A DNA stretch of 64,000 nucleotides from Thiotrichaceae bacterium. GTDB taxonomy: Bacteria; Pseudomonadota; Gammaproteobacteria; Beggiatoales; Beggiatoaceae. This document shows positions 1 through 64,000 of this stretch, one piece after another. Where the stretch lies: assembly GCA_011391085.1 (NCBI GenBank), contig JAABRD010000007.1, positions 62,001 to 126,000 of the forward strand. The letters are read 5' to 3'. How positions within the stretch are numbered: position 1 is the first letter of the stretch; every line of letters starts with the position of its first letter. The translations under genes and the position numbers were made by a program. The notes under the pieces are model-generated. The model searched no databases. It was not told where the DNA came from and was given only the letters and a program-made list of their open reading frames with translations.

Positions 1-750
1 CAACATCAAGATGGACACGGGTTGGTGATGGCCGCCAATATTCCCAACTGCGTCTCTTACGACCCCTCCTTTGCTTATGAAATGGCTGTGATTATTCACG
101 ATGGCCTACGGCGCATGTACAGAAATCAGGAGAACATTTTCTACTACATCACGGCCATGAATGAAAACTACTTGCATCCTGCCATGCCAGAAGGAGTACA
201 AGAAAGTATCCTCAAAGGCATGTACTTATTGAAAGAAGGGGCCAAGAAAACGGGGCCCCGAGTCCAATTACTGGGCAGTGGCACTATTTTGCGCGAAGCC
301 ATTGCGGCTGGCAACCTGCTAACGTTAGATTTTGATGTCACCGCCGACGTCTGGAGTGTCCCCAGTTTTACCGAATTGCGGCGTGATGGGTTAGACGTAC
401 AACGTTGGAACCTGTTACATCCTGAAGAGAAACCGCGTACTTGTTATGCCACCCGGTGCCTCAAAGACCGCGTGGGACCCGTGATTGCTGCCACCGACTA
501 CGTGAGGGCTTATCCCGACCAAATTCGCTTCTGCGTTCCCAAACCCTATTACGTCTTGGGAACGGACGGCTTTGGACGCAGTGACACGCGCAAACAACTG
601 CGGCGCTTTTTTGAAATGGACCGCTATTACATTGCAGTGGCCGCTTTAAAGAGTCTCGTTGACCTGGGCGACATACCTGCCAGCAAAGTGACTGAAGCCA
701 TCAAGAAATATGACATTGACCCTAACAAACCCAACCCCACCACGGTGTAA
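1..750 (+). CDS. aceE: Pyruvate dehydrogenase E1 component (C-terminal part, 5' truncated by window)
   Basis: This is the C-terminal quarter of the homodimeric E1 subunit, which decarboxylates pyruvate with thiamine diphosphate and passes the acetyl group to the E2 lipoyl domain. The frame is open from base 1 (reading QHQDGHG before the first internal ATG at 31-49), so the gene begins upstream of the window. The stretch NIPNCVSYDPSFAYE and the later ENYLHPAMPEG and RRFFEMDRYYI segments are typical of gammaproteobacterial AceE. The stop (748-750) lies 15 bases before aceF, so the two are one operon. No lesion is visible in the part present. Confidence 0.96.
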   Translation, partial: QHQDGHGLVMAANIPNCVSYDPSFAYEMAVIIHDGLRRMYRNQENIFYYITAMNENYLHPAMPEGVQESILKGMYLLKEGAKKTGPRVQLLGSGTILREAIAAGNLLTLDFDVTADVWSVPSFTELRRDGLDVQRWNLLHPEEKPRTCYATRCLKDRVGPVIAATDYVRAYPDQIRFCVPKPYYVLGTDGFGRSDTRKQLRRFFEMDRYYIAVAALKSLVDLGDIPASKVTEAIKKYDIDPNKPNPTTV

Positions 751-765
751 GAGGAGGACTACCCA

Positions 766-2109
766 ATGGCCATTTCAATTGTAAAAGTTCCTGATATTGG
801 TGACTTCAAAGAAGTCGGAGTCATTGAAGTCATCGTCAAATCTGGCGAGTCCATCAAAGTGAATCAACCCTTGATTACTTTGGAAAGTGATAAAGCCACG
901 ATGGAAGTGCCTTCGCCGGCGACTGGCATCGTCAAAGAGGTGCTGGTAAAAATGGGGGACAAAGTCTCTGAAGGGACCCTGATTCTCACCATGGAAGTCA
1001 CTGACCTTGGCGTGGTTGCCCCGACTACTTCGGAAATCGCGACGCCTTCCCTCAGTCCACCACCGCCACCTGCTGGAGTTCCTACCGTATCGCCGGTCAT
1101 TAGTCCACCTTCGCCCGTTAGCAGTGGGGACCCTAGACAACCGCGCTTTTCACCTTCTCCTCCGCTACCTGCCGAAACCCTTTCCGTGGCCAAACCTCAC
1201 GCAGGTCCTGCGGTAAGACATTTGGCTAGAGAATTGGGCGTGGATTTAACCAGAGTCAGTGGTCATGGACGCCAAGGGCGAGTTTTAAAAGAAGACGTCA
1301 CCACTTATGTGAAACAAGTGATGACAGAAGGTACGGCCCCGGTCCTGGCAGTCCCTCTCACAGGAGGAGGCCTGGGCATTCCACCTATTCCTGAGATTGA
1401 CTTCAGCAAATTTGGAGAGATTGAGACTCGACCTCTCAGTCGGATTAAGAAACTCTCCGGCGCCAGTGTCTATCGCAGTTGGCTAAACGTCCCCCAAGTG
1501 ACTCAATTTGACGAAGCAGATATTACCGAACTGGAAGAGTTTCGCAAGAATCTTGCGGAGGAGGCAAACCAGCGCAAAGTGAAAGTGACCATGCTGACTT
1601 TTTTACTCAAAGCCGGTGCTGCCGCTTTGAAACAATTCCCAGAGTTTAACGCCTCCCTGGATACCAGCAAAGAGAATTTGATTCTCAAACACTACTATCA
1701 CATTGGCGTTGCCGTGGAGACGCCTACGGGTCTAGTGGTGCCGGTGATTCGTGAAGTCAACCACAAGGGATTGTTTGACCTAGCCGCTGAACTAGGCACC
1801 ATCAGTCAAAAAGCCCGCGACGGCAAACTCTCCGCCGCTGATATGCAAGGCGCCTCGTTCACTATTTCCAGTCTAGGAGGCATTGGTGGCACTGCTTTCA
1901 CGCCGATTGTCAATGCCCCTGAAGTGGCAATTTTAGGCGTCTCCCGTTCGCAGATGCAACCTGTCTATCAAGGTGGTCAATTTATTCCACGCTTGATACT
2001 GCCGTTCTCGGTCTCGTATGACCATCGCGTGATTGACGGCGCACTGGCGGCGCGGTTCACTAGCTATTTACGGTTTATTTTGTCGGATGTGAGGAGGTTG
2101 TTGTTGTAA
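766..2109 (+). CDS. aceF: Dihydrolipoamide acetyltransferase (pyruvate dehydrogenase E2)
   Basis: E2 core of the pyruvate dehydrogenase complex; it transfers the acetyl group from lipoamide to CoA. The 447 residues hold a single N-terminal lipoyl domain (about 1-78, lipoyl Lys43 in ESDKATMEVP), a long Pro/Ser-rich linker (about 85-140), a peripheral subunit-binding domain (about 145-183, VRHLARELGVD) and the catalytic acyltransferase domain (about 220-447) with the active-site motif SYDHRVIDG (His420, Asp424). A strong ribosome site (GAGGAGG, 751-757) fixes the ATG at 766. E. coli AceF has three lipoyl domains, so one is on the short side but common in other proteobacteria. The E3 gene is not in the window downstream, where an unrelated operon starts. 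Confidence 0.96.
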   Translation: MAISIVKVPDIGDFKEVGVIEVIVKSGESIKVNQPLITLESDKATMEVPSPATGIVKEVLVKMGDKVSEGTLILTMEVTDLGVVAPTTSEIATPSLSPPPPPAGVPTVSPVISPPSPVSSGDPRQPRFSPSPPLPAETLSVAKPHAGPAVRHLARELGVDLTRVSGHGRQGRVLKEDVTTYVKQVMTEGTAPVLAVPLTGGGLGIPPIPEIDFSKFGEIETRPLSRIKKLSGASVYRSWLNVPQVTQFDEADITELEEFRKNLAEEANQRKVKVTMLTFLLKAGAAALKQFPEFNASLDTSKENLILKHYYHIGVAVETPTGLVVPVIREVNHKGLFDLAAELGTISQKARDGKLSAADMQGASFTISSLGGIGGTAFTPIVNAPEVAILGVSRSQMQPVYQGGQFIPRLILPFSVSYDHRVIDGALAARFTSYLRFILSDVRRLLL

Positions 2110-2128
2110 CAATCAACTGGAGTCCAAT

Positions 2129-2154
2129 GGAGTCCAAAACACGTTTTGGACTCC
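2129..2154. terminator. Palindrome of the GTCCAAAAC family, likely transcript end after aceF
   Basis: A perfect inverted repeat with 12-base arms (GGAGTCCAAAAC and its complement) around a 2-base centre, 20 bases after the aceF stop. The same palindrome recurs at 26913-26938, 29892-29917 and 61873-61930, always between genes. Its position suggests a terminator or transcript-stabilising hairpin, but there is no clear T run, so a mobile REP-like origin is equally likely. Confidence 0.5.
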
Positions 2155-2169
2155 TAAATCAAGATAATT

Positions 2170-3582
2170 ATGATAACTTATATTAAAATCAACGGTTTCA
2201 AATCCTTTCATCACTTTGAAATGGAATTTACCCCCTTTACCGTCATTGCCGGCGCCAATGCTTCGGGAAAAAGCAATTTGTTTGATGCCCTGCAACTGTT
2301 AGCGCGGCTGGCAGAATCTGATAATTTGAAAAGGGCGTTTCTCGAACAACGCGGCGATTTTATAGAACTCTTCACCCAATATGATGACAATCGCTATGCT
2401 TCCGAAATACACTTCTTGATTGAAATGTTAGTCAACCGCAAAGTCAAAGATGCTTGGGGTAATGAAGCGGAATTGAAATATACCAGATTGAGATATGAAC
2501 TAAAAATTAAACGCTATACCAATTCCTCTGGTCTTGAAGATTTAGCTGTCACCCATGAACAATTAGAGAAACTCAATCAACGGGAGGATAACTGGATTAA
2601 GATCATTCCCAAACAAAAACTTGGCCTTTGGCGACCCAAAGTAATGATTGGCAAGAGAGGCATACCTTATATAGAAACCACCACGGAACACGATATACTC
2701 ACGGTTTTAGTTCCTCAAGATGGTACGGCTGGAAATAGAAGACGTTTTCCCCTTAACAATGCCACTCGAACGGTGTTGAGTAGTTTTGATACGGTTGACT
2801 TTCCGCATGTGTTGGCCGCCAAAGAGGAGATGAAAAGTTGGAAATTTTTACAACTCAATCCCGAAGACTTGCGGCAACCCACTAGCAAACGCAGTGGCGA
2901 AGACACTCTCACATCCAGCGGCAAAAATTTAGCCGCGACTTTGTATCGAATCCAACAGACCGATTCCTACAGTTTGGTCGAAATTTCTAGGAAACTCAAT
3001 AATTTTCTACCCAGTTTCACAGAAGTTTCGGTTATCGAAGATAACGAAAATAAACAGTATGTGATAAAACTCAAAGAAGCGGATAAGAAGGAATTTTCTT
3101 CCAGAGTGTTATCCGAAGGGACCTTGCGAATCTTGGCTTTGTGCATTTTAGAACAAGATGACAAACACACGGGATTGTTATGCTTTGAAGAACCCGAAAA
3201 TGGCATACACCCATTTCGTATCAAGGCGATGACCAAACTTCTCAAAGACCTTAGCACAGATTTTAAAGAGGCTGATATGCCGTTACGTCAGGTGATCGCC
3301 AACACCCATTCGCCGGTCCTGGTTGGTAATATGCTACAGTGGCAGGAGGACCCCAATGTAAGCGTTTGGTATGCCCAGATGAGAACGACTATTTCAGATA
3401 TTGACGGTGAGAGGCTTAAAATGAATATTACCAAAATAAGTCCAATTACCAAAGGTCCAATTACCAAAGGTCCAACACATAAGGCATTAGCCCTTTCTGA
3501 ACAAGAACGAAAACTTACGTTGGCTACGGTGAAAGAATATTTGCAAACGACGGATTTTGAAAATCTTGATTTGGATGACTAA
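2170..3582 (+). CDS. AAA family ATPase (AAA15/AAA21, OLD/SMC-like), putative defence ATPase
   Basis: A 470-residue ABC-type AAA ATPase. Residues 1-36 read like a RecF/SMC amino end with a Walker A motif GANASGKS (28-35). An insertion-rich middle follows, then the ABC signature LSEGT, a Walker B GLLCFEEPENG, and an H-loop NTHSP. This is the layout of the ATPase halves of OLD/Gabija/PARIS/RloA-type systems. Near the C terminus a 15-bp unit (3441-3470) is duplicated, giving PITKGPITKG. The next gene starts 2 bases after the stop and encodes a TOPRIM-like protein, and a restriction enzyme follows, so a role in anti-phage defence is inferred. No clear ribosome site precedes the ATG. The ATPase fold is certain; the biological role is not shown by the sequence. 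Confidence 0.85.
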   Translation: MITYIKINGFKSFHHFEMEFTPFTVIAGANASGKSNLFDALQLLARLAESDNLKRAFLEQRGDFIELFTQYDDNRYASEIHFLIEMLVNRKVKDAWGNEAELKYTRLRYELKIKRYTNSSGLEDLAVTHEQLEKLNQREDNWIKIIPKQKLGLWRPKVMIGKRGIPYIETTTEHDILTVLVPQDGTAGNRRRFPLNNATRTVLSSFDTVDFPHVLAAKEEMKSWKFLQLNPEDLRQPTSKRSGEDTLTSSGKNLAATLYRIQQTDSYSLVEISRKLNNFLPSFTEVSVIEDNENKQYVIKLKEADKKEFSSRVLSEGTLRILALCILEQDDKHTGLLCFEEPENGIHPFRIKAMTKLLKDLSTDFKEADMPLRQVIANTHSPVLVGNMLQWQEDPNVSVWYAQMRTTISDIDGERLKMNITKISPITKGPITKGPTHKALALSEQERKLTLATVKEYLQTTDFENLDLDD

Positions 3583-3584
3583 AC

Positions 3585-4257
3585 ATGACGTTCCTATTGG
3601 CAGGATTGTTTACAGAAGGCAGTACCGATGTGCGTTTCTTAGGAAAGAGTGGTCAAGAAAACACTTGATGCGCTGGCCTTTGACTGCAAAGGTCAAATCG
3701 AAACCGAACTGAAAGTGATCCAGATTGACAAAACTGGTTTAGGATTTGTTGAACAAGTGCTTGCGGCTTCCAGAAAAGGAAAAAATGAATACGGTATCAC
3801 CCTGATTTGTGTCCATACGGATGCCGATGACGCCACCAACCGAACAGCATTAGAAACTAAAATCATTCCTGCGAAAAGTGCTTTACAGGAAACCGACGAA
3901 CAGGAATATTGTAAAATCACCGTGCCCATCGTGCCTGTTCAGATGACCGAAGCCTGGATGTTAGCAGACAAAGAGTTATTGAAAAGTGAACTTGGTACTC
4001 ACAAATCAAATATCGACTTAGGCATTCATCGAGACCCCGAAACCGTTGCTGACCCTAAAGAGACAATAAGAAATGCGATTCGCATTGCCAAAGACAGTTC
4101 CACTAAAAGAAAACGTGGAAGAGGTTTAGATATTTCGGACTTATATCAAATCGTTGGCCAAAAATTGGAGTTAAGCAAGTTAGAAGGAATGTCTTCTTAT
4201 CAAGCGTTTCGAAAAGACTTGAGAGACGCTTTTAAACGATTGAATTTATTGTCTTAG
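3585..4257 (+). pseudogene. TOPRIM-like partner of the upstream ATPase, frameshifted as read
   Basis: The gene starts at ATG 3585, two bases after the ATPase stop, and reads MTFLLAGLFTEGSTDVRFLG before running out of frame near 3642-3648; the rest (VVKKTLDALAFDCKG onward) continues in the next frame from about 3646 to 4257. Removing one A from GGAAAGAG at 3642-3649 restores a 222-residue protein. The acidic pair EG.TD near the N terminus and HTDADD in the middle match the Glu and DxD positions of TOPRIM domains, and QMTEAWMLAD is a further conserved-looking block. I cannot assign a named family. Pairing of an AAA ATPase with a TOPRIM nuclease is known from OLD, Gabija and PARIS systems. The shift may be a true mutation, a sequencing error or, less likely, recoding. 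If it is real, translation could restart at GTG 3649, losing the TOPRIM Glu. Confidence 0.72.
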
Positions 4258-4289
4258 CACAACTTGAAACCATATATAGAACCAATACC

Positions 4290-7200
4290 ATGTCTCGTCT
4301 TCTCATTCAAACCTACTACCAAACCCTTGACAAACTCCAGCAACACGGCGGTTCCCACCATGAAACGGCCCTGCGGAGTGCGTTTCAAACATTGTTAAAT
4401 GATTACTGTGAGACCCAACATTTCCTCCTCATTCCCGAACTGGAATATCGCACTCGCTTTCACACACTCGTGCGTCCCGACGGCACGGTCAAAGACGCGC
4501 TACGTCTCCCCTGGGGCTATTGGGAAGCGAAAGATGAGTTTGATGATTTAGATAAAGAAATTCAAGCGAAACTCGCCAAAGGGTATCCCACCGATAACAT
4601 CTTGTTTGAGGACTCCAAGACGGGCGTCTTGATTCAAAACGGGCAAGAAGTGTTGCGAGTGAAGTTGGGGGAGGAAAGTCAGTTAGAGAAGTTATTGCAA
4701 CACTTTCTCCATTACCAACGGCCCGAGGTTCGCGATTTCCGTGCCGCCATTGCGAAATTCAAAGAAGACCTGCCTACCATTTTGCAAACATTGCGGCAGA
4801 TGATTGAAAGACAATTCCAAACGAATCCTGCGTTTGTCACGACCTTTGACCAATTTTTAGACCTTTGCAAGCAAGCGATTAACCCACGAATCACGGCGTT
4901 GGAAGTGCAGGAGATGTTGTTACAACATCTTCTCACTGAAGACATTTTTTTGAAAATCTTTGATGACTCTCAATTTCATGGCGAGAATCTGATTGCGAAG
5001 AAATTAGGGGAGGTGATAGCGACCTTTTTCACCCATGAAGTGAAACGCAACACGTTGGCTTCCATGAAGAGTTACTATGCCGTGATTCAACGCGAAGCAG
5101 CGGCGATTGCCAATCATCACGAGAAACAAAAATTTCTCAAAGTGGTGTATGAAAACTTTTATCGCCTCTACAATCCCAAAGCCGCGGACCGCTTGGGAAT
5201 CGTCTATACGCCCAGTGAAATCGTGCGGTTTATGATTGACAGTGCCGATTACCTGCTAGACCAACATTTTGGGCGATTATTAGCGGATAAAAATGTTGAG
5301 ATTCTGGACCCGGCCACGGGGACGGGGACGTTTATTGCGGAGTTGATTGACTACTTGCCACGTCAGAAGTTGGAATATAAATATCTGCATGAGATTCATG
5401 CCAATGAGGTAGCGATTTTGCCCTATTACATTGCCAACCTAAACATTGAATATACCTTCCAACAGAAGATGGGCAAATACCTGGAATTTCCGAATCTCTG
5501 CTGGGTGGACACTCTCCAAAATTTGGATTTCGCACACACCTATCAACATAAACAGGAGGAGTTGCAACTCGACTTATTTTTTGAAAATGCGGTGCGGATT
5601 CGGCGTCAAAATGAACGGAAAATCTCCGTCATCATTGGGAATCCACCGTATAATGCCAATCAGCAGAATGAGAATGATAACAACCCCAATTGGTCCTATC
5701 CGCACTTGGATGACGCGATTCGGCAAACGTATATTGCCAATAGCACGGCGCAGAAGACGAAATTGTATGATATGTATGCCCGCTTTTTGCGCTGGGCTTC
5801 CAATCGGGTTGATAGCAATGGCATTATCGCTTTCGTCTCCAACAATTCGTTTATCAACGCCCGCACCTTTGACGGTTTTCGCAAGGTCGTGGCGGAGGAG
5901 TTTAACGCCATTTATATTCTCGACCTGAAAGGAGATGCCAGGACCAGTGGGGAGAGACGGAAACGGGAAGGGGGGAATGTGTTTGATGATGCTATCCGAG
6001 TTGGAATTGCGATTTATTTCTTGGTCAAACACGAAGGAGTGCAAGGGTGCAAGATTTTCTACTATCCTCTGGCTGATTATGCCACTGCCACTGACAAGAA
6101 GGCGTTCTTGCAGGAGGCTAAGTTCAAACAAATTGACTTTGAACGGATTGTCCCGGACGCGAATCACAACTGGATTAACTTGGTTGACAATGATTTTAAC
6201 CAATTGTTACCATTGGCGAATAAGGACACGAAGGCTGCCACACAGCCGCAGGAGGAACAAGCGTTGTTTAAGTTATTTTCAAATGGGGTGGTCACGGCCC
6301 GAGACGAATGGGTCTATGATTTCAGTGTGTCACAGTTAACCAAACGAATTAAATATTTCCTCAAAGTCTATCGTCACAGCACTCGCACCCAAACGTTTGA
6401 TTTGTCTATCAAGTGGAGTGAAGCCTTGAAAAATCGTGCGCGACGGCGAACGAAAGTGACCTTTGAAGCGGCCCGCCTCATTTCCAGTTTCTACCGTCCC
6501 TTCGTGAAGATGAATTTTTATTCAGAGAAGGCGTTAAGTGATCGACTGACTGAACATCATTATAGCATGTTTGGTAGCGAGTTGAACCAGTTCAACCCTG
6601 TTATTGCTTGTTCTGGCACTTCACATGTCAAGCCGTTTCAATGTTTAGCGGTGGGCGGTCTAAGTAACCTGGATTTACTGGAGAAAACGCAATACTTTCC
6701 GCGTTATTGCTACGCTGACCAGGGGAGGCGCGTTGACAACATAACCGATTGGGGGTTAGAACAATTTCAGCATCATTACGAGACCACGGAACTTTGCAAG
6801 GAAGACATTTTTCATTACACTTACGCAGTTCTCCACGACCCTGCGTATCGTCAGAAATATGAACTCAACCTCCGACGTGAGTTGCCACGTTTGCCATTTT
6901 ATCCGAACTTCTGGCAATGGGTTCAATGGGGTCAGCAATTGATGGAATTACATCTGAATTATGAGACGGTGGAAAAATATCCACTGACTCGACTCGACCA
7001 GACATTGGCAGCCAATGTCCAAAATAAAGTGAGACTCAAAGCTGATAAAGTGGCTGGGAAACTCTTGCTAGATGACCAAACGATTTTGACCGGGGTGCCA
7101 GCGTTGGCCTGGGAATATCAATTGGGGAATCGCAGTGCCTTGGAATGGGTTTTAGACCAGTATAAGGAGAAGACGCCAACCGACCCGACGATTGCTGAAC

Positions 7201-7316
7201 AGTTTAATACTTATCGCTTTGCTGATTATAAGGAGGAGGTGATTGAATTGTTGCAACGGGTGTGTCAAGTAAGTGTGAAGACTATGGAGATTGTGCAGAC
7301 AATACAGGAGGAATAA
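4290..7316 (+). CDS. Single-chain restriction-modification enzyme (type IIG / type ISP-like, no helicase)
   Basis: A 1008-residue protein with three parts. The N terminus (about 1-140) looks like a PD-(D/E)XK nuclease: Glu25, PDG at 63-65 and the EAK triad (79-81) in GYWEAKD. The middle (about 270-620) is an N6-adenine methyltransferase with motif I DPATGTGTF (340-348) and motif IV NPPY (451-454). The rest (about 640-1008) resembles the specificity domain of type ISP enzymes. Type ISP proteins such as LlaGI carry a superfamily 2 helicase between nuclease and methylase; I see no Walker A or DEAD/DEAH motif here, and the length fits a type IIG enzyme instead. Starting 32 bases after the TOPRIM-like gene on the same strand, it probably shares its transcript. 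Confidence 0.88.
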   Translation: MSRLLIQTYYQTLDKLQQHGGSHHETALRSAFQTLLNDYCETQHFLLIPELEYRTRFHTLVRPDGTVKDALRLPWGYWEAKDEFDDLDKEIQAKLAKGYPTDNILFEDSKTGVLIQNGQEVLRVKLGEESQLEKLLQHFLHYQRPEVRDFRAAIAKFKEDLPTILQTLRQMIERQFQTNPAFVTTFDQFLDLCKQAINPRITALEVQEMLLQHLLTEDIFLKIFDDSQFHGENLIAKKLGEVIATFFTHEVKRNTLASMKSYYAVIQREAAAIANHHEKQKFLKVVYENFYRLYNPKAADRLGIVYTPSEIVRFMIDSADYLLDQHFGRLLADKNVEILDPATGTGTFIAELIDYLPRQKLEYKYLHEIHANEVAILPYYIANLNIEYTFQQKMGKYLEFPNLCWVDTLQNLDFAHTYQHKQEELQLDLFFENAVRIRRQNERKISVIIGNPPYNANQQNENDNNPNWSYPHLDDAIRQTYIANSTAQKTKLYDMYARFLRWASNRVDSNGIIAFVSNNSFINARTFDGFRKVVAEEFNAIYILDLKGDARTSGERRKREGGNVFDDAIRVGIAIYFLVKHEGVQGCKIFYYPLADYATATDKKAFLQEAKFKQIDFERIVPDANHNWINLVDNDFNQLLPLANKDTKAATQPQEEQALFKLFSNGVVTARDEWVYDFSVSQLTKRIKYFLKVYRHSTRTQTFDLSIKWSEALKNRARRRTKVTFEAARLISSFYRPFVKMNFYSEKALSDRLTEHHYSMFGSELNQFNPVIACSGTSHVKPFQCLAVGGLSNLDLLEKTQYFPRYCYADQGRRVDNITDWGLEQFQHHYETTELCKEDIFHYTYAVLHDPAYRQKYELNLRRELPRLPFYPNFWQWVQWGQQLMELHLNYETVEKYPLTRLDQTLAANVQNKVRLKADKVAGKLLLDDQTILTGVPALAWEYQLGNRSALEWVLDQYKEKTPTDPTIAEQFNTYRFADYKEEVIELLQRVCQVSVKTMEIVQTIQEE

Positions 7317-7352
7317 AAGATTCGGGCGGAATAAAAAAATGTCAAATTTGTC

Positions 7353-7382
7353 TTGACATTTTGGCAAAGGGTGTGATATACT
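7353..7382 (+). promoter_or_regulatory. Strong sigma70-type promoter with operator-like repeats upstream of rtcB
   Basis: A consensus -35 box TTGACA (7353-7358) and a near-consensus -10 box TATACT (7377-7382) are separated by 18 bases. The -35 box is one arm of the inverted repeat TGTCAA-7-TTGACA (7340-7358). The -10 box opens the first of two direct repeats TATACTTTCACA (7377-7388 and 7394-7405) spaced 17 bases apart. Such an arrangement suggests control by a DNA-binding protein. This promoter type differs from the sigma54/RtcR control of rtcB in E. coli. Confidence 0.7.
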
Positions 7383-7407
7383 TTCACACTATGTATACTT
7401 TCACATC

Positions 7408-7436
7408 AGGAGTTCAAAGCATAGCTTTTTTCCTCC
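7408..7436. repeat. CAAAGC-type palindrome in the rtcB leader
   Basis: An imperfect inverted repeat AGGAGTTCAAAGC...GCTTT...CCTCCT lies between the rtcB promoter and start codon. It belongs to the same short palindrome family seen at 9500-9530, 34443-34489, 43139-43160 and 47659-47682. In this position it would form a hairpin in the 5' leader. Confidence 0.45.
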
Positions 7437-7473
7437 TGGCCTTTATTCAATCAAAACGAAAAATAATTTAATT

Positions 7474-9135
7474 ATGCCTGTCAAAATGACTTTACACAAG
7501 GGCAACGTGCCTGTCAAGATTTATACTGACGAAGTAGAATCCAGTTCTCTTAATCAACTGGAGGACATTTCACAGTTGCCTTTTATTCATCATCACGTTG
7601 CTGCTATGCCTGACGTGCATACGGGGATTGGGGCAACGATTGGGTCTGTGATTCCTATGAAAGGGGCAATTGTGCCGGCGGCGGTGGGTGTTGATATTGG
7701 TTGTTTCGTCGGTGACACCAAGATTCCTTTGCTGGATGGGACAGAGGCCACTCTAAAAGAATTAACGGAACGTGGAAGGGAATGTTGGGTGTACGCGGTG
7801 AATGCACAACATCAAATCACAGGGGCAAAAGCGTTTGCCAAATTAACCCGCAAAAATGCGCCTCTCATGCGGGTGGTGTTAGACAATGAGGCGGAAATCA
7901 TTTGTACTCCGGATCATCAATTTATGTTACGAGATGGTTCTTGGTGTGAAGCAATGAACTTGCGGTTAAATGTCTCGTTGATGCCCTTTTATAGCCATCT
8001 GGAAGCTCAACAACGGATCATCAAGCCACTGGCAATATTGACGACGAACGCTGACAATCATAAGGTTAGGTTGGTTCAATCTCTGCAACAACGCGAAGAC
8101 GTTTACTGTCTAACGGTCCCCGAGTACGAAAACTTTGCTTTGTCGGCAGGTGTATTTGTACACAATTGCGGGATGAACGCCATCCGTCTCTCCTTAACTG
8201 CCAACGATTTACCCGATAACCTCAAACCCATTCGTCTCGCTATTGAAGAAATGGTTCCAGTGGGATTTGACCAACATAAGATACCACAGGCGCCTAGTTC
8301 CACTATTCAACTGCTGGATCGCGGCATTGAACAAATTTTCGAGAAGCATCCTGGTATTGCCAAAATGCTTAAAAAACCGCATCATACGTGGACTCAGCAG
8401 TTAGGAACGTTGGGGGGGGGGAATCATTTTATCGAGTTGTGTTTAGACGAAAATCAAGATGTTTGGGTGATGCTTCACTCTGGCAGTCGTGGCATTGGTA
8501 ATACGATTGGAACTTACTTCATTAACTTGGCTAAGAAGGATATTGAAGCCCATTCGATTCCGTTACCTAACCGTGATTTGGCTTATTTCAGAGAGGGTGC
8601 CCAATATTTTGATGACTATGTGGAAGCGGTTCATTGGGCACAAGAATATGCTATGCACAATCGTCGGGAGATGATGCGTTTGATTCTCGACGCGTTGCGA
8701 AAACAGTTTCCGCATTTTGAAATCACCAAAGAGGCGATTAACTGTCATCATAATTATATCGCGATTGAAGAACATTTTGGTGAAACCGTTTATCTCACTC
8801 GGAAGGGGGCGATTCGGGCCGGCGAAGGGGAGTTAGGGATTATTCCTGGGAGTATGGGGGCCAAATCGTTTATTGTACGAGGCAAGGGAAATCCTGAGTC
8901 CTTTTGCAGCTGTTCCCATGGTGCCGGCCGCCGCATGAGTCGCACGGAAGCCAAAAAGCGTTTTAGTCATCGTGATATGGAAGACCAAACCAAAGGCGTC
9001 GAATGTCGCAAAGACAAAGGCGTGGTGGATGAAATTCCGCAGGCCTATAAAGATATTGACCAAGTGATGGAGTATCAAAACGACTTGGTCGATGTGGTGC
9101 ATACTTTGAAACAAGTGGTATGCGTGAAAGGTTAA
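7474..9135 (+). CDS. rtcB: RNA-splicing ligase RtcB, interrupted by a mini-intein
   Basis: RtcB joins 2',3'-cyclic phosphate and 5'-hydroxyl RNA ends using GTP and Mn2+, in tRNA/RNA repair. The extein sequence shows the family blocks AAMPDVHTG, GAIVPAAVGVDIG, LHSGSRGIGN, GGGNHFIE and SHGAGRRMSR. After GVDIG (residue 76) a 155-residue insert (77-231) interrupts the gene; the frame resumes with CGMNAIR, whose first Cys (232) is the conserved metal-binding Cys. The unspliced product is 553 residues; removal of the insert gives 398, the normal RtcB length. There is no good ribosome site before ATG 7474. A strong promoter lies about 95 bases upstream and a small basic gene 21 bases downstream. I saw no archease or RtcA gene nearby. 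Confidence 0.95.
   Translation: MPVKMTLHKGNVPVKIYTDEVESSSLNQLEDISQLPFIHHHVAAMPDVHTGIGATIGSVIPMKGAIVPAAVGVDIGCFVGDTKIPLLDGTEATLKELTERGRECWVYAVNAQHQITGAKAFAKLTRKNAPLMRVVLDNEAEIICTPDHQFMLRDGSWCEAMNLRLNVSLMPFYSHLEAQQRIIKPLAILTTNADNHKVRLVQSLQQREDVYCLTVPEYENFALSAGVFVHNCGMNAIRLSLTANDLPDNLKPIRLAIEEMVPVGFDQHKIPQAPSSTIQLLDRGIEQIFEKHPGIAKMLKKPHHTWTQQLGTLGGGNHFIELCLDENQDVWVMLHSGSRGIGNTIGTYFINLAKKDIEAHSIPLPNRDLAYFREGAQYFDDYVEAVHWAQEYAMHNRREMMRLILDALRKQFPHFEITKEAINCHHNYIAIEEHFGETVYLTRKGAIRAGEGELGIIPGSMGAKSFIVRGKGNPESFCSCSHGAGRRMSRTEAKKRFSHRDMEDQTKGVECRKDKGVVDEIPQAYKDIDQVMEYQNDLVDVVHTLKQVVCVKG
7702..8166 (+). other. Mini-intein inside rtcB (155 residues, no homing endonuclease)
   Basis: A protein-splicing element inserted in frame between VDIG and CGMN of RtcB. 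It starts with Cys (CFVGDTKIPLLDG, block A), contains the block B motif TPDHQF (Thr145 and His148 of the precursor) and ends with the C-terminal blocks VYCLTVPEYENF and VFVHN followed by extein Cys. These are the catalytic positions of class 1 inteins: N-terminal Cys, block B His, penultimate His and terminal Asn. The middle is too short for a LAGLIDADG or HNH endonuclease, so it is probably fixed rather than mobile. The insertion point equals that of the known RtcB intein in Pyrococcus, as far as I recall. Confidence 0.93.
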
Positions 9136-9156
9136 TATGATGCAAAGGACTTGATT

Positions 9157-9315
9157 ATGCCAATTATCAAATTAAGAAATCCCGTGGCCGCGTCCCCCGT
9201 GTTACGCAAAGGCGGGGCCCACCTCAAGTCGAAGTCGAGTCAACGTGCGCTACGCAAAAAGGATACGAAGCAAGCGGTGACCGAGTGGAAGCAGGAGAAG
9301 GGGCGGGGGGATTGA
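9157..9315 (+). CDS. Small basic protein downstream of rtcB
   Basis: A 52-residue open frame beginning MPIIKLRNPVAASPVLRKGG and ending KQEKGRGD, 21 bases after the rtcB stop on the same strand. It is rich in Lys and Arg throughout, with a Ser/Lys block (LKSKSSQRALRKKDTK), and has no membrane segment. The LRNPVAxSPxLRKGG start looks like a conserved motif rather than random sequence, and the coding strand shows normal third-position choice. A basic partner beside an RNA ligase would fit RNA or ribosome binding, but that is inference. No family assigned. Confidence 0.6.
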   Translation: MPIIKLRNPVAASPVLRKGGAHLKSKSSQRALRKKDTKQAVTEWKQEKGRGD

Positions 9316-9341
9316 GTCAGATAATCTCAAATCTCAGGAAT

Positions 9342-9484
9342 TATAGTAATATTCCTTCGAACCTGTACGATTCCTGCTTACGCGCAATAAGAATTATTGC
9401 GCCGTTGCTGCGCAACGCAGGGGGGGGCAATAATTCTTATTGCACTCCAGAGGAAGTGTACAAATTTATAGGAATATTACTATA
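9342..9484. repeat. MITE-like element with 15-bp inverted ends and internal CAATAAGAATTATTG hairpin
   Basis: The ends TATAGTAATATTCCT (9342-9356) and its exact complement (9470-9484) enclose two opposite copies of the CAATAAGAATTATTG palindrome (9382-9402 and 9427-9443) around a G-rich centre. The 143-bp unit has no coding capacity. It sits between the convergent rtcB operon and the hybrid kinase at 9506-11632. Confidence 0.65.
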
Positions 9485-9505
9485 TCACTACCTAATTTCA
9501 GGAGT

Positions 9506-11632
9506 TCAAAGTAACGCTTTGTACTCCTGAGTCGTGTGAGTTATGCGACCTATTCCCATTCTCTCTTCCTTCTCTGCTAATCGTGCTTTGGTCGGGTCTG
9601 AAATTAATTTGTGCAGATGAACCACCAAGTCCTCCTTATGATAAGATTCTTTATGATAAATCGTCTCCACATAATTATGTAAGCGTGCTTGTTCAGAAGG
9701 TGAAAGATGTCTTGCCGACAGCACTATGACAGGGATATAACGCCAAGCCTCGCGTTCTTGCAACCGATTTAGAAATTCAAAACCGTCCATCACGGGCATG
9801 TTTAAGTCCAATAAAATCAAAGTTGGTTTCTTCACTTCCAGATGTTCTAAAGCCACTTGACCATTCTCCGCCTGAAACACTCGCCAACCTTCCATTTCCA
9901 AAATAGTTGCCATCGTTTGACGAAGCAGGTCCTCATCATCTATGACCATGACCAATTTTTGAGAGTCGTCACCAATGTGGTATTTCTCTAAAATCGAGAT
10001 TAACTGTTCCCGTTTCACAGGTTTAGTCAGGCAATCCGTGACACCGATGGCATAGCCACGTTGGTCATTTTCATCCATAGATACCATGAGAAGACGGGTA
10101 TGGGAGTACCGTGAATCACTCTTCAACGTGGCTAACAGTCGCCACCCTTCTTGATTGGGCATTTGAACGTCAATCAGAATCGCATCAGGACGTAGTTTAT
10201 TGGCTAACTTGGCGCCGTCGGCTGGAGTGGTTGCAATGGCCACCGCGTAGCCTAATTGACTCAGTTCCATTTTCAGTAGGCTACAGAGGTTGACATCATC
10301 TTCAATCACTAACACAATGCCATGACCTGGCAACAAGTCTGATAAACTCACTTCCTGAGAAATTTCTTCCGTCTTTATATGCACTTGGGAGGGCAAGGAA
10401 ATGGTCAAGAGACTCCCTTGCCCAAATTCACTGTCAACACTAATAGTTCCCCCCATCATATCAGCAAATTTTCGCGTAATCGCCAACCCCAGGCCAGTGC
10501 CGCCATAGCGGCGCGTGGTGGACGCATCGGCTTGCGTAAAAGGTTGAAATAACTTCTTTTGTTGTTCTGTCGTCATCCCAATCCCATTGTCTGCCACAGA
10601 GAATGTAATTCTTTCTCCATGTTCAGCGTGATGCCGTTGAATTTCAAAACAAATATTTCCATGTTCAGTAAATTTAGCCGAATTACTTAACAGATTCAGT
10701 AACATCTGCCGCAATTTTACCATATCTGTGTGCATCACACCTAATCGGGTGGGACGTTTTACGGTCAAGTGATTAGCTTTTTTCTCTACCAACGGTCGAA
10801 TCGTGCTGACGACTTCATCAATCAAAGTGCTAAGTTCGAAAGTCTCTGGGGCCAGTTCCATTTTGCCAGCTTCAATTTTGGAAATATCCAGAATGTCGTT
10901 GATGAGACCCAATAAATGTTTGGCCGCCGCGAGAATCTTTTTTAAATCATCAAGATAAGTCGCTTCCTCCGCCTCTTCTATCTCTTCCGTTAACATCTCG
11001 CTGTAACCGATAATAGCATTGAGTGGAGTCCGTAACTCGTGACTCATATTGGCCAAAAATTGACTTTTGGATAAATTGGCAGATTCGGCCAACGTCTTGG
11101 CTTCTTCCGCTTTTTGTTTGGCCAAATACAATTCAGCAGTCCGTTCAGCGACCCGTTTTTCCAACTCATTCCGGGCGTCTAATAATTCCGTCGTGCGTTC
11201 TTGTACCTTGCGTTCTAGTTCGAATTTATGAAGACGGTCCTGTTCAATAAAACGAGTATAGGTCTTAATGCGATGAATCAGTTGCAACTTATCTATCGGC
11301 TTAGTCAGGTAGTCAACTGCACCGACTTCAAAACCTTTCTGCATAAATTCTTCAGTTTTGTAAGCTGCGGTCAAAAAGACAATTGGAATATGTTGCGTTT
11401 TTTTCCGCGCCAAAATTGCCTGGGCCGTTTCAAAGCCGTCCATATCAGGCATTTGCACATCTAACAGAATTAGATCGATTTTTTCTTTCAAGAGAATCTT
11501 CAGGGCCATAATCCCAGAATCAGCCTCCAAAATATTGGCCTGGAGATATTCTTGAATCAGCGTTTTAAGAGTAAAACGGTTATTCTTGTTATCATCTACA
11601 ATGAGTAAATTCAAGGTTTCGATAGGTGACAT
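9506..11632 (-). CDS. Hybrid histidine kinase, REC-HisKA-HATPase-REC-REC
   Basis: A soluble 708-residue signalling protein without membrane segments. Order: receiver (about 6-122, Asp58 in [10 protein letters not shown]), coiled coil (130-190), HisKA with phospho-accepting His198 in MSHELRTPL, HATPase (about 300-415, N box LLSNSAKF, G boxes DNGIGM and GGTGLGLAI), second receiver (about 438-553, Asp488) and third receiver (about 560-680, Asp609). It probably receives a phosphoryl group from another kinase on the first receiver. I chose ATG 11632 because it aligns with the start of the neighbouring paralogue and has AAGGGG upstream; the frame is open further back to TTG 11668. It lies 39 bases after its tandem paralogue, likely one operon. 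The coding end runs into a CAAAG-type palindrome. Confidence 0.93.
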
Positions 11633-11671
11633 GAGTTGACCCCTTAAACCAATTATGAGATTTGACAAATT

Positions 11672-13771
11672 TTAGAAAGTGGTCAAATCTTTTGTTGAAG
11701 GAATGGAATAGACTGAAGCAGAGTGAGTCGACGCCTGGGCGATGAGTTTATGAATATGCAAAATCAACTCTTCTTGGGCGTAGGCTTCTTTGCTAAAAAT
11801 AGTTTCTACATGACAGGTTAGCCGTGCATATTCTTCCGGAGACAGACTTTTGGCGGTTAGCACGACCACGGGGGTGTCTTGCCACTTAGGATTCTGGTGT
11901 AAATTCACTAAAAATTCAAATCCATCCATTTCAGGCATCACCAGGTCTAGTAAAATGAGGGAAGGTTTTTTATCATCCAAATGTTCTAAAGCCACCTTGC
12001 CATTTTCGGCCTTAAACACACGCCAACCTTCACTGGTCAACATATTGGCCATGATTTCCCGAATGATGAGGTCGTCTTCAACTAGCATGACTAGACTTTG
12101 GGAGTCATCTCCGACATGATATTTTTCCAAAATGGAGGCCAAATCGTCACGTCGGACGGGTTTTTTGAGACACTCTGCCGCGCCTAGTGCAAAGCCTTGA
12201 TGACTGGTTTCCTCCATAGAAATCATAATGACAGGAATATGGGATAACAACGGGTCGTTTTTAAGGGCAGTGAGAACACGCCAACCGTCCATATCGGGCA
12301 TTTTGATGTCTAAGAGAATCGCATCAGGGCGGAGTTTTTTGGCCAAATGCAAACCCTCTTTACCATTGGCGGCGGTAGCGACGGCATAACCCAGATTGCT
12401 TAAATCGTTTTTCAGGACTTCTCGAATCATCAAATCGTCATCAATCACCAAGACAATGCCGTCGCCTCCTTCTGACAATAAAGGAATTTCTTTCTTGGAA
12501 GCGTCTAGTGAATCGGTTTTCTCGGTTTTCGCCCCCTGAACTGGCAAGGCTATGGTGATGGTTGTGCCTTGACCAAATTCACTGATTACTGTGATAGTGC
12601 CACCCATCATCTCGGTAAATTTTTTGGTGATGGCTAAACCCAGACCTGTACCACCATAGCGACGGGTCGTGGAAGCGTCCGCTTGAGTAAAGGGTTGAAA
12701 CAGCCTCTTTTGTTGTTCCACAGTCATGCCAATACCATTGTCCGTCACACTAAACTTTACCCAATCACCATCTTCTTGAGAATGGCGTTTGACCTCTAAT
12801 AAGAGGTTACCAGATTCCGTGAATTTGGCCGCATTACTGAGGAGATTCAATAGCATCTGTCGTAATTTGGTCATATCTGTTTGCATCGTGCCAAGGGAAT
12901 CTGAATAGGACACGGTCAGGGTATTCGACTTCTTTTCGACCAATGGTTGAACGGTACTTTCAACCTCGCTGATAAGAGTTTCTAAGGCTACGGTTTCCAC
13001 AAACAAGTCCATCTTGCCAGCCTCAATTTTAGAAATATCTAACACATCGTTGATAAGTCCCAATAAATGTTTACCTGCTGCATGAATCTTTTGTAAATCT
13101 GGAAGAAAATCCACCAGTTCTAAGTCAGCCGCTTCTTCTTCTAACATCTCACTGTACCCAATAATTGCATTCAGTGGCGTACGCAATTCATGACTCATAT
13201 TGGCCAAAAACTGACTTTTCGACAAATTGGCCGTTTCCGCTTGTTCTTTGGCATATTTAAGGGCTTCTTCGATGTGTTTGCGTTCTAAAATTTCTTGTTT
13301 AAGAAGTTTATTGGATTCCAATAATTCCGCCGTCCGTTCTTGCACTTTGCGTTCTAATTCTTGTTTATATTGACGTTCCTGTTCCAAGAAGCGAAGATAG
13401 GTACGAATGCGACTAATCAATTGAGAAGTATCAATGGGTTTCGTCAAATAATCAGCCGCGCCGACTTCAAAACCTTTGCAAATAAATTCTTCGGTTTTAT
13501 AGGCGGCGGTAAGGAAGACAATGGGAATATGTTGGCTTTTTTTGCGCGAACGAATCGTGCGGGCCGTTTCAAACCCGTCCATTTCAGGCATTTGCACATC
13601 CAGAATGATGAGGTCAATTTTTTCTTTAAGAAGAATTTTGAGGGCCATGGCGCCTGATTCTGCTTGAAATATGTTGGCTTCAATATGTTCTGTGATTAAG
13701 GTATGCAAAGTAAATAGGTTATTCTTATTGTCGTCAACGATTAGAATATTAAAGGTATCAGGGGCTGACAT
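11672..13771 (-). CDS. Hybrid histidine kinase, REC-HisKA-HATPase-REC-REC (paralogue of next gene)
   Basis: A soluble 699-residue kinase with the same layout as its downstream neighbour: receiver (Asp58), coiled coil with [12 protein letters not shown], HisKA His194 in MSHELRTPL, HATPase with intact N, G1 and G2 boxes, receiver 2 (Asp488) and receiver 3 (Asp609). The two proteins match almost residue for residue over the first 130 positions and through the kinase core, so the pair comes from a tandem duplication that has since diverged in the linkers and C-terminal tails. All catalytic positions are present. Input is unknown; the N-terminal receiver suggests it is a relay component downstream of a membrane sensor such as the 14010-19073 protein. 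Confidence 0.93.
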   Translation of the reverse strand: MSAPDTFNILIVDDNKNNLFTLHTLITEHIEANIFQAESGAMALKILLKEKIDLIILDVQMPEMDGFETARTIRSRKKSQHIPIVFLTAAYKTEEFICKGFEVGAADYLTKPIDTSQLISRIRTYLRFLEQERQYKQELERKVQERTAELLESNKLLKQEILERKHIEEALKYAKEQAETANLSKSQFLANMSHELRTPLNAIIGYSEMLEEEAADLELVDFLPDLQKIHAAGKHLLGLINDVLDISKIEAGKMDLFVETVALETLISEVESTVQPLVEKKSNTLTVSYSDSLGTMQTDMTKLRQMLLNLLSNAAKFTESGNLLLEVKRHSQEDGDWVKFSVTDNGIGMTVEQQKRLFQPFTQADASTTRRYGGTGLGLAITKKFTEMMGGTITVISEFGQGTTITIALPVQGAKTEKTDSLDASKKEIPLLSEGGDGIVLVIDDDLMIREVLKNDLSNLGYAVATAANGKEGLHLAKKLRPDAILLDIKMPDMDGWRVLTALKNDPLLSHIPVIMISMEETSHQGFALGAAECLKKPVRRDDLASILEKYHVGDDSQSLVMLVEDDLIIREIMANMLTSEGWRVFKAENGKVALEHLDDKKPSLILLDLVMPEMDGFEFLVNLHQNPKWQDTPVVVLTAKSLSPEEYARLTCHVETIFSKEAYAQEELILHIHKLIAQASTHSASVYSIPSTKDLTTF

Positions 13772-13821
13772 AAGGAATAATGAATAATGGTTGTAGGCAA
13801 GAATGGTTAGTTATCGTTAAA

Positions 13822-13986
13822 GGTGGAGTAGAGGCTAACGCCGGTGGACTAGAGGCTTCCGCCGGTGGACTAGAGGCTTTAGGTGGACTAGAGGCTTTAG
13901 CCGGTGGGCAAGCCCGTGATTTCAATTTTGTTCCGTCCCCCTCCGGCGGAAGCCTCTAGTCCACCGGCGGAAGCCTCTACTCCACT
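13822..13986. repeat. REP-like block of the TAGAGGCTTTAGCCGG family
   Basis: Several direct and inverted copies of GGTGGACTAGAGGCTT-type units with a central segment GGGCAAGCCCGTGATTTC and a mirrored right half (GCCTCTAGTCCACC). The block can fold into a long hairpin and separates two kinase genes transcribed in the same direction. The same family occurs at 21852-22317, 51569-51772, 53849-54002 (inside a gene), 56091-56176 and 59871-60145. Confidence 0.8.
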
Positions 13987-14009
13987 GGGGGGCGACTTCT
14001 CTGTCTGAC

Positions 14010-17000
14010 TTATCGGTACAGCCACACCCGCATCAACGAAATCAATTTGTCTGCATCTATCGGTTTGGCTAAATAATCATTGGCGCCCGCTTCTAGGCAT
14101 TTATTTTTGTCACCTTTCATGGCTTTGGCAGTCAAGGCCAGAATGGGGAGTTTGCGGAACCGCGGTTGCGCACGGATTTGCTTCATGGTTTCATAACCGT
14201 CCATTTCTGGCATCATCACATCCATTAAGATAATATCAATGCTTGGTTGTTCTTTCAAGAGATTGAGTGCCTCTTGGCCATTCTCGGCGATGAAAACGTC
14301 CATGTTTTTTTCTTCCAACACAGTGGTCAAGGCAAAGGTGTTGCGCATGTCATCGTCCACCAGTAGCACTTTTTTGCCAGCGAGGATGGCTTCTTTGTCA
14401 TGTAACTTATGCAACATCGTGCGCTTTTCCTTGGACAAATTGGATTCTAACTGATGCAAAAAGAGAGTGGCTTCGTCTAGTAATCGTTCTGGGGACTTGA
14501 CTGTTTTGACCGTCAGATGGTCGGAACAAGATTGTAAGAGTTCTTCTTCGGACGGCGTTAAATCACGTTCTGCATATAGAATGACGGGGATTTGGGAAAA
14601 GTGTTCGGGGTCCTCATAGAGTTGTTCTAACAAGTGTAAGCCCGTATCATTTTCCACGTCGATGTCTAAAATGAGGCAATCAAAGGTGCCCTGGTGCAAT
14701 TTATCGAGGGCGATTTGACTGGTGGGGGCAAGGACCGATTGAATGTTGTGGTTGCCCACCAGGTCTAAGATTTTTTGTTGATGGGGTAGATCATCGGCCA
14801 CGATTAGCAGATGCTTGACGGTTTTGGCCAGGAAGTCCTCGATTTTTTTGAAGGCTTCGCTAAGTTCAGCCATGTTGATGGGTTTGAGTAAGAAGCCAAT
14901 GGCGCCCATTTGTTTCGCTTCCTGGTCCTTATGAGAAGCGGACATGAAATGGACGGGGATATGACGAGTTTTGGGGTTGTCTTTGAGTTTTTCCATGACC
15001 GACCAACCGTCGATTTGGGGGAGGCCAATGTCGAGGATAATGGCACTGGGTTGGTAGGTTTCGGCCAGTTGGAGACCCATTTTGCCATCTTCGGCCAGGA
15101 GGCATTTGAAATGTTTGTCGCGGGTCAACTCCATTAGAATGGTGGAAAACTTGCGATCATCTTCAATGATAAGGATAGTCTTGGAGGAGGGGGTAAGAGT
15201 GTCTCTGTCATCGATAACTTCGGTGGCGCCCAAGACTTCCGTGGGTTTGGAGGAGTACCCGTTGGGAGTTTTAAAGACTTCCAAGGTGTTTGACGGAGTC
15301 ACGGCCAAAGAGTTTGGGGTAGACACCTGGTTGGATTCGGACACGATTGGGAGAGTCGCAATGGTGACCGTTTTGGAAGATTCGGAAGCAGTGGGTTTGG
15401 CAACAGTTTTGAGGTCCTGGGACATTTTGGACAGGGGTAAATAAAGAGTGAACGTGCTACCTTTCCCTTCTTCACTGGTTAGGCAAATTTCGCCTCCCAA
15501 TAAGCGGGCCAGTTGACGGGAGATAGACAGACCTAAACCGGTGCCACCATACCGGCGGCTAGTGGTGCCATCGGCTTGGCGAAAGGCGTCAAAGACCAGT
15601 TCTTGTTTATTTTTGGGAATGCCTATGCCAGAATCGGTGACTCGGATGGCAATGGTTTGGTGCGGATCAACCCCCAGAGTGGCGACTTCTTGCGGAAGGG
15701 GACGACCGATATGTAGTTTGACTACGCCACGGGCCGTAAATTTGAGGGCGTTGGATAATAAATTGTTCAGAATTTGTTTTAACCGTTGGGAATCGGTATG
15801 CAAGATGGGCGACCAGTGAGGGTCGTCGGCAGACAGCGTAAAGGTCAGTCCTTTTTGTTCAGCGACAGGTTGGAATTTTTGTTCGGTGGCATCCAACAAA
15901 TCTTTTAGGACCAAGGCCTCGCGAACGACTTCCAGTTTCCCAGCTTCAACTTTGGATAAATCTAAAATGTCGTTGATCAGGGTAAGAAGGTCGGTGCCAG
16001 CACTGTGAATGGTACGGGCATATTCGACTTGTTTATCGGTCAGATTACCAGGTTTGTTGTCGGCTAGAATTTGGGCCAGGATGAGGAGGCTGTTTAACGG
16101 TGTGCGCAATTCATGGGACATATTGGCCAAAAATTCAGATTTGTATTTACTAGCCAATTCGAGTTCTTTGGCTTTATTTTCCAGAACTTGGCGACTTTGT
16201 TCCAATACGCGATTGGTCTCGGTAATCTCATGTTGTTGTTGCTTGAGTTCCCGTGAATGCTCCTCCAACTCCTCATTGGCTTGCCGTAATTCCTCTTGTT
16301 GACTTTGTAACTCCTCTGCCTGCGATTGTAATTCTTCGGTCTGAATCTGACTTTGTTGCAACAATTCTTGCAACTGGGTGCGAGACTCGGCGGTGTTAAT
16401 GGCAACGGCAATATCAGGTAGCACTTGGTTTAGAAATTCGATTTGTAATGGGGTCACGTCATTGAATAAACCCAGTTCAATCACGCCTTTCACGGCATCT
16501 TCAAACAGATAAGGAGTCACTACGACTTGTCGTGGGGTAGTGTCCATAAGCCCCGATTGCACTTGAATGGCATCGGAGGGAACTTGATGAATGATAATCG
16601 GCTGTTGTTCCAAAGCCGCTTGTCCCACCATCCCTTCACCAAACTCAAAGCGATTGGCGAGATTTTTCCGCCACGTATAGGCATAACTGGCCAACAACTT
16701 GAGATAAGGAGTTTGCGGGGCCGCATCTGAATGTTCTGCCACATTGGGTTGTTCTACGACATAGAAGACACCTACCTGGGCTGACAGATAAGTGCAGAGG
16801 AAATGGATAATATTTTTTGCCAAGGAAACCGTATCTTGTTTGCCACTTATCTGTTGAGACAGTTGCATGAGACCCGTTTTTAGCCAATCTTGTTGCGCAT
16901 TTTGGGCCATCATGTCTCGCAATTTCAGGGTCATTTGAGACAATGCCATGCCCAATTGGTCTTGGTCCGACAACGGTTTGACTTTCTCATTATAATTCCC

Positions 17001-19073
17001 CGTGGCAATGGCATTGGCTTGTTTAACCACGCCTCGCAAAGTATGTACCATTTCGGTCAAAGCGTGACCTAATTGGTCATCGTAGGACAGGAGATGGACG
17101 GTTATATCGTAATTCCCTGCCGCTATCGAATTGGCTTGGGCAATGGTGCTACGAATGGCTATTTTTAAATTTTGGAAGGAGGAGACGATTTCGGCAATTT
17201 CATTGTCACCCGGATAGTGAATCGTCTCTGCCGTCACTTTGCCTTGCGCAAGCGTTTTCAGGTGGTCATTGACTTGCAACAGGGGGGCAATAAATTGGTG
17301 TACAAAGCGTCTGCTAAAAATCAGGATAAGTAGCCCGAAAACCAGTGCTAACGTACCAATTAGCCATTGCAAGGTATTTAACCTGGCAAAGGCTTCTGCT
17401 TGGTGAATTTCTACCAGCAATGCCCAAGTGTAGTTACCGACGATTAAGGGAGTATAGGCAGATAAGACGACCATACCATCGGCATTGGTGATAATCTGTT
17501 TGCCAGTCTCACCACGTAAAGCTGCCCGGCTACTGTCCGTATCAATGTAACCTTTTTCGGGATGGGCAAAGGAGATTTCCATTGAATGGGTGTCATGTGC
17601 TAAAAAAGAATTGGATCGCATCAACTTATCACTTCCGACCAAGTAAGAATCTCCCGTTTTACCCATCCCTTCGCGTTGTTGCATGATGCTATCCAGGCTA
17701 TTGGAAGCGAGTTGTAACACGACCACCAGTTCGACGTTGCCGTCTCGCATCAAGGGTTGGGCCACAAAAGCGGCTGGGGCGTTTTGACTGGGTGGATAGG
17801 GGGCATAGTCACTGATTTGAAATGTTTTGCTATCTAACACGAGTTGAACGAGGCGACTCAGATGTGAATCGGCATATTTGCCAGTGAGAATATTGGTTCC
17901 ATAGTCGTCTTCATGTTTCACTGTGTAAAAAATTTTACCACTGCCATGTACCAACGAGAGGTCATAGAGTTGGTGTTGAATGGTAAATTTGGTGAAAAAA
18001 TCAGCTTGTTCCCCTGTTAGTTTAGGTGTCAGTATTTCTTCCAAAGACATGGAGGTAATGATGCCCCAATGCAATCCAGGAATTTGCAACGGGCTGTAGG
18101 CACTTAACCTTAGTAATCCATCGGTATCTTCTTGCACCAGGAGTCCAGAATTGCCGGCCAATGCTTCTTCAATGTCTGTACCAGTGACCTCTTGTCCAAT
18201 GGCTTCACGATTTTGCCATTTATAGACTCTGTCACTGCGATAACTGATACGTCCATTGAGTTCGCCGACGAGGTAAGTGCCTTCAGTGCTACCCATGCCT
18301 TCACGGCGTTGGACGATTTTGTTAATGGATTGGGCTGAAATGCCTAATGCTAATACGCCGATAAATTCTTGGTGTAGAAAAATCGGGGTCATTAGAAAAG
18401 CTATATATTGACTGGCTGCGGGGAGGTAGGCGTCAAAATCTTGAAGAGACGGTTTTTTGCGGTCCACGGTCTTTTGAAAACCTTTACCTAACGGGCTGTC
18501 TTTCAAGTCGCCAGTCACTAAATTTTGTCCCAAATCGGTCCCTTGGGCGGCAGTATAGATTATGTCACCGGCGGGCGTGATGAGAAGCAGGTCGTGGTAA
18601 CCTTGTTTGAGTCTATATGAGGCTAACTCTTTACCAAATCTATCCACCGCGGTTTGCCAGGCGGCGCCTTTGATTTTGTGGTTTTCCGCAGTAAAGGCTT
18701 CGGCAAATTGTTCCATTGTTTGTGCAATGAGGTCGCTTTCGGCAACAGCATGAAGGTCGACAAGACGTTCTTGAAAATAACTTTCTAATTGGGCTTTTTT
18801 ACTTTCTTGAACGGATTGTAATTTTTGACGGGCATTTTGCCAGGAAACAGAGACCATTTCTAGCAATATTGACATATTGGCTTGCGTCCTGGAAAAAAAT
18901 CTATTTATCTGTGCCTTCTTAGTTTCTCGCACACTTTCCAAATGACTAAAAGCCTGTTGGTCAATGGCTTGTTGACAACTCCACATTGCTACCCCCCCAA
19001 TAATAATAAAGGGTATGAGGCTGGTAGCCAGTGTAACGATTAAAAGTTGAGTACGGATTTTGAAATTTTTCAT
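14010..19073 (-). CDS. Large membrane hybrid histidine kinase with two Cache sensors, HAMP, GAF and three receivers
   Basis: A 1687-residue receptor. A first membrane helix (about 9-31) precedes a periplasmic part (about 32-565) holding two similar Cache-type units (each ends with QREGMG.TG.YLVG-like segments near 255-270 and 466-480). A second helix (568-588), a HAMP and two HAMP-like repeats (IAxGNYD/N near 650 and 690), GAF (about 735-895), a Gln/Glu-rich coiled coil (895-975), HisKA with His987 in MSHELRTPL, and HATPase follow. The C terminus has three receivers; the middle one reads [10 protein letters not shown] in place of the usual MPxMDG after the Asp. It would sense small extracellular ligands and feed a phosphorelay. 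It lies upstream of two receiver-first kinases on the same strand, separated by a REP block. Confidence 0.92.
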
Positions 19074-19195
19074 AAATGGATTGATAGAAAATGGAAAATG
19101 GATATGAATAATATCTTGTCATTGGGCTACATATAGTTTATTATTGATTCACTGCCTCTGTCTATTATTCATTATTTGACATCTATTTTCCATAT

Positions 19196-19846
19196 ATGTT
19201 TAAAAAAAATTTTATACCACTACTCTTTTGCATATTCATGGAACCTCAAGTCCAGGCGGCCCCGGTGGAAATGAAACCTTCTTTGAGATTTCAAGAAACC
19301 ATCAAAACTGTAGAGGCACATACCTCAGAGGGGGAAGGGATTGGAATGATGGGCGTCCCCGTGGTGCAACCGCATAAATCATCAATAGAAACGTCTCAAT
19401 CTATCACCACTCAGGGGGAGGGTAAAATTTATCAATTAACAACGGCCAACAATACCATTAGTCTCACCGTCATGGGCCGTCATCAAACCGCAGGCCTGGG
19501 GACAGGAATGGAGGCTGGGCGATTTGTAAAAAAAATGACGGAAATAAGAAAAACTTTTATCCTCACCAGTTTTGAAAACGTTGCCATCTACTTCCACAGT
19601 GCTGAGGTATTGGAAACGCCTAGCCATTATCAATTGATAATGGGTGTCAGTTTCAAAACTCTAATTGGTCAATCATTGGTCATCACGCCTAAGAATTTTA
19701 GTATTGGTAAATTCACGGGGGCAGGCGATTCACAGTTGTTACCTATTGAACCTGACAAAGTGAATGTCGGGGCGTTGATTTACAATCTACCCAAGGTAAA
19801 TGCTGGTTACACGTTGCAAGTACCCGTGGATATGTTTTATGAGTAG
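19196..19846 (+). CDS. Secreted/periplasmic protein of unknown function
   Basis: A 216-residue protein with a short signal peptide (KKNF then a hydrophobic stretch, cleavage probably after VQA near residue 21). The mature part is rich in beta-type sequence (ISLTVMGRHQTAG, FILTSFENVAIYF) with no cysteine pairs and no motif I recognise. It is divergent from the large kinase at 14010-19073, 122 bases apart, so the two may share a control region. No family assigned. Confidence 0.7.
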   Translation: MFKKNFIPLLFCIFMEPQVQAAPVEMKPSLRFQETIKTVEAHTSEGEGIGMMGVPVVQPHKSSIETSQSITTQGEGKIYQLTTANNTISLTVMGRHQTAGLGTGMEAGRFVKKMTEIRKTFILTSFENVAIYFHSAEVLETPSHYQLIMGVSFKTLIGQSLVITPKNFSIGKFTGAGDSQLLPIEPDKVNVGALIYNLPKVNAGYTLQVPVDMFYE

Positions 19847-19854
19847 AGTGTTAG

Positions 19855-20050
19855 TAGAACCTGAGATCAGTCAATGCGGGATTAGAGGCGGAAGCCGGGA
19901 ATCATGGTGGGGTGCGTCCCACGTATTTTATTAGGAGGCCGCACCGTGCTTAGCTGGTGGACGCATCCTACCCATTGGGCTTAACTTAATGGCATGGAGG
20001 CGTAAGCCGTAAGTCCGCCGTTCTCTTAATTTCTTCGCTACTTCAATTCC
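19855..20050. repeat. Degenerate REP-like intergenic repeat
   Basis: Between two same-strand genes there is no open frame but several pieces of repeats: GGGTGCGTCCCACG and GTGGACGCATCCTACCC form an imperfect inverted pair, and CTTAACTTAATGGCAT with GAGGCG-type units matches the arms of the REP family seen at 21852-22317. The block appears worn compared with the others. Confidence 0.55.
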
Positions 20051-20115
20051 TTAACTGAATGACATTGTTGCTAAAGCCTCTTTCATTCTCCATTGACTCA
20101 TTTTTCATCATTCTT

Positions 20116-21783
20116 ATGAACTTTCATACCCTCTTCATTTTATTCAGTTTTCTATTCTCTGCTGCCAGTTATGCAGCCGACGGGAGTTTAATTCTTTCCA
20201 CCGACCCCAAAACCGCGAATATCTATGTTGACGGTCTCCTCCGTGCCAATATCACCCCTATCACTCTCAAACTACCGGCTGGCAGACACCTGGTTGAAAT
20301 AAAACACGCAGGTAAGCAACCTGAAAGTTTAGACCTGTTCATCAAGGACGGCGAGAGGGAGATAGAACAAGTCACATTGCTGGATTTACCCCCTTCTCGT
20401 TCCTCTGAGGTAACGGAAATCAATATCTTAAAAATTCTCAATCCGTTGCGCGGTTATCTGGAAACCACTTCGGAATTTACCGGCCGTCGTCAGCAACTAC
20501 TAAACGGCTTCAATCAACGTGTGCGCAAACGTGACACCTCTTATCAGGCTGGGATAGCGATTCTCGATAAGGAACATTATGACCCCGTCAGCGGCATGTT
20601 GCCTGTTACCATTCAACGGACCGAATGGACTAGGCAATTTACTTTCCCTGAACGAGGTAGCATTGCCATTCTATCAGAAGATGCCAAGCCATTATGGGAA
20701 GAAGGGCTGGAAAAGCCGGTATATTTGTATTTTGAACTGTCAAAAAATGAAACGGTGGTCAGTCAAGTCGTTTTGGTAGGCAACCAAAGAGAATGGGTGA
20801 TAGGAGAAATCTCTGGTTATTTGCCCATACTCGGTGCAGACGAATTGGCCAACTTGATGACGCTATGGATGGAAAAGTATCATACCCACTATCCCAACGT
20901 ACAATTTCAACTCTTGTTAGAAAACACCGCCACCGTGCCTACCACTTTCATTGATGGTAATAACCGGGTTGCCTGGCTTCCACGAAAAATGACCGCCGCG
21001 GAACTTAAACAATTTACCGATAAATATGGTTATCCGCCGTTGGAACTGCGCGTGGCAATGGAAGTGTTAGCCATTTATGTTCAAGAACATAACCCAGTGA
21101 AAGGATTAACGCTACCTCAACTCGATGCGATGTTCTCCGCGACTAGGAAATGTGGAGTTCCAGACGACATTCAAATGTGGGGGCAACTGGAATTTGACAC
21201 CAATTGGATCAAAGAGACGCTGAAAAACTTGGTACATAATTTGAAAAGTCGCTTAGGATTGGGAAACAGTGAAAATGAGGCAGAGGGAGGACCACCGCCC
21301 ATTGACTGGAACACTCTCCCCATTCAACTGGTTGGGCGACCTTCTACAACCAGTGCGTATCATTTTTTTCGGCAACAAGCCTTATGTGGGGGAGAATTTA
21401 AGAAGAGTGTCAAGCAACCGGCCGAAGAGTTTGAGGAGATGATTAAATTCGTCAGTGATTCCCCCGGCCATATTGGTTTTTCAACCGTGACGACAGCAGG
21501 CTTGGCAGGAGTGCGAACCGTATCCATACACAATGATGCGGCAGGCTGGTTTTCATCTAGTTTAGTAGAACCCACGGCAGACCATGCGATGGCAGGAGAT
21601 TACCCATTGACACGGTTTGTGTGGATGTACGTCAATCAATCCCCTGAAAAACCGTTACCTACGGTCTTCCAAAAATTGATTAGGTTCATTTTTTCCGAAG
21701 ATGGACAGAAGATAGCCAAACAGCAGGAGTTGACGCCATTGACGATAGATTTTATGGCAGAGGAGTTGGAGAAACTGAAATAG
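20116..21783 (+). CDS. Secreted PEGA-domain protein fused to a PstS-like substrate-binding domain
   Basis: The ATG at 20116 is preferred over 20059 because it begins a proper signal peptide (MNFHTLFILFSFLFSAASYA). The mature protein (about 535 residues) starts with a PEGA domain (GSLILSTDPKTANIYVDG ... LPAGRHLVEI), then a middle region of unknown type, then a type 2 periplasmic binding domain like PstS: NPVKGLTLPQLDAMFS, GRPSTTSAYHFFR, GHIGFSTV and YPLTRFVWMYVNQSPEKP. Phosphate or another oxyanion would be the expected ligand, but no pst transporter genes are near. A cell-wall-bound ligand sensor working with nearby kinases is possible. The PEGA plus PstS-like fusion is uncommon to my knowledge. 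Confidence 0.82.
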   Translation: MNFHTLFILFSFLFSAASYAADGSLILSTDPKTANIYVDGLLRANITPITLKLPAGRHLVEIKHAGKQPESLDLFIKDGEREIEQVTLLDLPPSRSSEVTEINILKILNPLRGYLETTSEFTGRRQQLLNGFNQRVRKRDTSYQAGIAILDKEHYDPVSGMLPVTIQRTEWTRQFTFPERGSIAILSEDAKPLWEEGLEKPVYLYFELSKNETVVSQVVLVGNQREWVIGEISGYLPILGADELANLMTLWMEKYHTHYPNVQFQLLLENTATVPTTFIDGNNRVAWLPRKMTAAELKQFTDKYGYPPLELRVAMEVLAIYVQEHNPVKGLTLPQLDAMFSATRKCGVPDDIQMWGQLEFDTNWIKETLKNLVHNLKSRLGLGNSENEAEGGPPPIDWNTLPIQLVGRPSTTSAYHFFRQQALCGGEFKKSVKQPAEEFEEMIKFVSDSPGHIGFSTVTTAGLAGVRTVSIHNDAAGWFSSSLVEPTADHAMAGDYPLTRFVWMYVNQSPEKPLPTVFQKLIRFIFSEDGQKIAKQQELTPLTIDFMAEELEKLK

Positions 21784-21851
21784 AGAGGATACCTGGAGTC
21801 ACTCCAGGTATGGTAATATTCATTCAAACTGGTACGATTAAGTCAAACTCC

Positions 21852-22317
21852 CACGAGGGTGTGGAGGCTTTAACTGCAATGCCATTCAGTTAATAAATAC
21901 CCCCGAAATTAACCGACAGGTGGACTAGAGGCTTCAGCCGCAATGCCATTAAGTTAAGGTACGCTGGAGTGGAGGCTTTAGCCGGCCTTCGGTAGGCGCC
22001 CCGCAATTTCAGTGGGGGGCGATGCCTACTGCCGGCCAGCTAAAGCCTCAATGCCATTAAGTTAAGGTACGCTGGAGTGGAGGCTTTAGCCGGCTGGCCG
22101 TAGGCACCCCGCAATTTTAGTGGGGGGTGATGCCCACGGCCGGCCGGCTAAAGCCTCCACTCCACCGGAATTTTTCTTAACTTAATGGCATTGCGGCTAA
22201 AGCCTCCACTCCAACGGGGGTTCCCTTAACTTAATGGCAGTGAGGCTTCAGTCGGAGGGGGACGGAACAGAATTGAAATCACGGGCTTGCCCACCGGCTA
22301 AAGCCTCTAGTCCACCG
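21852..22317. repeat. Large compound REP-like block between convergent genes
   Basis: This gene-free stretch of about 570 bases is made almost wholly of repeats. It has multiple copies of AACTTAATGGCATTG in both directions, TGGAGTGGAGGCTTTAGCCGG units, two near-copies of a palindrome with CCCCGCAATTT and AGTGGGGGG centres, and a right end with GGGCTTGCCCACCGGC. The copies are arranged as nested inverted repeats and could fold into cruciforms. No protein or RNA gene is visible. Confidence 0.8.
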
Positions 22318-22350
22318 CTACTGAGTTTCTTTAGTTTGCCCCAATTTTGT

Positions 22351-22992
22351 TCAAGGTTGCAACAACCCTTCTCGGATCGCTAACCGAGTCAATTCAGCCG
22401 CATTGGAGGCATTCAGTTTATTTTTTATGCTAGTATAGTGATGACCTACGGTTTTCGGACTCAAATTCAGCGTTTCAGCAATTTCATTCACCGTTTTTCC
22501 CTCTGCTAACAGTAAAAAAATTTCAAACTCGCGAGGGGAGAGTCCTGCAAAAACGCTATTACAGCCTTCTTTGCGGTCTTTGATGAGAAATTGTTGCATC
22601 TCTTGACCAATGAAGGGTTTGCCCAAGGCCACTTGGCGCACCGCTTCTATCATCACTTTGGCCGCACTGCGTTTGGTAATATAGCCCAGCACCCCTTCTT
22701 CAATGGCCCGTTCTAAAAAGATGTCACTCTCATGGACGCTAAATACTAGAATTTTTGCTTGTTTCTCGTAACTCTTGATTTTTCTAATCGCTTCCAAACC
22801 TCCCATCCCTGGCATCGATAAATCCATGATGATGACATCAGGTTGGCATTCCCGAAAGATTTGGTAAGCCTCTTCTCCGCTGGTAGCTTCGGCGACTACC
22901 TGAATATCCCCGGTACTTTCTAACAGGCGATGATAACCCGCCCGGACCACTTCATGGTCATCTACTAATAACACTCGTATAGTCATTGCCAT
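22351..22992 (-). CDS. NarL/LuxR-type response regulator
   Basis: A 213-residue two-domain regulator: an N-terminal receiver (phosphorylation site Asp57 in IIMDLSMPGMGG; Thr/Lys switch residues visible in VFSVHES and ITKRSA) and a C-terminal LuxR helix-turn-helix (about 148-205, LSPREFEIFLLLAEGKTVNEIA then SPKTVGHHYTSIKNKL). It resembles UvrY/GacA-type proteins in size and linker, but target genes cannot be read from the window. It lies 13 bases downstream of a HisKA_3 sensor kinase on the same strand, the usual operon pairing. ATG 22986 (two codons in) is an equally good start. Confidence 0.93.
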   Translation of the reverse strand: MAMTIRVLLVDDHEVVRAGYHRLLESTGDIQVVAEATSGEEAYQIFRECQPDVIIMDLSMPGMGGLEAIRKIKSYEKQAKILVFSVHESDIFLERAIEEGVLGYITKRSAAKVMIEAVRQVALGKPFIGQEMQQFLIKDRKEGCNSVFAGLSPREFEIFLLLAEGKTVNEIAETLNLSPKTVGHHYTSIKNKLNASNAAELTRLAIREGLLQP

Positions 22993-23005
22993 TTCCTATA
23001 TTTTA

Positions 23006-25132
23006 TTAAAATTCTCCAGTAAGAGGAATAGTTAAGGTCAATTTAACACCTTGACCTGGGGTACTGTTTAAAAGTAACCGACCATTCAACGCCTGGACCC
23101 GTTCCCGTATTCCTATCAATCCCAACCCTCGTTTCGGTTGGGCAAGGTTCATTCCTTGACCATTGTCTTGCACGTCCAAAGTCAGTAATTGAGTCCCTGA
23201 ATCCATTCCTAAACAAATCGTGACTTGTGACGCATTGGCATATTTGGCGACATTGGTGAGACACTCTTGTAAGATACGATAAATGGTTATATTGACCGTT
23301 TCCCCTAAGTTGTGCAATTCTCCCTGAGTCGTCAAGACACAACGGGTTTCTGGGTGACGAGACTGCCAAGTTCTCACCATGTCTTGTAAAATCTCGATGA
23401 GTCCCAGTTCATCTAGTCCACTGGGTCGCAGTTGACGCATCAAGGTATGCACCACGTCATAGACATGCGATGATACCGTCAGAATGGCATTGGCACTCAA
23501 ACAAATCTTTGCCGCTTGATTTTCTCCAGAGGTGCCATTGGCCAATTCCACAATGGTTTCGGCATCCGCTTGAATCGCGGTAATACATTGTCCAAACTCG
23601 TCGTGCAATTCACGCGCCAAATACCGTCTCTCTTCTTCTTGAATGGCCAGCGAACGGTAAATTAGGAAACGATTCTCTTCCAACAGTCGCAAGGTTTCCG
23701 CCTGGGCCAGTTTGGGTTCTGTAATATCTTGCAACGTACATATCAAGTGGGTAATCTCCCCATTTTTATCCCTCAACAATTCCCCTTGCGTCTGAATAAA
23801 GCGTTCCGTGCCGTCTTGGCGCACTATACGATGTTCTATGCGAAAGGGTTGATACTCTCTCACAACCTTACCAATCGCCGCGGCCACTAGATGACGGTCT
23901 TCGGGATGTATCACAGTTAAGAAAAATTCATAATTGGGTGTGCAACTTTGGGACGTTAATCCAAAGATTCGATAGGTTTCATCAGAACATTCAAATTCGT
24001 TGGTAAAAATATTCCAATCCCAATTGCCAACTTGGGCAATCCGTTGCGCTTCGGCCAAACTGGCTTCGCGGTGCCGCAATTTGATATGCGATGCCTGAAG
24101 GGCTTTCAACATTTCATTAATGGCCCTCGCTAATTGGGCTAATTCGTCGTGTCCCGTGACAGTCACCGTCAAAAAATCGTCAGTGGTACGAATATGTTTC
24201 ACTTCGTCACTTAACGCCGCTAATCGGGCCAACACGAGTCGTTCAAAGAGTCCTAAAATGACCAATGAGAATCCCAATGCCAACGCCAAAACCGTGCCGC
24301 TGAGGGTCCATAAACTGGTTAATCCGTGGTGATAAATATCCCTGGTCATTTTGACTCGTAACAAGGCGACTGGGTGTTGATAGACATCTTTGATGAGAAC
24401 GTAACCTGCGATGCTATTGTCTCCTAGCACTTGAACGACACTGCGTTGTTTCAACAGCCGTTGTTGGGCAGTGACAAAATCTTCGGGTAATTGACTCTTA
24501 TGGTCAATGGGTTGAATGGATAAATTCAACATGGTGAAACGACTTAATTTTTTGATTTTGGGTTTGTCTAGGTAGCGTCCCATGATTAAGGTCCCACGAC
24601 TGGGTCCTTGTTCTTGACTGGTTAAGATGGGACGACTCGCAATTAACATCAGGGAATCGGTGAGTAATAAGAAGCCTCCCAGTTGTCCTTGATTGCTATC
24701 ATTATAAGTGAACACCGGGTTACGTTCAAAATGAGTGCGGTAAGCCGCAGATAACGGTGTCAGTGTCGCAGTGATTAAATTATAGCTTTTACCAAATACC
24801 AGTTGACCTTTGCGGTCTAACAAAATGACTAAATTCAGATTGAGGTCGCTAAAGGTATTTTCTGGGAAGTTTGACTGTATATATTGTTCATTACGGTTTT
24901 GCATATATTGGTAGGTGTCATCCCATCTGGAGTAGTCGCCAGCTTGCACATAGAGATTATAGACTTCTTCTGTCAAGGCATTGACCAATAAGGTTATATC
25001 TTTTTCGACACTTTGGTTTTCTAATTCGCTAAAGTCTTTGAGTAACAGATTGGAAGAGACCATCAATAACAGGATTAACAGTCCTGTCAGGGCCGTGCCT
25101 ACCATGAGAAAGGTTTGTTGTCGAAGCGTCAT
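23006..25132 (-). CDS. Membrane sensor kinase, CHASE4-HAMP-PAS-HisKA_3-HATPase
   Basis: A 708-residue sensor. One membrane helix (about 8-30) is followed by an extracytoplasmic CHASE4-like domain (about 35-265, with DYSRWDDTYQYM). A second helix (272-296), HAMP (297-350), a PAS domain (about 360-480, WDWNIFTNEFECSDE and HRIVRQDGTERFI), the HisKA_3 dimerisation domain with His510 in ARELHDEFGQ, and HATPase (about 600-705, N box ECLTNVAKYANA, G box DNGQGM) come next. It should phosphorylate the NarL-type regulator encoded just downstream. The upstream 180 bases hold tandem GGATAGT-type repeats rather than a recognisable promoter. Confidence 0.93.
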   Translation of the reverse strand: MTLRQQTFLMVGTALTGLLILLLMVSSNLLLKDFSELENQSVEKDITLLVNALTEEVYNLYVQAGDYSRWDDTYQYMQNRNEQYIQSNFPENTFSDLNLNLVILLDRKGQLVFGKSYNLITATLTPLSAAYRTHFERNPVFTYNDSNQGQLGGFLLLTDSLMLIASRPILTSQEQGPSRGTLIMGRYLDKPKIKKLSRFTMLNLSIQPIDHKSQLPEDFVTAQQRLLKQRSVVQVLGDNSIAGYVLIKDVYQHPVALLRVKMTRDIYHHGLTSLWTLSGTVLALALGFSLVILGLFERLVLARLAALSDEVKHIRTTDDFLTVTVTGHDELAQLARAINEMLKALQASHIKLRHREASLAEAQRIAQVGNWDWNIFTNEFECSDETYRIFGLTSQSCTPNYEFFLTVIHPEDRHLVAAAIGKVVREYQPFRIEHRIVRQDGTERFIQTQGELLRDKNGEITHLICTLQDITEPKLAQAETLRLLEENRFLIYRSLAIQEEERRYLARELHDEFGQCITAIQADAETIVELANGTSGENQAAKICLSANAILTVSSHVYDVVHTLMRQLRPSGLDELGLIEILQDMVRTWQSRHPETRCVLTTQGELHNLGETVNITIYRILQECLTNVAKYANASQVTICLGMDSGTQLLTLDVQDNGQGMNLAQPKRGLGLIGIRERVQALNGRLLLNSTPGQGVKLTLTIPLTGEF

Positions 25133-25139
25133 GTTTTTT

Positions 25140-25205
25140 TAGTGGATAGTGGTTTTAGTGGATAGTGGATAGTAGATAATGGATAATGGATAGTGGATAG
25201 TGGAT
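25140..25205. repeat. 7-bp tandem repeat (GGATAGT family)
   Basis: Imperfect tandem copies of TGGATAGTGGATAGT with variants GGATAAT and AGATAAT lie between the divergent kinase and prenyltransferase genes. The same 7-bp word in the other direction (CCACTAT) occurs inside the hydrolase gene at 43854-43881 and at 60163-60182. Confidence 0.8.
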
Positions 25206-25206
25206 A

Positions 25207-25290
25207 TAAGAATTATTGCGCACTCTCTGGAACGCAATAAGAATTATTGCGCACCCTCTGGAACGCAATAAGAATTATTGCGCTTTGTTC
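25207..25290. repeat. Three 31-bp direct repeats with the CAATAAGAATTATTG palindrome
   Basis: The palindrome core TAAGAATTATTGCGC begins at 25207, 25238 and 25269, a period of exactly 31 bases, with the linker CCTCTGGAACG between cores. The block lies directly before the prenyltransferase start and may have displaced its original promoter region. Confidence 0.8.
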
Positions 25291-25317
25291 GTCGTGTTTC
25301 AAACCCAGTTAAACCCA

Positions 25318-26226
25318 ATGCCCTATAAAAAAATCACTTCGTGGTTAATGGCCACTCGTCCTCAATTTTTTACCGTCATTATTTTACCTATCTTGTTAGG
25401 CACTGCCATTGCGTGGCACTCACAGCAGGTCTTTTTTCCTCTCTATTTGAGTCTCTCTTTACTGGCAGGTATCTTTACTCACGCCGGTATTAATGTCCTC
25501 AATGACTATTTTGATCATCTCAATGGTGCAGATGACTTGAATCTCTCTCCCCTCACTCCCTTTGCGGGTGGGAGTCGCTTTATTCAAAACGGTATCTTAA
25601 CCGCTTTTGAAACTTACCGGCTGGGACAATTCTTACTGTTTCTAGCCATTATTCTCGGCTTGATTCTCGTTTGGGCACGCGGCTTGACTCTCCTCTGGAT
25701 AGGTATGGTAGGCGTCTTCTCAGGATATTTCTATTCTGCACCGCCGTTATCCTTAAATAGTCGCGGCTGGGGTGAACTGTTAGTCGGTTTGAATTTTGGA
25801 ATATTGGCCGTGTTAGGGGCTTACTTTGTTCAAACTCAAACGCTGAGTTTAACTGCCCTTATCGCTTCCTTGCCTTTGGCTGGTCTGGTGGCGGCTATTT
25901 TGTATATCAATGAATTTCCAGATTATGGTGCCGATCAACAAGCTGCTAAAAAGACTTTGGTGGTTCGTTTAGGTCCCTCAACTGCCCGGGGTCTATATAT
26001 CACCCTTATCATCTGGAGTTTTCTGTGCATCCTCTTGGGTGTTCTCCTTCACCACTTACCTCTGTTCAGTTTGGCCAGTCTCCTAACGGTGCCCCTTGGA
26101 ATACTGGCCATTCAAACCTTGTATGCCAATTATGACCAACCGTTAGCATTGGTGCCTGCCATAAAAAATACGATTCTGTTGCATACCTCTGTCAGTCTCG
26201 TCTTAATTTTGGCATTTGTTTTTTAG
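25318..26226 (+). CDS. UbiA/MenA-family membrane prenyltransferase
   Basis: A 302-residue integral membrane protein with about eight helices. It shows the first Asp-rich motif NDYFDHLNGADD and the second motif FPDYGADQQAAKKTL, which bind Mg2+-prenyl diphosphate in the UbiA superfamily. The layout and the NDYF motif are closest to MenA (1,4-dihydroxy-2-naphthoate octaprenyltransferase), implying quinone synthesis, but other substrates are possible and no men gene is near. I chose ATG 25318 because the frame upstream is made of the 31-bp repeats. Downstream at 26230-26285 is a palindrome of the common CCCTCACCCCC type. Confidence 0.85.
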   Translation: MPYKKITSWLMATRPQFFTVIILPILLGTAIAWHSQQVFFPLYLSLSLLAGIFTHAGINVLNDYFDHLNGADDLNLSPLTPFAGGSRFIQNGILTAFETYRLGQFLLFLAIILGLILVWARGLTLLWIGMVGVFSGYFYSAPPLSLNSRGWGELLVGLNFGILAVLGAYFVQTQTLSLTALIASLPLAGLVAAILYINEFPDYGADQQAAKKTLVVRLGPSTARGLYITLIIWSFLCILLGVLLHHLPLFSLASLLTVPLGILAIQTLYANYDQPLALVPAIKNTILLHTSVSLVLILAFVF

Positions 26227-26227
26227 C

Positions 26228-26284
26228 CTGTTGCCCTCACCCCCAGCCCCTCTCCCAGAAGGAGAGTGGCCGGGAGTGAGGTAA
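26228..26284. repeat. CCCTCACCCC-type palindromic repeat
   Basis: GCCCTCACCCCCAGCCCC and its degenerate complement GGCCGGGAGTGAGG flank TCTCCCAGAAGGAGAG. The same repeat, better preserved, is at 44595-44692. It sits between convergent genes where a bidirectional terminator would be expected. Confidence 0.7.
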
Positions 26285-26321
26285 CATGAATATCACCCAC
26301 ATTGCATCACTATCTGCGAAT

Positions 26322-26852
26322 TTACGATTCCAATAACCGTGGCATCAATTCTACAAAGTTACAAGGACGAGTTCGGGCATCTAATTGCACTTGCAAAATC
26401 CTATCCCAAGCGGTTTTACATGCCCCCGAGGAACCGGGCAGACAGAAAATATAGGTGCCATTGGCAACGCCACCAATGGCGCGAGATTGCAACGTGGATG
26501 TTTTAATCTCCTCATAAGAGAGAAAGCGAAACAGTTCGCCAAAGCCTTCCAACGGCTTATCCAACAGGGGTTGAACCGCTTCGGGAGTGCTATCGCGACC
26601 CGTCACACCAGTCCCGCCGGTGGTGATGACGACCTGTATTTTGGCATCTGCAATCCATTTTGACACGATAGCACGAATTTGGTAAATGTTGTCTGGAACA
26701 ATCCGTTTTTCTGCCAATCGATGCCCCGCCGTGGTCAAGCGTTCCACCAACAGTTTGCCAGACGAATCATTCTCTTCTGTGCGGGTGTCGGAAACGGTGA
26801 GAATGGCAATGTTTAAGGGAAGAAAATCTTTAGGTTGATGAGAAGAAGACAT
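26322..26852 (-). CDS. moaB: Molybdenum cofactor biosynthesis protein MoaB
   Basis: A 176-residue MoaB/MogA-type protein. The start LNIAILTVSDTRTEENDSSG and the nucleotide/molybdopterin-binding loop TTGGTGVTGRDSTPEAV are diagnostic, and the C-terminal LPGSSGACKTAWD completes the fold. It acts in the adenylylation step of molybdenum cofactor synthesis. The usual partners (moaA, moeA) are not in the window. Two GTCCAAAAC palindromes separate it from the upstream kinase, so it is probably transcribed on its own. Confidence 0.94.
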   Translation of the reverse strand: MSSSHQPKDFLPLNIAILTVSDTRTEENDSSGKLLVERLTTAGHRLAEKRIVPDNIYQIRAIVSKWIADAKIQVVITTGGTGVTGRDSTPEAVQPLLDKPLEGFGELFRFLSYEEIKTSTLQSRAIGGVANGTYIFCLPGSSGACKTAWDRILQVQLDARTRPCNFVELMPRLLES

Positions 26853-26887
26853 AAGTTAGTAAAGTTTCTTTGTGAAAGAATGGAGGC

Positions 26888-26938
26888 GTCCAAAACACGT
26901 TTTGGACAAGGAGGAGTCCAAAACATGTTTTGGACTCC
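26888..26938. terminator. Double GTCCAAAAC palindrome after the hybrid kinase
   Basis: Two adjacent inverted repeats (26888-26907 and 26913-26938) lie 28 bases beyond the kinase stop codon in its direction of transcription, before moaB. Each has arms of at least 9 bases around a 2-base centre. They may end the kinase transcript. Confidence 0.5.
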
Positions 26939-26965
26939 GAGGTTTTGGATTCCGAAGTTTTGTTG

Positions 26966-29860
26966 TCAATGATTCGTCTGCTTTTTCCGCAACGTGCTTT
27001 TTTTCAAGGAAGCACGAACTTCGGCTAAGAGTTTATCTTTTTTATATGCACCCTTTTGAAAAATATCTTGCACATAGTTATTGAGTCTCATTCGATCTTC
27101 ACTGGTAATATCTTTGGCGGTCAAGATGATCACAGGGATGTCACGCAACTTGTCATGTTCATGTAAATGGGTAACAAATTCAAATCCATCCATTTCGGGC
27201 ATCATCAAGTCCAATAGAATTAAGTCAGGTAGTTTCTCCAGCACTCGTTGCAAACCGACCTTTCCATTTTCTGCGGTGGAAACTTGACAACCGACTTTTT
27301 TCAAAATGGTTTCCATCAAGTGTCGGGTGGTCGGATCATCTTCGATAATCATCACATGGGGAATGCGTACCTGAATGTGATATTTATTCAAAATATTACT
27401 GAGTTGGTCACGATTCACTGGTTTAATCAAATAATCCGTGGCCCCCAGCGAGTAGCCCAATTCTTTTTCTTCCACCATCGTCACCATAATGACGGGAATG
27501 TCTGCCAACTCGGGATCCGTTTTGAGGGCTGATAAAACCATCCAACCATCCATGCCTGGCATCATCACATCCAACGTAATCGCGTCCGGCCGTAATTTGC
27601 GGGCGAGTCTTAACCCTTCATCGCCACCGGCGGCAACGGCTACTTGATAGCCCAGTTTGCTGAGGTGATTATGGAATAGTTCTCGCACCGCAGGGTCGTC
27701 GTCAATGACGAGAACAATCCCTTGTCCGATCGAATCGGTCTCCCCAGGAGAGGTCCCTAAAGCAGAATTGGGGGGGGCCTTGCTGGTGATGACTTGGGTT
27801 GGCAAGCGGATGATAAAGGTGCTACCATAACCAAATCGACTGTCGACTTGAATGCTACCTCCCATCATTTCTGTGAATCGCTTGGTAATCACCAGCCCTA
27901 AACCAGTCCCTCCATAGCGGCGTGTGGTCGAAGCATCGGCTTGAGTAAAGGCCTGGAAGAGTTTCTGTAACTGTTGTTCGGTCATTCCAATACCGGTGTC
28001 GATAACTCTAAATTCAATCCAATCTCCGGCCGGCGTGGTTTCCCGAATGATTGACAGTGTAATGAGTCCGTGTTCAGTAAATTTGGAAGCATTACTGAGT
28101 AGGTTCAACAATGATTGACGCACTTTGGTTAAATCCGCGTGCATGTCACCCAAGTGTTCACCATATTCAACATGAATGCTGTTCGCATGTTTTTCCAGCA
28201 AAGGTTTGACGGTGGCAACCACTTCATTTAGCATTTCTGACAAGTTAAACGTTTCCGTATAAACATCCATTTTACCCGCTTCAATCTTGGAAATATCTAA
28301 CACATCATTGATGAGTCCCAACAAGTGTTTGCCCGCTGCATGAATTTTTTGCAAATCTTCCACAAAACTGGTTTCCCCCATATCTTGCGCATCCTCCTGC
28401 AACATTTCGCTATAGCCAATAATTGCATTGAGAGGGGTACGCAGTTCATGACTCATGTTGGCAATGAATTGATTTTTAGTCCGATTGGCCGCTTCTGCCA
28501 GTTCTTTCGCTTGGGTTAACTGGGTTGCTTGTTCCTCGAGTTCATTGGCATAATCGATGAGTTGCTTCTCCCGTTCACGGAGAATCCCAACCATGACTTT
28601 AAAGGCTTTGGCCAGGTGTCCTAACTCGTCATTTCGCTGGTCATCCAAATGAATGTTGTCAAATTTACTGTCACTTACTTGTTGCATGATGACTAAAAAT
28701 TCATTTAATGGCCTGGTAATCTGATAGTGCATGATAACATATAAAACCATCAAAACGATAAATAGCAACACAACCCCTAGTAGCAAAATCACTTGCGCAA
28801 TTTCCCAGGCGGTCTGGGCAAACGCAAGTTTAGGGGAAACAGTCACAAAATACCAGCCTGGTGCAGAAATTTGGGTAAATGCCAAATATTGATGATTTTC
28901 TACGTCTTCGGCAACCCCAGAAGAGGTGCCGGCGCCCATCACCAATTGATAAAGATGTTTTAACTTGGCATCCCCGTCGGTCATCATGTTAAAGTATCCT
29001 CCTTTCTCAATGATTTGGGTCATCAGACGTGGATGCACAATTAAACGTCCGTCGCTTCTAAACACAAAATTATAAGTGTTGTCTAACCGTTGATTCAAGG
29101 TGCGGTCCAGCAATTCATTGAGATTTATATCGTGACCGATAGAGGCAACATGGCGTCCTTCGAAATCCACGGGAGTGATGGCAGAGATAAACCAGGTTAG
29201 CCCCACCCGATCATAATATAAACCGGTCCAAGTGGTGGTGCGTAGCGGATTATGTGCGTGGTCTGACACCCAAAAATATTCTTCTTTGGGGACATTTAAA
29301 TCGGCTTTGGCATCTTGACACCAAGTGGGTTTGTCGGGCCAATACACCACAATAACATTTTCAGGGGCAGAAATGTAGAGGTCCACAAAGCGATTGCGCC
29401 ACGCTATACCATATTGCTGAGTCAACTGATAAAATAACAGCACTCGCCGTTTCAGTTCCGCAGTTAATGGTGCAGAACCATGAAGATAGACACAACTTTG
29501 TTGGGTGCCATCAAAACTGGCTGGCCGATTGCGGATGACGCCATCTTGGTACAGCACAAATAACTCATTGAATGAAGTATCGATGTCAGGGGGGAGAGGA
29601 GTCTGTAGTTGTTCTAGTAACACCTTCTTCAATAGCGCATGATTATCTTGGGCTAACGCAAAAATCTCATTTTCACGGTCGCCGCGTTCTTTCACATAAT
29701 GTTCTAACCGTTTTAAAGTTTGTTGTTCAATTCGGGAAGCGACTAGGAAGTAACTGAGGAGAGTCGTTATCACCACGGCGATGGTAATCCAGGCGCCTAC
29801 CTTGAGGAGGGCATTGCGTGTTAAAGATTCGGTTTTAAGGGATTGAAATAGGTTAAACAT
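26966..29860 (-). CDS. Membrane hybrid histidine kinase, Cache-HAMP-HisKA-HATPase-REC-REC
   Basis: A 964-residue receptor: membrane helix 1 (about 19-41), periplasmic Cache-type sensor (about 45-350), helix 2 (352-378), HAMP (380-432), coiled coil, HisKA with His471 in MSHELRTPL, HATPase with intact boxes, and two receivers ([10 protein letters not shown], then [10 protein letters not shown]). The sensor shares many segments (WTGLYYD, SCI/SAITPxDxxG, [17 protein letters not shown]) with the cyclase receptor at 51777-56057, so the two recognise related signals. The kinase core is close to the receiver-first kinases at 9506-13771. All catalytic residues are present. Confidence 0.93.
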
Positions 29861-29891
29861 GATTATAAATTAGATAGAGTAAAATAAATGT

Positions 29892-29917
29892 GGAGTCCAA
29901 AACATGTTTTGGACTCC
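29892..29917. repeat. GTCCAAAAC palindrome upstream of the hybrid kinase
   Basis: One copy of the 26-bp palindrome lies 32 bases before the kinase ATG (minus strand), so here it would be in the promoter or leader rather than at a transcript end. Confidence 0.6.
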
Positions 29918-29971
29918 GACTGAGTTAGGGGCTACCAATAAATAAATTGACCTACCACGACGCGCCTCCTG

Positions 29972-30036
29972 TAGGGGCAAAATTCCTTGTGGTTGCCCAA
30001 ACCGTCGTCAGGGCAACCACAAGGGATTGCCCCTAC
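29972..30036. repeat. Long palindrome after the RNase II gene
   Basis: GTAGGGGCAAxxxCCTTGTG with GGTTGCCC and the complementary right arm (CACAAGGGATTGCCCCTAC) around a short centre; each arm is about 28 bases. It is located just after the stop of the RNase gene, in the position of a terminator, but its length and base content suggest a mobile palindromic element. Confidence 0.7.
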
Positions 30037-30067
30037 CAATCTGGACCATCGATTTGTTGGTAGTCCC

Positions 30068-32089
30068 TTAGTGAACCAACTTCAATCTTACACTTCCCGC
30101 CTTCACACGAATTTTATCAATCATCGCTGGGACTATCTTCCCTTGTCCAAGAGATTGCGGAGTGGCTAAAAAGGCGTCCACGCCCCATGGTTGAATGTCC
30201 ACTTTATAACCTCCTTTCACATCTTCAATCACTAGCACGTCCAGGGGATTGTTACCCCAAGATTGTTTCAAATATTGCATGAACCAGCGTTTTTTCGATT
30301 CGTTTTCTAGCAACCGGGCATCGCGGGCGGTGCGTTCTGCGGTAGCTAATACTTTAAACAATTCTTCTTGGTCATAAGGCAGCGGTTCAGACGTTAAATG
30401 GGCCACCAGTTGACGTTGCATCACGAGGTCTGCAAATCGTCGTAATGGGGAAGTCAATTGCGTATACACCGATAGACCTAATCCACTGTGTTTGCTGGGG
30501 GCCAACGAGAGACTGGAAGCGCGAAGTAATTTCCGAACTTTATGAAAGGCTAATGGGTCATTCGCCGTTTCAGGGAGAATCGGTCGTTCTGGTTCCTCCT
30601 GGGTGCGATAAATAATGGGCACTTTGTTATCTCTAGCATACTTGGCTGCAATATAATTGCCCAGAATCATCATTTCTGCGACTAACAGACGACTGTTCGA
30701 GTCTTTATCAATCAAGGCAATTTTAATCTCACCGTTGCTAACGCTAATTTTAAATTCTGGCCGTTGCAAATTAAATGCCCCCTCCGCCATCCGTTGGGCT
30801 TGCAATTGTTTGGCGTGTTTGAACAAATCACGCAAGTGTTTCGAAGTCGCATCTTGACCGGTGGCCATCAGGGCATCGGCTTCGGTATAACTCAGCCGCC
30901 GGTGTACGCAAATCGCTTCTTGGGTGATACTACTTTGCATCAATTGCCCTGCCTCCGTCAACCAGGCACGCACGACCACGGAGGGACGCACTTGGCCGGC
31001 GGTCAAACTGGCAATGTCACAAGACATCCGTTCGGGTAACATGAGGACGGTTTGAGTGGGCAAATACACGGTGGTGCCACGTCGCATCGCTTCTCGATCT
31101 AACACATCGCCACGGTGAATCACAGAAGCCGGGTCCGAAATGGCGATGGTAATTTTCCACGCTTCCCCGTCACGTTCAATTGCCAAGGCATCATCCACTT
31201 CACGAGTCTCTTCATCATCAATACTAAAAAACAACTCCGTGATGGTTTGAGTCTCGCTAGGCAACCAAGGAGGAACGGCTTGGGCTGCTTCATTGACAGG
31301 GGTTGAAAACTCCGGCTTTAAGCCTGCCACAACAATTTCGCGTTCTGCGTCGGGGGGAAGCCGGCCCGTTTTTAACAAGATTTCAAAAACCAACTCACGG
31401 GGGTTCAAATTGACTGCCTCTGCGGTCCGTTTGATCAAATCTTCAACAAATTTATCGGTGTCTCCACGTAATAACCAGGCTTCTAAACGTCCGACAAAGG
31501 CCGGCAATTCTGAAGGGATTGGAACAATTTGCAGTTCCTCCCCTTCTTCTAGGAAAGCGGGAGACAACGGCGTTTTGGCCAATTTTTGTACCCATTCAGT
31601 GGCCAACGCTTGTTCCTGGGCGCGGGCTTGTTCACGCTTACGTTGACTTTTTAGTTCCTCAATTTGTTCCACCGGGCGCGGTTCCCACTCCTTGCCACGG
31701 CGTTTAAAATGCAGCCGGTCGCGGGCCATCGCCCGCCAGAGGGCGGTAAAATGTTCGGTGGTGATTTCTCCTCCAAAGTATAAATCTGCCAAATCATCCA
31801 TTTCTGACACTTGCAATTCGCTGGCACTTTCCCATAATAAGGAGACATCGATGGTTTGGTACAACGCTTCCACTTTAGCTTGTAGCGTAGCTAATTTGCT
31901 TTGCCATTCTTCTTCAGGGTGTTGCACTCGTCCAGGATACCGCCATAATAGCTTATCTTCAGAGACTCGGATTTTGCGGCCTTTTTCATCCAGGGCTTGG
32001 ATTTTATTTTTCACTTTGTCGATAGCGCAGACAACATTGACGTCATCGTCATCTTGGGCTACCCAGATAGTGCCTTCAAAGTCAGTCAC
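30068..32089 (-). CDS. RNase II/RNB-family 3'-5' exoribonuclease
   Basis: A 673-residue protein. The RNB catalytic domain (about 285-600) carries the metal-binding cluster SIDDEETREVDDALAIE (Asp291, Glu297, Asp299, Asp300) and the later block HRGDVLDREAMRRGTTVYLP and LTSPLRRFADL. The first 280 residues differ from E. coli RNase II: an SH3-like start (GTIWVAQDDDDVNVV), a charged helical region, and a possible winged helix near 205-250. The C terminus has a small S1-like domain. This layout is more like the RNB enzymes of cyanobacteria and Deinococcus than RNase R, which is larger. It follows phaC on the same strand after a hairpin. Confidence 0.88.
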   Translation of the reverse strand: MTDFEGTIWVAQDDDDVNVVCAIDKVKNKIQALDEKGRKIRVSEDKLLWRYPGRVQHPEEEWQSKLATLQAKVEALYQTIDVSLLWESASELQVSEMDDLADLYFGGEITTEHFTALWRAMARDRLHFKRRGKEWEPRPVEQIEELKSQRKREQARAQEQALATEWVQKLAKTPLSPAFLEEGEELQIVPIPSELPAFVGRLEAWLLRGDTDKFVEDLIKRTAEAVNLNPRELVFEILLKTGRLPPDAEREIVVAGLKPEFSTPVNEAAQAVPPWLPSETQTITELFFSIDDEETREVDDALAIERDGEAWKITIAISDPASVIHRGDVLDREAMRRGTTVYLPTQTVLMLPERMSCDIASLTAGQVRPSVVVRAWLTEAGQLMQSSITQEAICVHRRLSYTEADALMATGQDATSKHLRDLFKHAKQLQAQRMAEGAFNLQRPEFKISVSNGEIKIALIDKDSNSRLLVAEMMILGNYIAAKYARDNKVPIIYRTQEEPERPILPETANDPLAFHKVRKLLRASSLSLAPSKHSGLGLSVYTQLTSPLRRFADLVMQRQLVAHLTSEPLPYDQEELFKVLATAERTARDARLLENESKKRWFMQYLKQSWGNNPLDVLVIEDVKGGYKVDIQPWGVDAFLATPQSLGQGKIVPAMIDKIRVKAGSVRLKLVH

Positions 32090-32128
32090 GGTGAGGTACC
32101 TTTATTTATAATATTAGACCCAGGAAAC

Positions 32129-32161
32129 CCAGGAGGAAACAGCGTAGCTGTTTCCTCCTGG
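32129..32161. terminator. Perfect hairpin between phaC and the RNase gene
   Basis: A 33-base perfect palindrome (15-base arms, centre GTA) begins 27 bases beyond the phaC stop. It carries AGGAGGAAACAGC in one arm. There is no T run on the phaC strand, so it may act by RNA structure or as an RNA-processing site. Confidence 0.6.
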
Positions 32162-32187
32162 ACTATTCTCCTGGACTTATTTCCAAA

Positions 32188-33933
32188 TTAATTCCGTTTT
32201 TTCACATACCGTCCCGGCGCTGGTTCAATCACTGAATAGGTCGTATTGCCCAACGTCGCTGGGGCCTGCACCTCGGTCCCACCTTGCTGTTTTAGCCATG
32301 CACTCCAGTGCGGCCACCAACTGCCAGACTGTGATTTGGCCGTTTGCAACCATTGGTCAGGCCCTTTACCCAGTTCTCCACCTATCCAGTAATTGCGTTT
32401 CTTTTTGGCAGGTGGATTAATGACGCCGGCAATGTGACCGCTTGCCCCCAGGACAAATTGAATCGGACCTGAAAACAGTTCTGTGCTGTTAAAAGTCGTC
32501 TTCCACGGCGCAATATGGTCCTCAATGGTGGAGAGGAAGTAACTAGGTGTTTTGATATTTCGCAAGTCCACAGGGACGCCACACATCGTCAGGGTCCCCG
32601 GCTGGATGAGTTTGTTATCCAAGTACATGTTGCGAATATAATAGCTGTACATATTCGCCGGCAGATTCGTGGGGTCGCTATTCCAATAGAGAATATCAAA
32701 TGGGGGCGGGGTTTGACCTTTCAGGTAGTTGCTGACCACGTAAGACCAGATTAGGTCATTCGCCCGTAACATCGAGAAGGTCAAGGCTAAATCTTTGCCA
32801 GACAGGAGACCGGCATATTTCAGTTGCGATTCCCGCCGGGCAATTTGCACGTCGTCAATGAAAACGCCTAAATCGCCAGGTTCAGAGAAGTCCAGCATGG
32901 TGGTAAAATACGTGGCGGAGGCGATGGAATCATCTTGTCGGTGATGTAACACGGCCAATGCAGTGGATAAAATCGTCCCTCCAATGCACCAGGAGGCCGC
33001 ATTGATTTTAGGGGATCCGGTGATTTGTTTAACCACGTCAAAGGCTGTGAAGACGCCCTTTTCCAAATAGTCATCCCAAGTGTAATCACGATACCCTTGG
33101 TCCGGATTGATCCAAGAAATGACAAACACCGTATTCCCTTGGTCAACGGCATATTTAATATAGGAGTTTTCCGGTGACAAGTCTAAAATGTAGAACTTGT
33201 TGATACAGGGTGGCACAATGATCAGCGGACGGTCTAACACCTTCTCCGTCGTGGGCTTGTATTGAAGTAGCTGTATCAATTCGTTTTCAAACACCACCGC
33301 GCCAGGGGTGATGGCTAAGTTTTTGCCCAGTTGAAACGCCGATTCGTCGGTCATGCTGATGCGACCTTTTTCCAGGTCCGCCAGTAAATTTTTGAAACCG
33401 TCAAGGAGATTTTGCCCCTTGGTTTCCATCGCCAAACGCATCACTTCTGGGTTGGTCAAGGCAAAGTTTGACGGAGAGATGGCGTCTATAAAATACTTGG
33501 TGTAAAACACCAATTTTTTCTTATTGGCCTCCTCCATAGGAGTGACCTTAGCTGCCTCGTTGAGGAAGTTAGCTGCCAACAAATAAGATTGTTTGATGTA
33601 ATCAAACACGGGATTGTCTTGCCATTCCTTGGCGGCAAAGCGACGGTCTCCAGGGGGAGGCGACACCACGGGTTTAGGTGGTTCGTCCTTTTTCGCATTT
33701 AACATGTTCATCCACAACTGATATTGGTTGGTTTGATAACGGGTCATCAATTCCAACCACTGTTGCGGATTTTGCAGGGATTGTTTATACCAGGCTTCCC
33801 AGGCTTGGGCAAATTCTTTGAACATCTCCTGCCCCTGGTTGGCCATAAAGCTAGTGAAAAATCTCGAACTTTCTTTGGTGAAAGCCTGAAAAATCTCTTG
33901 AGGATTTTGAGAAGGTGGTTGAGTGGTTGACAT
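32188..33933 (-). CDS. phaC: Class I poly(3-hydroxyalkanoate) synthase
   Basis: PhaC polymerises hydroxyacyl-CoA into PHA granules. The 581-residue length fits class I. The N terminus is the PhaC_N domain; the alpha/beta hydrolase core has the lipase-like box SWCIGG with nucleophile Cys316, the acid Asp472 (TIEDHIAPW) and His500 (GASGHIAGV). The box reads W-C-I-G-G where most have G-x-C-x-G with Gly or Ala before; here the first position is Ser-Trp. No phasin or phaA/phaB is adjacent. The upstream 560 bases contain a MITE-like element. Confidence 0.96.
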   Translation of the reverse strand: MSTTQPPSQNPQEIFQAFTKESSRFFTSFMANQGQEMFKEFAQAWEAWYKQSLQNPQQWLELMTRYQTNQYQLWMNMLNAKKDEPPKPVVSPPPGDRRFAAKEWQDNPVFDYIKQSYLLAANFLNEAAKVTPMEEANKKKLVFYTKYFIDAISPSNFALTNPEVMRLAMETKGQNLLDGFKNLLADLEKGRISMTDESAFQLGKNLAITPGAVVFENELIQLLQYKPTTEKVLDRPLIIVPPCINKFYILDLSPENSYIKYAVDQGNTVFVISWINPDQGYRDYTWDDYLEKGVFTAFDVVKQITGSPKINAASWCIGGTILSTALAVLHHRQDDSIASATYFTTMLDFSEPGDLGVFIDDVQIARRESQLKYAGLLSGKDLALTFSMLRANDLIWSYVVSNYLKGQTPPPFDILYWNSDPTNLPANMYSYYIRNMYLDNKLIQPGTLTMCGVPVDLRNIKTPSYFLSTIEDHIAPWKTTFNSTELFSGPIQFVLGASGHIAGVINPPAKKKRNYWIGGELGKGPDQWLQTAKSQSGSWWPHWSAWLKQQGGTEVQAPATLGNTTYSVIEPAPGRYVKKRN

Positions 33934-34048
33934 GAATTTTTCTTAAATACGTGGTTGGTTGAATTCTATAGTGATTGGAACAGCCTAAAATTTGAGAATC
34001 GATAGAGGACTGCCAGTCCTCATATAGGTTTATCACCTATATTTCAGG

Positions 34049-34189
34049 GGTAGTGATGCAATGATATTTCGGAACTATGATGGATGTGATGAATATGATA
34101 AAAATATGAAACGTTGATTGGCTACGGTTCTCATCATACTCATCATTTTCATCACACCCATCATAGTTCACCCATGTTTCATCACTACC
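34049..34189. repeat. MITE-like element with GGTAGTGATGCAAT ends (141 bp)
   Basis: Left end GGTAGTGATGCAATGAT and right end ATGTTTCATCACTACC are imperfect inverted repeats. Inside, GAACTATGATGGATGTGATG and its mirrored counterpart CACACCCATCATAGTTC form long stem arms. It lies in the 566-base gap between phaC and the SulP gene. The rest of that gap (33934-34048, 34190-34499) holds a GGACTGCCAGTCC palindrome near 34007 and otherwise nothing I recognise. Confidence 0.72.
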
Positions 34190-34442
34190 TATTTCAGATA
34201 GGCCAGTTTTATTGTAAGTGCCTATCATATCAAAGACTTTGAAAAAAATCAAAAGGGGGCAACTGGTTAAGGCCGACCATGACCGAAACTAAAAGTAATC
34301 CAGCCCGTTTCAAACGTTTTCCAAAATTTTCATATCATAGAAAAAAATGTCAAATTCGTCAACTCATATTCGGATATTTGACAGGCAAGTTAATATCTTG
34401 TAATATTCTAATATGTCATAATCCAGTCCTGATCCAGAAATT

Positions 34443-34489
34443 CAAAGCGTCGCTTTGTCACATAGCCCAGAATTTTAAAGCGTCGCTTT
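34443..34489. terminator. Two small AAAGCGTCGCTTT palindromes after the SulP gene
   Basis: Two copies of AAAGCGTCGCTTT (34444-34456 and 34477-34489), each followed by GTCAC, lie 11-57 bases beyond the SulP stop in its direction. They may mark the transcript end. Confidence 0.45.
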
Positions 34490-34499
34490 GTCACCCTTG

Positions 34500-36701
34500 T
34501 TAAAGCTGTATCCAACATTTATTCATATTCATCAACCGTTCCCCTAAAGTCCGCACAATGAATTTATGAAAAGCACTGGCTAACTCTGTATCCTCCCTTT
34601 CCATTTGTCTAAGCGCGTTGATGGATAAATGATAAAGCACACTCGGCTTTTCGGCAATCACCGTTGCAGTAATGGGTACTCCCAAATATAATCCTAAGTC
34701 CCCCACAATACTCCCAGCACTCAGCACCCGTATTCGTGTTACCTCCCCCGTGACCGTTTTGATTTGGGCGCGGACTTGGCCTGATTCAATAAAAAACATT
34801 CCCTGCGACGCCTCCCCCTGACGCATCAAATGGTAATCCTTACCTACTTTTCGTTGTTCTAAACGGTGCATCAGACGACTCACATTCACTTCCGGAATCA
34901 ACACTCTTAACAGCATTTCAAGTGATGTACTTGTCTCCGATTCAAGGGCATTCTCCGATCTCAAAATTTGTTCTTCACACCAGGTTACTCCATCATCCAA
35001 ATCAGCGAAAAATTTCACCACGGTATCCCGTTCTTCTAAGTAAAATTCCTCCCCTAATTGATATTGTAATGGCACCGATAAATGTGTTAATATCAACGTG
35101 AAATTTTTGGTTACGGCCAATTGTCTGATTTTCACAAAACTGTGTAATGCGGAAGAATCAAAACCTGTCACGGCACGAAAATCTAAAATCAGATAGCGTA
35201 ATGCTACCAGATGAGTGGCACCCAACCTGAAACGAATTTGGTTAAGTAATTTATTCGCCGTGCCAAAAAAGATAAAACCATGTAATAGCAAAATACTGAT
35301 CTGTTCTCCCTCTTTGAAGAGGAGATGACGATGTTCGATAGAACGTTCCACATTGCTTTGATAAGTCGTCCCTGACAAGACGCCCTTAATAATCCCAATA
35401 CGACTATACTCAATAATAAATAAGATGGTTGCCATAATGAAACCAACACACATTCCTGCTAAAATTCCCACCGTAGAAATTAACACGAGAATCAACCAAA
35501 TCAATAAATACTCTGCTTTTGACAACTTAAACCAAGTATCATACAACCATTCCAGTAAGAAACTGAGACTCAGATACAGTAACAATCCTCCCAAAATCGG
35601 TTTGGGGAAGTAGGCAACTAAAGGCGCCCCAAAGAACAAAATCAGACCCACGACAAACGCTGAAAACAGTCCGATCAAACGACCATTGATATTCATTTTA
35701 GGTCCCAAGGTGGACTTGCTGAGTGAGTGAAAACCCACGGTGCCACCACTCATTCCACCCACAATGTTAGCAATTCCAGCGGCTTGCAGTTCACGATTTA
35801 AGTCAACTTCTTGTTTCAACGCCAATTCCATACCAGAGACATTGAGTAATAGATTCAGTGTGCTAATCAGTAAAATGACCCCAATATGGTCTGCTTCACC
35901 CGCGATGGCTAACCAATTAACTTGTGCAAAATCAGAAGAACTCAGAGGTTGCCAAAATCCATGACCAGGAAAAGGCATCAATAACCAGCCATGATGACGT
36001 GCTTGGGCGAGGGAAGTCTCGGTAAACCATAAGACCAGATAAAACACACCTACGGCTATACAAAGCAGGAAAGGCATGGTTAACAAATGTTTAGACCGTC
36101 GTCCAGCCACCACTAACAGAACCGCAAAAACCAGTCCTGATAAACATTTGATTAAATTATCGACTTGACATAGACTGGATAGTTCTGATAGACTGACAGG
36201 AATATCGGTGATAACATGGATTCCCCCCTTAAATAATAACCAGCCGGTGCCTGCTAAAAAACCGCCAATCACGGGATAAGGAATGAATCGTACTAAAATA
36301 CCTAAATTAAAATGTCCTAACATCACAAACAGGATGCCAGTGAGAATTGAACTTAAACCTATGGTCACCACAATGGTCAAAAAAATCTCCTCTGGCGTGG
36401 CATGGGTGGCCATGATGACACCCAGATGGACCGCCATAATACTAGCCACTGCGGCTGGATTTTCTTGACTTAGGGCGACAGTTCCTGAAAAGGAACTTAA
36501 TAAAGTGGTGACCAAACCCACCACCATACCTCCAAAGAGAATTAAACCGATACCGTGGGACAGATAATGACTCGCAGGTCCAGAAAATATCATTATTGCC
36601 AAAGACATCTGGCTAATCACGCTTAAAATACCGTGAACGATACCTAACGTTAAAATGGGTAGCAAATAATTTAATTGAAGGAGTTGACGAAGATGAGACA
36701 T
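34500..36701 (-). CDS. SulP/SLC26-family anion transporter with STAS and degenerate cNMP-binding domain
   Basis: A 733-residue protein. The first 430 residues form a SulP membrane domain with 10 or more helices, starting with HGILSVISQMSLAIMIFSG. A STAS domain (about 455-560, LRYLILDFRAVTGFDSSAL) follows, then a C-terminal cyclic-nucleotide-binding fold (about 605-725, GEASQGMFFIESGQVRA). In the phosphate-binding cassette the usual G-E...P-R-[TS]-A reads GDLGLYLGVPITATV: Asp668 replaces Glu and Ile677 replaces the Arg that contacts the cyclic phosphate, so nucleotide binding may be lost. Sulfate, bicarbonate or another anion may be the substrate. Transcribed alone; downstream palindromes may terminate it. 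Confidence 0.9.
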   Translation of the reverse strand: MSHLRQLLQLNYLLPILTLGIVHGILSVISQMSLAIMIFSGPASHYLSHGIGLILFGGMVVGLVTTLLSSFSGTVALSQENPAAVASIMAVHLGVIMATHATPEEIFLTIVVTIGLSSILTGILFVMLGHFNLGILVRFIPYPVIGGFLAGTGWLLFKGGIHVITDIPVSLSELSSLCQVDNLIKCLSGLVFAVLLVVAGRRSKHLLTMPFLLCIAVGVFYLVLWFTETSLAQARHHGWLLMPFPGHGFWQPLSSSDFAQVNWLAIAGEADHIGVILLISTLNLLLNVSGMELALKQEVDLNRELQAAGIANIVGGMSGGTVGFHSLSKSTLGPKMNINGRLIGLFSAFVVGLILFFGAPLVAYFPKPILGGLLLYLSLSFLLEWLYDTWFKLSKAEYLLIWLILVLISTVGILAGMCVGFIMATILFIIEYSRIGIIKGVLSGTTYQSNVERSIEHRHLLFKEGEQISILLLHGFIFFGTANKLLNQIRFRLGATHLVALRYLILDFRAVTGFDSSALHSFVKIRQLAVTKNFTLILTHLSVPLQYQLGEEFYLEERDTVVKFFADLDDGVTWCEEQILRSENALESETSTSLEMLLRVLIPEVNVSRLMHRLEQRKVGKDYHLMRQGEASQGMFFIESGQVRAQIKTVTGEVTRIRVLSAGSIVGDLGLYLGVPITATVIAEKPSVLYHLSINALRQMEREDTELASAFHKFIVRTLGERLMNMNKCWIQL

Positions 36702-36842
36702 AATATAAATTAAATTGGGAGGTAAATATTAGGTTTAAGAAGGCATACTTTATGCCAAATTATGTTTCTATGTTCTTTTAATTTAAAGTAAATAGGTTGT
36801 TAACCCTGAAAGATAGAAAATGTGATGAATGGGACATCGCTG

Positions 36843-37013
36843 GACGGTGGACTAGAGGCCTCCGCCGCAATGCCATTAAGTTAAGGAATTCACGTCTAAA
36901 GTAGGGTGGATTAAGCGAAGCGTATCCACCAGAGTTTCGAAAACGGTGGATACGCTTCGCTTAATCCACCCTACCTTAACTTAATGGCATTGCGGCTAAA
37001 GCCTCCAGTCCCG
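36843..37013. repeat. Three nested inverted repeats (REP family) upstream of mfd
   Basis: An inner pair of exact 30-base arms (36901-36930 and 36945-36974; begins GTAGGGTGGATTAAGCGAAG) is enclosed by a middle pair (CCGCAATGCCATTAAGTTAA, 36865-36886, and its complement 36973-36994) and an outer pair (GGACTAGAGGCCTCC and GCCTCCAGTCC). The structure is a repeat inserted into the middle of another palindrome. The rest of the 372-base gap between the divergent SulP and mfd genes has no recognisable feature. Confidence 0.85.
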
Positions 37014-37073
37014 CCTGGATTTGTTTCATTCTCCATTTTTCATTAGTCCATTTTCCATTAATCCATTTTCCAA

Positions 37074-40000
37074 ATGACCCACACGACCACTTACCTTAGC
37101 CCCTTACATCCCCCCGCGACTTGTCAACCTCATCAACACCAGTATTGGGCACGTTTATATGGTAGCAGTATTGCGTTAGCCCTGAGTCAACTCGCGGTGC
37201 AAAGACCGCTGGCCGTGATAACGTCAGATATGTTGTCAGCACAACGCTTGGTGGAAGAGATTCGCTTCTATGCCGCCCCTAAGTTACCTGTGCTAACTCT
37301 TCCAGATTGGGAAACGTTGCCTTATGATGCGTTTTCTCCCTATCAAGACATTGTTTCGGAACGATTAGCTACATTGTATCAGTTGCCAGAATTAGAACAG
37401 GGTGTGTTAGTCTTACCGGTGACGACCTTGATGCACCGGTTAGTTCCCCTGGACTATGTGAAATCTAATAGTTTGTTAGTCACTCGTGGTCAACTTTTAC
37501 ACACTGATAAACTTAGGCAACAATTAGAAAACAGCGGTTATCGATGCGTTTCGCAAGTGGTTGAACATGGCGAATTTGCTATTCGGGGGAGCCTCTTGGA
37601 TTGGTTCCCGATGGGCAGTGAGATGCCTTATCGCATTGATTTATTTGATGATAGAATCGATAACATTCGGAGTTTTGATCCAGATACGCAACGTTCTAAA
37701 CAAACTTTTGAATCGGTTCGCTTACTTCCCGCCCGCGAGTTTCCGCTTACCAAAGATGCGATTGCCCACTTCCGCAGTCAATGGCGTACTGAATTTGGGC
37801 GCGACCCCACCCGGTGCCCTATTTATCAAGACGTGAGTGCAGGACTCGCCCCTGCGGGAATTGAATATTATTTGCCGTTCTTTTTCAAACAGACTCATAC
37901 CTTGTTTGATTACTTGCCTCCTCAAAGCATCCTATTCACCTTTCCAAATCTGCTGGAAACGGCTGAACAATTTTGGCAAGAAGTGACTGGACGATATGAG
38001 TTATTACGTCATGATATTGAACGACCTATCTTGCCGCCGGCGAAATTGTTTCTCCAAGCGAATCAAGTTTTTGCTGACTTACACAAGTATTCCCATATCT
38101 TCCTGCAACCAGAAGAAGCATCTAAACCAGATAACCTCCAGTTTGCTACTTCTCCGCCACCCACATTACCTGTGGAGGCGAGAACTTCGCAACCGCTGGC
38201 CGCTTTGCACAATTTTTTACACACGTTTACTGGACGAGTCTTGATAACTGCCGAGACCACGGGACGACGTGAAAGTTTGTTGGAATTGTTTAACACCCAC
38301 CAGATTCATCCCGTGTTGGTAGAAAATTGGCAAGCGTTTTTACACAGTCCGGCACCTCTCTGTTTGACCGTAGCCCCACTGGAACAAGGTTTGCGATTGG
38401 AAGACCCGGCGGTGGCATTGATTACCGAAACGCAACTGTTTGGTGAACGGGTAGCCCAACGTCGGTTCCGCAAGAAGACCGCCCAACGGGATACCGAAGC
38501 AGTGGTGCGTAACTTAACTGAGTTGACGATAGGGGCCCCCGTGGTCCATGAAGAACATGGCGTTGGTCGTTATCAAGGGTTAGTCAAACGCGAAGTGGGA
38601 GGCATCACGGCGGAATTTTTACAATTGGAATATGCTAACCAAGATAAATTGTATGTCCCCGTCACCTTATTACACTTGATTAGTCGCTTCACAGGAGTGG
38701 AACCTGAACATGCCCCATTACATCGTCTCGGTTCGGGTCAATGGGAAAAAGCCAAACGCAAAGCCGCCCAACAAGCCAGTGATGTGGCAGTGGAGTTACT
38801 GGATATTTACGCCCGGCGGGCCGCCCGGCAAGGTTATATGTTTAAAAAAGATCCGGAGAGTTATCGCGCCTTTGCAGAAGCCTTCCCTTTTGAAGAAACA
38901 CCGGACCAACAAGAAGCGATTGAAGCCGTCTTAAATGACTTGTATTCTCCCAAACCGATGGATAGACTGGTCTGTGGCGATGTCGGGTTTGGCAAAACGG
39001 AAGTGGCCATGCGGGCAGCTTTTGTCGCGGTCATGGATGGTCAACAAGTGGCGGTGTTAGTTCCCACGACCTTGTTAGCGCAACAACATTACCAAAATTT
39101 TCAAGATCGCTTTGCCGATTGGCCGGTGCGTATTGAACAACTCTCGCGCTTTAGTTCTACCAAGAAGCAAAAGGAGACTTTGACAGCGATGGCCGCAGGT
39201 CAAGTTGATATTGTGATTGGTACGCATAAACTGTTGCAGGATAATATCAAATTTAATAAACTGGGATTGGTGATTATTGATGAAGAACATCGCTTTGGAG
39301 TTAAACAAAAAGAACGTTTCAAAACCTTGCGGGCAGAAGTGGATGTCTTGACTTTGACCGCGACTCCGATCCCCCGTTCCCTGAATATGGCCATCTCCAA
39401 TTTGCGCGACCTTTCGGTGATTGCCACGCCTCCCACTGGTCGTCTGGCAGTGAAGACGTTTATTCAAGAATGGTATCCGCCTCTCATGGTGGAGGCTATT
39501 ACTCGTGAACTCAAACGCGGTGGACAAGTCTATTTTCTGCACAACGACATCGATACCATTGACAAGATGGCCCAAGTGGTGGAACAACTGGTGCCAGAAG
39601 CGCGAGTCAAAATTGCCCATGGTCAAATGCGCGAACGGGAACTTGAACAAGTGATGCAAGACTTTTATCATCGACGTTTCAATGTGCTAGTGTGTACCAC
39701 GATTATTGAGACCGGCATTGATGTTCCCACCGCCAATACCATCATTATCAATCGCGCCGATAAACTGGGATTAGCCCAACTCTATCAATTGCGTGGCCGC
39801 GTGGGACGTTCGCATCATCGTGCGTATGCGTATTTGATTGTCCCGCCAGAGGAGTTAATGACCAAAGATGCAGTGAAACGAATTGAAGCCATGGGCGCCT
39901 TGGAAGAGTTGGGAATCGGCTTCACTTTAGCCACGCATGATTTAGAAATTCGCGGGGCTGGGGAACTGTTAGGCAGTGAACAAAGTGGCCATATTCAAGA

Positions 40001-40529
40001 AATTGGTTTCTCTCTCTATTCCCAATTATTGGAACGTGCCGTAGCCGCTTTGAAAGCTGGGAAGCAACCAGAATTAGACCGTCCGTTATCCCAAGGAACG
40101 GATATTAATTTATACGCACCGGCATTGCTACCCAGCAATTATTTGCCAGATGTTCACACCCGCCTAATCTTGTACAAACGCATTGCCAACGCACCTGATG
40201 CCCAAACGTTAGACGACCTGCAAGTGGAGATGATAGACCGTTTTGGTCTGTTACCTGACCCTGCCAAAGCGTTGTTTAAAATTGCGGCCCTGAAGTTGAC
40301 TGCAACTCCCCTGGGGGTTCGCAAAATTGACTTGGGTCCCAAAGGTGGCTATTTGTTATTTGAAGAGAAACCGTCTGTGACACCTCAAAAAATTGTGCAA
40401 CTGATTCAAAGAGAACCACGGTGGTATCGATTTGATGGCCAGCGGAAATTGCAATTATTGATGGAATTATCTGAATTTAATGGCAGATGTCAAGCGGTGG
40501 AGAAAGTGCTGGGGGAATTAAAAAATTAA
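37074..40529 (+). CDS. mfd: Transcription-repair coupling factor
   Basis: Mfd releases RNA polymerase stalled at DNA lesions and recruits UvrA. The 1151-residue length is normal. The UvrB-homology region (about 10-350) is followed by the CarD-like RNA-polymerase-interaction domain (GAPVVHEEHGVGRYQG, about 485-560), the helicase core with Walker A GDVGFGKT (635-642) and DEEHRFG (736-742), motif VI QLRGRVGRS, and the C-terminal TRCF domain. Start ATG 37074 gives the usual N terminus. It is transcribed alone and followed at once by a strong hairpin. Confidence 0.97.
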   Translation: MTHTTTYLSPLHPPATCQPHQHQYWARLYGSSIALALSQLAVQRPLAVITSDMLSAQRLVEEIRFYAAPKLPVLTLPDWETLPYDAFSPYQDIVSERLATLYQLPELEQGVLVLPVTTLMHRLVPLDYVKSNSLLVTRGQLLHTDKLRQQLENSGYRCVSQVVEHGEFAIRGSLLDWFPMGSEMPYRIDLFDDRIDNIRSFDPDTQRSKQTFESVRLLPAREFPLTKDAIAHFRSQWRTEFGRDPTRCPIYQDVSAGLAPAGIEYYLPFFFKQTHTLFDYLPPQSILFTFPNLLETAEQFWQEVTGRYELLRHDIERPILPPAKLFLQANQVFADLHKYSHIFLQPEEASKPDNLQFATSPPPTLPVEARTSQPLAALHNFLHTFTGRVLITAETTGRRESLLELFNTHQIHPVLVENWQAFLHSPAPLCLTVAPLEQGLRLEDPAVALITETQLFGERVAQRRFRKKTAQRDTEAVVRNLTELTIGAPVVHEEHGVGRYQGLVKREVGGITAEFLQLEYANQDKLYVPVTLLHLISRFTGVEPEHAPLHRLGSGQWEKAKRKAAQQASDVAVELLDIYARRAARQGYMFKKDPESYRAFAEAFPFEETPDQQEAIEAVLNDLYSPKPMDRLVCGDVGFGKTEVAMRAAFVAVMDGQQVAVLVPTTLLAQQHYQNFQDRFADWPVRIEQLSRFSSTKKQKETLTAMAAGQVDIVIGTHKLLQDNIKFNKLGLVIIDEEHRFGVKQKERFKTLRAEVDVLTLTATPIPRSLNMAISNLRDLSVIATPPTGRLAVKTFIQEWYPPLMVEAITRELKRGGQVYFLHNDIDTIDKMAQVVEQLVPEARVKIAHGQMRERELEQVMQDFYHRRFNVLVCTTIIETGIDVPTANTIIINRADKLGLAQLYQLRGRVGRSHHRAYAYLIVPPEELMTKDAVKRIEAMGALEELGIGFTLATHDLEIRGAGELLGSEQSGHIQEIGFSLYSQLLERAVAALKAGKQPELDRPLSQGTDINLYAPALLPSNYLPDVHTRLILYKRIANAPDAQTLDDLQVEMIDRFGLLPDPAKALFKIAALKLTATPLGVRKIDLGPKGGYLLFEEKPSVTPQKIVQLIQREPRWYRFDGQRKLQLLMELSEFNGRCQAVEKVLGELKN

Positions 40530-40537
40530 GACCATCC

Positions 40538-40605
40538 CTCTGGAACGCAATAAGAATTATTGCGCCGTAGCGCATTGCGCAATAATTCTTATTGCGCTCC
40601 AGAGG
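40538..40605. terminator. CAATAAGAATTATTG-type hairpin after mfd
   Basis: A 68-base inverted repeat with arms of about 28 bases (CCTCTGGAACGCAATAAG... and its near-complement ending CTCCAGAGG) begins 9 bases after the mfd stop. A very similar element lies at 44466-44536 after the hydrolase gene, and degenerate versions at 9382-9443 and 60885-60913. Position supports a terminator function. Confidence 0.6.
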
Positions 40606-40640
40606 AGATTTACGACTATATCAATAAAATTAGAAATTTT

Positions 40641-40804
40641 GGTAGTGAGGCAATGTGGGTGTACTGTCTGAACTCTGATTAGAATGATTTTCAGATGGAC
40701 CCTGATTCGTCAAGCCACCTTTCATAGCCCTCATTTAATCATATAAATCACAGTTCAAGACGAAGAGAAACCGCACGATATTTCACCCAGATTGCATCAT
40801 TACC
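40641..40804 (-). repeat. MITE-like element, GGTAGTGA family, just upstream of comEC
   Basis: A 164-bp copy in the opposite orientation to those at 49377 and 61187: it starts GGTAGTGAGGCAATGTGGGT and ends CACCCAGATTGCATCATTACC. It carries one core unit (TTTCATAGCCCTCATTTAAT). It ends 12 bases before the comEC start codon, so it forms the whole upstream region and may supply or block the comEC promoter. Confidence 0.8.
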
Positions 40805-40816
40805 GAAAAATTTTTC

Positions 40817-43138
40817 ATGCACCTCAACATCCTCCTCTTCTTCGCCGGCATCCTCACCTGCCAATTTTTCAGTCACCTCCCCGATTCACGTCTCATACTC
40901 TTCCTCTTGCCTTTCCTCCTCGTCACTCTCTTCTATCCATGTTCATATTTACGTTGGCCCCTCCTGTTTGCCCTGGGCTTTTTCTGGGCAGTGTGGCGGG
41001 CCGAGTTGATATTAGCCCAAAAGTTACCCAAAGAAATAGAAAGTAAAAATGTCACCGTAGTTGGAACAATTGTTGACCTCCCTCAACAAACCAACGAATT
41101 TCATTTTGGAAAACGTGAAGAGGTTTGGAGATTTGAGTTTGCGCCCACCCGACTTCTCTTCCAAGGGCAAGTTCAACCTTTGCCAGGAAAGATACGATTG
41201 GCTTGGTATGGTAAGCCATCTCAGCCGTTGCGGCCTGGTCAAGAGTGGCAATTGACGGTGCGATTGAAACGAGTACATGCGCCCCTCAACCCAGGTGCGG
41301 TGGATGCTTCTAAATTTCTATTTCAACAATCTATCCGTGCAACCGGTTATGTGCGTCTGCAAGGAGAACAACGTTTCTTAAATCCTCCTCCCCTGTTTCA
41401 TCTCAATAATTTACGTTATCACTTAACTGAGGAGATACGAAAAGTATTGGGTGATCAACCCAGTACCGCTATTATTATGGCCTTGGCACTGGGTGAAGAA
41501 CAGTGGATTTCACAAGCCCAATGGGATACGTTGCAACGAACGGGAACAACGCATATGGTCTCTGTGTCAGGTTTACATATCAGTTTTATTGCCTTCCTCT
41601 TTTTTTGGATAGCCTATAGAATCTGGTATCGTCTTGGTAACGCCGCATTATGGCGGCCTGCACCTTACTTTGCAGCGGTAGCTGGACTGTTCGGGGCCTT
41701 TGTTTATGCCGTGTTGGCCGGATTTTCAGTGCCCACTCAACGTTCGTTATTGATGATAGCAGTAGCAATGTTCGGACTCCTTTGGAATCGTCAGCAGGCA
41801 ATGTCACAAATTTTAACCACAGCGTTGTTAGTCGTCTTATTATATGACCCCTTAGCTGTTCTTAGCAAAGGATTTTGGTTATCGTTTGGTGCTGTGGCAA
41901 TTATTGTTTATGCTGTTACGGGGAGACGACCTCAAGTCACTTCGGCTTTGACACGCTGGGGTACAAACACTGCCAAAACGCAATGGGCAGTCACTTGGGG
42001 ATTGTTTCCCCCTTTATTATTTTGGTTTGGCAACGACCTCTCATTGTTCATTATCTCCATACCCGCCAACGTCATTGCGATTCCCTGGATCAGCGCGTTG
42101 ACGCCAGTGATTCTACTTGGTACAGCTGTCCTTTCCTGGTTTCCTACGTTAGGCGGTACACTGTTACAATTTTCGGTTTACATCTTGGATGCACTATGGG
42201 TCTGTCTGAATTATTTGGCTAACTCTCCTTGGAGTATTTGGACACCACCAGCCCCACCACCGTTATGGGCCACCGTAACCGCGATGGTTGGTGTCTTAAT
42301 TTTATTATCTCCTCTACCTTGGCGTTTCCCAGCAACATGGCTAGGTTTTGTTTGGTTACTTCCTCTATTTTTCCCACCTTTAGAAAAACCGCAACCGGGT
42401 GAACTCTGGTTCACTTTATTAGACGTGGGGCAAGGACTGTCGGCAGTGGTTCGCACAGAAAATCACGTATTGGTTTATGATGCTGGGGAATCTGTGGCAA
42501 CTGCTTTTCTGCAACGTCAAGGGGTGCAAGAAATCGACACTTTTCTGATTAGTCACGAAGATAAAGACCATAGCGGTGGGGCTAGGACCGTGTTAAAAAA
42601 ACTTGCCGTCAATGAAATTCTCACCAGTTCCCCCCAACACTTTTCAGAATACCCAAATGTCCACTCCTGTCAAGCAGGTCAACAATGGGAATGGGATGCG
42701 GTAAAATTTCACATCCTGTCTCCATCACCAGAGATATTTGAAACATCTAATAATTTAGCTTGTGTCTTAAAAATAAGTGCCGCTGGAGGAGACATTTTGT
42801 TAACCAGTGATATTGAAAAGCGAGTAGAATATCATCTCGTTAGACGTTATCAAAACGAGTTACGGGCGGACCTGTTAGTCGTGCCTCATCATGGCAGTCG
42901 CACTTCTTCTACGGTGTCATTTATTGAGACGGTAGCACCCCAAATCGCTTTGTTCTCCTTTGGTTATCTCAACTCGTATGGGCATCCTAAACCCGATATT
43001 GTGCAACGGTATCGGGATCGAGGAGTTGAAACATTTGATACCGTTATGCAGGGGGCGATGACGTTTCGATTGACAGCAGAAGGCATTTCGGGACCCAGAT
43101 CGGCGCGAATGGAGATGCGGAAGTATTGGCATGAGTGA
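40817..43138 (+). CDS. comEC: ComEC/Rec2-type DNA uptake channel
   Basis: ComEC moves single-stranded DNA across the inner membrane during natural transformation. The 773 residues contain an N-terminal hydrophobic part plus DUF4131/OB-like region (about 1-200), the Competence domain with about eight helices (about 215-500, MVSVSGLHISF is a family hallmark) and a C-terminal metallo-beta-lactamase domain (about 515-760) with LLDVGQGLS, the metal-binding motif SHEDKDHSGG and VVPHHGSRTS. The MBL motif HxDxDH is kept, so nuclease activity is plausible. Its presence suggests the organism can be transformed; no pilin or dprA gene is in the window. Confidence 0.95.
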   Translation: MHLNILLFFAGILTCQFFSHLPDSRLILFLLPFLLVTLFYPCSYLRWPLLFALGFFWAVWRAELILAQKLPKEIESKNVTVVGTIVDLPQQTNEFHFGKREEVWRFEFAPTRLLFQGQVQPLPGKIRLAWYGKPSQPLRPGQEWQLTVRLKRVHAPLNPGAVDASKFLFQQSIRATGYVRLQGEQRFLNPPPLFHLNNLRYHLTEEIRKVLGDQPSTAIIMALALGEEQWISQAQWDTLQRTGTTHMVSVSGLHISFIAFLFFWIAYRIWYRLGNAALWRPAPYFAAVAGLFGAFVYAVLAGFSVPTQRSLLMIAVAMFGLLWNRQQAMSQILTTALLVVLLYDPLAVLSKGFWLSFGAVAIIVYAVTGRRPQVTSALTRWGTNTAKTQWAVTWGLFPPLLFWFGNDLSLFIISIPANVIAIPWISALTPVILLGTAVLSWFPTLGGTLLQFSVYILDALWVCLNYLANSPWSIWTPPAPPPLWATVTAMVGVLILLSPLPWRFPATWLGFVWLLPLFFPPLEKPQPGELWFTLLDVGQGLSAVVRTENHVLVYDAGESVATAFLQRQGVQEIDTFLISHEDKDHSGGARTVLKKLAVNEILTSSPQHFSEYPNVHSCQAGQQWEWDAVKFHILSPSPEIFETSNNLACVLKISAAGGDILLTSDIEKRVEYHLVRRYQNELRADLLVVPHHGSRTSSTVSFIETVAPQIALFSFGYLNSYGHPKPDIVQRYRDRGVETFDTVMQGAMTFRLTAEGISGPRSARMEMRKYWHE

Positions 43139-43184
43139 CAAAGCTACGCTTTGGACTCCTGGATACCCCCCCTATCCCCCCCGT

Positions 43185-43320
43185 ACACGGGGGGGAAATC
43201 ACTCCCTCCCCCTGTGTACGGGGGGAAATCACTCCCTCCCCCTGTGTACGGGAGGAAATCACTCCCTCCCCCTGTGTACGGGAGGAAATCACTCCCTCCC
43301 CGCGTGCGGGGAGGGTTGGG
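43185..43320. repeat. 30-bp minisatellite
   Basis: The unit ACTCCCTCCCCCTGTGTACG plus GGGNGGAAATC repeats with a period of exactly 30 bases (starts at 43201, 43231, 43261, 43291) and decays at both ends. Because 30 is a multiple of 3, it creates spurious repetitive open frames on both strands. The 290-base gap between comEC and the ferredoxin-like gene also holds a CAAAGCTACGCTTTG palindrome at 43138-43153 and nothing else recognisable. Confidence 0.85.
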
Positions 43321-43426
43321 GTGGGGTGCCGACTGGATAAAGTTTCGATATGAGGGACTGGTGTTATTGATAGAGTTGAAGTATAATTTGGAGTTTGAAA
43401 ACATTACCACTTGATTATGGAGAACT

Positions 43427-43750
43427 ATGATGACTGATTCTTATTATCGTTACCACGTATTTTTTTGTACCAATCAACGTCCTGCGGGGGAACACTGTTG
43501 CCAAAATCACAACTCCTTGGCCATGCGCGATTATTTGAAAAAGCGTACCAAGGAATTAGGTATCATTGGCAAAGACGGTGTGCGGGCGAATACCGCAGGG
43601 TGTATGGACCGCTGTTCTAAGGGACCTGTGATAGTGGTTTATCCAGAAGCGATTTGGTACACCTGGAAGACCCAAGCGGACCTTGACGAGATCATTGAAA
43701 AACATCTCCAACAAGGGCAAGTGGTGGAACGTTTACGGATAAAGGACTGA
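43427..43750 (+). CDS. (2Fe-2S) ferredoxin-like, thioredoxin-fold protein
   Basis: A 107-residue protein with the thioredoxin-like [2Fe-2S] ferredoxin layout: Cys14 in VFFCTNQRP, Cys24/25, then Cys59 and Cys63 in NTAGCMDRCSKGP, and a VVYPEAIWY strand typical of the family. It would carry one [2Fe-2S] cluster and serve as a small electron carrier or cluster-binding protein. The start is preceded by TATGGAGAACT; ATG 43430 is an equally possible start. It is followed by a hydrolase gene one base later, so the two are co-transcribed and probably translationally coupled. Confidence 0.9.
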   Translation: MMTDSYYRYHVFFCTNQRPAGEHCCQNHNSLAMRDYLKKRTKELGIIGKDGVRANTAGCMDRCSKGPVIVVYPEAIWYTWKTQADLDEIIEKHLQQGQVVERLRIKD

Positions 43751-43751
43751 T

Positions 43752-44441
43752 ATGAACGCCTCCTCACTTTGCACTCCTCAAGAAGGCTTAATTCCAGGCC
43801 CTGCGGGGAGTTTAGAAATTTTGTTAACTTGTCCCAAGCCGACAAATTCTGTTCCACTATCCACTATCCACTATCCACTATCCACTAACCCCACTAACCC
43901 CACTAACCCTTACGCCGTGGTTTGTCATCCTCACCCATTGCATGGAGGCGCCTTGACCAATAAGGTGGTGTATATGATTGCCAACACCTTCAATGCGCTA
44001 GGCGTGGGAACAGTACGCTTTAATTTTCGTGGCGTGGGGAGAAGCACGGGGCACTATGACCACGGGAATGGGGAAACCGAGGATTTGATGGCGGTGGTCA
44101 AATGGTTAAGAACGGAATATGCCCCGTCTGAATTATGGCTGGCGGGGTTTTCGTTTGGTAGTTATATTGCGTTACGTGCCCATCAGCAGGTCGAGGCAAG
44201 CCGTTTGTTGTTAGTGGCGCCTGCGGTGGACAAACTGGATTTTTCAGGTTTGCAAATCAGTTCGATACCCACCTTGATTATTCAAGGAGAAAGAGATGAT
44301 GTCGTTTCTCCCCAGGCCGTTTTGGAATGGGCTGCTACACAACCCCAGTTTCCCAAAATAGAATGGCTACCAGAAGCGGACCATTTCTTTCATGGGCAGT
44401 TGAATGTGTTACGGGAAACAATTCTGAAAACGTGGCAATGA
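43752..44441 (+). CDS. Alpha/beta hydrolase with repeat-expanded N-terminal loop
   Basis: A 229-residue hydrolase of the short dienelactone-hydrolase-like type found beside ferredoxin genes: CHPHPLHGG, FNFRGVGRSTG, nucleophile Ser134 in GFSFGS, acid in GERDDVVSP and His in EADHFFHG. Residues 35-53 (PLSTIHYPLSTNPTNPTNP) are encoded by four 7-bp CCACTAT repeats and three 9-bp CCACTAACC repeats (43854-43908), which replace a loop that is normally short. A change of one 7-bp unit would shift the frame and truncate the protein. Substrate unknown. Confidence 0.87.
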   Translation: MNASSLCTPQEGLIPGPAGSLEILLTCPKPTNSVPLSTIHYPLSTNPTNPTNPYAVVCHPHPLHGGALTNKVVYMIANTFNALGVGTVRFNFRGVGRSTGHYDHGNGETEDLMAVVKWLRTEYAPSELWLAGFSFGSYIALRAHQQVEASRLLLVAPAVDKLDFSGLQISSIPTLIIQGERDDVVSPQAVLEWAATQPQFPKIEWLPEADHFFHGQLNVLRETILKTWQ

Positions 44442-44465
44442 GTCATGGTACAGGGAGACCCATGT

Positions 44466-44536
44466 CCTTTGGAGCGCAATAAGAATTATTGCGCAAATGG
44501 GCGCACCGCGCAATAATTCTTATTGCGCTCCAGAGG
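44466..44536. terminator. CAATAAGAATTATTG-type hairpin after the hydrolase gene
   Basis: A 71-base inverted repeat (left arm CCTTTGGAGCGCAATAAG, right arm ending CTCCAGAGG) located 25 bases after the hydrolase stop; near-identical to the element after mfd. Confidence 0.6.
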
Positions 44537-44594
44537 ATATGTTCCGGCGGATATGTAAGTACCGAAGCAGAAATTTTACGGTATTTTCAATCGT

Positions 44595-44692
44595 CGCCCT
44601 CACCCCCGGCCCCTCTCCCAGAGGGAGAGGGGAGACAGGCAACCTCACTGGTTTTCTCCCCACGCCCGTAGGGAGAGGGGCCGGGGGTGAGG
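44595..44692. repeat. CCCTCACCCCC-type palindrome
   Basis: Left arm CCCTCACCCCCGGCCCCTCT and matching right arm (AGAGGGGCCGGGGGTGAGGG) around a 50-base centre with GGAGAGGGGAGACAGG. This sequence type is widespread in unrelated bacteria. Confidence 0.8.
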
Positions 44693-44743
44693 GTAAAGGC
44701 GTCATTATACCAGAAAATTTCTGCTTCACTACTTACAAATTTG

Positions 44744-44860
44744 GGTAGTGATGCAATGTGGGTGATAAAAAGTATCGGCCTACCGTCATATTTGGTAGAG
44801 ACCTCCGAGGTCTTTAAAACCTCGGAGGTCTAGGGGCATCACCCACATTGCATCACTACC
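44744..44860. repeat. MITE-like element, GGTAGTGA ends, with a GACCTCCGAGGTC core (117 bp)
   Basis: Inverted ends GGTAGTGATGCAATGTGGGT and the exact complement, 20 of 20 bases. The inside differs from other copies: it contains GACCTCCGAGGTCTTT and AAACCTCGGAGGTC as a hairpin. So different cargoes share the same ends. Confidence 0.85.
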
Positions 44861-44876
44861 CAAATTTGCTATATCA

Positions 44877-45458
44877 CTACCCATGATTCATTGTAAACAC
44901 TTTCCCCGGTGTCACGCAGAAATTCATTTTCAAGTCTGTTTCATGGACCTCTTCAATCTTTTCTACCGGTTCAAAGAAAGAGAGACCCACCTTAATAATT
45001 CTCGGCTTACATTTTTGTAAAAATCGATCATAACAACCTTTCCCATAACCCACTCGATGTCCTTGTTGATCAAAGGCCAGCAGAGGAAGTAATATCATAT
45101 CAATTTGATCATCAGCAAAGGGTTGGGCATTCACAGGTTCAGGCACGCCCCAACGATTTTCTAGCAACGTGGTGTTCTTCTCCAACCGATAACTTTGCAT
45201 CGTACCATCCGACAAATTCGTTTTAGAAGTGACCAGAGTTAGATGCGGATAGTCTTCCCAAATCTGCTGAATGATCAACCAAGTATTCACCTCGTTTTGT
45301 TTTAAAATGGGGAGGTAAATATGCAGGCTAGAAATGTCAAGCAATGAGAACGTCTTGAAAAAAGAGTCACGGATGGCGAAACTAAATGCTTCTATCGTGT
45401 CAGGCGATAATTGTTTGCGTTGGGTGAGAAACTGTGAACGGAGTTGAGTTTTTTGCAT
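44877..45458 (-). CDS. 5-formyltetrahydrofolate cyclo-ligase family protein
   Basis: A 193-residue protein of one-carbon metabolism that converts 5-formyl-THF to methenyl-THF with ATP. The C-terminal motif LLPLLAFDQQGHRVGYGKGCYDRFL region and the start RSQFLTQRKQLS are typical of the family (E. coli YgfA/Fau). In many proteobacteria it lies near zapA and 6S RNA; neither is seen here. The stop codon is 16 bases from a MITE-like element and the start region abuts the 112-bp tandem array. Confidence 0.93.
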   Translation of the reverse strand: MQKTQLRSQFLTQRKQLSPDTIEAFSFAIRDSFFKTFSLLDISSLHIYLPILKQNEVNTWLIIQQIWEDYPHLTLVTSKTNLSDGTMQSYRLEKNTTLLENRWGVPEPVNAQPFADDQIDMILLPLLAFDQQGHRVGYGKGCYDRFLQKCKPRIIKVGLSFFEPVEKIEEVHETDLKMNFCVTPGKVFTMNHG

Positions 45459-45486
45459 GGAAATGGAGTCTGTTTATAGTCGTTAT

Positions 45487-46183
45487 CGTGCGGTTTCTGT
45501 TAGTCTTGAACTGTGATTTATATGATTAAATGAGGGCTATGAAAGGAGGCTTGACTAATCAGAGTCCATCTGAAAATCATTCTAACTGGGTGAAATATCG
45601 TGCGGTTTCTTTTAGTCTTGAACTGTGATTGATATGATTAAATGAGGGCTCTGAAAGGAGGCTTGACGAATCAGAGTCCATCTGAAAATCATTCTAACTG
45701 GGTGAAATATCGTGCGGTTTCTTTTAGTCTTGAACTGTGATTGATATGATTAAATGAGGGCTCTGAAAGGTGGCTTGACGAATCAGAGTCCATCTGAAAA
45801 TCATTCTAACTGGGTGAAATATCGTGCGGTTTCTTTTAGTCTTGAACTGTGATTGATATGATTAAATGAGGTCTATGAAAGGTGGCTTGACGAATCAGAG
45901 TCCATCTGAAAATCATTCTAACTGGTTGAAATATCGTGCAGTTTCTTTTAGTCTTGAACTGTGATTGATATGATTAAATGAGGGCTATGAAAGGTGGCTT
46001 GACTAATCAGAGTCCATCTGAAAATCATTCTAACTGGTTGAAATATCGTGCGGTTTCTTTTAGTCTTGAACTGTGATTGATATGATTAAATGAGGGCTAT
46101 GAAAGGTGGCTTGACTAATCAGAGTCCATCTGAAAATCATTCTAATCATAGTTCAGACAGTACACCTACATTGCCTCACTACC
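45487..46183 (+). repeat. Tandem array of six 112-bp units derived from the GGTAGTGA element
   Basis: The unit beginning CGTGCGGTTTCT starts at 45487, 45599, 45711, 45823, 45935 and 46047, a constant period of 112 bases, with only a few substitutions between copies (GGAGGC/GGTGGC, ACTAATC/ACGAATC, GGGTG/GGTTG). After the sixth unit the sequence changes to TTCAGACAGT and the right end ACATTGCCTCACTACC (to 46183) of the element family; the left end is missing. The unit is the core of the single-copy elements at 40641, 49377 and 61187. It fills most of the 831-base gap before the antiporter gene. Confidence 0.92.
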
Positions 46184-46289
46184 AAAAATCTTGACAACTT
46201 AAATTGAACAAAATATCATACTTCTGCGCAAACAGCCTATATCATTTGCGTAAATCCAAACCACCATCCACTTTCAAACGTAATTCAAT

Positions 46290-47648
46290 ATGTCCGAAGA
46301 ACATGTCTTACATCTTTCCCTCTGGTCAATCACGCCTTTTGCCGGGTTGTTGTTGACCATTGGCCTCATGTCGTTCATTGCCACCAACTTCCCTCACAAT
46401 AAATTAGGGGAACTTTGGGAAAGTAACACGAACAAGTTAATCATTGGACTCCTGTGGAGTCTTCCCGTTCTCTATCTCCTCTATGCGGCTACCCAGTGGG
46501 GGCCGTTGTGGCATAGTCTCCATGACTATTTCTCCTTTATCACTTTGTTGTTCGCCCTGTTTGTGATTTCGGGTGGTATTTACTTGAAGGGAGATTTAAA
46601 AGCGACGCCGCTGGTGAATACTTCCTTCTTAGCTATCGGTTCAGTATTGGCGAATTTCATTGGTACCACAGGTGCCAGTGTGGTTCTGATTAGACCTTTT
46701 TTGAGAACCAATTCCCAGCGGAAGAATGTGTCTCATCTCCCCGTGTTTTTCATTTTCAGCGTGAGTAACATCGGTGGCTGTTTATTGCCCATTGGAGACC
46801 CACCTTTGTTTTTAGGATACCTGAAAGGGGTGCCGTTCTTTTGGACCTTGAATCTCTTTGTCGAATGGGTAGTGGCCATTGGACTGTTGCTGATCGTCTT
46901 TTTCGTTTGGGACACTTTACAATATCGTAAGGAAAGCGAAGCCAGTTTAACACAGGATAAACAAGCCTTCACTTCTCTCAAATTAATGGGAGGGATCAAC
47001 ATTCTCTGGCTAGTGGGCGTTTTATTAGCGGTGATTTTTATCACTCCCAATCAACTGGCCCAATGGGGATTGGCAGAAGGATATGGGAAGTTTTTACGTG
47101 AATACCTCATGTTATTCATGGCCGGTATGTCCTTTTTAACCTCTCCACTGACTTGCGAAATTCGCCGGGAGAATAATTTTACGTTCGCCCCGATTTTGGA
47201 AGTCGCTTACTTGTTCATGGGTATCTTCATCACTATGATACCGGCGTTAGAAATTTTGAAAATCAACGGTGCCGCTTTAGGAGTCACGCAACCCTGGCAC
47301 TTCTTCTGGGCCAGTGGGACTTTATCGGCCGTCTTGGATAATGCACCGACTTACTTGACTTTTTTATCGGTGGCGCAAGGTGTGACAGCAGCCAATCCAA
47401 CTGCGTATTCGATTCCTGCGGAACTGGCCCATCTGGGGGTGCCTGCTTCCCTGTTGACAGCCATTTCATTAGGTTCGGTCTTCATGGGTGCCATGACTTA
47501 CATTGGCAATGGTCCCAATTTCATGGTCAAAGCGATTGCCGATGAATGGGGGTATAAGATGCCTGACTTCTTCACTTACATCGTGAAGTATTCGATTCCA
47601 GTGCTGATTCCTATTTTTGTGGTGATTACGTTGTTGTTTTTGAAGTAA
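46290..47648 (+). CDS. NhaD/ArsB-like Na+/H+ antiporter or ion permease
   Basis: A 452-residue membrane protein of the ion transporter superfamily with about eleven helices. Typical segments are GTTGASVVLIRPFL, SNIGGCLLPIGDPPLFLGYLKGVPF and, near the end, LSAVLDNAPTYL and YIGNGPNFMVKAI; the paired helix-loop motifs with Asp and Asn-Ala-Pro are the ion-binding core of NhaD-type antiporters. Na+/H+ exchange is the likely role, but dicarboxylate or arsenite transport cannot be excluded. Transcribed alone. Confidence 0.87.
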   Translation: MSEEHVLHLSLWSITPFAGLLLTIGLMSFIATNFPHNKLGELWESNTNKLIIGLLWSLPVLYLLYAATQWGPLWHSLHDYFSFITLLFALFVISGGIYLKGDLKATPLVNTSFLAIGSVLANFIGTTGASVVLIRPFLRTNSQRKNVSHLPVFFIFSVSNIGGCLLPIGDPPLFLGYLKGVPFFWTLNLFVEWVVAIGLLLIVFFVWDTLQYRKESEASLTQDKQAFTSLKLMGGINILWLVGVLLAVIFITPNQLAQWGLAEGYGKFLREYLMLFMAGMSFLTSPLTCEIRRENNFTFAPILEVAYLFMGIFITMIPALEILKINGAALGVTQPWHFFWASGTLSAVLDNAPTYLTFLSVAQGVTAANPTAYSIPAELAHLGVPASLLTAISLGSVFMGAMTYIGNGPNFMVKAIADEWGYKMPDFFTYIVKYSIPVLIPIFVVITLLFLK

Positions 47649-47757
47649 TCTCACGAAAGGAGTTCAAAGCGTAGCTTTGTCAAGGCGACGCCATCGAGTT
47701 TAAGGAAACGGAGTTTCTCCTTGATTGAATATCACTCCTAACAGAAACTCAGTTTCT

Positions 47758-47932
47758 TGATAGTGATACAATGTGAATGACATTTTTGAACTGTGATGTC
47801 TGTGATGTGTTATGATGTCTCTGAGAAAAGTCTGATGGGAAAGACACGATTCTAGCCACTGGGCTTCTCTGCATCTCATCACACACATCACATACATCAC
47901 AGTTCCAGACTATCACCCACATTGCCTCACTA
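47758..47932. repeat. MITE-like element, GATAGTGATACAATGTG ends (175 bp)
   Basis: Left end GATAGTGATACAATGTGAAT and right end CACCCACATTGCCTCACTACC; inside, GAACTGTGATGTCTGTGATG pairs with CACATACATCACAGTTC. It lies in the 360-base gap between convergent genes. The same gap also has a CAAAGCGTAGCTTTG palindrome at 47666-47680 and a GAAACTCAGTTTCTTGA/AAGAAACTGAGTTTC inverted pair (47743-47760 and 47943-47957). Confidence 0.75.
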
Positions 47933-48010
47933 CCAGTTTTTTTAAAGAAACTGAGTTTCTCGCGGTATGACACTTAATCAAGAGGGAGTTGCCATACCAA
48001 CACTCAAATT

Positions 48011-48931
48011 TCAACCTGCGATAGGATAAGAATCAATTAGGATAAAAAAAATTTCTGACACTATGGCCACGACAGCATATCCCTCAACTTCTGTTATAAA
48101 TCTTTTTATTAGTTGAATATCCGGATGACCTGACGTATCCCGTTCTATCCAACGAAAGGGGTGTTTAACAAACAAAAGTGTTACTATACCCCATATTATG
48201 TACCACAAGGCTATGGCAAGGGCTTGTGCTTGAAGAGACATTAACTCAAATAATGCCACAGTCATGAATAATACGAGTGTAGTCCAGAGCATCACCAATA
48301 GTGCGTTGACATATTTGAATAGTAATCTTCTTAAACCAACAGTATGTCTGGCTAATAGAGACTCAGTAATGGCCACTTCTGTTATCAAAGAATGGCGACC
48401 TGAGGTGTTTCTGTCAGTCTGCGTTTGAACTAAAGGCAGAACACTTGCTGGTAATACAAAATTCGAAGCAGAGCTATTATAATCTGTGGCCTTGTCCGAA
48501 AGTTTCTCAGCAAAATAAAATTTAAACAGTTCTTCAAGAAGAACATATAAGAAGCGAAATGGAAGCCATAAGCAGATCATGACCGGAATAAATAAAAAGA
48601 GGTAGTGAATATTTAAGCTGATGTCTTCTTTAAACAAGGAGTAGAGAATAGAGTAGAGAATAGTTAAATTGGTGTCTACTTTACACAAGAAATCGCTGGT
48701 TTTCTCAACAATCTTGTTACCAGCTAACATCGACAAGAGTATCATTAAACCAGCCCCATTTAACAATAATCCAGCGACTCGTTGCATGGTTCCTAACCGA
48801 ACTTCAGCACGTTGCAAATAGGCTCTCATTTCGTTTTGTTCCGCGACAACTTGTTTCTCGTCGACAACTTGTTTCTCGGTAGCTTGTTTCTCGGCAACTG
48901 GTGTGGGGCTTGGATTTTCTTCGTTAGACAT
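48011..48931 (-). CDS. Multi-pass membrane protein of unknown function
   Basis: A 306-residue protein. ATG 48931 is chosen because GAGGAAAC lies at the right distance upstream; a TTG start ten codons earlier (48961) is possible. The N terminus is cytoplasmic and low-complexity, with a repeated KQ(V/A) pattern (EKQATEKQVVDEKQVVAEQ), followed by four or five membrane helices (near 50, 105, 205, 235 and 285). No conserved motif was recognised. Base composition is A+T-rich compared with its neighbours, as is the upstream 450 bases. Confidence 0.7.
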   Translation of the reverse strand: MSNEENPSPTPVAEKQATEKQVVDEKQVVAEQNEMRAYLQRAEVRLGTMQRVAGLLLNGAGLMILLSMLAGNKIVEKTSDFLCKVDTNLTILYSILYSLFKEDISLNIHYLFLFIPVMICLWLPFRFLYVLLEELFKFYFAEKLSDKATDYNSSASNFVLPASVLPLVQTQTDRNTSGRHSLITEVAITESLLARHTVGLRRLLFKYVNALLVMLWTTLVLFMTVALFELMSLQAQALAIALWYIIWGIVTLLFVKHPFRWIERDTSGHPDIQLIKRFITEVEGYAVVAIVSEIFFILIDSYPIAG

Positions 48932-48961
48932 ATTACAATGTTTCCTCAATTTCTGAGCCAA

Positions 48962-49376
48962 ATAAAATCAATCAATTCTGATGACTTGTGTTCAACACCA
49001 TATCATTTAGAGAGTGTTAATCCCACGAAGTTATCAAGACTTGATGGTTCTTTGAGTCAGAGTAGGATGGACAAATATTTGTTTGTCACCATCTTACTTG
49101 ACTGATAAATCATATTAAACAAATTATTCATTTTTAACCTAAGACAAATTGATCTTCTGAAATATGAATATTTGGTTGGTACGAGGTATGCAAAAAAAAA
49201 CCAACTAGGATTTCGTTTATATTTCAATAATATAAACATAAATACACATAACATTAAAGATAGAAAAGGGTAAAGAAGAGAAAGAAGGAGTAAAATGAAA
49301 TAGGTAGAAGAAAAAATTTTTGTTTTAATCGGGGTTTGATGAAGTCATTTTGAAGACAGTTTGTTATAAAATTGGC
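48962..49376. other. A+T-rich gene-free stretch
   Basis: Apart from the A+T richness and a purine-rich run near 49262-49315, I see no gene, palindrome or repeat. A small SD-like AGGAG and ATG near 49285-49301 leads to an immediate stop. Confidence 0.5.
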
Positions 49377-49541
49377 GGTAGTGATGCAATCTGGGTGAAA
49401 TATCGTGCGGTTTCTCTTCGGTCTTGAACTCTGATTGAAATGATTAAATGAGGGCTATGAAAGGAGGCTTGACGAATCAGAGTCCATCTGAAAATCATTC
49501 TAATCAGAGTTCAGACAGAGAACTCACATTGCCTCACTACC
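49377..49541 (+). repeat. Complete single-copy GGTAGTGA element (165 bp)
   Basis: Ends GGTAGTGATGCAATCTGGGT and ACTCACATTGCCTCACTACC with one copy of the 112-bp core between them. It serves as the reference for the tandem array at 45487-46183 and for the shorter copy at 61187-61323. Confidence 0.88.
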
Positions 49542-49668
49542 AAACTGGCTATAATTACAGATTGATTATTAACTAATTATCCGGCTGATAACTAATTATC
49601 CGGCTGAAGCCGTAAGTACGGTCTCGGTCTCTCATATACATCACACATATCACATCCATCACAGTTCC

Positions 49669-51528
49669 ATGTTATTCCAACTCCTCCAAACGGCTCAACA
49701 ATATTACCATGCCGGCCAGTTACCACAAGCCGCTGCATTATATCGTCAAGTGTTACAACAACACCCTCAGCATAGCGAAGCATTACACGCTTTGGGTGTC
49801 ATCGCAGCCCAGTTTCAACAATATGATGAGGCCCAGACTCTCATTCAACAAGCCATTCTTATTTCTCCCACAGTTGCCACTTTCCATAACAGTTTAGGAA
49901 ATGTCTATTGGTTGTTAAAAAAATTGGACCAGGCGACTGACTGTTATCAACGTGCCTTATCTCTCAATCCGCAAGCAGTGGAAGCGTATAATAATTTGGG
50001 CATCATTTTGGGTGAACAAGGTCAATTGGGTCAAGCCATTGCTTGCTTCCAACAAGTGTTATCGTTGCGTCCCAATGATGCCAACGCCTATCATAATTTG
50101 GGGACAGCGTTCAGCAAGCAACACCAACTGACTTCAGCTATCTCCTGTTATCAAACGGCGTTAACCTTAAATCCAAACTACCCAGACGCTTACCGTAGCT
50201 TAGGCAAAGCCTTTAAAGACAAAGGCTTGATTGAACCGGCCATTCAATGTTATCGACAGGCATTGCAATTGAAGCCGAGTTTTGTGGAGGCGCATAATAA
50301 TCTCCTCTATACCTTGAATTTTTCGCTACACTATGATTTGGCAAAATTATTTGCAGAACATCAACAGTTTAATCAACAACATGCCCTCCCGTTCACGCGG
50401 TTCATCCAACCGCATTCCAATTCGCGTCTCCCCCACAAGCGATTAAAAATTGGCTATGTCTCCCCCGATTTTCGGAAACATTCGCTGACTTACTTTGTAG
50501 AACCGGTCTTGGCTAACCATGATCATCAACAGTTTGAGATTTTTTGCTATTACAATAATATTCTGGAAGACGAGGTGACGCGCCGTTTTCAACTGTATGC
50601 AGATCATTGGGTCCCTTGCGCCCATTTATCAGATGAAGCGTTGGCCCAACGTATTCGGCAAGATGAGATTGATATTTTAATCGACTTAATGGGACACACG
50701 GCCCAGAATCGTCTTCTCGTTTGCGCCCGGAAACCGGCGCCAATTCAAGTGTTCAACACCATTGGGTATTCTAATACCACGGGGTTGACCACTATCGATT
50801 ATCGAATCACGGACGGTTATATTGACCCGCCAGGAATTGCCGAACAGTACAGTTCCGAAACGTTGATCCGAATGCCGGCCAGTTATTATTGCTACCGTCC
50901 CAATGATAACAGTCCGCCCGTCAATCCGTTACCGGCTTCCCAAAATGGTTACATCACCTTCGGTTCTTTCAACAGTTATGCAAAACTAAATGACTTCACT
51001 TTATCTCTGTGGGCTACCGTGTTAACTGCGATTCCGCACTCTAAATTACAAGTGCTGGCCATTGCTTTACAAGACCCGTTGTTGCAAAGAGAGTTGCAAG
51101 AACGCTTCGCCCGGTTGGGTATCTCATCGGAACGCCTCACCTTGGGTTATGCGCCTTCCACGGAAGACACTTTGAAAACTTATCACCATATTGACATTGC
51201 CCTTGACCCTTATCCATTTCATGGGGCAACGACGACTTGTCAAGCCCTGTGGATGGGGGTACCGGTGATCACGTTAGTGGGAAATACACCCGCGTCCAGG
51301 GCCGGGCTGAGTATTTTGTCGGCGGTTGAATTGACCACTATGATAGCTTACACACCTGCCGAATATCTCCAAATTTGCCAAAAGTTCTCTCGTGAGAAAA
51401 CCTATTTGCAACAGTTACGAGAAGGACTGCGTCAGCAAATGCAGTCTTCCCCGTTGATGGATGCGCTAGGTTTTACTCGTTATTTGGAGGAGACGTATCG
51501 GCAAATGTGGGGGAGGTATTTGAATTGA
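49669..51528 (+). CDS. TPR-containing O-GlcNAc-transferase-like glycosyltransferase (GT41)
   Basis: A 619-residue protein. The first 220 residues are about six tetratricopeptide repeats (ALHALGVIAAQ, AYNNLGIILGEQGQLGQAI, AYHNLGTAFSKQHQLTSAI). The rest is a GT41/SPINDLY-type catalytic region: KIGYVSPDFRKHSL, DILIDLMGHTAQNRL, APIQVFNTIGYSNTTG, ITFGSFNSYAKLND and LDPYPFHGATTTCQALWMGVP. It would transfer a sugar, possibly GlcNAc, to Ser/Thr of proteins inside the cell. Bacterial members are often linked to flagellin or surface-protein glycosylation; no such target gene is adjacent. It is monocistronic. Confidence 0.93.
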   Translation: MLFQLLQTAQQYYHAGQLPQAAALYRQVLQQHPQHSEALHALGVIAAQFQQYDEAQTLIQQAILISPTVATFHNSLGNVYWLLKKLDQATDCYQRALSLNPQAVEAYNNLGIILGEQGQLGQAIACFQQVLSLRPNDANAYHNLGTAFSKQHQLTSAISCYQTALTLNPNYPDAYRSLGKAFKDKGLIEPAIQCYRQALQLKPSFVEAHNNLLYTLNFSLHYDLAKLFAEHQQFNQQHALPFTRFIQPHSNSRLPHKRLKIGYVSPDFRKHSLTYFVEPVLANHDHQQFEIFCYYNNILEDEVTRRFQLYADHWVPCAHLSDEALAQRIRQDEIDILIDLMGHTAQNRLLVCARKPAPIQVFNTIGYSNTTGLTTIDYRITDGYIDPPGIAEQYSSETLIRMPASYYCYRPNDNSPPVNPLPASQNGYITFGSFNSYAKLNDFTLSLWATVLTAIPHSKLQVLAIALQDPLLQRELQERFARLGISSERLTLGYAPSTEDTLKTYHHIDIALDPYPFHGATTTCQALWMGVPVITLVGNTPASRAGLSILSAVELTTMIAYTPAEYLQICQKFSREKTYLQQLREGLRQQMQSSPLMDALGFTRYLEETYRQMWGRYLN

Positions 51529-51568
51529 GTCAAACAGTTAAGACGCCAAAGGTGGTGGCATGGAAGCT

Positions 51569-51772
51569 GGTGGACTAGAGGCTTCCGCCGGCCGGCCGTG
51601 AAGACGCCAAAACTGGTGGACTAGAGGCTTTAACTGGTGGACTAGAGGCTTTAGCCGGTGGCGTGGTTCTGTGATTTCAATTCTGTTCAGCCCCCACCGG
51701 CTGAAGCCTCTAGTCCACCAGAACGTTGACTTCATCTGAAGCCTCTAGTCCACCAGAACGTTGACTTCATCT
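51569..51772. repeat. REP-like block of the TAGAGGCTTTAGCCGG family
   Basis: Direct and inverted copies of GGTGGACTAGAGGCTT with a centre ATTTCAATTCTGTTCAGCCC; the right side has a duplicated GAACGTTGACTTCATCT unit. It lies between convergent genes. Confidence 0.8.
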
Positions 51773-51776
51773 CACC

Positions 51777-54700
51777 TTACATCTTTTCCACTAACTGTTG
51801 TCTCAAATAACGATTCTGCAAATGGACTCGCACTCGTGCTAATACCTCCTCTTGCTGAAACGGCTTGGTGATATAGTCCACGGCCCCCACCTGAAACCCT
51901 CTGATTTTGTCGTTTGTGTCAGACAATGCGGTAATAAATATCACCGGAATCTCCTTAGTGCGACGATTTTCCTTCAGGCGTCGACAGACTTCCAAACCAT
52001 TCATGCCAGGCATCATGATGTCTAACAAAATGAGATGAACTTGTTGATGTTCTAACAACGTCAAAGCACTTTCCCCACTTTTGGCAACAAGGACTCTAAA
52101 TTGGTGACTTTTTAATATTTCAAACAAAAATCGTAGATTCTCAGGTACATCATCGACAATCAAAATCGTAACCGATGAGGGTATGGTCATCTCTAATATT
52201 TGCCGACATCGTTCTAAATAAATTTGGGTCACTTCATCGGTGGGATGGGTTGCCAAGATCTGTTCAAAAAAAGGCTGGGCATCTGCAAATTCGCCTGAAT
52301 GATACAATACAAAACTGACTTCAAAATCATCTCGTGTTTGGTCTTTCAAAGCAATTTTCTCGTTGGAATCGGCATCATACACTTCATAAATAGTGACCAC
52401 TTCTGACTTGCCTTTGACTTTGACGGCATCTATCACACGAATATGATACTGTAATGGGTCCACTAATTTGAGATAAGTTTGTTGCGTAATCAACAGTGGT
52501 GTAAAGTAAATTTTGGTCAAATCTTGAATACGTGAGGCTAAATTAACCGCGTCCGAGATGACGGTACCTTCCATACGGTTCTCACCGCCGACGGTGCCTA
52601 ACATCAACCGGCCGGTATTCAAACCAATACCAATTTGCAGAGGAGAGAAGGAAGCCTTCTGTAGTAACTGATTATATTTAGTTAGCTGTTTTAACATAGC
52701 AATCGCACAATTGACCGCATCCTCTGCACAAGTGGGAAACACTGCCATAATGGCATCACCAATATATTTGTCAATAACGCCATGATGTTCCAAAATGATA
52801 GGTTCCATCTGCCCCAAATAGCTATTGATAAAAGCAAACGTGTCCGCTGGTGTCAGGTCTTCTGACAAGGCTGTGAACCCCCGAATATCGGCAAACAAAA
52901 CCGTCATTTCTTGTTCTATCTGGTCGCCCAATTGAATCTCCACAATGCTGTCTTTCCCTAAGAGTTGCAAAAATTCGCGTGGAATAAAGCGTTGATAGGC
53001 TTGGTTAAGTTGAAACAATTCTTGGGTAAAATGTTGCCGTTCAGTTTCCACTCGTTGATGTTCTGTCATATCTTGAAGCGACACCAGTGCGTAAATAATT
53101 TGGCCTTGTTCATCTAGTATTGACGTACTACGAGTTTCCAGCGGGATGGATTGATGATCGGGGCGGCGAATTTCGACATCGTTAGCCACCGTACCTTCGC
53201 CCCGTAAGGCCCGCGCACAAGGCAATTGTTGAGGAGGATACAGTTCCTCGGTGCCCGCTAAATACAGTTGATAAACTCTGGGCAATTGGTCCAGCGTCAC
53301 ATCAGGTAGCACTCCTTTTCCAAATAAGTGTTGGGCGAGATAGTTGAAATAATAAGGTTGCCCCGTGGGTTCAAACACCGCTACCCCAATGGGCATTGCT
53401 TCCAAAAATTGTCGCAACCGTTGTTCATTGGCTTTGGCGACCCGTAATGCTTCGGCTTGCAACTCTTTGAGATGTAAATGAGTATGCAGACGGGTCAGTA
53501 ATTCCTCCTTCACGACCGGTTTGGTGAGACAATCATTGGCACCATATTGTAACCCCATGATGATTTCAGACACTTGCCGTTTAGACGTTAGCAAGAGAAT
53601 CGGCAGTTCATGGACTCCCCAGGTTTTACGAATGCGTTGCAAGACTTCATAACCTGTCATTTGCGGCATCATTACATCAAGCAAAATGGCATCTGGTGTG
53701 AAGCCTTCTGCAAGAATTTTTAACGCCAGGGGTCCAGAAGTGGCTTGCTTAACTTGATAGTGTTGTTGAGATAAATAATTATGCAAGAGTTGCAACACTA
53801 CGAGGTCATCATCGACTATCAGAATTTGAAAGAATTTGGTGCCCCCCTCACCGGCTAAAGCCTCTAGTCCGGGGTCGTTGGCTAAAGCCTCTAGTTCAGT
53901 CTCCATCGGGACTAGAGGCTTTAGCCGGTGATCGATTTGAACCGGGACTAGAGGCTTTAGCCGGTGATCGATTTCAACCGGGACTAGAGGCTTTAGCCGG
54001 TGAGAAGCAACCAGGTACTCCAGTCTCATTTCTGTATAAATCGGCACCGTGAAAATAAAACTAGAACCCATTCCTATGGTTGACTCCACCCGAATGTGGC
54101 CACCATGTAATTCAATTAGCTGTTTGGTGATGGCCAACCCCAACCCCAATCCCCCGTCTGGCTGACTACCAACTTGACTAAAGGAGTCAAACAGGTGGTT
54201 CAAGCGATGCGGTGGAATGCCTATGCCAGTGTCTGACACAGTGATTTCTATAAAATTATCCACGACATGGGCTGACATTCGGACGGTGCCACGATTGGTA
54301 AATTTAATGGCATTTTCAATCAGATGATGAAAAACTTGTTGCAAACGTTGTTCGTCCGCTAGGGCTAACGGTAATTGTGAATCAACGGCGTTAATAAGTT
54401 GTAGAGATTTATTCGCGACCAGTGGTTGACTTAAAGTGATAACGAGGTCCACCACTTCGCGAATGCCGACATTGGTCAAGTCTAACACCAGCGTTTGATT
54501 TTTCAACATGGAAAAATCTAACAGGTCATTGACCAATGTGGTCAGTTGTTTGCCACTGCGCACAATCATGGCCAGGTGGGCTTTAACGGTGTTAGACAAC
54601 TCGCCGGCGGAACCTTCTATTAAAGACTCCGCTAAACCCTTGATGCCGCTTAAAGGAGTTTGCAACTCCCTGGAAGTATTGGCCAAAAATTCATCTTTTA

Positions 54701-56057
54701 ACTGATCCAAGCGTTGCAATTCTTGATTTTTCAGTGCCAGCGTCTCAAACGATTCTCGTAATTGTTTTGCCATCTGATGAAATGACAGGGCCAGTTCTCC
54801 AATTTCGTCATTCCGTTGCGTGGGTAACTCTTGCAATTCTTGACCATTGAAGAGACCATGTGTGATTTGTTCGGAGACTCGAACGAAGTCACACAATGGT
54901 TTGGCGACTTGTTTATGCAACACCAGGAAGAGAAAAATAATTTCGATGACCAACGAAGTGAAACTAACCAAAAAAATGAACAGTGCTATCTTCCAGGCAA
55001 ACTTGGTTAGCAACGATTTGGGATAAACGGTCACTAAAAACCAATTGGGTCCTGCAATTCTAGTCACGGCTAGAAATTCGTCATGTTGACGATTTTCGAT
55101 CACCTGCGTGGTAGATGAACTCTCTTTGACAAGACGAAACATGTTGATGAGATGCGGATTACCAGACTGGGCAATCTCAAATTTGCCATTTTGTTCTTGA
55201 ATTTCTTTTAGGTAATGGGGATGCACAATCAGCCGTCCGTCTTCTCGAAACAGGAGGTTGTAGGTGCCTTCTAAATGACTGTTAATCACGTTCTCCAGCA
55301 AATCGGTCAGCAACACGTCATTGGCAACACTGGCCAAATAAGTCCCCTTCCAATCGATAGGGGTGATGCAGGAAACCATCCACTGTTTAGCCACGTCATC
55401 ATAATACAAACCGGTCCAAACGGTTTTTCTCTCAGGATTATGTTCAGGTTTCCCCAAGTAGTGCCATTCTTGTTCAGCCATCTGATAATCCGCGGGGGCC
55501 TCCAATTCCCAGGCGGTGCCAGGCCAATAAGTGACATCGGCGTTGTCGGGCAGAACAACATATAAATTGGGAAAGTCATTATGCCAGGCGGGTCCGTAAG
55601 ATTTTAAGATTTCGTAACCAATGATCAAGCGGCGCCGCAGTTCAGGAGTGATGGTCAAGTGTTGACCCACAAATCCTAACATCCCTTCAATTCGAAAACC
55701 GTTCGGTTGGGGCAAACCATGAAAATACTCGGGCCGCATTCTGGTGGTACCGTCTGCAAGTAGCTGAAATAATTGATTAAATTCAGTGATGGGGTCATGA
55801 TCTGCCATTGCTTGATAGCGTTTCAAAAATTCTTGTTTGAAGTTCGCCTGATTACTTTCTGCTAGTTTGAATAATTGACTGTCAGTTTGACCGCGTTGAA
55901 CAATATATTTTCCCAATTGTTCAATAATCTGTTCTTCCAAATTAGACATCGTATGCCAATAACTGAGAAAGGTCACGCCAAGAATCACCAGGGCAATTCT
56001 CAATCCCATTTGGAGAAGCGTTTTGTAAGTCAGAGAGTTGTTTGAGAGTTGAAACAT
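51777..56057 (-). CDS. Receptor with degenerate histidine kinase, receivers, PAS and class III nucleotide cyclase
   Basis: A 1426-residue membrane receptor: helix 1 (about 14-34), Cache-type sensor (40-350), helix 2 (354-382), HAMP (384-436), a HisKA-like region in which the H box reads TSRELQTPL, so Arg463 stands where the phospho-accepting His should be, and an HATPase with intact N and G boxes (ENAIKF, DTGIGIP, GGLGLGLAI). A linker (686-735) made of translated REP repeats follows, then receiver 1 (Asp794), a PAS-like domain (880-1000), a class III cyclase domain (1050-1215) with metal Asp1057 and Asp1101, Lys1097, Asn1172 and Arg1176 all present, and a C-terminal receiver (Asp1346). Output is therefore cAMP or cGMP and probably not autophosphorylation. 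The sensor resembles that of the kinase at 26966-29860. Confidence 0.92.
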   Translation of the reverse strand: MFQLSNNSLTYKTLLQMGLRIALVILGVTFLSYWHTMSNLEEQIIEQLGKYIVQRGQTDSQLFKLAESNQANFKQEFLKRYQAMADHDPITEFNQLFQLLADGTTRMRPEYFHGLPQPNGFRIEGMLGFVGQHLTITPELRRRLIIGYEILKSYGPAWHNDFPNLYVVLPDNADVTYWPGTAWELEAPADYQMAEQEWHYLGKPEHNPERKTVWTGLYYDDVAKQWMVSCITPIDWKGTYLASVANDVLLTDLLENVINSHLEGTYNLLFREDGRLIVHPHYLKEIQEQNGKFEIAQSGNPHLINMFRLVKESSSTTQVIENRQHDEFLAVTRIAGPNWFLVTVYPKSLLTKFAWKIALFIFLVSFTSLVIEIIFLFLVLHKQVAKPLCDFVRVSEQITHGLFNGQELQELPTQRNDEIGELALSFHQMAKQLRESFETLALKNQELQRLDQLKDEFLANTSRELQTPLSGIKGLAESLIEGSAGELSNTVKAHLAMIVRSGKQLTTLVNDLLDFSMLKNQTLVLDLTNVGIREVVDLVITLSQPLVANKSLQLINAVDSQLPLALADEQRLQQVFHHLIENAIKFTNRGTVRMSAHVVDNFIEITVSDTGIGIPPHRLNHLFDSFSQVGSQPDGGLGLGLAITKQLIELHGGHIRVESTIGMGSSFIFTVPIYTEMRLEYLVASHRLKPLVPVEIDHRLKPLVPVQIDHRLKPLVPMETELEALANDPGLEALAGEGGTKFFQILIVDDDLVVLQLLHNYLSQQHYQVKQATSGPLALKILAEGFTPDAILLDVMMPQMTGYEVLQRIRKTWGVHELPILLLTSKRQVSEIIMGLQYGANDCLTKPVVKEELLTRLHTHLHLKELQAEALRVAKANEQRLRQFLEAMPIGVAVFEPTGQPYYFNYLAQHLFGKGVLPDVTLDQLPRVYQLYLAGTEELYPPQQLPCARALRGEGTVANDVEIRRPDHQSIPLETRSTSILDEQGQIIYALVSLQDMTEHQRVETERQHFTQELFQLNQAYQRFIPREFLQLLGKDSIVEIQLGDQIEQEMTVLFADIRGFTALSEDLTPADTFAFINSYLGQMEPIILEHHGVIDKYIGDAIMAVFPTCAEDAVNCAIAMLKQLTKYNQLLQKASFSPLQIGIGLNTGRLMLGTVGGENRMEGTVISDAVNLASRIQDLTKIYFTPLLITQQTYLKLVDPLQYHIRVIDAVKVKGKSEVVTIYEVYDADSNEKIALKDQTRDDFEVSFVLYHSGEFADAQPFFEQILATHPTDEVTQIYLERCRQILEMTIPSSVTILIVDDVPENLRFLFEILKSHQFRVLVAKSGESALTLLEHQQVHLILLDIMMPGMNGLEVCRRLKENRRTKEIPVIFITALSDTNDKIRGFQVGAVDYITKPFQQEEVLARVRVHLQNRYLRQQLVEKM
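53849..54002. repeat. REP-like block inside a coding region, translated
   Basis: Inverted and direct copies of GACTAGAGGCTTTAGCCGG lie inside the cyclase gene. On the coding strand the 36-bp direct unit gives the 12-residue repeat HRLKPLVPVEID (residues 686-697, 698-709, 710 onward), and the inverted copies give LEALA. The frame is kept throughout. The block sits in the linker between the ATPase domain and the first receiver. Confidence 0.93.
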
Positions 56058-56090
56058 GTTTTAAATTAATAAATTAGCGAATGAGGTGCC

Positions 56091-56176
56091 GGCGGACTAG
56101 AGGCTTTAGCCGGTGAGAGATACCGCCATCTTTCGGTTGTGTGCCAACCCCCTCCGGCTAACGCCTCTAGTCCACC
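56091..56176. repeat. REP-like hairpin upstream of the cyclase receptor
   Basis: GCGGACTAGAGGCTTTAGCC and a mirrored right arm (GGCTAACGCCTCTAGTCC) around about 45 bases. It is 34 bases before the receptor start codon on the minus strand. Confidence 0.78.
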
Positions 56177-56275
56177 AGTGCCTGTTTGAGATGGGTTCAT
56201 TATTCACTATCCATTGTCTTATATAACCACTCCGTGGTAAACTATGAACCTCATTTATTTTAGGAGGAAATATTG

Positions 56276-56949
56276 ATGTCTGCGGTGATGATACCTGAAA
56301 TGATGACGACAGTGGTAGCTAAACCGTCCGTTTCTTCTAGCACCTTGTTGCAAGTTGGCAAATGTATGAAAGTTTATTGGGCGTGTTTGACGGATATAGA
56401 AATGTGCGGTTAACCTACACTGACGGAGATTTGGAAATTATAGCAATACAGCCACCTCATGAAAAATACAGTTGGCTACTTGACAAATTTGTCACTCAGT
56501 TGAGTGAAGAATTTTTGTGGAAAATTTGCCCCGTGGGTTCAAGTACCTTAAAACGCCCTGACTTGGAGAAGGGATTGGAAGCTGACCAGAGTTATTATGT
56601 TCAGCATGAATCGGTCATGCGCGATAAACGCAAGCTGGACTTACTCAAGATGCCTCCTCCCGACTTGGTTGTGGAAGTCGATATAACCAGCCATTCCATT
56701 GATAAGTTACCGATTTACGCGGCCATGGGAATTGGTGAAGTATGGCGTTATACGGAACATACTTTGACTATCTATTCCCGGTCAGAAGGTGGTTATGTCG
56801 AATGTGAAGGCAGTCCGACCTTTGCTAACTTGCCGGTGCAAACTGTCATTCCTAAGTTGATAGAAGACAGTTTTGAGGAAGGTAATTTGAAGGTGTTGCG
56901 GCGGTTTAGGGAATGGGTGAAGCAAGAGTTGTCGGTTTGCGTTATTTAA
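56276..56949 (+). pseudogene. Uma2-family putative endonuclease, frameshifted as read
   Basis: A strong ribosome site (TAGGAGGAAA, 56261-56270) is followed by ATG 56276, which reads MSAVMIPEMMTTVVAKP and then leaves frame near 56341-56355. The remainder of the protein, SWQMYESLLGVFDGYRN onward (from about 56353), continues in another frame to 56949. The Uma2 pattern is clear: RLTYTDGDLEI, the GLEADQSYYVQ block, PPPDLVVEVDI with PD-(D/E)XK-type acids, and IYAAMGIGEVWRY. Together the two pieces make about 224 residues, a little over the usual 190-200. Translation could start at ATG 56362 but without a ribosome site. The cellular role of Uma2 proteins is not established. Confidence 0.8.
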
Positions 56950-57015
56950 CCGCTGTGGACCGATTTGTGGACCGATTTGACAACTTTTCAAAAGTTGTCA
57001 AATCTAAACACCGGA

Positions 57016-58551
57016 TCAAATATTCCGCAACTTAATATTCAACGTCTGAATCCGATACGCAATTTGCCTGGGAGTCATCTCCAATAACCGTGCTGCTTTC
57101 GCTTGTACCCAACCGGCTTGTTCTAACGCGGCGATCACCCGTTCTCTTTCATCCAAATTGGGGTCCTGTAAATCCACTTTGGCCCGGGCATTGGCCGTAG
57201 TGCTTAACGGTAACTCCTCCTCCAAGCCGGTTAAACTCATCACGGTGCGGTCTATCACGCCCTCTTCACATAGAATCGCGGCACGTTCCAAACGATTCTC
57301 CAATTCTCGAACATTGCCGGGCCAATCATGCCGCATGAGGAGACGAATGGCACTGTCCATCAATTCCAATTTACGTCCCTGTTTTTTCGCCAATTTGTGA
57401 ATTAGAAATTGGGCGAGTTCCGGGACATCTTCAATACGTTCGCGTAACGGGGGGAGAACAATCGGCATCACGTTGAGACGATAATATAGGTCTTCACGAA
57501 ATTTACCTTGTTCTACCGCCTCCTCCAAATCAATATTGGTGGCCGTAATAATTCGCACATCCACTTTTAAGGTACGATTCCCTCCCACTCGTTCAAATTC
57601 TCCTTCTTGCAATACTCGCAACAGTTTCGCTTGAAAAGTGGGAGACGTTTCCCCGATCTCATCTAAAAATAACGTCCCCTTGTCGGCCCGTTCAAAGCGA
57701 CCTTTATGTTGATTCACGGCCCCACTGAACGCCCCTTTCTCATGCCCAAACAGTTCCGATTCCAATAAATTTTCGGGCAAGGCGGCACAGTTGATTTTGA
57801 TAAATTCATGGTGACTGCGCGGGGAGTTATAATGAATAGCGTTGGCAATCAGTTCCTTACCTGTACCTGATTCGCCCCGGATGAGAACGGTGGTATTCCA
57901 TTTCGCTACTTGACGCACCAATTCGAAAATTTTTTTCATGACGGGGGTGTGACCAATCATATTGTCAAATCCGTAGTTACCACGAACTGCCCGGCGCAGG
58001 CGGTCCCGTTCATCCGTTAAGTCCCGCCGTTCTCTTTCAATTTCATTGGCCAAGCGCACCGTTTGGGCAACCAGTTGGGCCACCATTTCTAAGAACCTGG
58101 CACGTTCTGGTAAGAGACCATCATTTTCAGTGTGAGGTTGGGCAACTAAGACTCCAATCGGTTTCCCTTCCTGTAAAATAGGGACACCAATGAATGGCAG
58201 TTGCGGGTCATATAAACCCAACCGTCCTAAAAACCGTGGTTCCTCGGCAATTCGTTCAATGACCAGCGTTTTGCCATGTTCTAAAATGGCGCCAATGACA
58301 CCTTCACCACGCCGATAACTGACGGTGTCGGGAATGGGTTTATTCCCAGAATAGACGGCACTGAGAGACAATTCATCATTCTCGCTACGGAGAGTGACCA
58401 GACCATATTGCATCCCCGCATGTTCATGGAGAACTTGCAAAACGCCTTGCAACGTTTCGCGTAACTTGAGGGAACGACTCAACACTTGCCCAACTCGAAA
58501 GAGGGCTTCTAATTCTGCTTCAATAAGGATAGCGCGGTTAGAAAGACTCAT
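57016..58551 (-). CDS. nifA: Nif-specific sigma54-dependent regulator NifA
   Basis: Activator of nitrogen-fixation genes. The 511 residues comprise an N-terminal GAF domain (about 15-170), a sigma54 AAA+ domain with Walker A GESGTGKE (226-233), the sigma54-contact loop GAFSGA (273-278; usual GAFTGA, so Ser replaces Thr) and Walker B GTLFLDE, and a C-terminal Fis-type helix-turn-helix (AKAARLLEMTPRQIAYRIQ). The MTPRQIAYRI helix is a NifA hallmark. There is no CxxxxC linker between the AAA+ and DNA-binding domains, as in NifA proteins that are controlled by NifL. ATG 58551 lies 6 bases after the nifL stop. The structural nif genes are not in the window. Confidence 0.93.
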   Translation of the reverse strand: MSLSNRAILIEAELEALFRVGQVLSRSLKLRETLQGVLQVLHEHAGMQYGLVTLRSENDELSLSAVYSGNKPIPDTVSYRRGEGVIGAILEHGKTLVIERIAEEPRFLGRLGLYDPQLPFIGVPILQEGKPIGVLVAQPHTENDGLLPERARFLEMVAQLVAQTVRLANEIERERRDLTDERDRLRRAVRGNYGFDNMIGHTPVMKKIFELVRQVAKWNTTVLIRGESGTGKELIANAIHYNSPRSHHEFIKINCAALPENLLESELFGHEKGAFSGAVNQHKGRFERADKGTLFLDEIGETSPTFQAKLLRVLQEGEFERVGGNRTLKVDVRIITATNIDLEEAVEQGKFREDLYYRLNVMPIVLPPLRERIEDVPELAQFLIHKLAKKQGRKLELMDSAIRLLMRHDWPGNVRELENRLERAAILCEEGVIDRTVMSLTGLEEELPLSTTANARAKVDLQDPNLDERERVIAALEQAGWVQAKAARLLEMTPRQIAYRIQTLNIKLRNI

Positions 58552-58557
58552 AATCAA

Positions 58558-59832
58558 TTAGATGTTCCGATAATGGGCGGTGGGAAATTGCACAATGAAA
58601 CGACAGCCGGTGGAATAATTTGGATCAATGTAAATGGTGCCAGCGTGACTGTTGACGATTTCTTGCACGGCTGCCAATCCCATCCCAGTCCGCCGGGCCG
58701 TTTGTTTCGTGGTGAAAAAAGGTTCAAACACTTTTAACCGTAACGGTTCCGGAATGCCAGGCCCTGTGTCCTCAATGAAGACAGTGACCCTCTCTCCATC
58801 ATGTTGGGTGCAAATCCGTAACTCACGGTCCCCGCGATTGTGACTCATGGCTTCGATAGCATTGGTAATCAGATGTTTGAACATACTGCGCAATCTGCCA
58901 ATATGACCTAAGACAGAAGGTAGCACTAACGCAGGTTGCCAATTGACCATGATGCCTTCGGCCAGTAAACGGTGGGTGCAGAGGCTTAACACATCGCGCA
59001 ACAGTTTATTTAAGTTCACTGGTACCGATTCTTCGGCACTGTCTAACAGTGGGGTGCAGTGACGCAAATGGTCAAGCACTTGGGTACTCTTTTCCAAAGT
59101 TTCTTGTAAAGTCGAACACAACGGGTCCTCAGTGCCTTTAGTTTCAGCACGATGTTTCAGTCTGGCAATGGCCGCTGAAATCAAGTTAGTGGGACCTTGC
59201 AATTGATGAATTGCCCCAGCCAATGTTTCGCGAATTCCATCAGTTAATTCTTCTTCTGCTAATACGGCCCGTAACGCATTCATCCGAATCTCTTCTTGCT
59301 GACGTTTTAACAACGTGATGTCATGGGCTACCAGTAGGAAATAATGAGAGTGAGATTCTCCATTTCCCATTTCCAAGTGACCACTGGGTTCGACAAACCA
59401 GTGCCCCGAACAGGCAAACCAGCGGGGATGGTCATGGGCACCCGGGTCAAAACGTACTTCTTGATCACTGAAACTGCTATGCTGGTTCCGTAACGTTTCC
59501 CATTTTTTCCCCAATTGATCTTTAATCGTATTTAAAAATAACGAAATCGGTGGTTCTGAAGCGGGAAAATCGGTAGCCAATTTTTGGTATTTTTGGTTAG
59601 CTAAAATGACTTGTTCGGTGTCGTCTAGCAACACAATGACCACCGGGGCTAAATAAACCACGGATTCAAATAACGTTTGTTGATGCTTCACTTGTTGTTG
59701 AAGACGCTGGACTTCTGTCACCGCATTCTGAAACATCGCCAGTAAAGAAGAAGGCGGGGCAGTAGCAGGAGTTGCTAAGAAAGTTTGCAGGGTTTCGATT
59801 AGATGATTTAGGGTATGATGAGAATGGTTCAT
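58558..59832 (-). CDS. nifL: NifL-type anti-activator of NifA, lacking the N-terminal PAS1 domain
   Basis: NifL binds and silences NifA when oxygen or fixed nitrogen is plentiful. This 424-residue form starts about where the second PAS domain of Azotobacter NifL starts: a helical lead (35-58), PAS2 (about 58-175, ESVVYLAPVVIVLLDDTEQ), the signature RMNALRAVLAEEELTDGIRE region with His209 in GAIHQLQGPTNL, and a GHKL ATPase domain (ITNAIEAM, DTGPGIPE, GMGLAAVQEIV). The FAD-binding redox PAS1 is missing; classical NifL is about 500-520 residues. I chose ATG 59832; the frame runs back to 59931 but that part is translated REP sequence (VRLKPLVHH). It is coupled to nifA. Confidence 0.9.
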   Translation of the reverse strand: MNHSHHTLNHLIETLQTFLATPATAPPSSLLAMFQNAVTEVQRLQQQVKHQQTLFESVVYLAPVVIVLLDDTEQVILANQKYQKLATDFPASEPPISLFLNTIKDQLGKKWETLRNQHSSFSDQEVRFDPGAHDHPRWFACSGHWFVEPSGHLEMGNGESHSHYFLLVAHDITLLKRQQEEIRMNALRAVLAEEELTDGIRETLAGAIHQLQGPTNLISAAIARLKHRAETKGTEDPLCSTLQETLEKSTQVLDHLRHCTPLLDSAEESVPVNLNKLLRDVLSLCTHRLLAEGIMVNWQPALVLPSVLGHIGRLRSMFKHLITNAIEAMSHNRGDRELRICTQHDGERVTVFIEDTGPGIPEPLRLKVFEPFFTTKQTARRTGMGLAAVQEIVNSHAGTIYIDPNYSTGCRFIVQFPTAHYRNI

Positions 59833-59870
59833 TTTATTTGAATTGAAAATAGAAAATGAAAAGGAATTAT

Positions 59871-60145
59871 GGTGGACTAGAGGTTTTAGCCGCACTGTCA
59901 TTAAGTTAAGAAAAACAGCCCCTGACATCAATCGACAGGTGGACTAGAGGCTTTAGCCGGAGGGTGCAGAACAGATATTAAGATCACGGTGCCCCCACCG
60001 GCTGAAGCCTCCAGTCCACCGCTGTTTTATATTGTTTCGCCACCTCAATTCCTTTATTTAATGATGGCATTGAAGCTTTAGCCGGTGGAGGGTAGAAGAT
60101 AATTGAAATCGCGATGCGTCCTCCGGCTAAAGCCTCTAGTCCACC
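59871..60145. repeat. REP-like block upstream of nifL
   Basis: Inverted and direct copies of GGTGGACTAGAGGCTT and GGCTAAAGCCTCTAGTCC with a CATTAAGTTAAG arm fill the 328-base gap between nifL and gph. No promoter, NifL PAS1 remnant or open frame could be recognised in it. Confidence 0.8.
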
Positions 60146-60160
60146 ATGAGTCATTATCTG

Positions 60161-60832
60161 TTATCCACTATCCACTATCCACTCCAACAACTCCTCCGGT
60201 TGCCTTATCATTCCCGTTGCCCCCCAGTCTTCAGGTTTCTCCTCTTGACCAATGTACCCATATAAGGCCACCACGGTTTGCATCCCCGCCCGTTGTCCCG
60301 CCTCAATGTCTCGCAACGCATCGCCGACATAAAGACAACGTTCTGGAAGACAATTGGCCACTTGACACGCATGTAACAAGGGTGCAGGATGTGGCTTGTT
60401 GACCGTCAACGTGTCACCGCTGACATTGCACACACTGCGCGTTGCCAAACCTAGCTGTTCTAACAATGGTTGCGTCAACCATTTGGGTTTATTAGTCACA
60501 ATTCCCCACGGCTTTTGCCATCCTTCCAAGGCGTTCAAAACCTCTTCCATACCAGGGAACAAGCGCGTGTGAGTCGCCAAATTGGCTGCATAAATCTGTA
60601 AAAAACGTTGGCGTAACGGTTCTAACTGCGGGTCTTCAGTATCGGTGAGTTGAAATCCAAATTTAATCAATGTTCTTGCCCCAAAAGAGACCCAGGGACG
60701 AATTACGGCAAAGGGTAACGGAGAACGTTGTTGTTCTTCCAAAACCACGTTTAACGCATACGCTAAATCAGGGGCAGTGTCTAATAACGTTCCATCTAAA
60801 TCAAAAAATACGGCATCAATAGAGTTGTTCAT
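60161..60832 (-). CDS. gph: Phosphoglycolate phosphatase
   Basis: A 223-residue HAD-family phosphatase that clears 2-phosphoglycolate. Motif I FFDLDGTLLDTAPDL, motif II (VTNKP), Lys in NKPHPAP and motif III YVGDALRDIEAG are all present. In autotrophs it handles the RuBisCO oxygenase product and in others the product of DNA end repair. The last codons (EWIVDSG) run into the 7-bp CCACTAT repeat, so the C-terminal tail may have been changed by it. Confidence 0.93.
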   Translation of the reverse strand: MNNSIDAVFFDLDGTLLDTAPDLAYALNVVLEEQQRSPLPFAVIRPWVSFGARTLIKFGFQLTDTEDPQLEPLRQRFLQIYAANLATHTRLFPGMEEVLNALEGWQKPWGIVTNKPKWLTQPLLEQLGLATRSVCNVSGDTLTVNKPHPAPLLHACQVANCLPERCLYVGDALRDIEAGQRAGMQTVVALYGYIGQEEKPEDWGATGMIRQPEELLEWIVDSG

Positions 60833-60884
60833 AAATGACAGGCAAGATGATTTGCCAATGATTCCTGTAAAAATGGGTTATGTG

Positions 60885-60913
60885 CAATGATTCTTATTGC
60901 GCACCAGAAGGTA
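60885..60913. repeat. Partial CAATAAGAATTATTG element
   Basis: GCAATGATTCTTATTGCGCACCAGAAGG is one arm of the element that is complete after mfd and after the hydrolase gene. Confidence 0.45.
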
Positions 60914-61079
60914 TTACAACGGTAATGACTCACTTTTCATCACCACCTGAAAAGGTAACAATGATGGCTAACTCGTGACTGATTCAGTTTAGGTGATAAC
61001 GGTATCAGGACTGCCAGTCCTTGTCCGTCACCTAGATTTTATCACTACCCCAAATTTTACCCGATTTTCAAACGTCCGA

Positions 61080-61136
61080 CAAGAGTCTTGACAAAAGGCA
61101 AGAGTCTTGACAAAAGGATTGATTTGATTCTACCAT
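61080..61136 (+). promoter_or_regulatory. Duplicated AAGAGTCTTGACAAAAGG and possible promoter
   Basis: AAGAGTCTTGACAAAAGG occurs twice with a period of 19 bases (61081 and 61100). The second TTGACA (61107-61112) is followed after 18 bases by TACCAT. This may be a promoter for ubiT, which would leave a MITE-like element in its leader. The remaining parts of this 519-base gap (60833-61351) hold a GGACTGCCAGTCC palindrome near 61008 and nothing else I recognise. Confidence 0.35.
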
Positions 61137-61186
61137 ATTTACCAATATTCAATTCTAACAACCCCAACTATCCACTTACATTCACC

Positions 61187-61323
61187 GGTAGTGATGCAAT
61201 CTGGGTGAAATATCGTGCGGTTTCTCTTAGTCTTGAACTCTGATTTATATGATTAAATGAGGGCTATGAAAGGAGGCTTGACTAATCAGAGTTCAGACAG
61301 TGAACCCACATTGCATCACTACC
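61187..61323 (+). repeat. Short GGTAGTGA element (137 bp)
   Basis: Ends GGTAGTGATGCAATCTGGGT and ACCCACATTGCATCACTACC are inverted repeats with one mismatch. Compared with the 165-bp copy at 49377 it lacks the segment between the two AATCAGAGT words. It lies 28 bases before the ubiT start. Confidence 0.88.
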
Positions 61324-61351
61324 CATTCACTTAATTGGAAATCATTTTGTT

Positions 61352-61873
61352 ATGACCCCTCCCTCTCATCCAACGACCGTAAACCTTCATAGTACGCGCA
61401 CATTACCTTGGCTATTGGCCACTCCTTTGGCGATTATCCCATCACGACTACATTCTGTCAATATGACGCTGGTGTTAAATCGCCTGTTCTCCTCCTCTAT
61501 TCAGATGGGAGATTTGAATTTTTTACAAGGACGAGTCATCGCCTTGAAAATTCGGGATGCGGGTATTGAATATCGACTCACGTTTAGTCCAGACGGTTTT
61601 CGTAGCGTCTCCTTCAAACGTCGTCCCGATTTGACCATGAGTGGCACAGTGTATGATTTTTTACTCCTCGCCACTCGTCGTGAAGACCCTGATACTTTGT
61701 TTTTCCACCGACGTTTACGCATAGATGGTAACGCCGAATTGGGATTGTATGTGAAAAATTTCCTAGATGGTTTAGATTGGGATCCGGCCCAATTGCCTTT
61801 CCCCATACGAGTGGCCTTCTCAAATGTGGTACCAGTTTATGAGTGGATAGCGGATTTAGCGGGTAGCAAATAG
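61352..61873 (+). CDS. ubiT: Ubiquinone anaerobic biosynthesis accessory factor UbiT (SCP2 domain)
   Basis: A 173-residue SCP2-like lipid carrier that with UbiU and UbiV allows oxygen-independent ubiquinone synthesis. The segment EDPDTLFFHRRLRIDGNAELGLYVKN matches the UbiT (E. coli YhbT) pattern, and the N-terminal PLAIIPSRLHSVNMTLVLNRLF agrees in position. UbiU and UbiV genes are not in the window. The start is without a clear ribosome site; ATG 61463 would be too short. Confidence 0.9.
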   Translation: MTPPSHPTTVNLHSTRTLPWLLATPLAIIPSRLHSVNMTLVLNRLFSSSIQMGDLNFLQGRVIALKIRDAGIEYRLTFSPDGFRSVSFKRRPDLTMSGTVYDFLLLATRREDPDTLFFHRRLRIDGNAELGLYVKNFLDGLDWDPAQLPFPIRVAFSNVVPVYEWIADLAGSK

Positions 61874-61930
61874 GAGTCCAAAACATGTTTTGGACGAACT
61901 CTCACCGTCCAAAACGTGTTTTGGACTCCG
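61873..61930. terminator. Two GTCCAAAAC palindromes between convergent genes
   Basis: GTCCAAAACATGTTTTGGAC (61876-61895) and GTCCAAAACGTGTTTTGGAC (61907-61926) just after the ubiT stop, followed by a CAAAGCTACGCTTTGGAC palindrome at 61974-61991. All three lie between convergent genes, which fits termination in both directions. Confidence 0.55.
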
Positions 61931-62011
61931 ACAGCAAAGCAATCCCGGGGGCCAAAGCGCAGTTTTGCAAGCACAAAGCTACGCTTTGGACGCATGGACC
62001 ATTACTCTTTA

Positions 62012-64000
62012 TTAAACTTGCACCGCCTTCTTACTCAACAATGGTTTCCACCACCCTTGTTGACTAAAGCATTCCCAGCCCCACCGTAACCAGCGCATGA
62101 GGGCAAATGCCAGCCAGAGTGCCCACAGTAACATCGCAATTTGGTACACCCATAAGGACCAGGAGAAGACCCACACCGATGGAATCGTGCCCATGGTGCG
62201 GTCTTCATACCAACGCAGAAGGTCGGCATTCGAACCATTCCCAGCGATGTGCATTTGCGGTTGCCCTAACAAGCCTTTTTCAATTGCAGCAATCAGGGTG
62301 AGAAACGCGGCCACGGTGAGAAGGGCCAAACCCAATTGAATGAGGTCAAATTTAAAAGCTGACGTCTCCATCACGGGAAGTGATTTGCGTTTCCCCAAGG
62401 CGATAAACCAAATCACAATGACGAGTGTTGAGGCAATATGCACTTGGCTAATCACTAATCCCAGAAGAAACCAATGATGGAACTTCAAGGGAGTCAGCGA
62501 CACTCGCCCTAATCCCAGGGAGGCTAGGAAAATGACAATAATCAATCCCCACACCATCACTGCAGGTCCAGTGGGATCGCCTCCCACAAACAATATCCAA
62601 CGGTCTGCGGGGAACTGGATTTGAACATGTGTATTGACACTGGGTATGCCCAACTCCACCGGGGCCGTGGCAAAGTGTTGACTCATTCCCACCGGTTGCT
62701 GATATTGCAGTTCCACCCGTTGTTCGCCTGGAGTGATGGGTAACGTCACTTTACGTCCTTCTTGACGAATGGGTTGCGAATTGCCATTGATGTTCACCCG
62801 TTGTAACTTCGCCTGGTCTGGCAAAGTGAGAGTGTGTTGGCCACCACGACTGCTACGAAGGGTCAAGGTCAACGTGTTATCTGTCGTCCGTTGTCCTGGG
62901 GTAACGACTAAGTAACTCCGATCTATCGTCAACACTTGTCCCGTGACACCTTCTGGACGACTGAGATGTAAAATGACCGTTTCATCCGGCCAAGGTCGCC
63001 ATTCTGGTAGCCACCGTCCTTCGTCATTTTGATGATGAATAACGGGAATACCTTCCACTTCTACATGCCAAATTGCACTGGCGTCCACTCGCCACACTTC
63101 ACGGCTAAACGTGCTATTCGAGGCGGTCAAGGGGATGGTCTCTTGCTTGGTAAACACGGATAGCCAATGAATCTCCGTTTCGGTGGGGGAGAGGTTAATG
63201 AGGGCTTTGTTGCCTTCCACTCGAATATTTTCCGTGGTGACAGATTCGCCTTTGAGAAGCGGAACGTCTAAGACGATAGCAGACCCCATAGGTGACAACC
63301 GGGTGACACGAGTCGCCACTTGCCAGTCAAGTCCCAAGAGGAAAGTGCGTTCAATTTGCACAAACGGGGGTAAGCTACCCATTTCCAACGTGGCTAACTG
63401 GGTGTCAGTTTGTTCACGAGTGAATTGTAATTGGTGATCGGTTATCCCATTTTCATGGAGACCTTCCACTTGCCAACCGGTGGATTGAATTTCCACAAAA
63501 TGCGGTTTGAGAGGTAATGGCAGTTGTACCGTGTTACGATTTGGTAAGGGACCTTCTAACGCAACCTGGTGAATCCCAGGCGGCACACTTAGCCACAATT
63601 TGCCATCGCTGGTACGTGCTACACTTTGGGCTGGTTGGTCATTTAACAAGATCAATTGAGGCAACCATTGTTTGGCAACGCCAGGCAGGGGGAGGGCGAG
63701 GTGAACATAGCTGTGAATTTCCATGCGAATTTTCAGTTGGGAAGTGTCCATTTCAATCCGCATTCGAGGACTGCTGGCACATGCAGGTAAGCAGTCGGGT
63801 GGTTCTAACAGACGTTGTTCCAGCTTCTCCAATAACACTTGCGGAGGAAATGGACCAGAGGGTTGCGTTTGCATCAGGTCCAAATTCGCCTGGTTGACTT
63901 CTGGAGAGTTCACGGGTAGCACATTTTGTAACGTGGCTTGGTTATCTTGCGGTGGCAAGTTGACCACGTTGGGTTCATTCAGTTGATTGGCGGGTGCTTC
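62012..64000 (-). CDS. Large membrane-anchored protein of unknown function (5' end beyond the window)
   Basis: The frame is open to the last base of the window, so at least 662 residues are seen and the start lies outside. The first 480 or so residues look like beta-rich extracytoplasmic domains (repeated strands such as HQVALEGPLPNRN, QLPLPLKPHFVEIQSTGWQ, QRVELQYQQPVGM). The C-terminal part has five or so membrane helices (near VMVWGLIIVIFLASLG, WFLLGLVISQVHIAS, LIQLGLALLTVAAFL, VWVFSWSLWVYQIAML, LWALWLAFALMRW). No domain was recognised. The arrangement suggests a protein that holds a large periplasmic domain at the membrane. Confidence 0.8.
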   Translation of the reverse strand, partial: EAPANQLNEPNVVNLPPQDNQATLQNVLPVNSPEVNQANLDLMQTQPSGPFPPQVLLEKLEQRLLEPPDCLPACASSPRMRIEMDTSQLKIRMEIHSYVHLALPLPGVAKQWLPQLILLNDQPAQSVARTSDGKLWLSVPPGIHQVALEGPLPNRNTVQLPLPLKPHFVEIQSTGWQVEGLHENGITDHQLQFTREQTDTQLATLEMGSLPPFVQIERTFLLGLDWQVATRVTRLSPMGSAIVLDVPLLKGESVTTENIRVEGNKALINLSPTETEIHWLSVFTKQETIPLTASNSTFSREVWRVDASAIWHVEVEGIPVIHHQNDEGRWLPEWRPWPDETVILHLSRPEGVTGQVLTIDRSYLVVTPGQRTTDNTLTLTLRSSRGGQHTLTLPDQAKLQRVNINGNSQPIRQEGRKVTLPITPGEQRVELQYQQPVGMSQHFATAPVELGIPSVNTHVQIQFPADRWILFVGGDPTGPAVMVWGLIIVIFLASLGLGRVSLTPLKFHHWFLLGLVISQVHIASTLVIVIWFIALGKRKSLPVMETSAFKFDLIQLGLALLTVAAFLTLIAAIEKGLLGQPQMHIAGNGSNADLLRWYEDRTMGTIPSVWVFSWSLWVYQIAMLLWALWLAFALMRWLRWGWECFSQQGWWKPLLSKKAVQV

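Follow-up and report, generated by a model that had tools for sequence, protein, structure and literature searches.

The host gene and its in-frame array

The window, by which we mean the whole 64,000-nucleotide stretch of DNA that was analyzed, carries on its minus strand a gene for a hybrid sensor protein in which Pfam recognizes, in order, a sensor region (a weak dCache_1 match), HAMP, HisKA, HATPase_c, receiver, PAS-like, nucleotide cyclase, and receiver domains. Between the end of HATPase_c (residues 568-673) and the first receiver, the gene contains an array of REP-like palindromic units, roughly 20 bp each with the core GACTAGAGGCTTTAGCC, which is read through in the frame of the gene. 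The features of the locus are as follows.

51777 to 56057, minus strand: host gene, 1426 aa (open reading frame; Pfam; alignment with relatives)
54669 to 54671, minus strand: AGG codon for Arg 463 at the position of the HisKA phospho-acceptor His (sequence; alignment)
53847 to 54004, minus strand: in-frame REP array, 158 nt, read as HRLKPLVPVEIDHRLKPLVPVQIDHRLKPLVPMETELEALANDPGLEALAGE (repeats, inverted arms, frame table)
53907 to 54014, plus strand: three 36-nt direct units, mRNA reading HRLKPLVP...
53853 to 53896, minus strand: two inverted copies, 27 nt apart, mRNA reading LEALA

A preliminary description of this DNA had proposed that the palindrome lies within a coding region, in the linker between the ATPase and receiver domains. 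Both points held, given that the reading frame is open, that a coding signal in this frame is seen before and after the array, and that the array is bordered by the HATPase_c and receiver matches. The bounds first given, 53849-54002, located the array correctly; its extent proved slightly wider, at 53847-54004. Five copies, each with 0-1 mismatches to GACTAGAGGCTTTAGCC, make up the block (53853-53869 and 53880-53896 on the minus strand; 53910-53926, 53946-53962, and 53982-53998 on the plus strand), and the identities of the three direct units are 100/97/72%. As had been noted from the outset, the direct copies are read as HRLKPLVPVEID-type repeats, of which there are three, and the inverted copies as LEALA, of which there are two; together they amount to about 52 aa, and translation through the array would be expected to give the tryptic peptide LKPLVPVEIDHR. 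Per-codon scores of +0.18 and +0.20 in the flanks fall to -0.12 in the array, where codon usage is foreign. The spacer-containing word CCGGTGATCGATTT has no other occurrence in the genome. The inverted symmetry of the block, also described earlier, is evident in its 27-nt terminal arms (53847-53873 and 53978-54004), which are 96% complementary, and the strong mRNA hairpin then suggested agrees with a predicted folding energy of -105.6 kcal/mol (z = -9.5), including a 27-bp near-perfect stem.

The sequence of the host protein makes its function as a kinase doubtful, because the phospho-acceptor His of the HisKA domain is replaced by Arg. The motif at this site is SRELQTPL vs. SHELRTPL, and the His is found in all aligned relatives. 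Furthermore, 11 of 95 positions that are invariant in the other sequences are altered in the host, the most among the 14 sequences aligned. Both receivers and the cyclase have strong Pfam scores, and the ~690 codons downstream of the array are open, with host-like codon usage. A structure model generated from the 14-sequence alignment (mean pLDDT 72.9, pTM 0.50) predicts that the HATPase-receiver linker is disordered, with a pLDDT of about 33 between better-folded domains.

A palindromic family around the gene and across the genome

The preliminary description had the same palindrome recurring at six or more other places, and we located six further clusters of the GACTAGAGGCTTTAGCC family in the window, where there are 29 matches at ≤3 mismatches against 0.05 expected.

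13847 to 13982: cluster, order +++--
21923 to 22312: cluster, order +++---
36850 to 37010: copy pair, order +-
51573 to 51750: intergenic cluster, order +++--, directly past the 3′ end of the host kinase gene
56095 to 56172: intergenic element, order +- (the usual form), directly before the start of the host kinase gene
59875 to 60141: cluster, order ++--

The host gene is thus flanked on both sides (51573-51750 and 56095-56172) by the family that is also found inside it. A second repeated segment, with a sequence close to GCAATGCCATTAAGTTAAGG, adjoins several family copies (window positions 21919, 36846, and 59871). Two other repeats were seen in the window: a 112-nt tandem repeat of about six copies at 45372-46231, with single relatives at 49385 and 61194, and a 30-nt tandem array, GGGGGGAAATCACTCCCTCCCCCTGTGTAC, at 43160-43306.

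Across the whole genome (5.77 Mb in 140 contigs), a search with an 18-nt core at ≤2 mismatches returned ~2,255 copies (1123 + 1132 matches). The inverted pair is the usual form of the family, with 121 simple +- clusters vs. nine -+, and its arms are often tandemly multiplied; the in-gene array has the rare order, --+++, in which the inverted copies lead. Ahead of the palindrome, 602 genome copies bear a tag that is mostly CTAG (285), GTGG (117), or GTAG (69). With a 16-nt core at ≤1 mismatch, 226 copies were found in a congener and 331 in one other genus of the same bacterial family, in which 21 of 75 copies have the GTAG tag, and about 90 other relatives have zero or a handful.

No RAYT gene was found beside the GACTAGAGGCTTTAGCC family: the sole Y1_Tnp match in the genome has no adjoining family copies, nor have seven Y1_Tnp matches in two relatives. 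A distant RAYT could conceivably mobilize the family in trans. The genome's own Y1_Tnp match is flanked by another family, GTAGGGTGGATTAAGCG; arrays of another GTAG REP, GTAGGGTGGATTAAGCGAAGCG, surround the RAYT-like gene at G000:C75:34158-34598.

Copies within genes and the reading-frame filter

Copies within genes were surveyed in 1.18 of the 5.77 Mb, with genes called by a simple codon-score method rather than by a full gene finder. Just 29 of 610 sampled copies fell in predicted genes, although genes make up 79% of the DNA, and several of the 29 are N-terminal, in roughly the first 40 residues of their ORFs, and probably reflect wrong start codons. Three cases are solid and internal, namely the sensor kinase, a Ser/Thr kinase, and an NRPS. 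Three further candidates were set aside: 'RLKPLV' at residue 626 of a protein on contig C85 is a single loose match in an ordinary-looking conserved stretch and was put down to chance; 'EALAAGD' at C22:75571 is a single decayed match and was left out of the count; and where contigs of the congener have single copies spaced at 1-2 kb, these lie outside genes.

The absence of stop codons from the array had initially been explained by a 36-bp unit that is divisible by 3. Such a unit does keep the frame, but it does not account for the missing stops, as the other two frames on the same strand contain them: one of the three frames is open through the block, and it is the one in use. Comparable intergenic arrays seldom have an open frame; among clusters of at least five copies, three of 32 have some open frame, and about 4% of frames are open. 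The frame of the array has therefore passed a filter, and its stop-free reading is not a consequence of unit length alone. Within genes, each of the seven tandem spacings measures either 27 or 36 nt; outside genes, 74 of 166 spacings of ≤60 nt (45%) are multiples of 3. This excess is modest, because the seven spacings come from only four arrays.

The Ser/Thr kinase (contig C47), which also has a sulfatase-modifying-factor domain, contains four copies, read as PAEASSPTA and PAKASSPTA. Its orthologue in the congener has two copies with the same 3′ junction; the two proteins are 78-82% identical and their DNA is 82% identical, with no differences between the aligned repeat cores. A homologue from the genus with 331 copies (about 50% identical) is without the repeat. 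The simplest reading of these sequences is that the insertion would predate the split of the two species and that the copy number has changed since. The NRPS, of 4114 aa, is encoded on the same contig as the window and upstream of it (G000:C118:33988-46332). It has three in-frame sites of the GACTAGAGGCTTTAGCC family, read as LEALAG, as GEVGLEASA (twice), and as PAEASSP plus LEALAG, in loops that differ in length from one homologous domain to another. Across the genic cases, three readings of the unit are used. A second, unrelated in-frame palindromic element, PLTLGPSPYGRGEYGETSGFLPTPVGRGAGGEG, was seen in a 1815-aa kinase/AAA/GAF/HK protein (G000:C85:7426-12873, minus strand); its 14-mers occur about 65 times in the 1.18 Mb.

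The linker in related kinases

Related kinases are encoded in genomes that include Thioploca, Halobeggiatoa, Marithrix, and Thiotrichaceae. In the host, 73 aa link HATPase and receiver; in the matches aligned from relatives, the length of this linker ranges over 32-82 aa. We looked for orthologues with and without the repeat, as had been suggested, and the homologous kinases that we found and aligned all have a linker without it. The presence of the repeat in distant orthologues from genomes without the family would have contradicted the preliminary description; none of the relatives examined had it in this linker, and the family is almost absent outside two genera. In the congener, the best homologue of the host shares just about 50% identity and lies among genes that do not correspond to those of the window. 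It is therefore unlikely to be the orthologue, and an exact empty site cannot be read from it.

Discussion

We favour the view, to which we assign a probability of about 0.8, that an otherwise intergenic REP-like element entered the disordered linker of a kinase, multiplied there, and survived because both frame and linker were tolerant. The palindromic element would have inserted into the HATPase-receiver linker of the hybrid sensor, and tandem duplication of a REP core with 12 nt of flank would then have multiplied the arms into 36-nt units. The array may have survived because the frame that it entered was free of stops, the direct copies are spaced at multiples of 3, and the linker can accommodate changes in length and sequence; its presence would have been near-neutral. 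One observation goes against a simple insertion, in that the usual +- dimer does not directly yield a --+++ block.

An origin of this kind is also compatible with a gene in decay, whose kinase would already have been inactive and whose array and hairpin would now sit in a poorly expressed pseudogene-to-be; what differs is that the protein would no longer work. Arg in place of the His kept by all aligned relatives, together with the largest number of altered invariant positions, points in this direction. Long RNA stems can be cut by RNase III, and the near-perfect stem in the array mRNA is a candidate target. Nevertheless, the long open frame downstream retains host-like codon usage, the receivers and cyclase still score strongly, and degenerate kinase cores in multidomain proteins can retain other functions. 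The host kinase may be decaying or repurposed, and we regard outright loss of a working protein as possible but the less likely outcome.

Selection for the repeat itself, with REP-coded disordered linkers of variable length tuning the coupling of domains and copy-number changes providing useful variation, seems unlikely to us. Support for the idea comes from the Ser/Thr kinase, where the linker repeat is kept in two species with four vs. two copies and the cores are identical amid diverged flanking DNA, and from the location of the sites in linkers and loops of multidomain enzymes. However, there is just one conserved orthologous pair, homogenization by slippage accounts equally well for the identical cores, and three unrelated peptides (RLKPLVP, LEALAG, and PAKASSPT) speak against a function of any specific sequence. 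It would similarly be a long shot to regard the family as steadily supplying signalling and NRPS proteins with disordered linkers of variable length, as domesticated repeats that are kept and tuned through changes in copy number and are more than just tolerated. Short periodicity in linkers is common by itself, so that an ancestral protein repeat might merely resemble the intergenic family; the identity to the family at the DNA level, which extends to inverted copies coding for a different peptide, and the absence of the repeat from relatives make this highly improbable.

The preliminary description had compared the array with the Rickettsia palindromic elements, which are described as about 150-bp elements found in frame in genes of unrelated function (PMC10969869). 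The comparison is sound as an analogy: in both, a palindromic element lies in frame in genes without loss of frame. The array here consists of tandem and inverted units of roughly 20 bp, and the segment that it adds is at most a candidate for a new functional one, as the host protein lacks the phospho-acceptor His. REPs of other families, too, are known in frame: those with GTAG and CGTC tags are documented inside ORFs, and their clusters code for 43-82 aa in Thauera and R. conorii (PMC3733652, BMC Genomics 2013). These are likewise short palindromes in high copy number that lie chiefly between genes, a smaller share being in frame within them (PMC3733652). They apparently belong to a different sequence family, and the tag here is mostly CTAG; their hosts are mainly repair genes, whereas here the array-bearing genes encode a sensor kinase, a Ser/Thr kinase, and an NRPS, and one case here is kept in a congener with an altered copy number. 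In REPINs, too, REP units occur chiefly as inverted pairs (PMC3116915), but REPINs have a cognate RAYT, and here no RAYT gene adjoins the family and the order of the in-gene block is the opposite one. The passages searched in two genome papers on large sulfur bacteria mention MITEs or repetitive elements, and not the GACTAGAGGCTTTAGCC family or its translation.

Translated in-frame REPs are therefore already known, and what is new here is the well-supported GACTAGAGGCTTTAGCC family, the best new point being the shared Ser/Thr kinase case with variable copy number in two species. With this finding, translated palindromic repeats are known also from a group that has large sulfur bacteria among its members; named relatives are Thioploca, Halobeggiatoa, and Marithrix. 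Because the copies of a single family can be tallied in intergenic DNA, in coding DNA, and in a congener, the filters that act on frame, spacing, and site become measurable.
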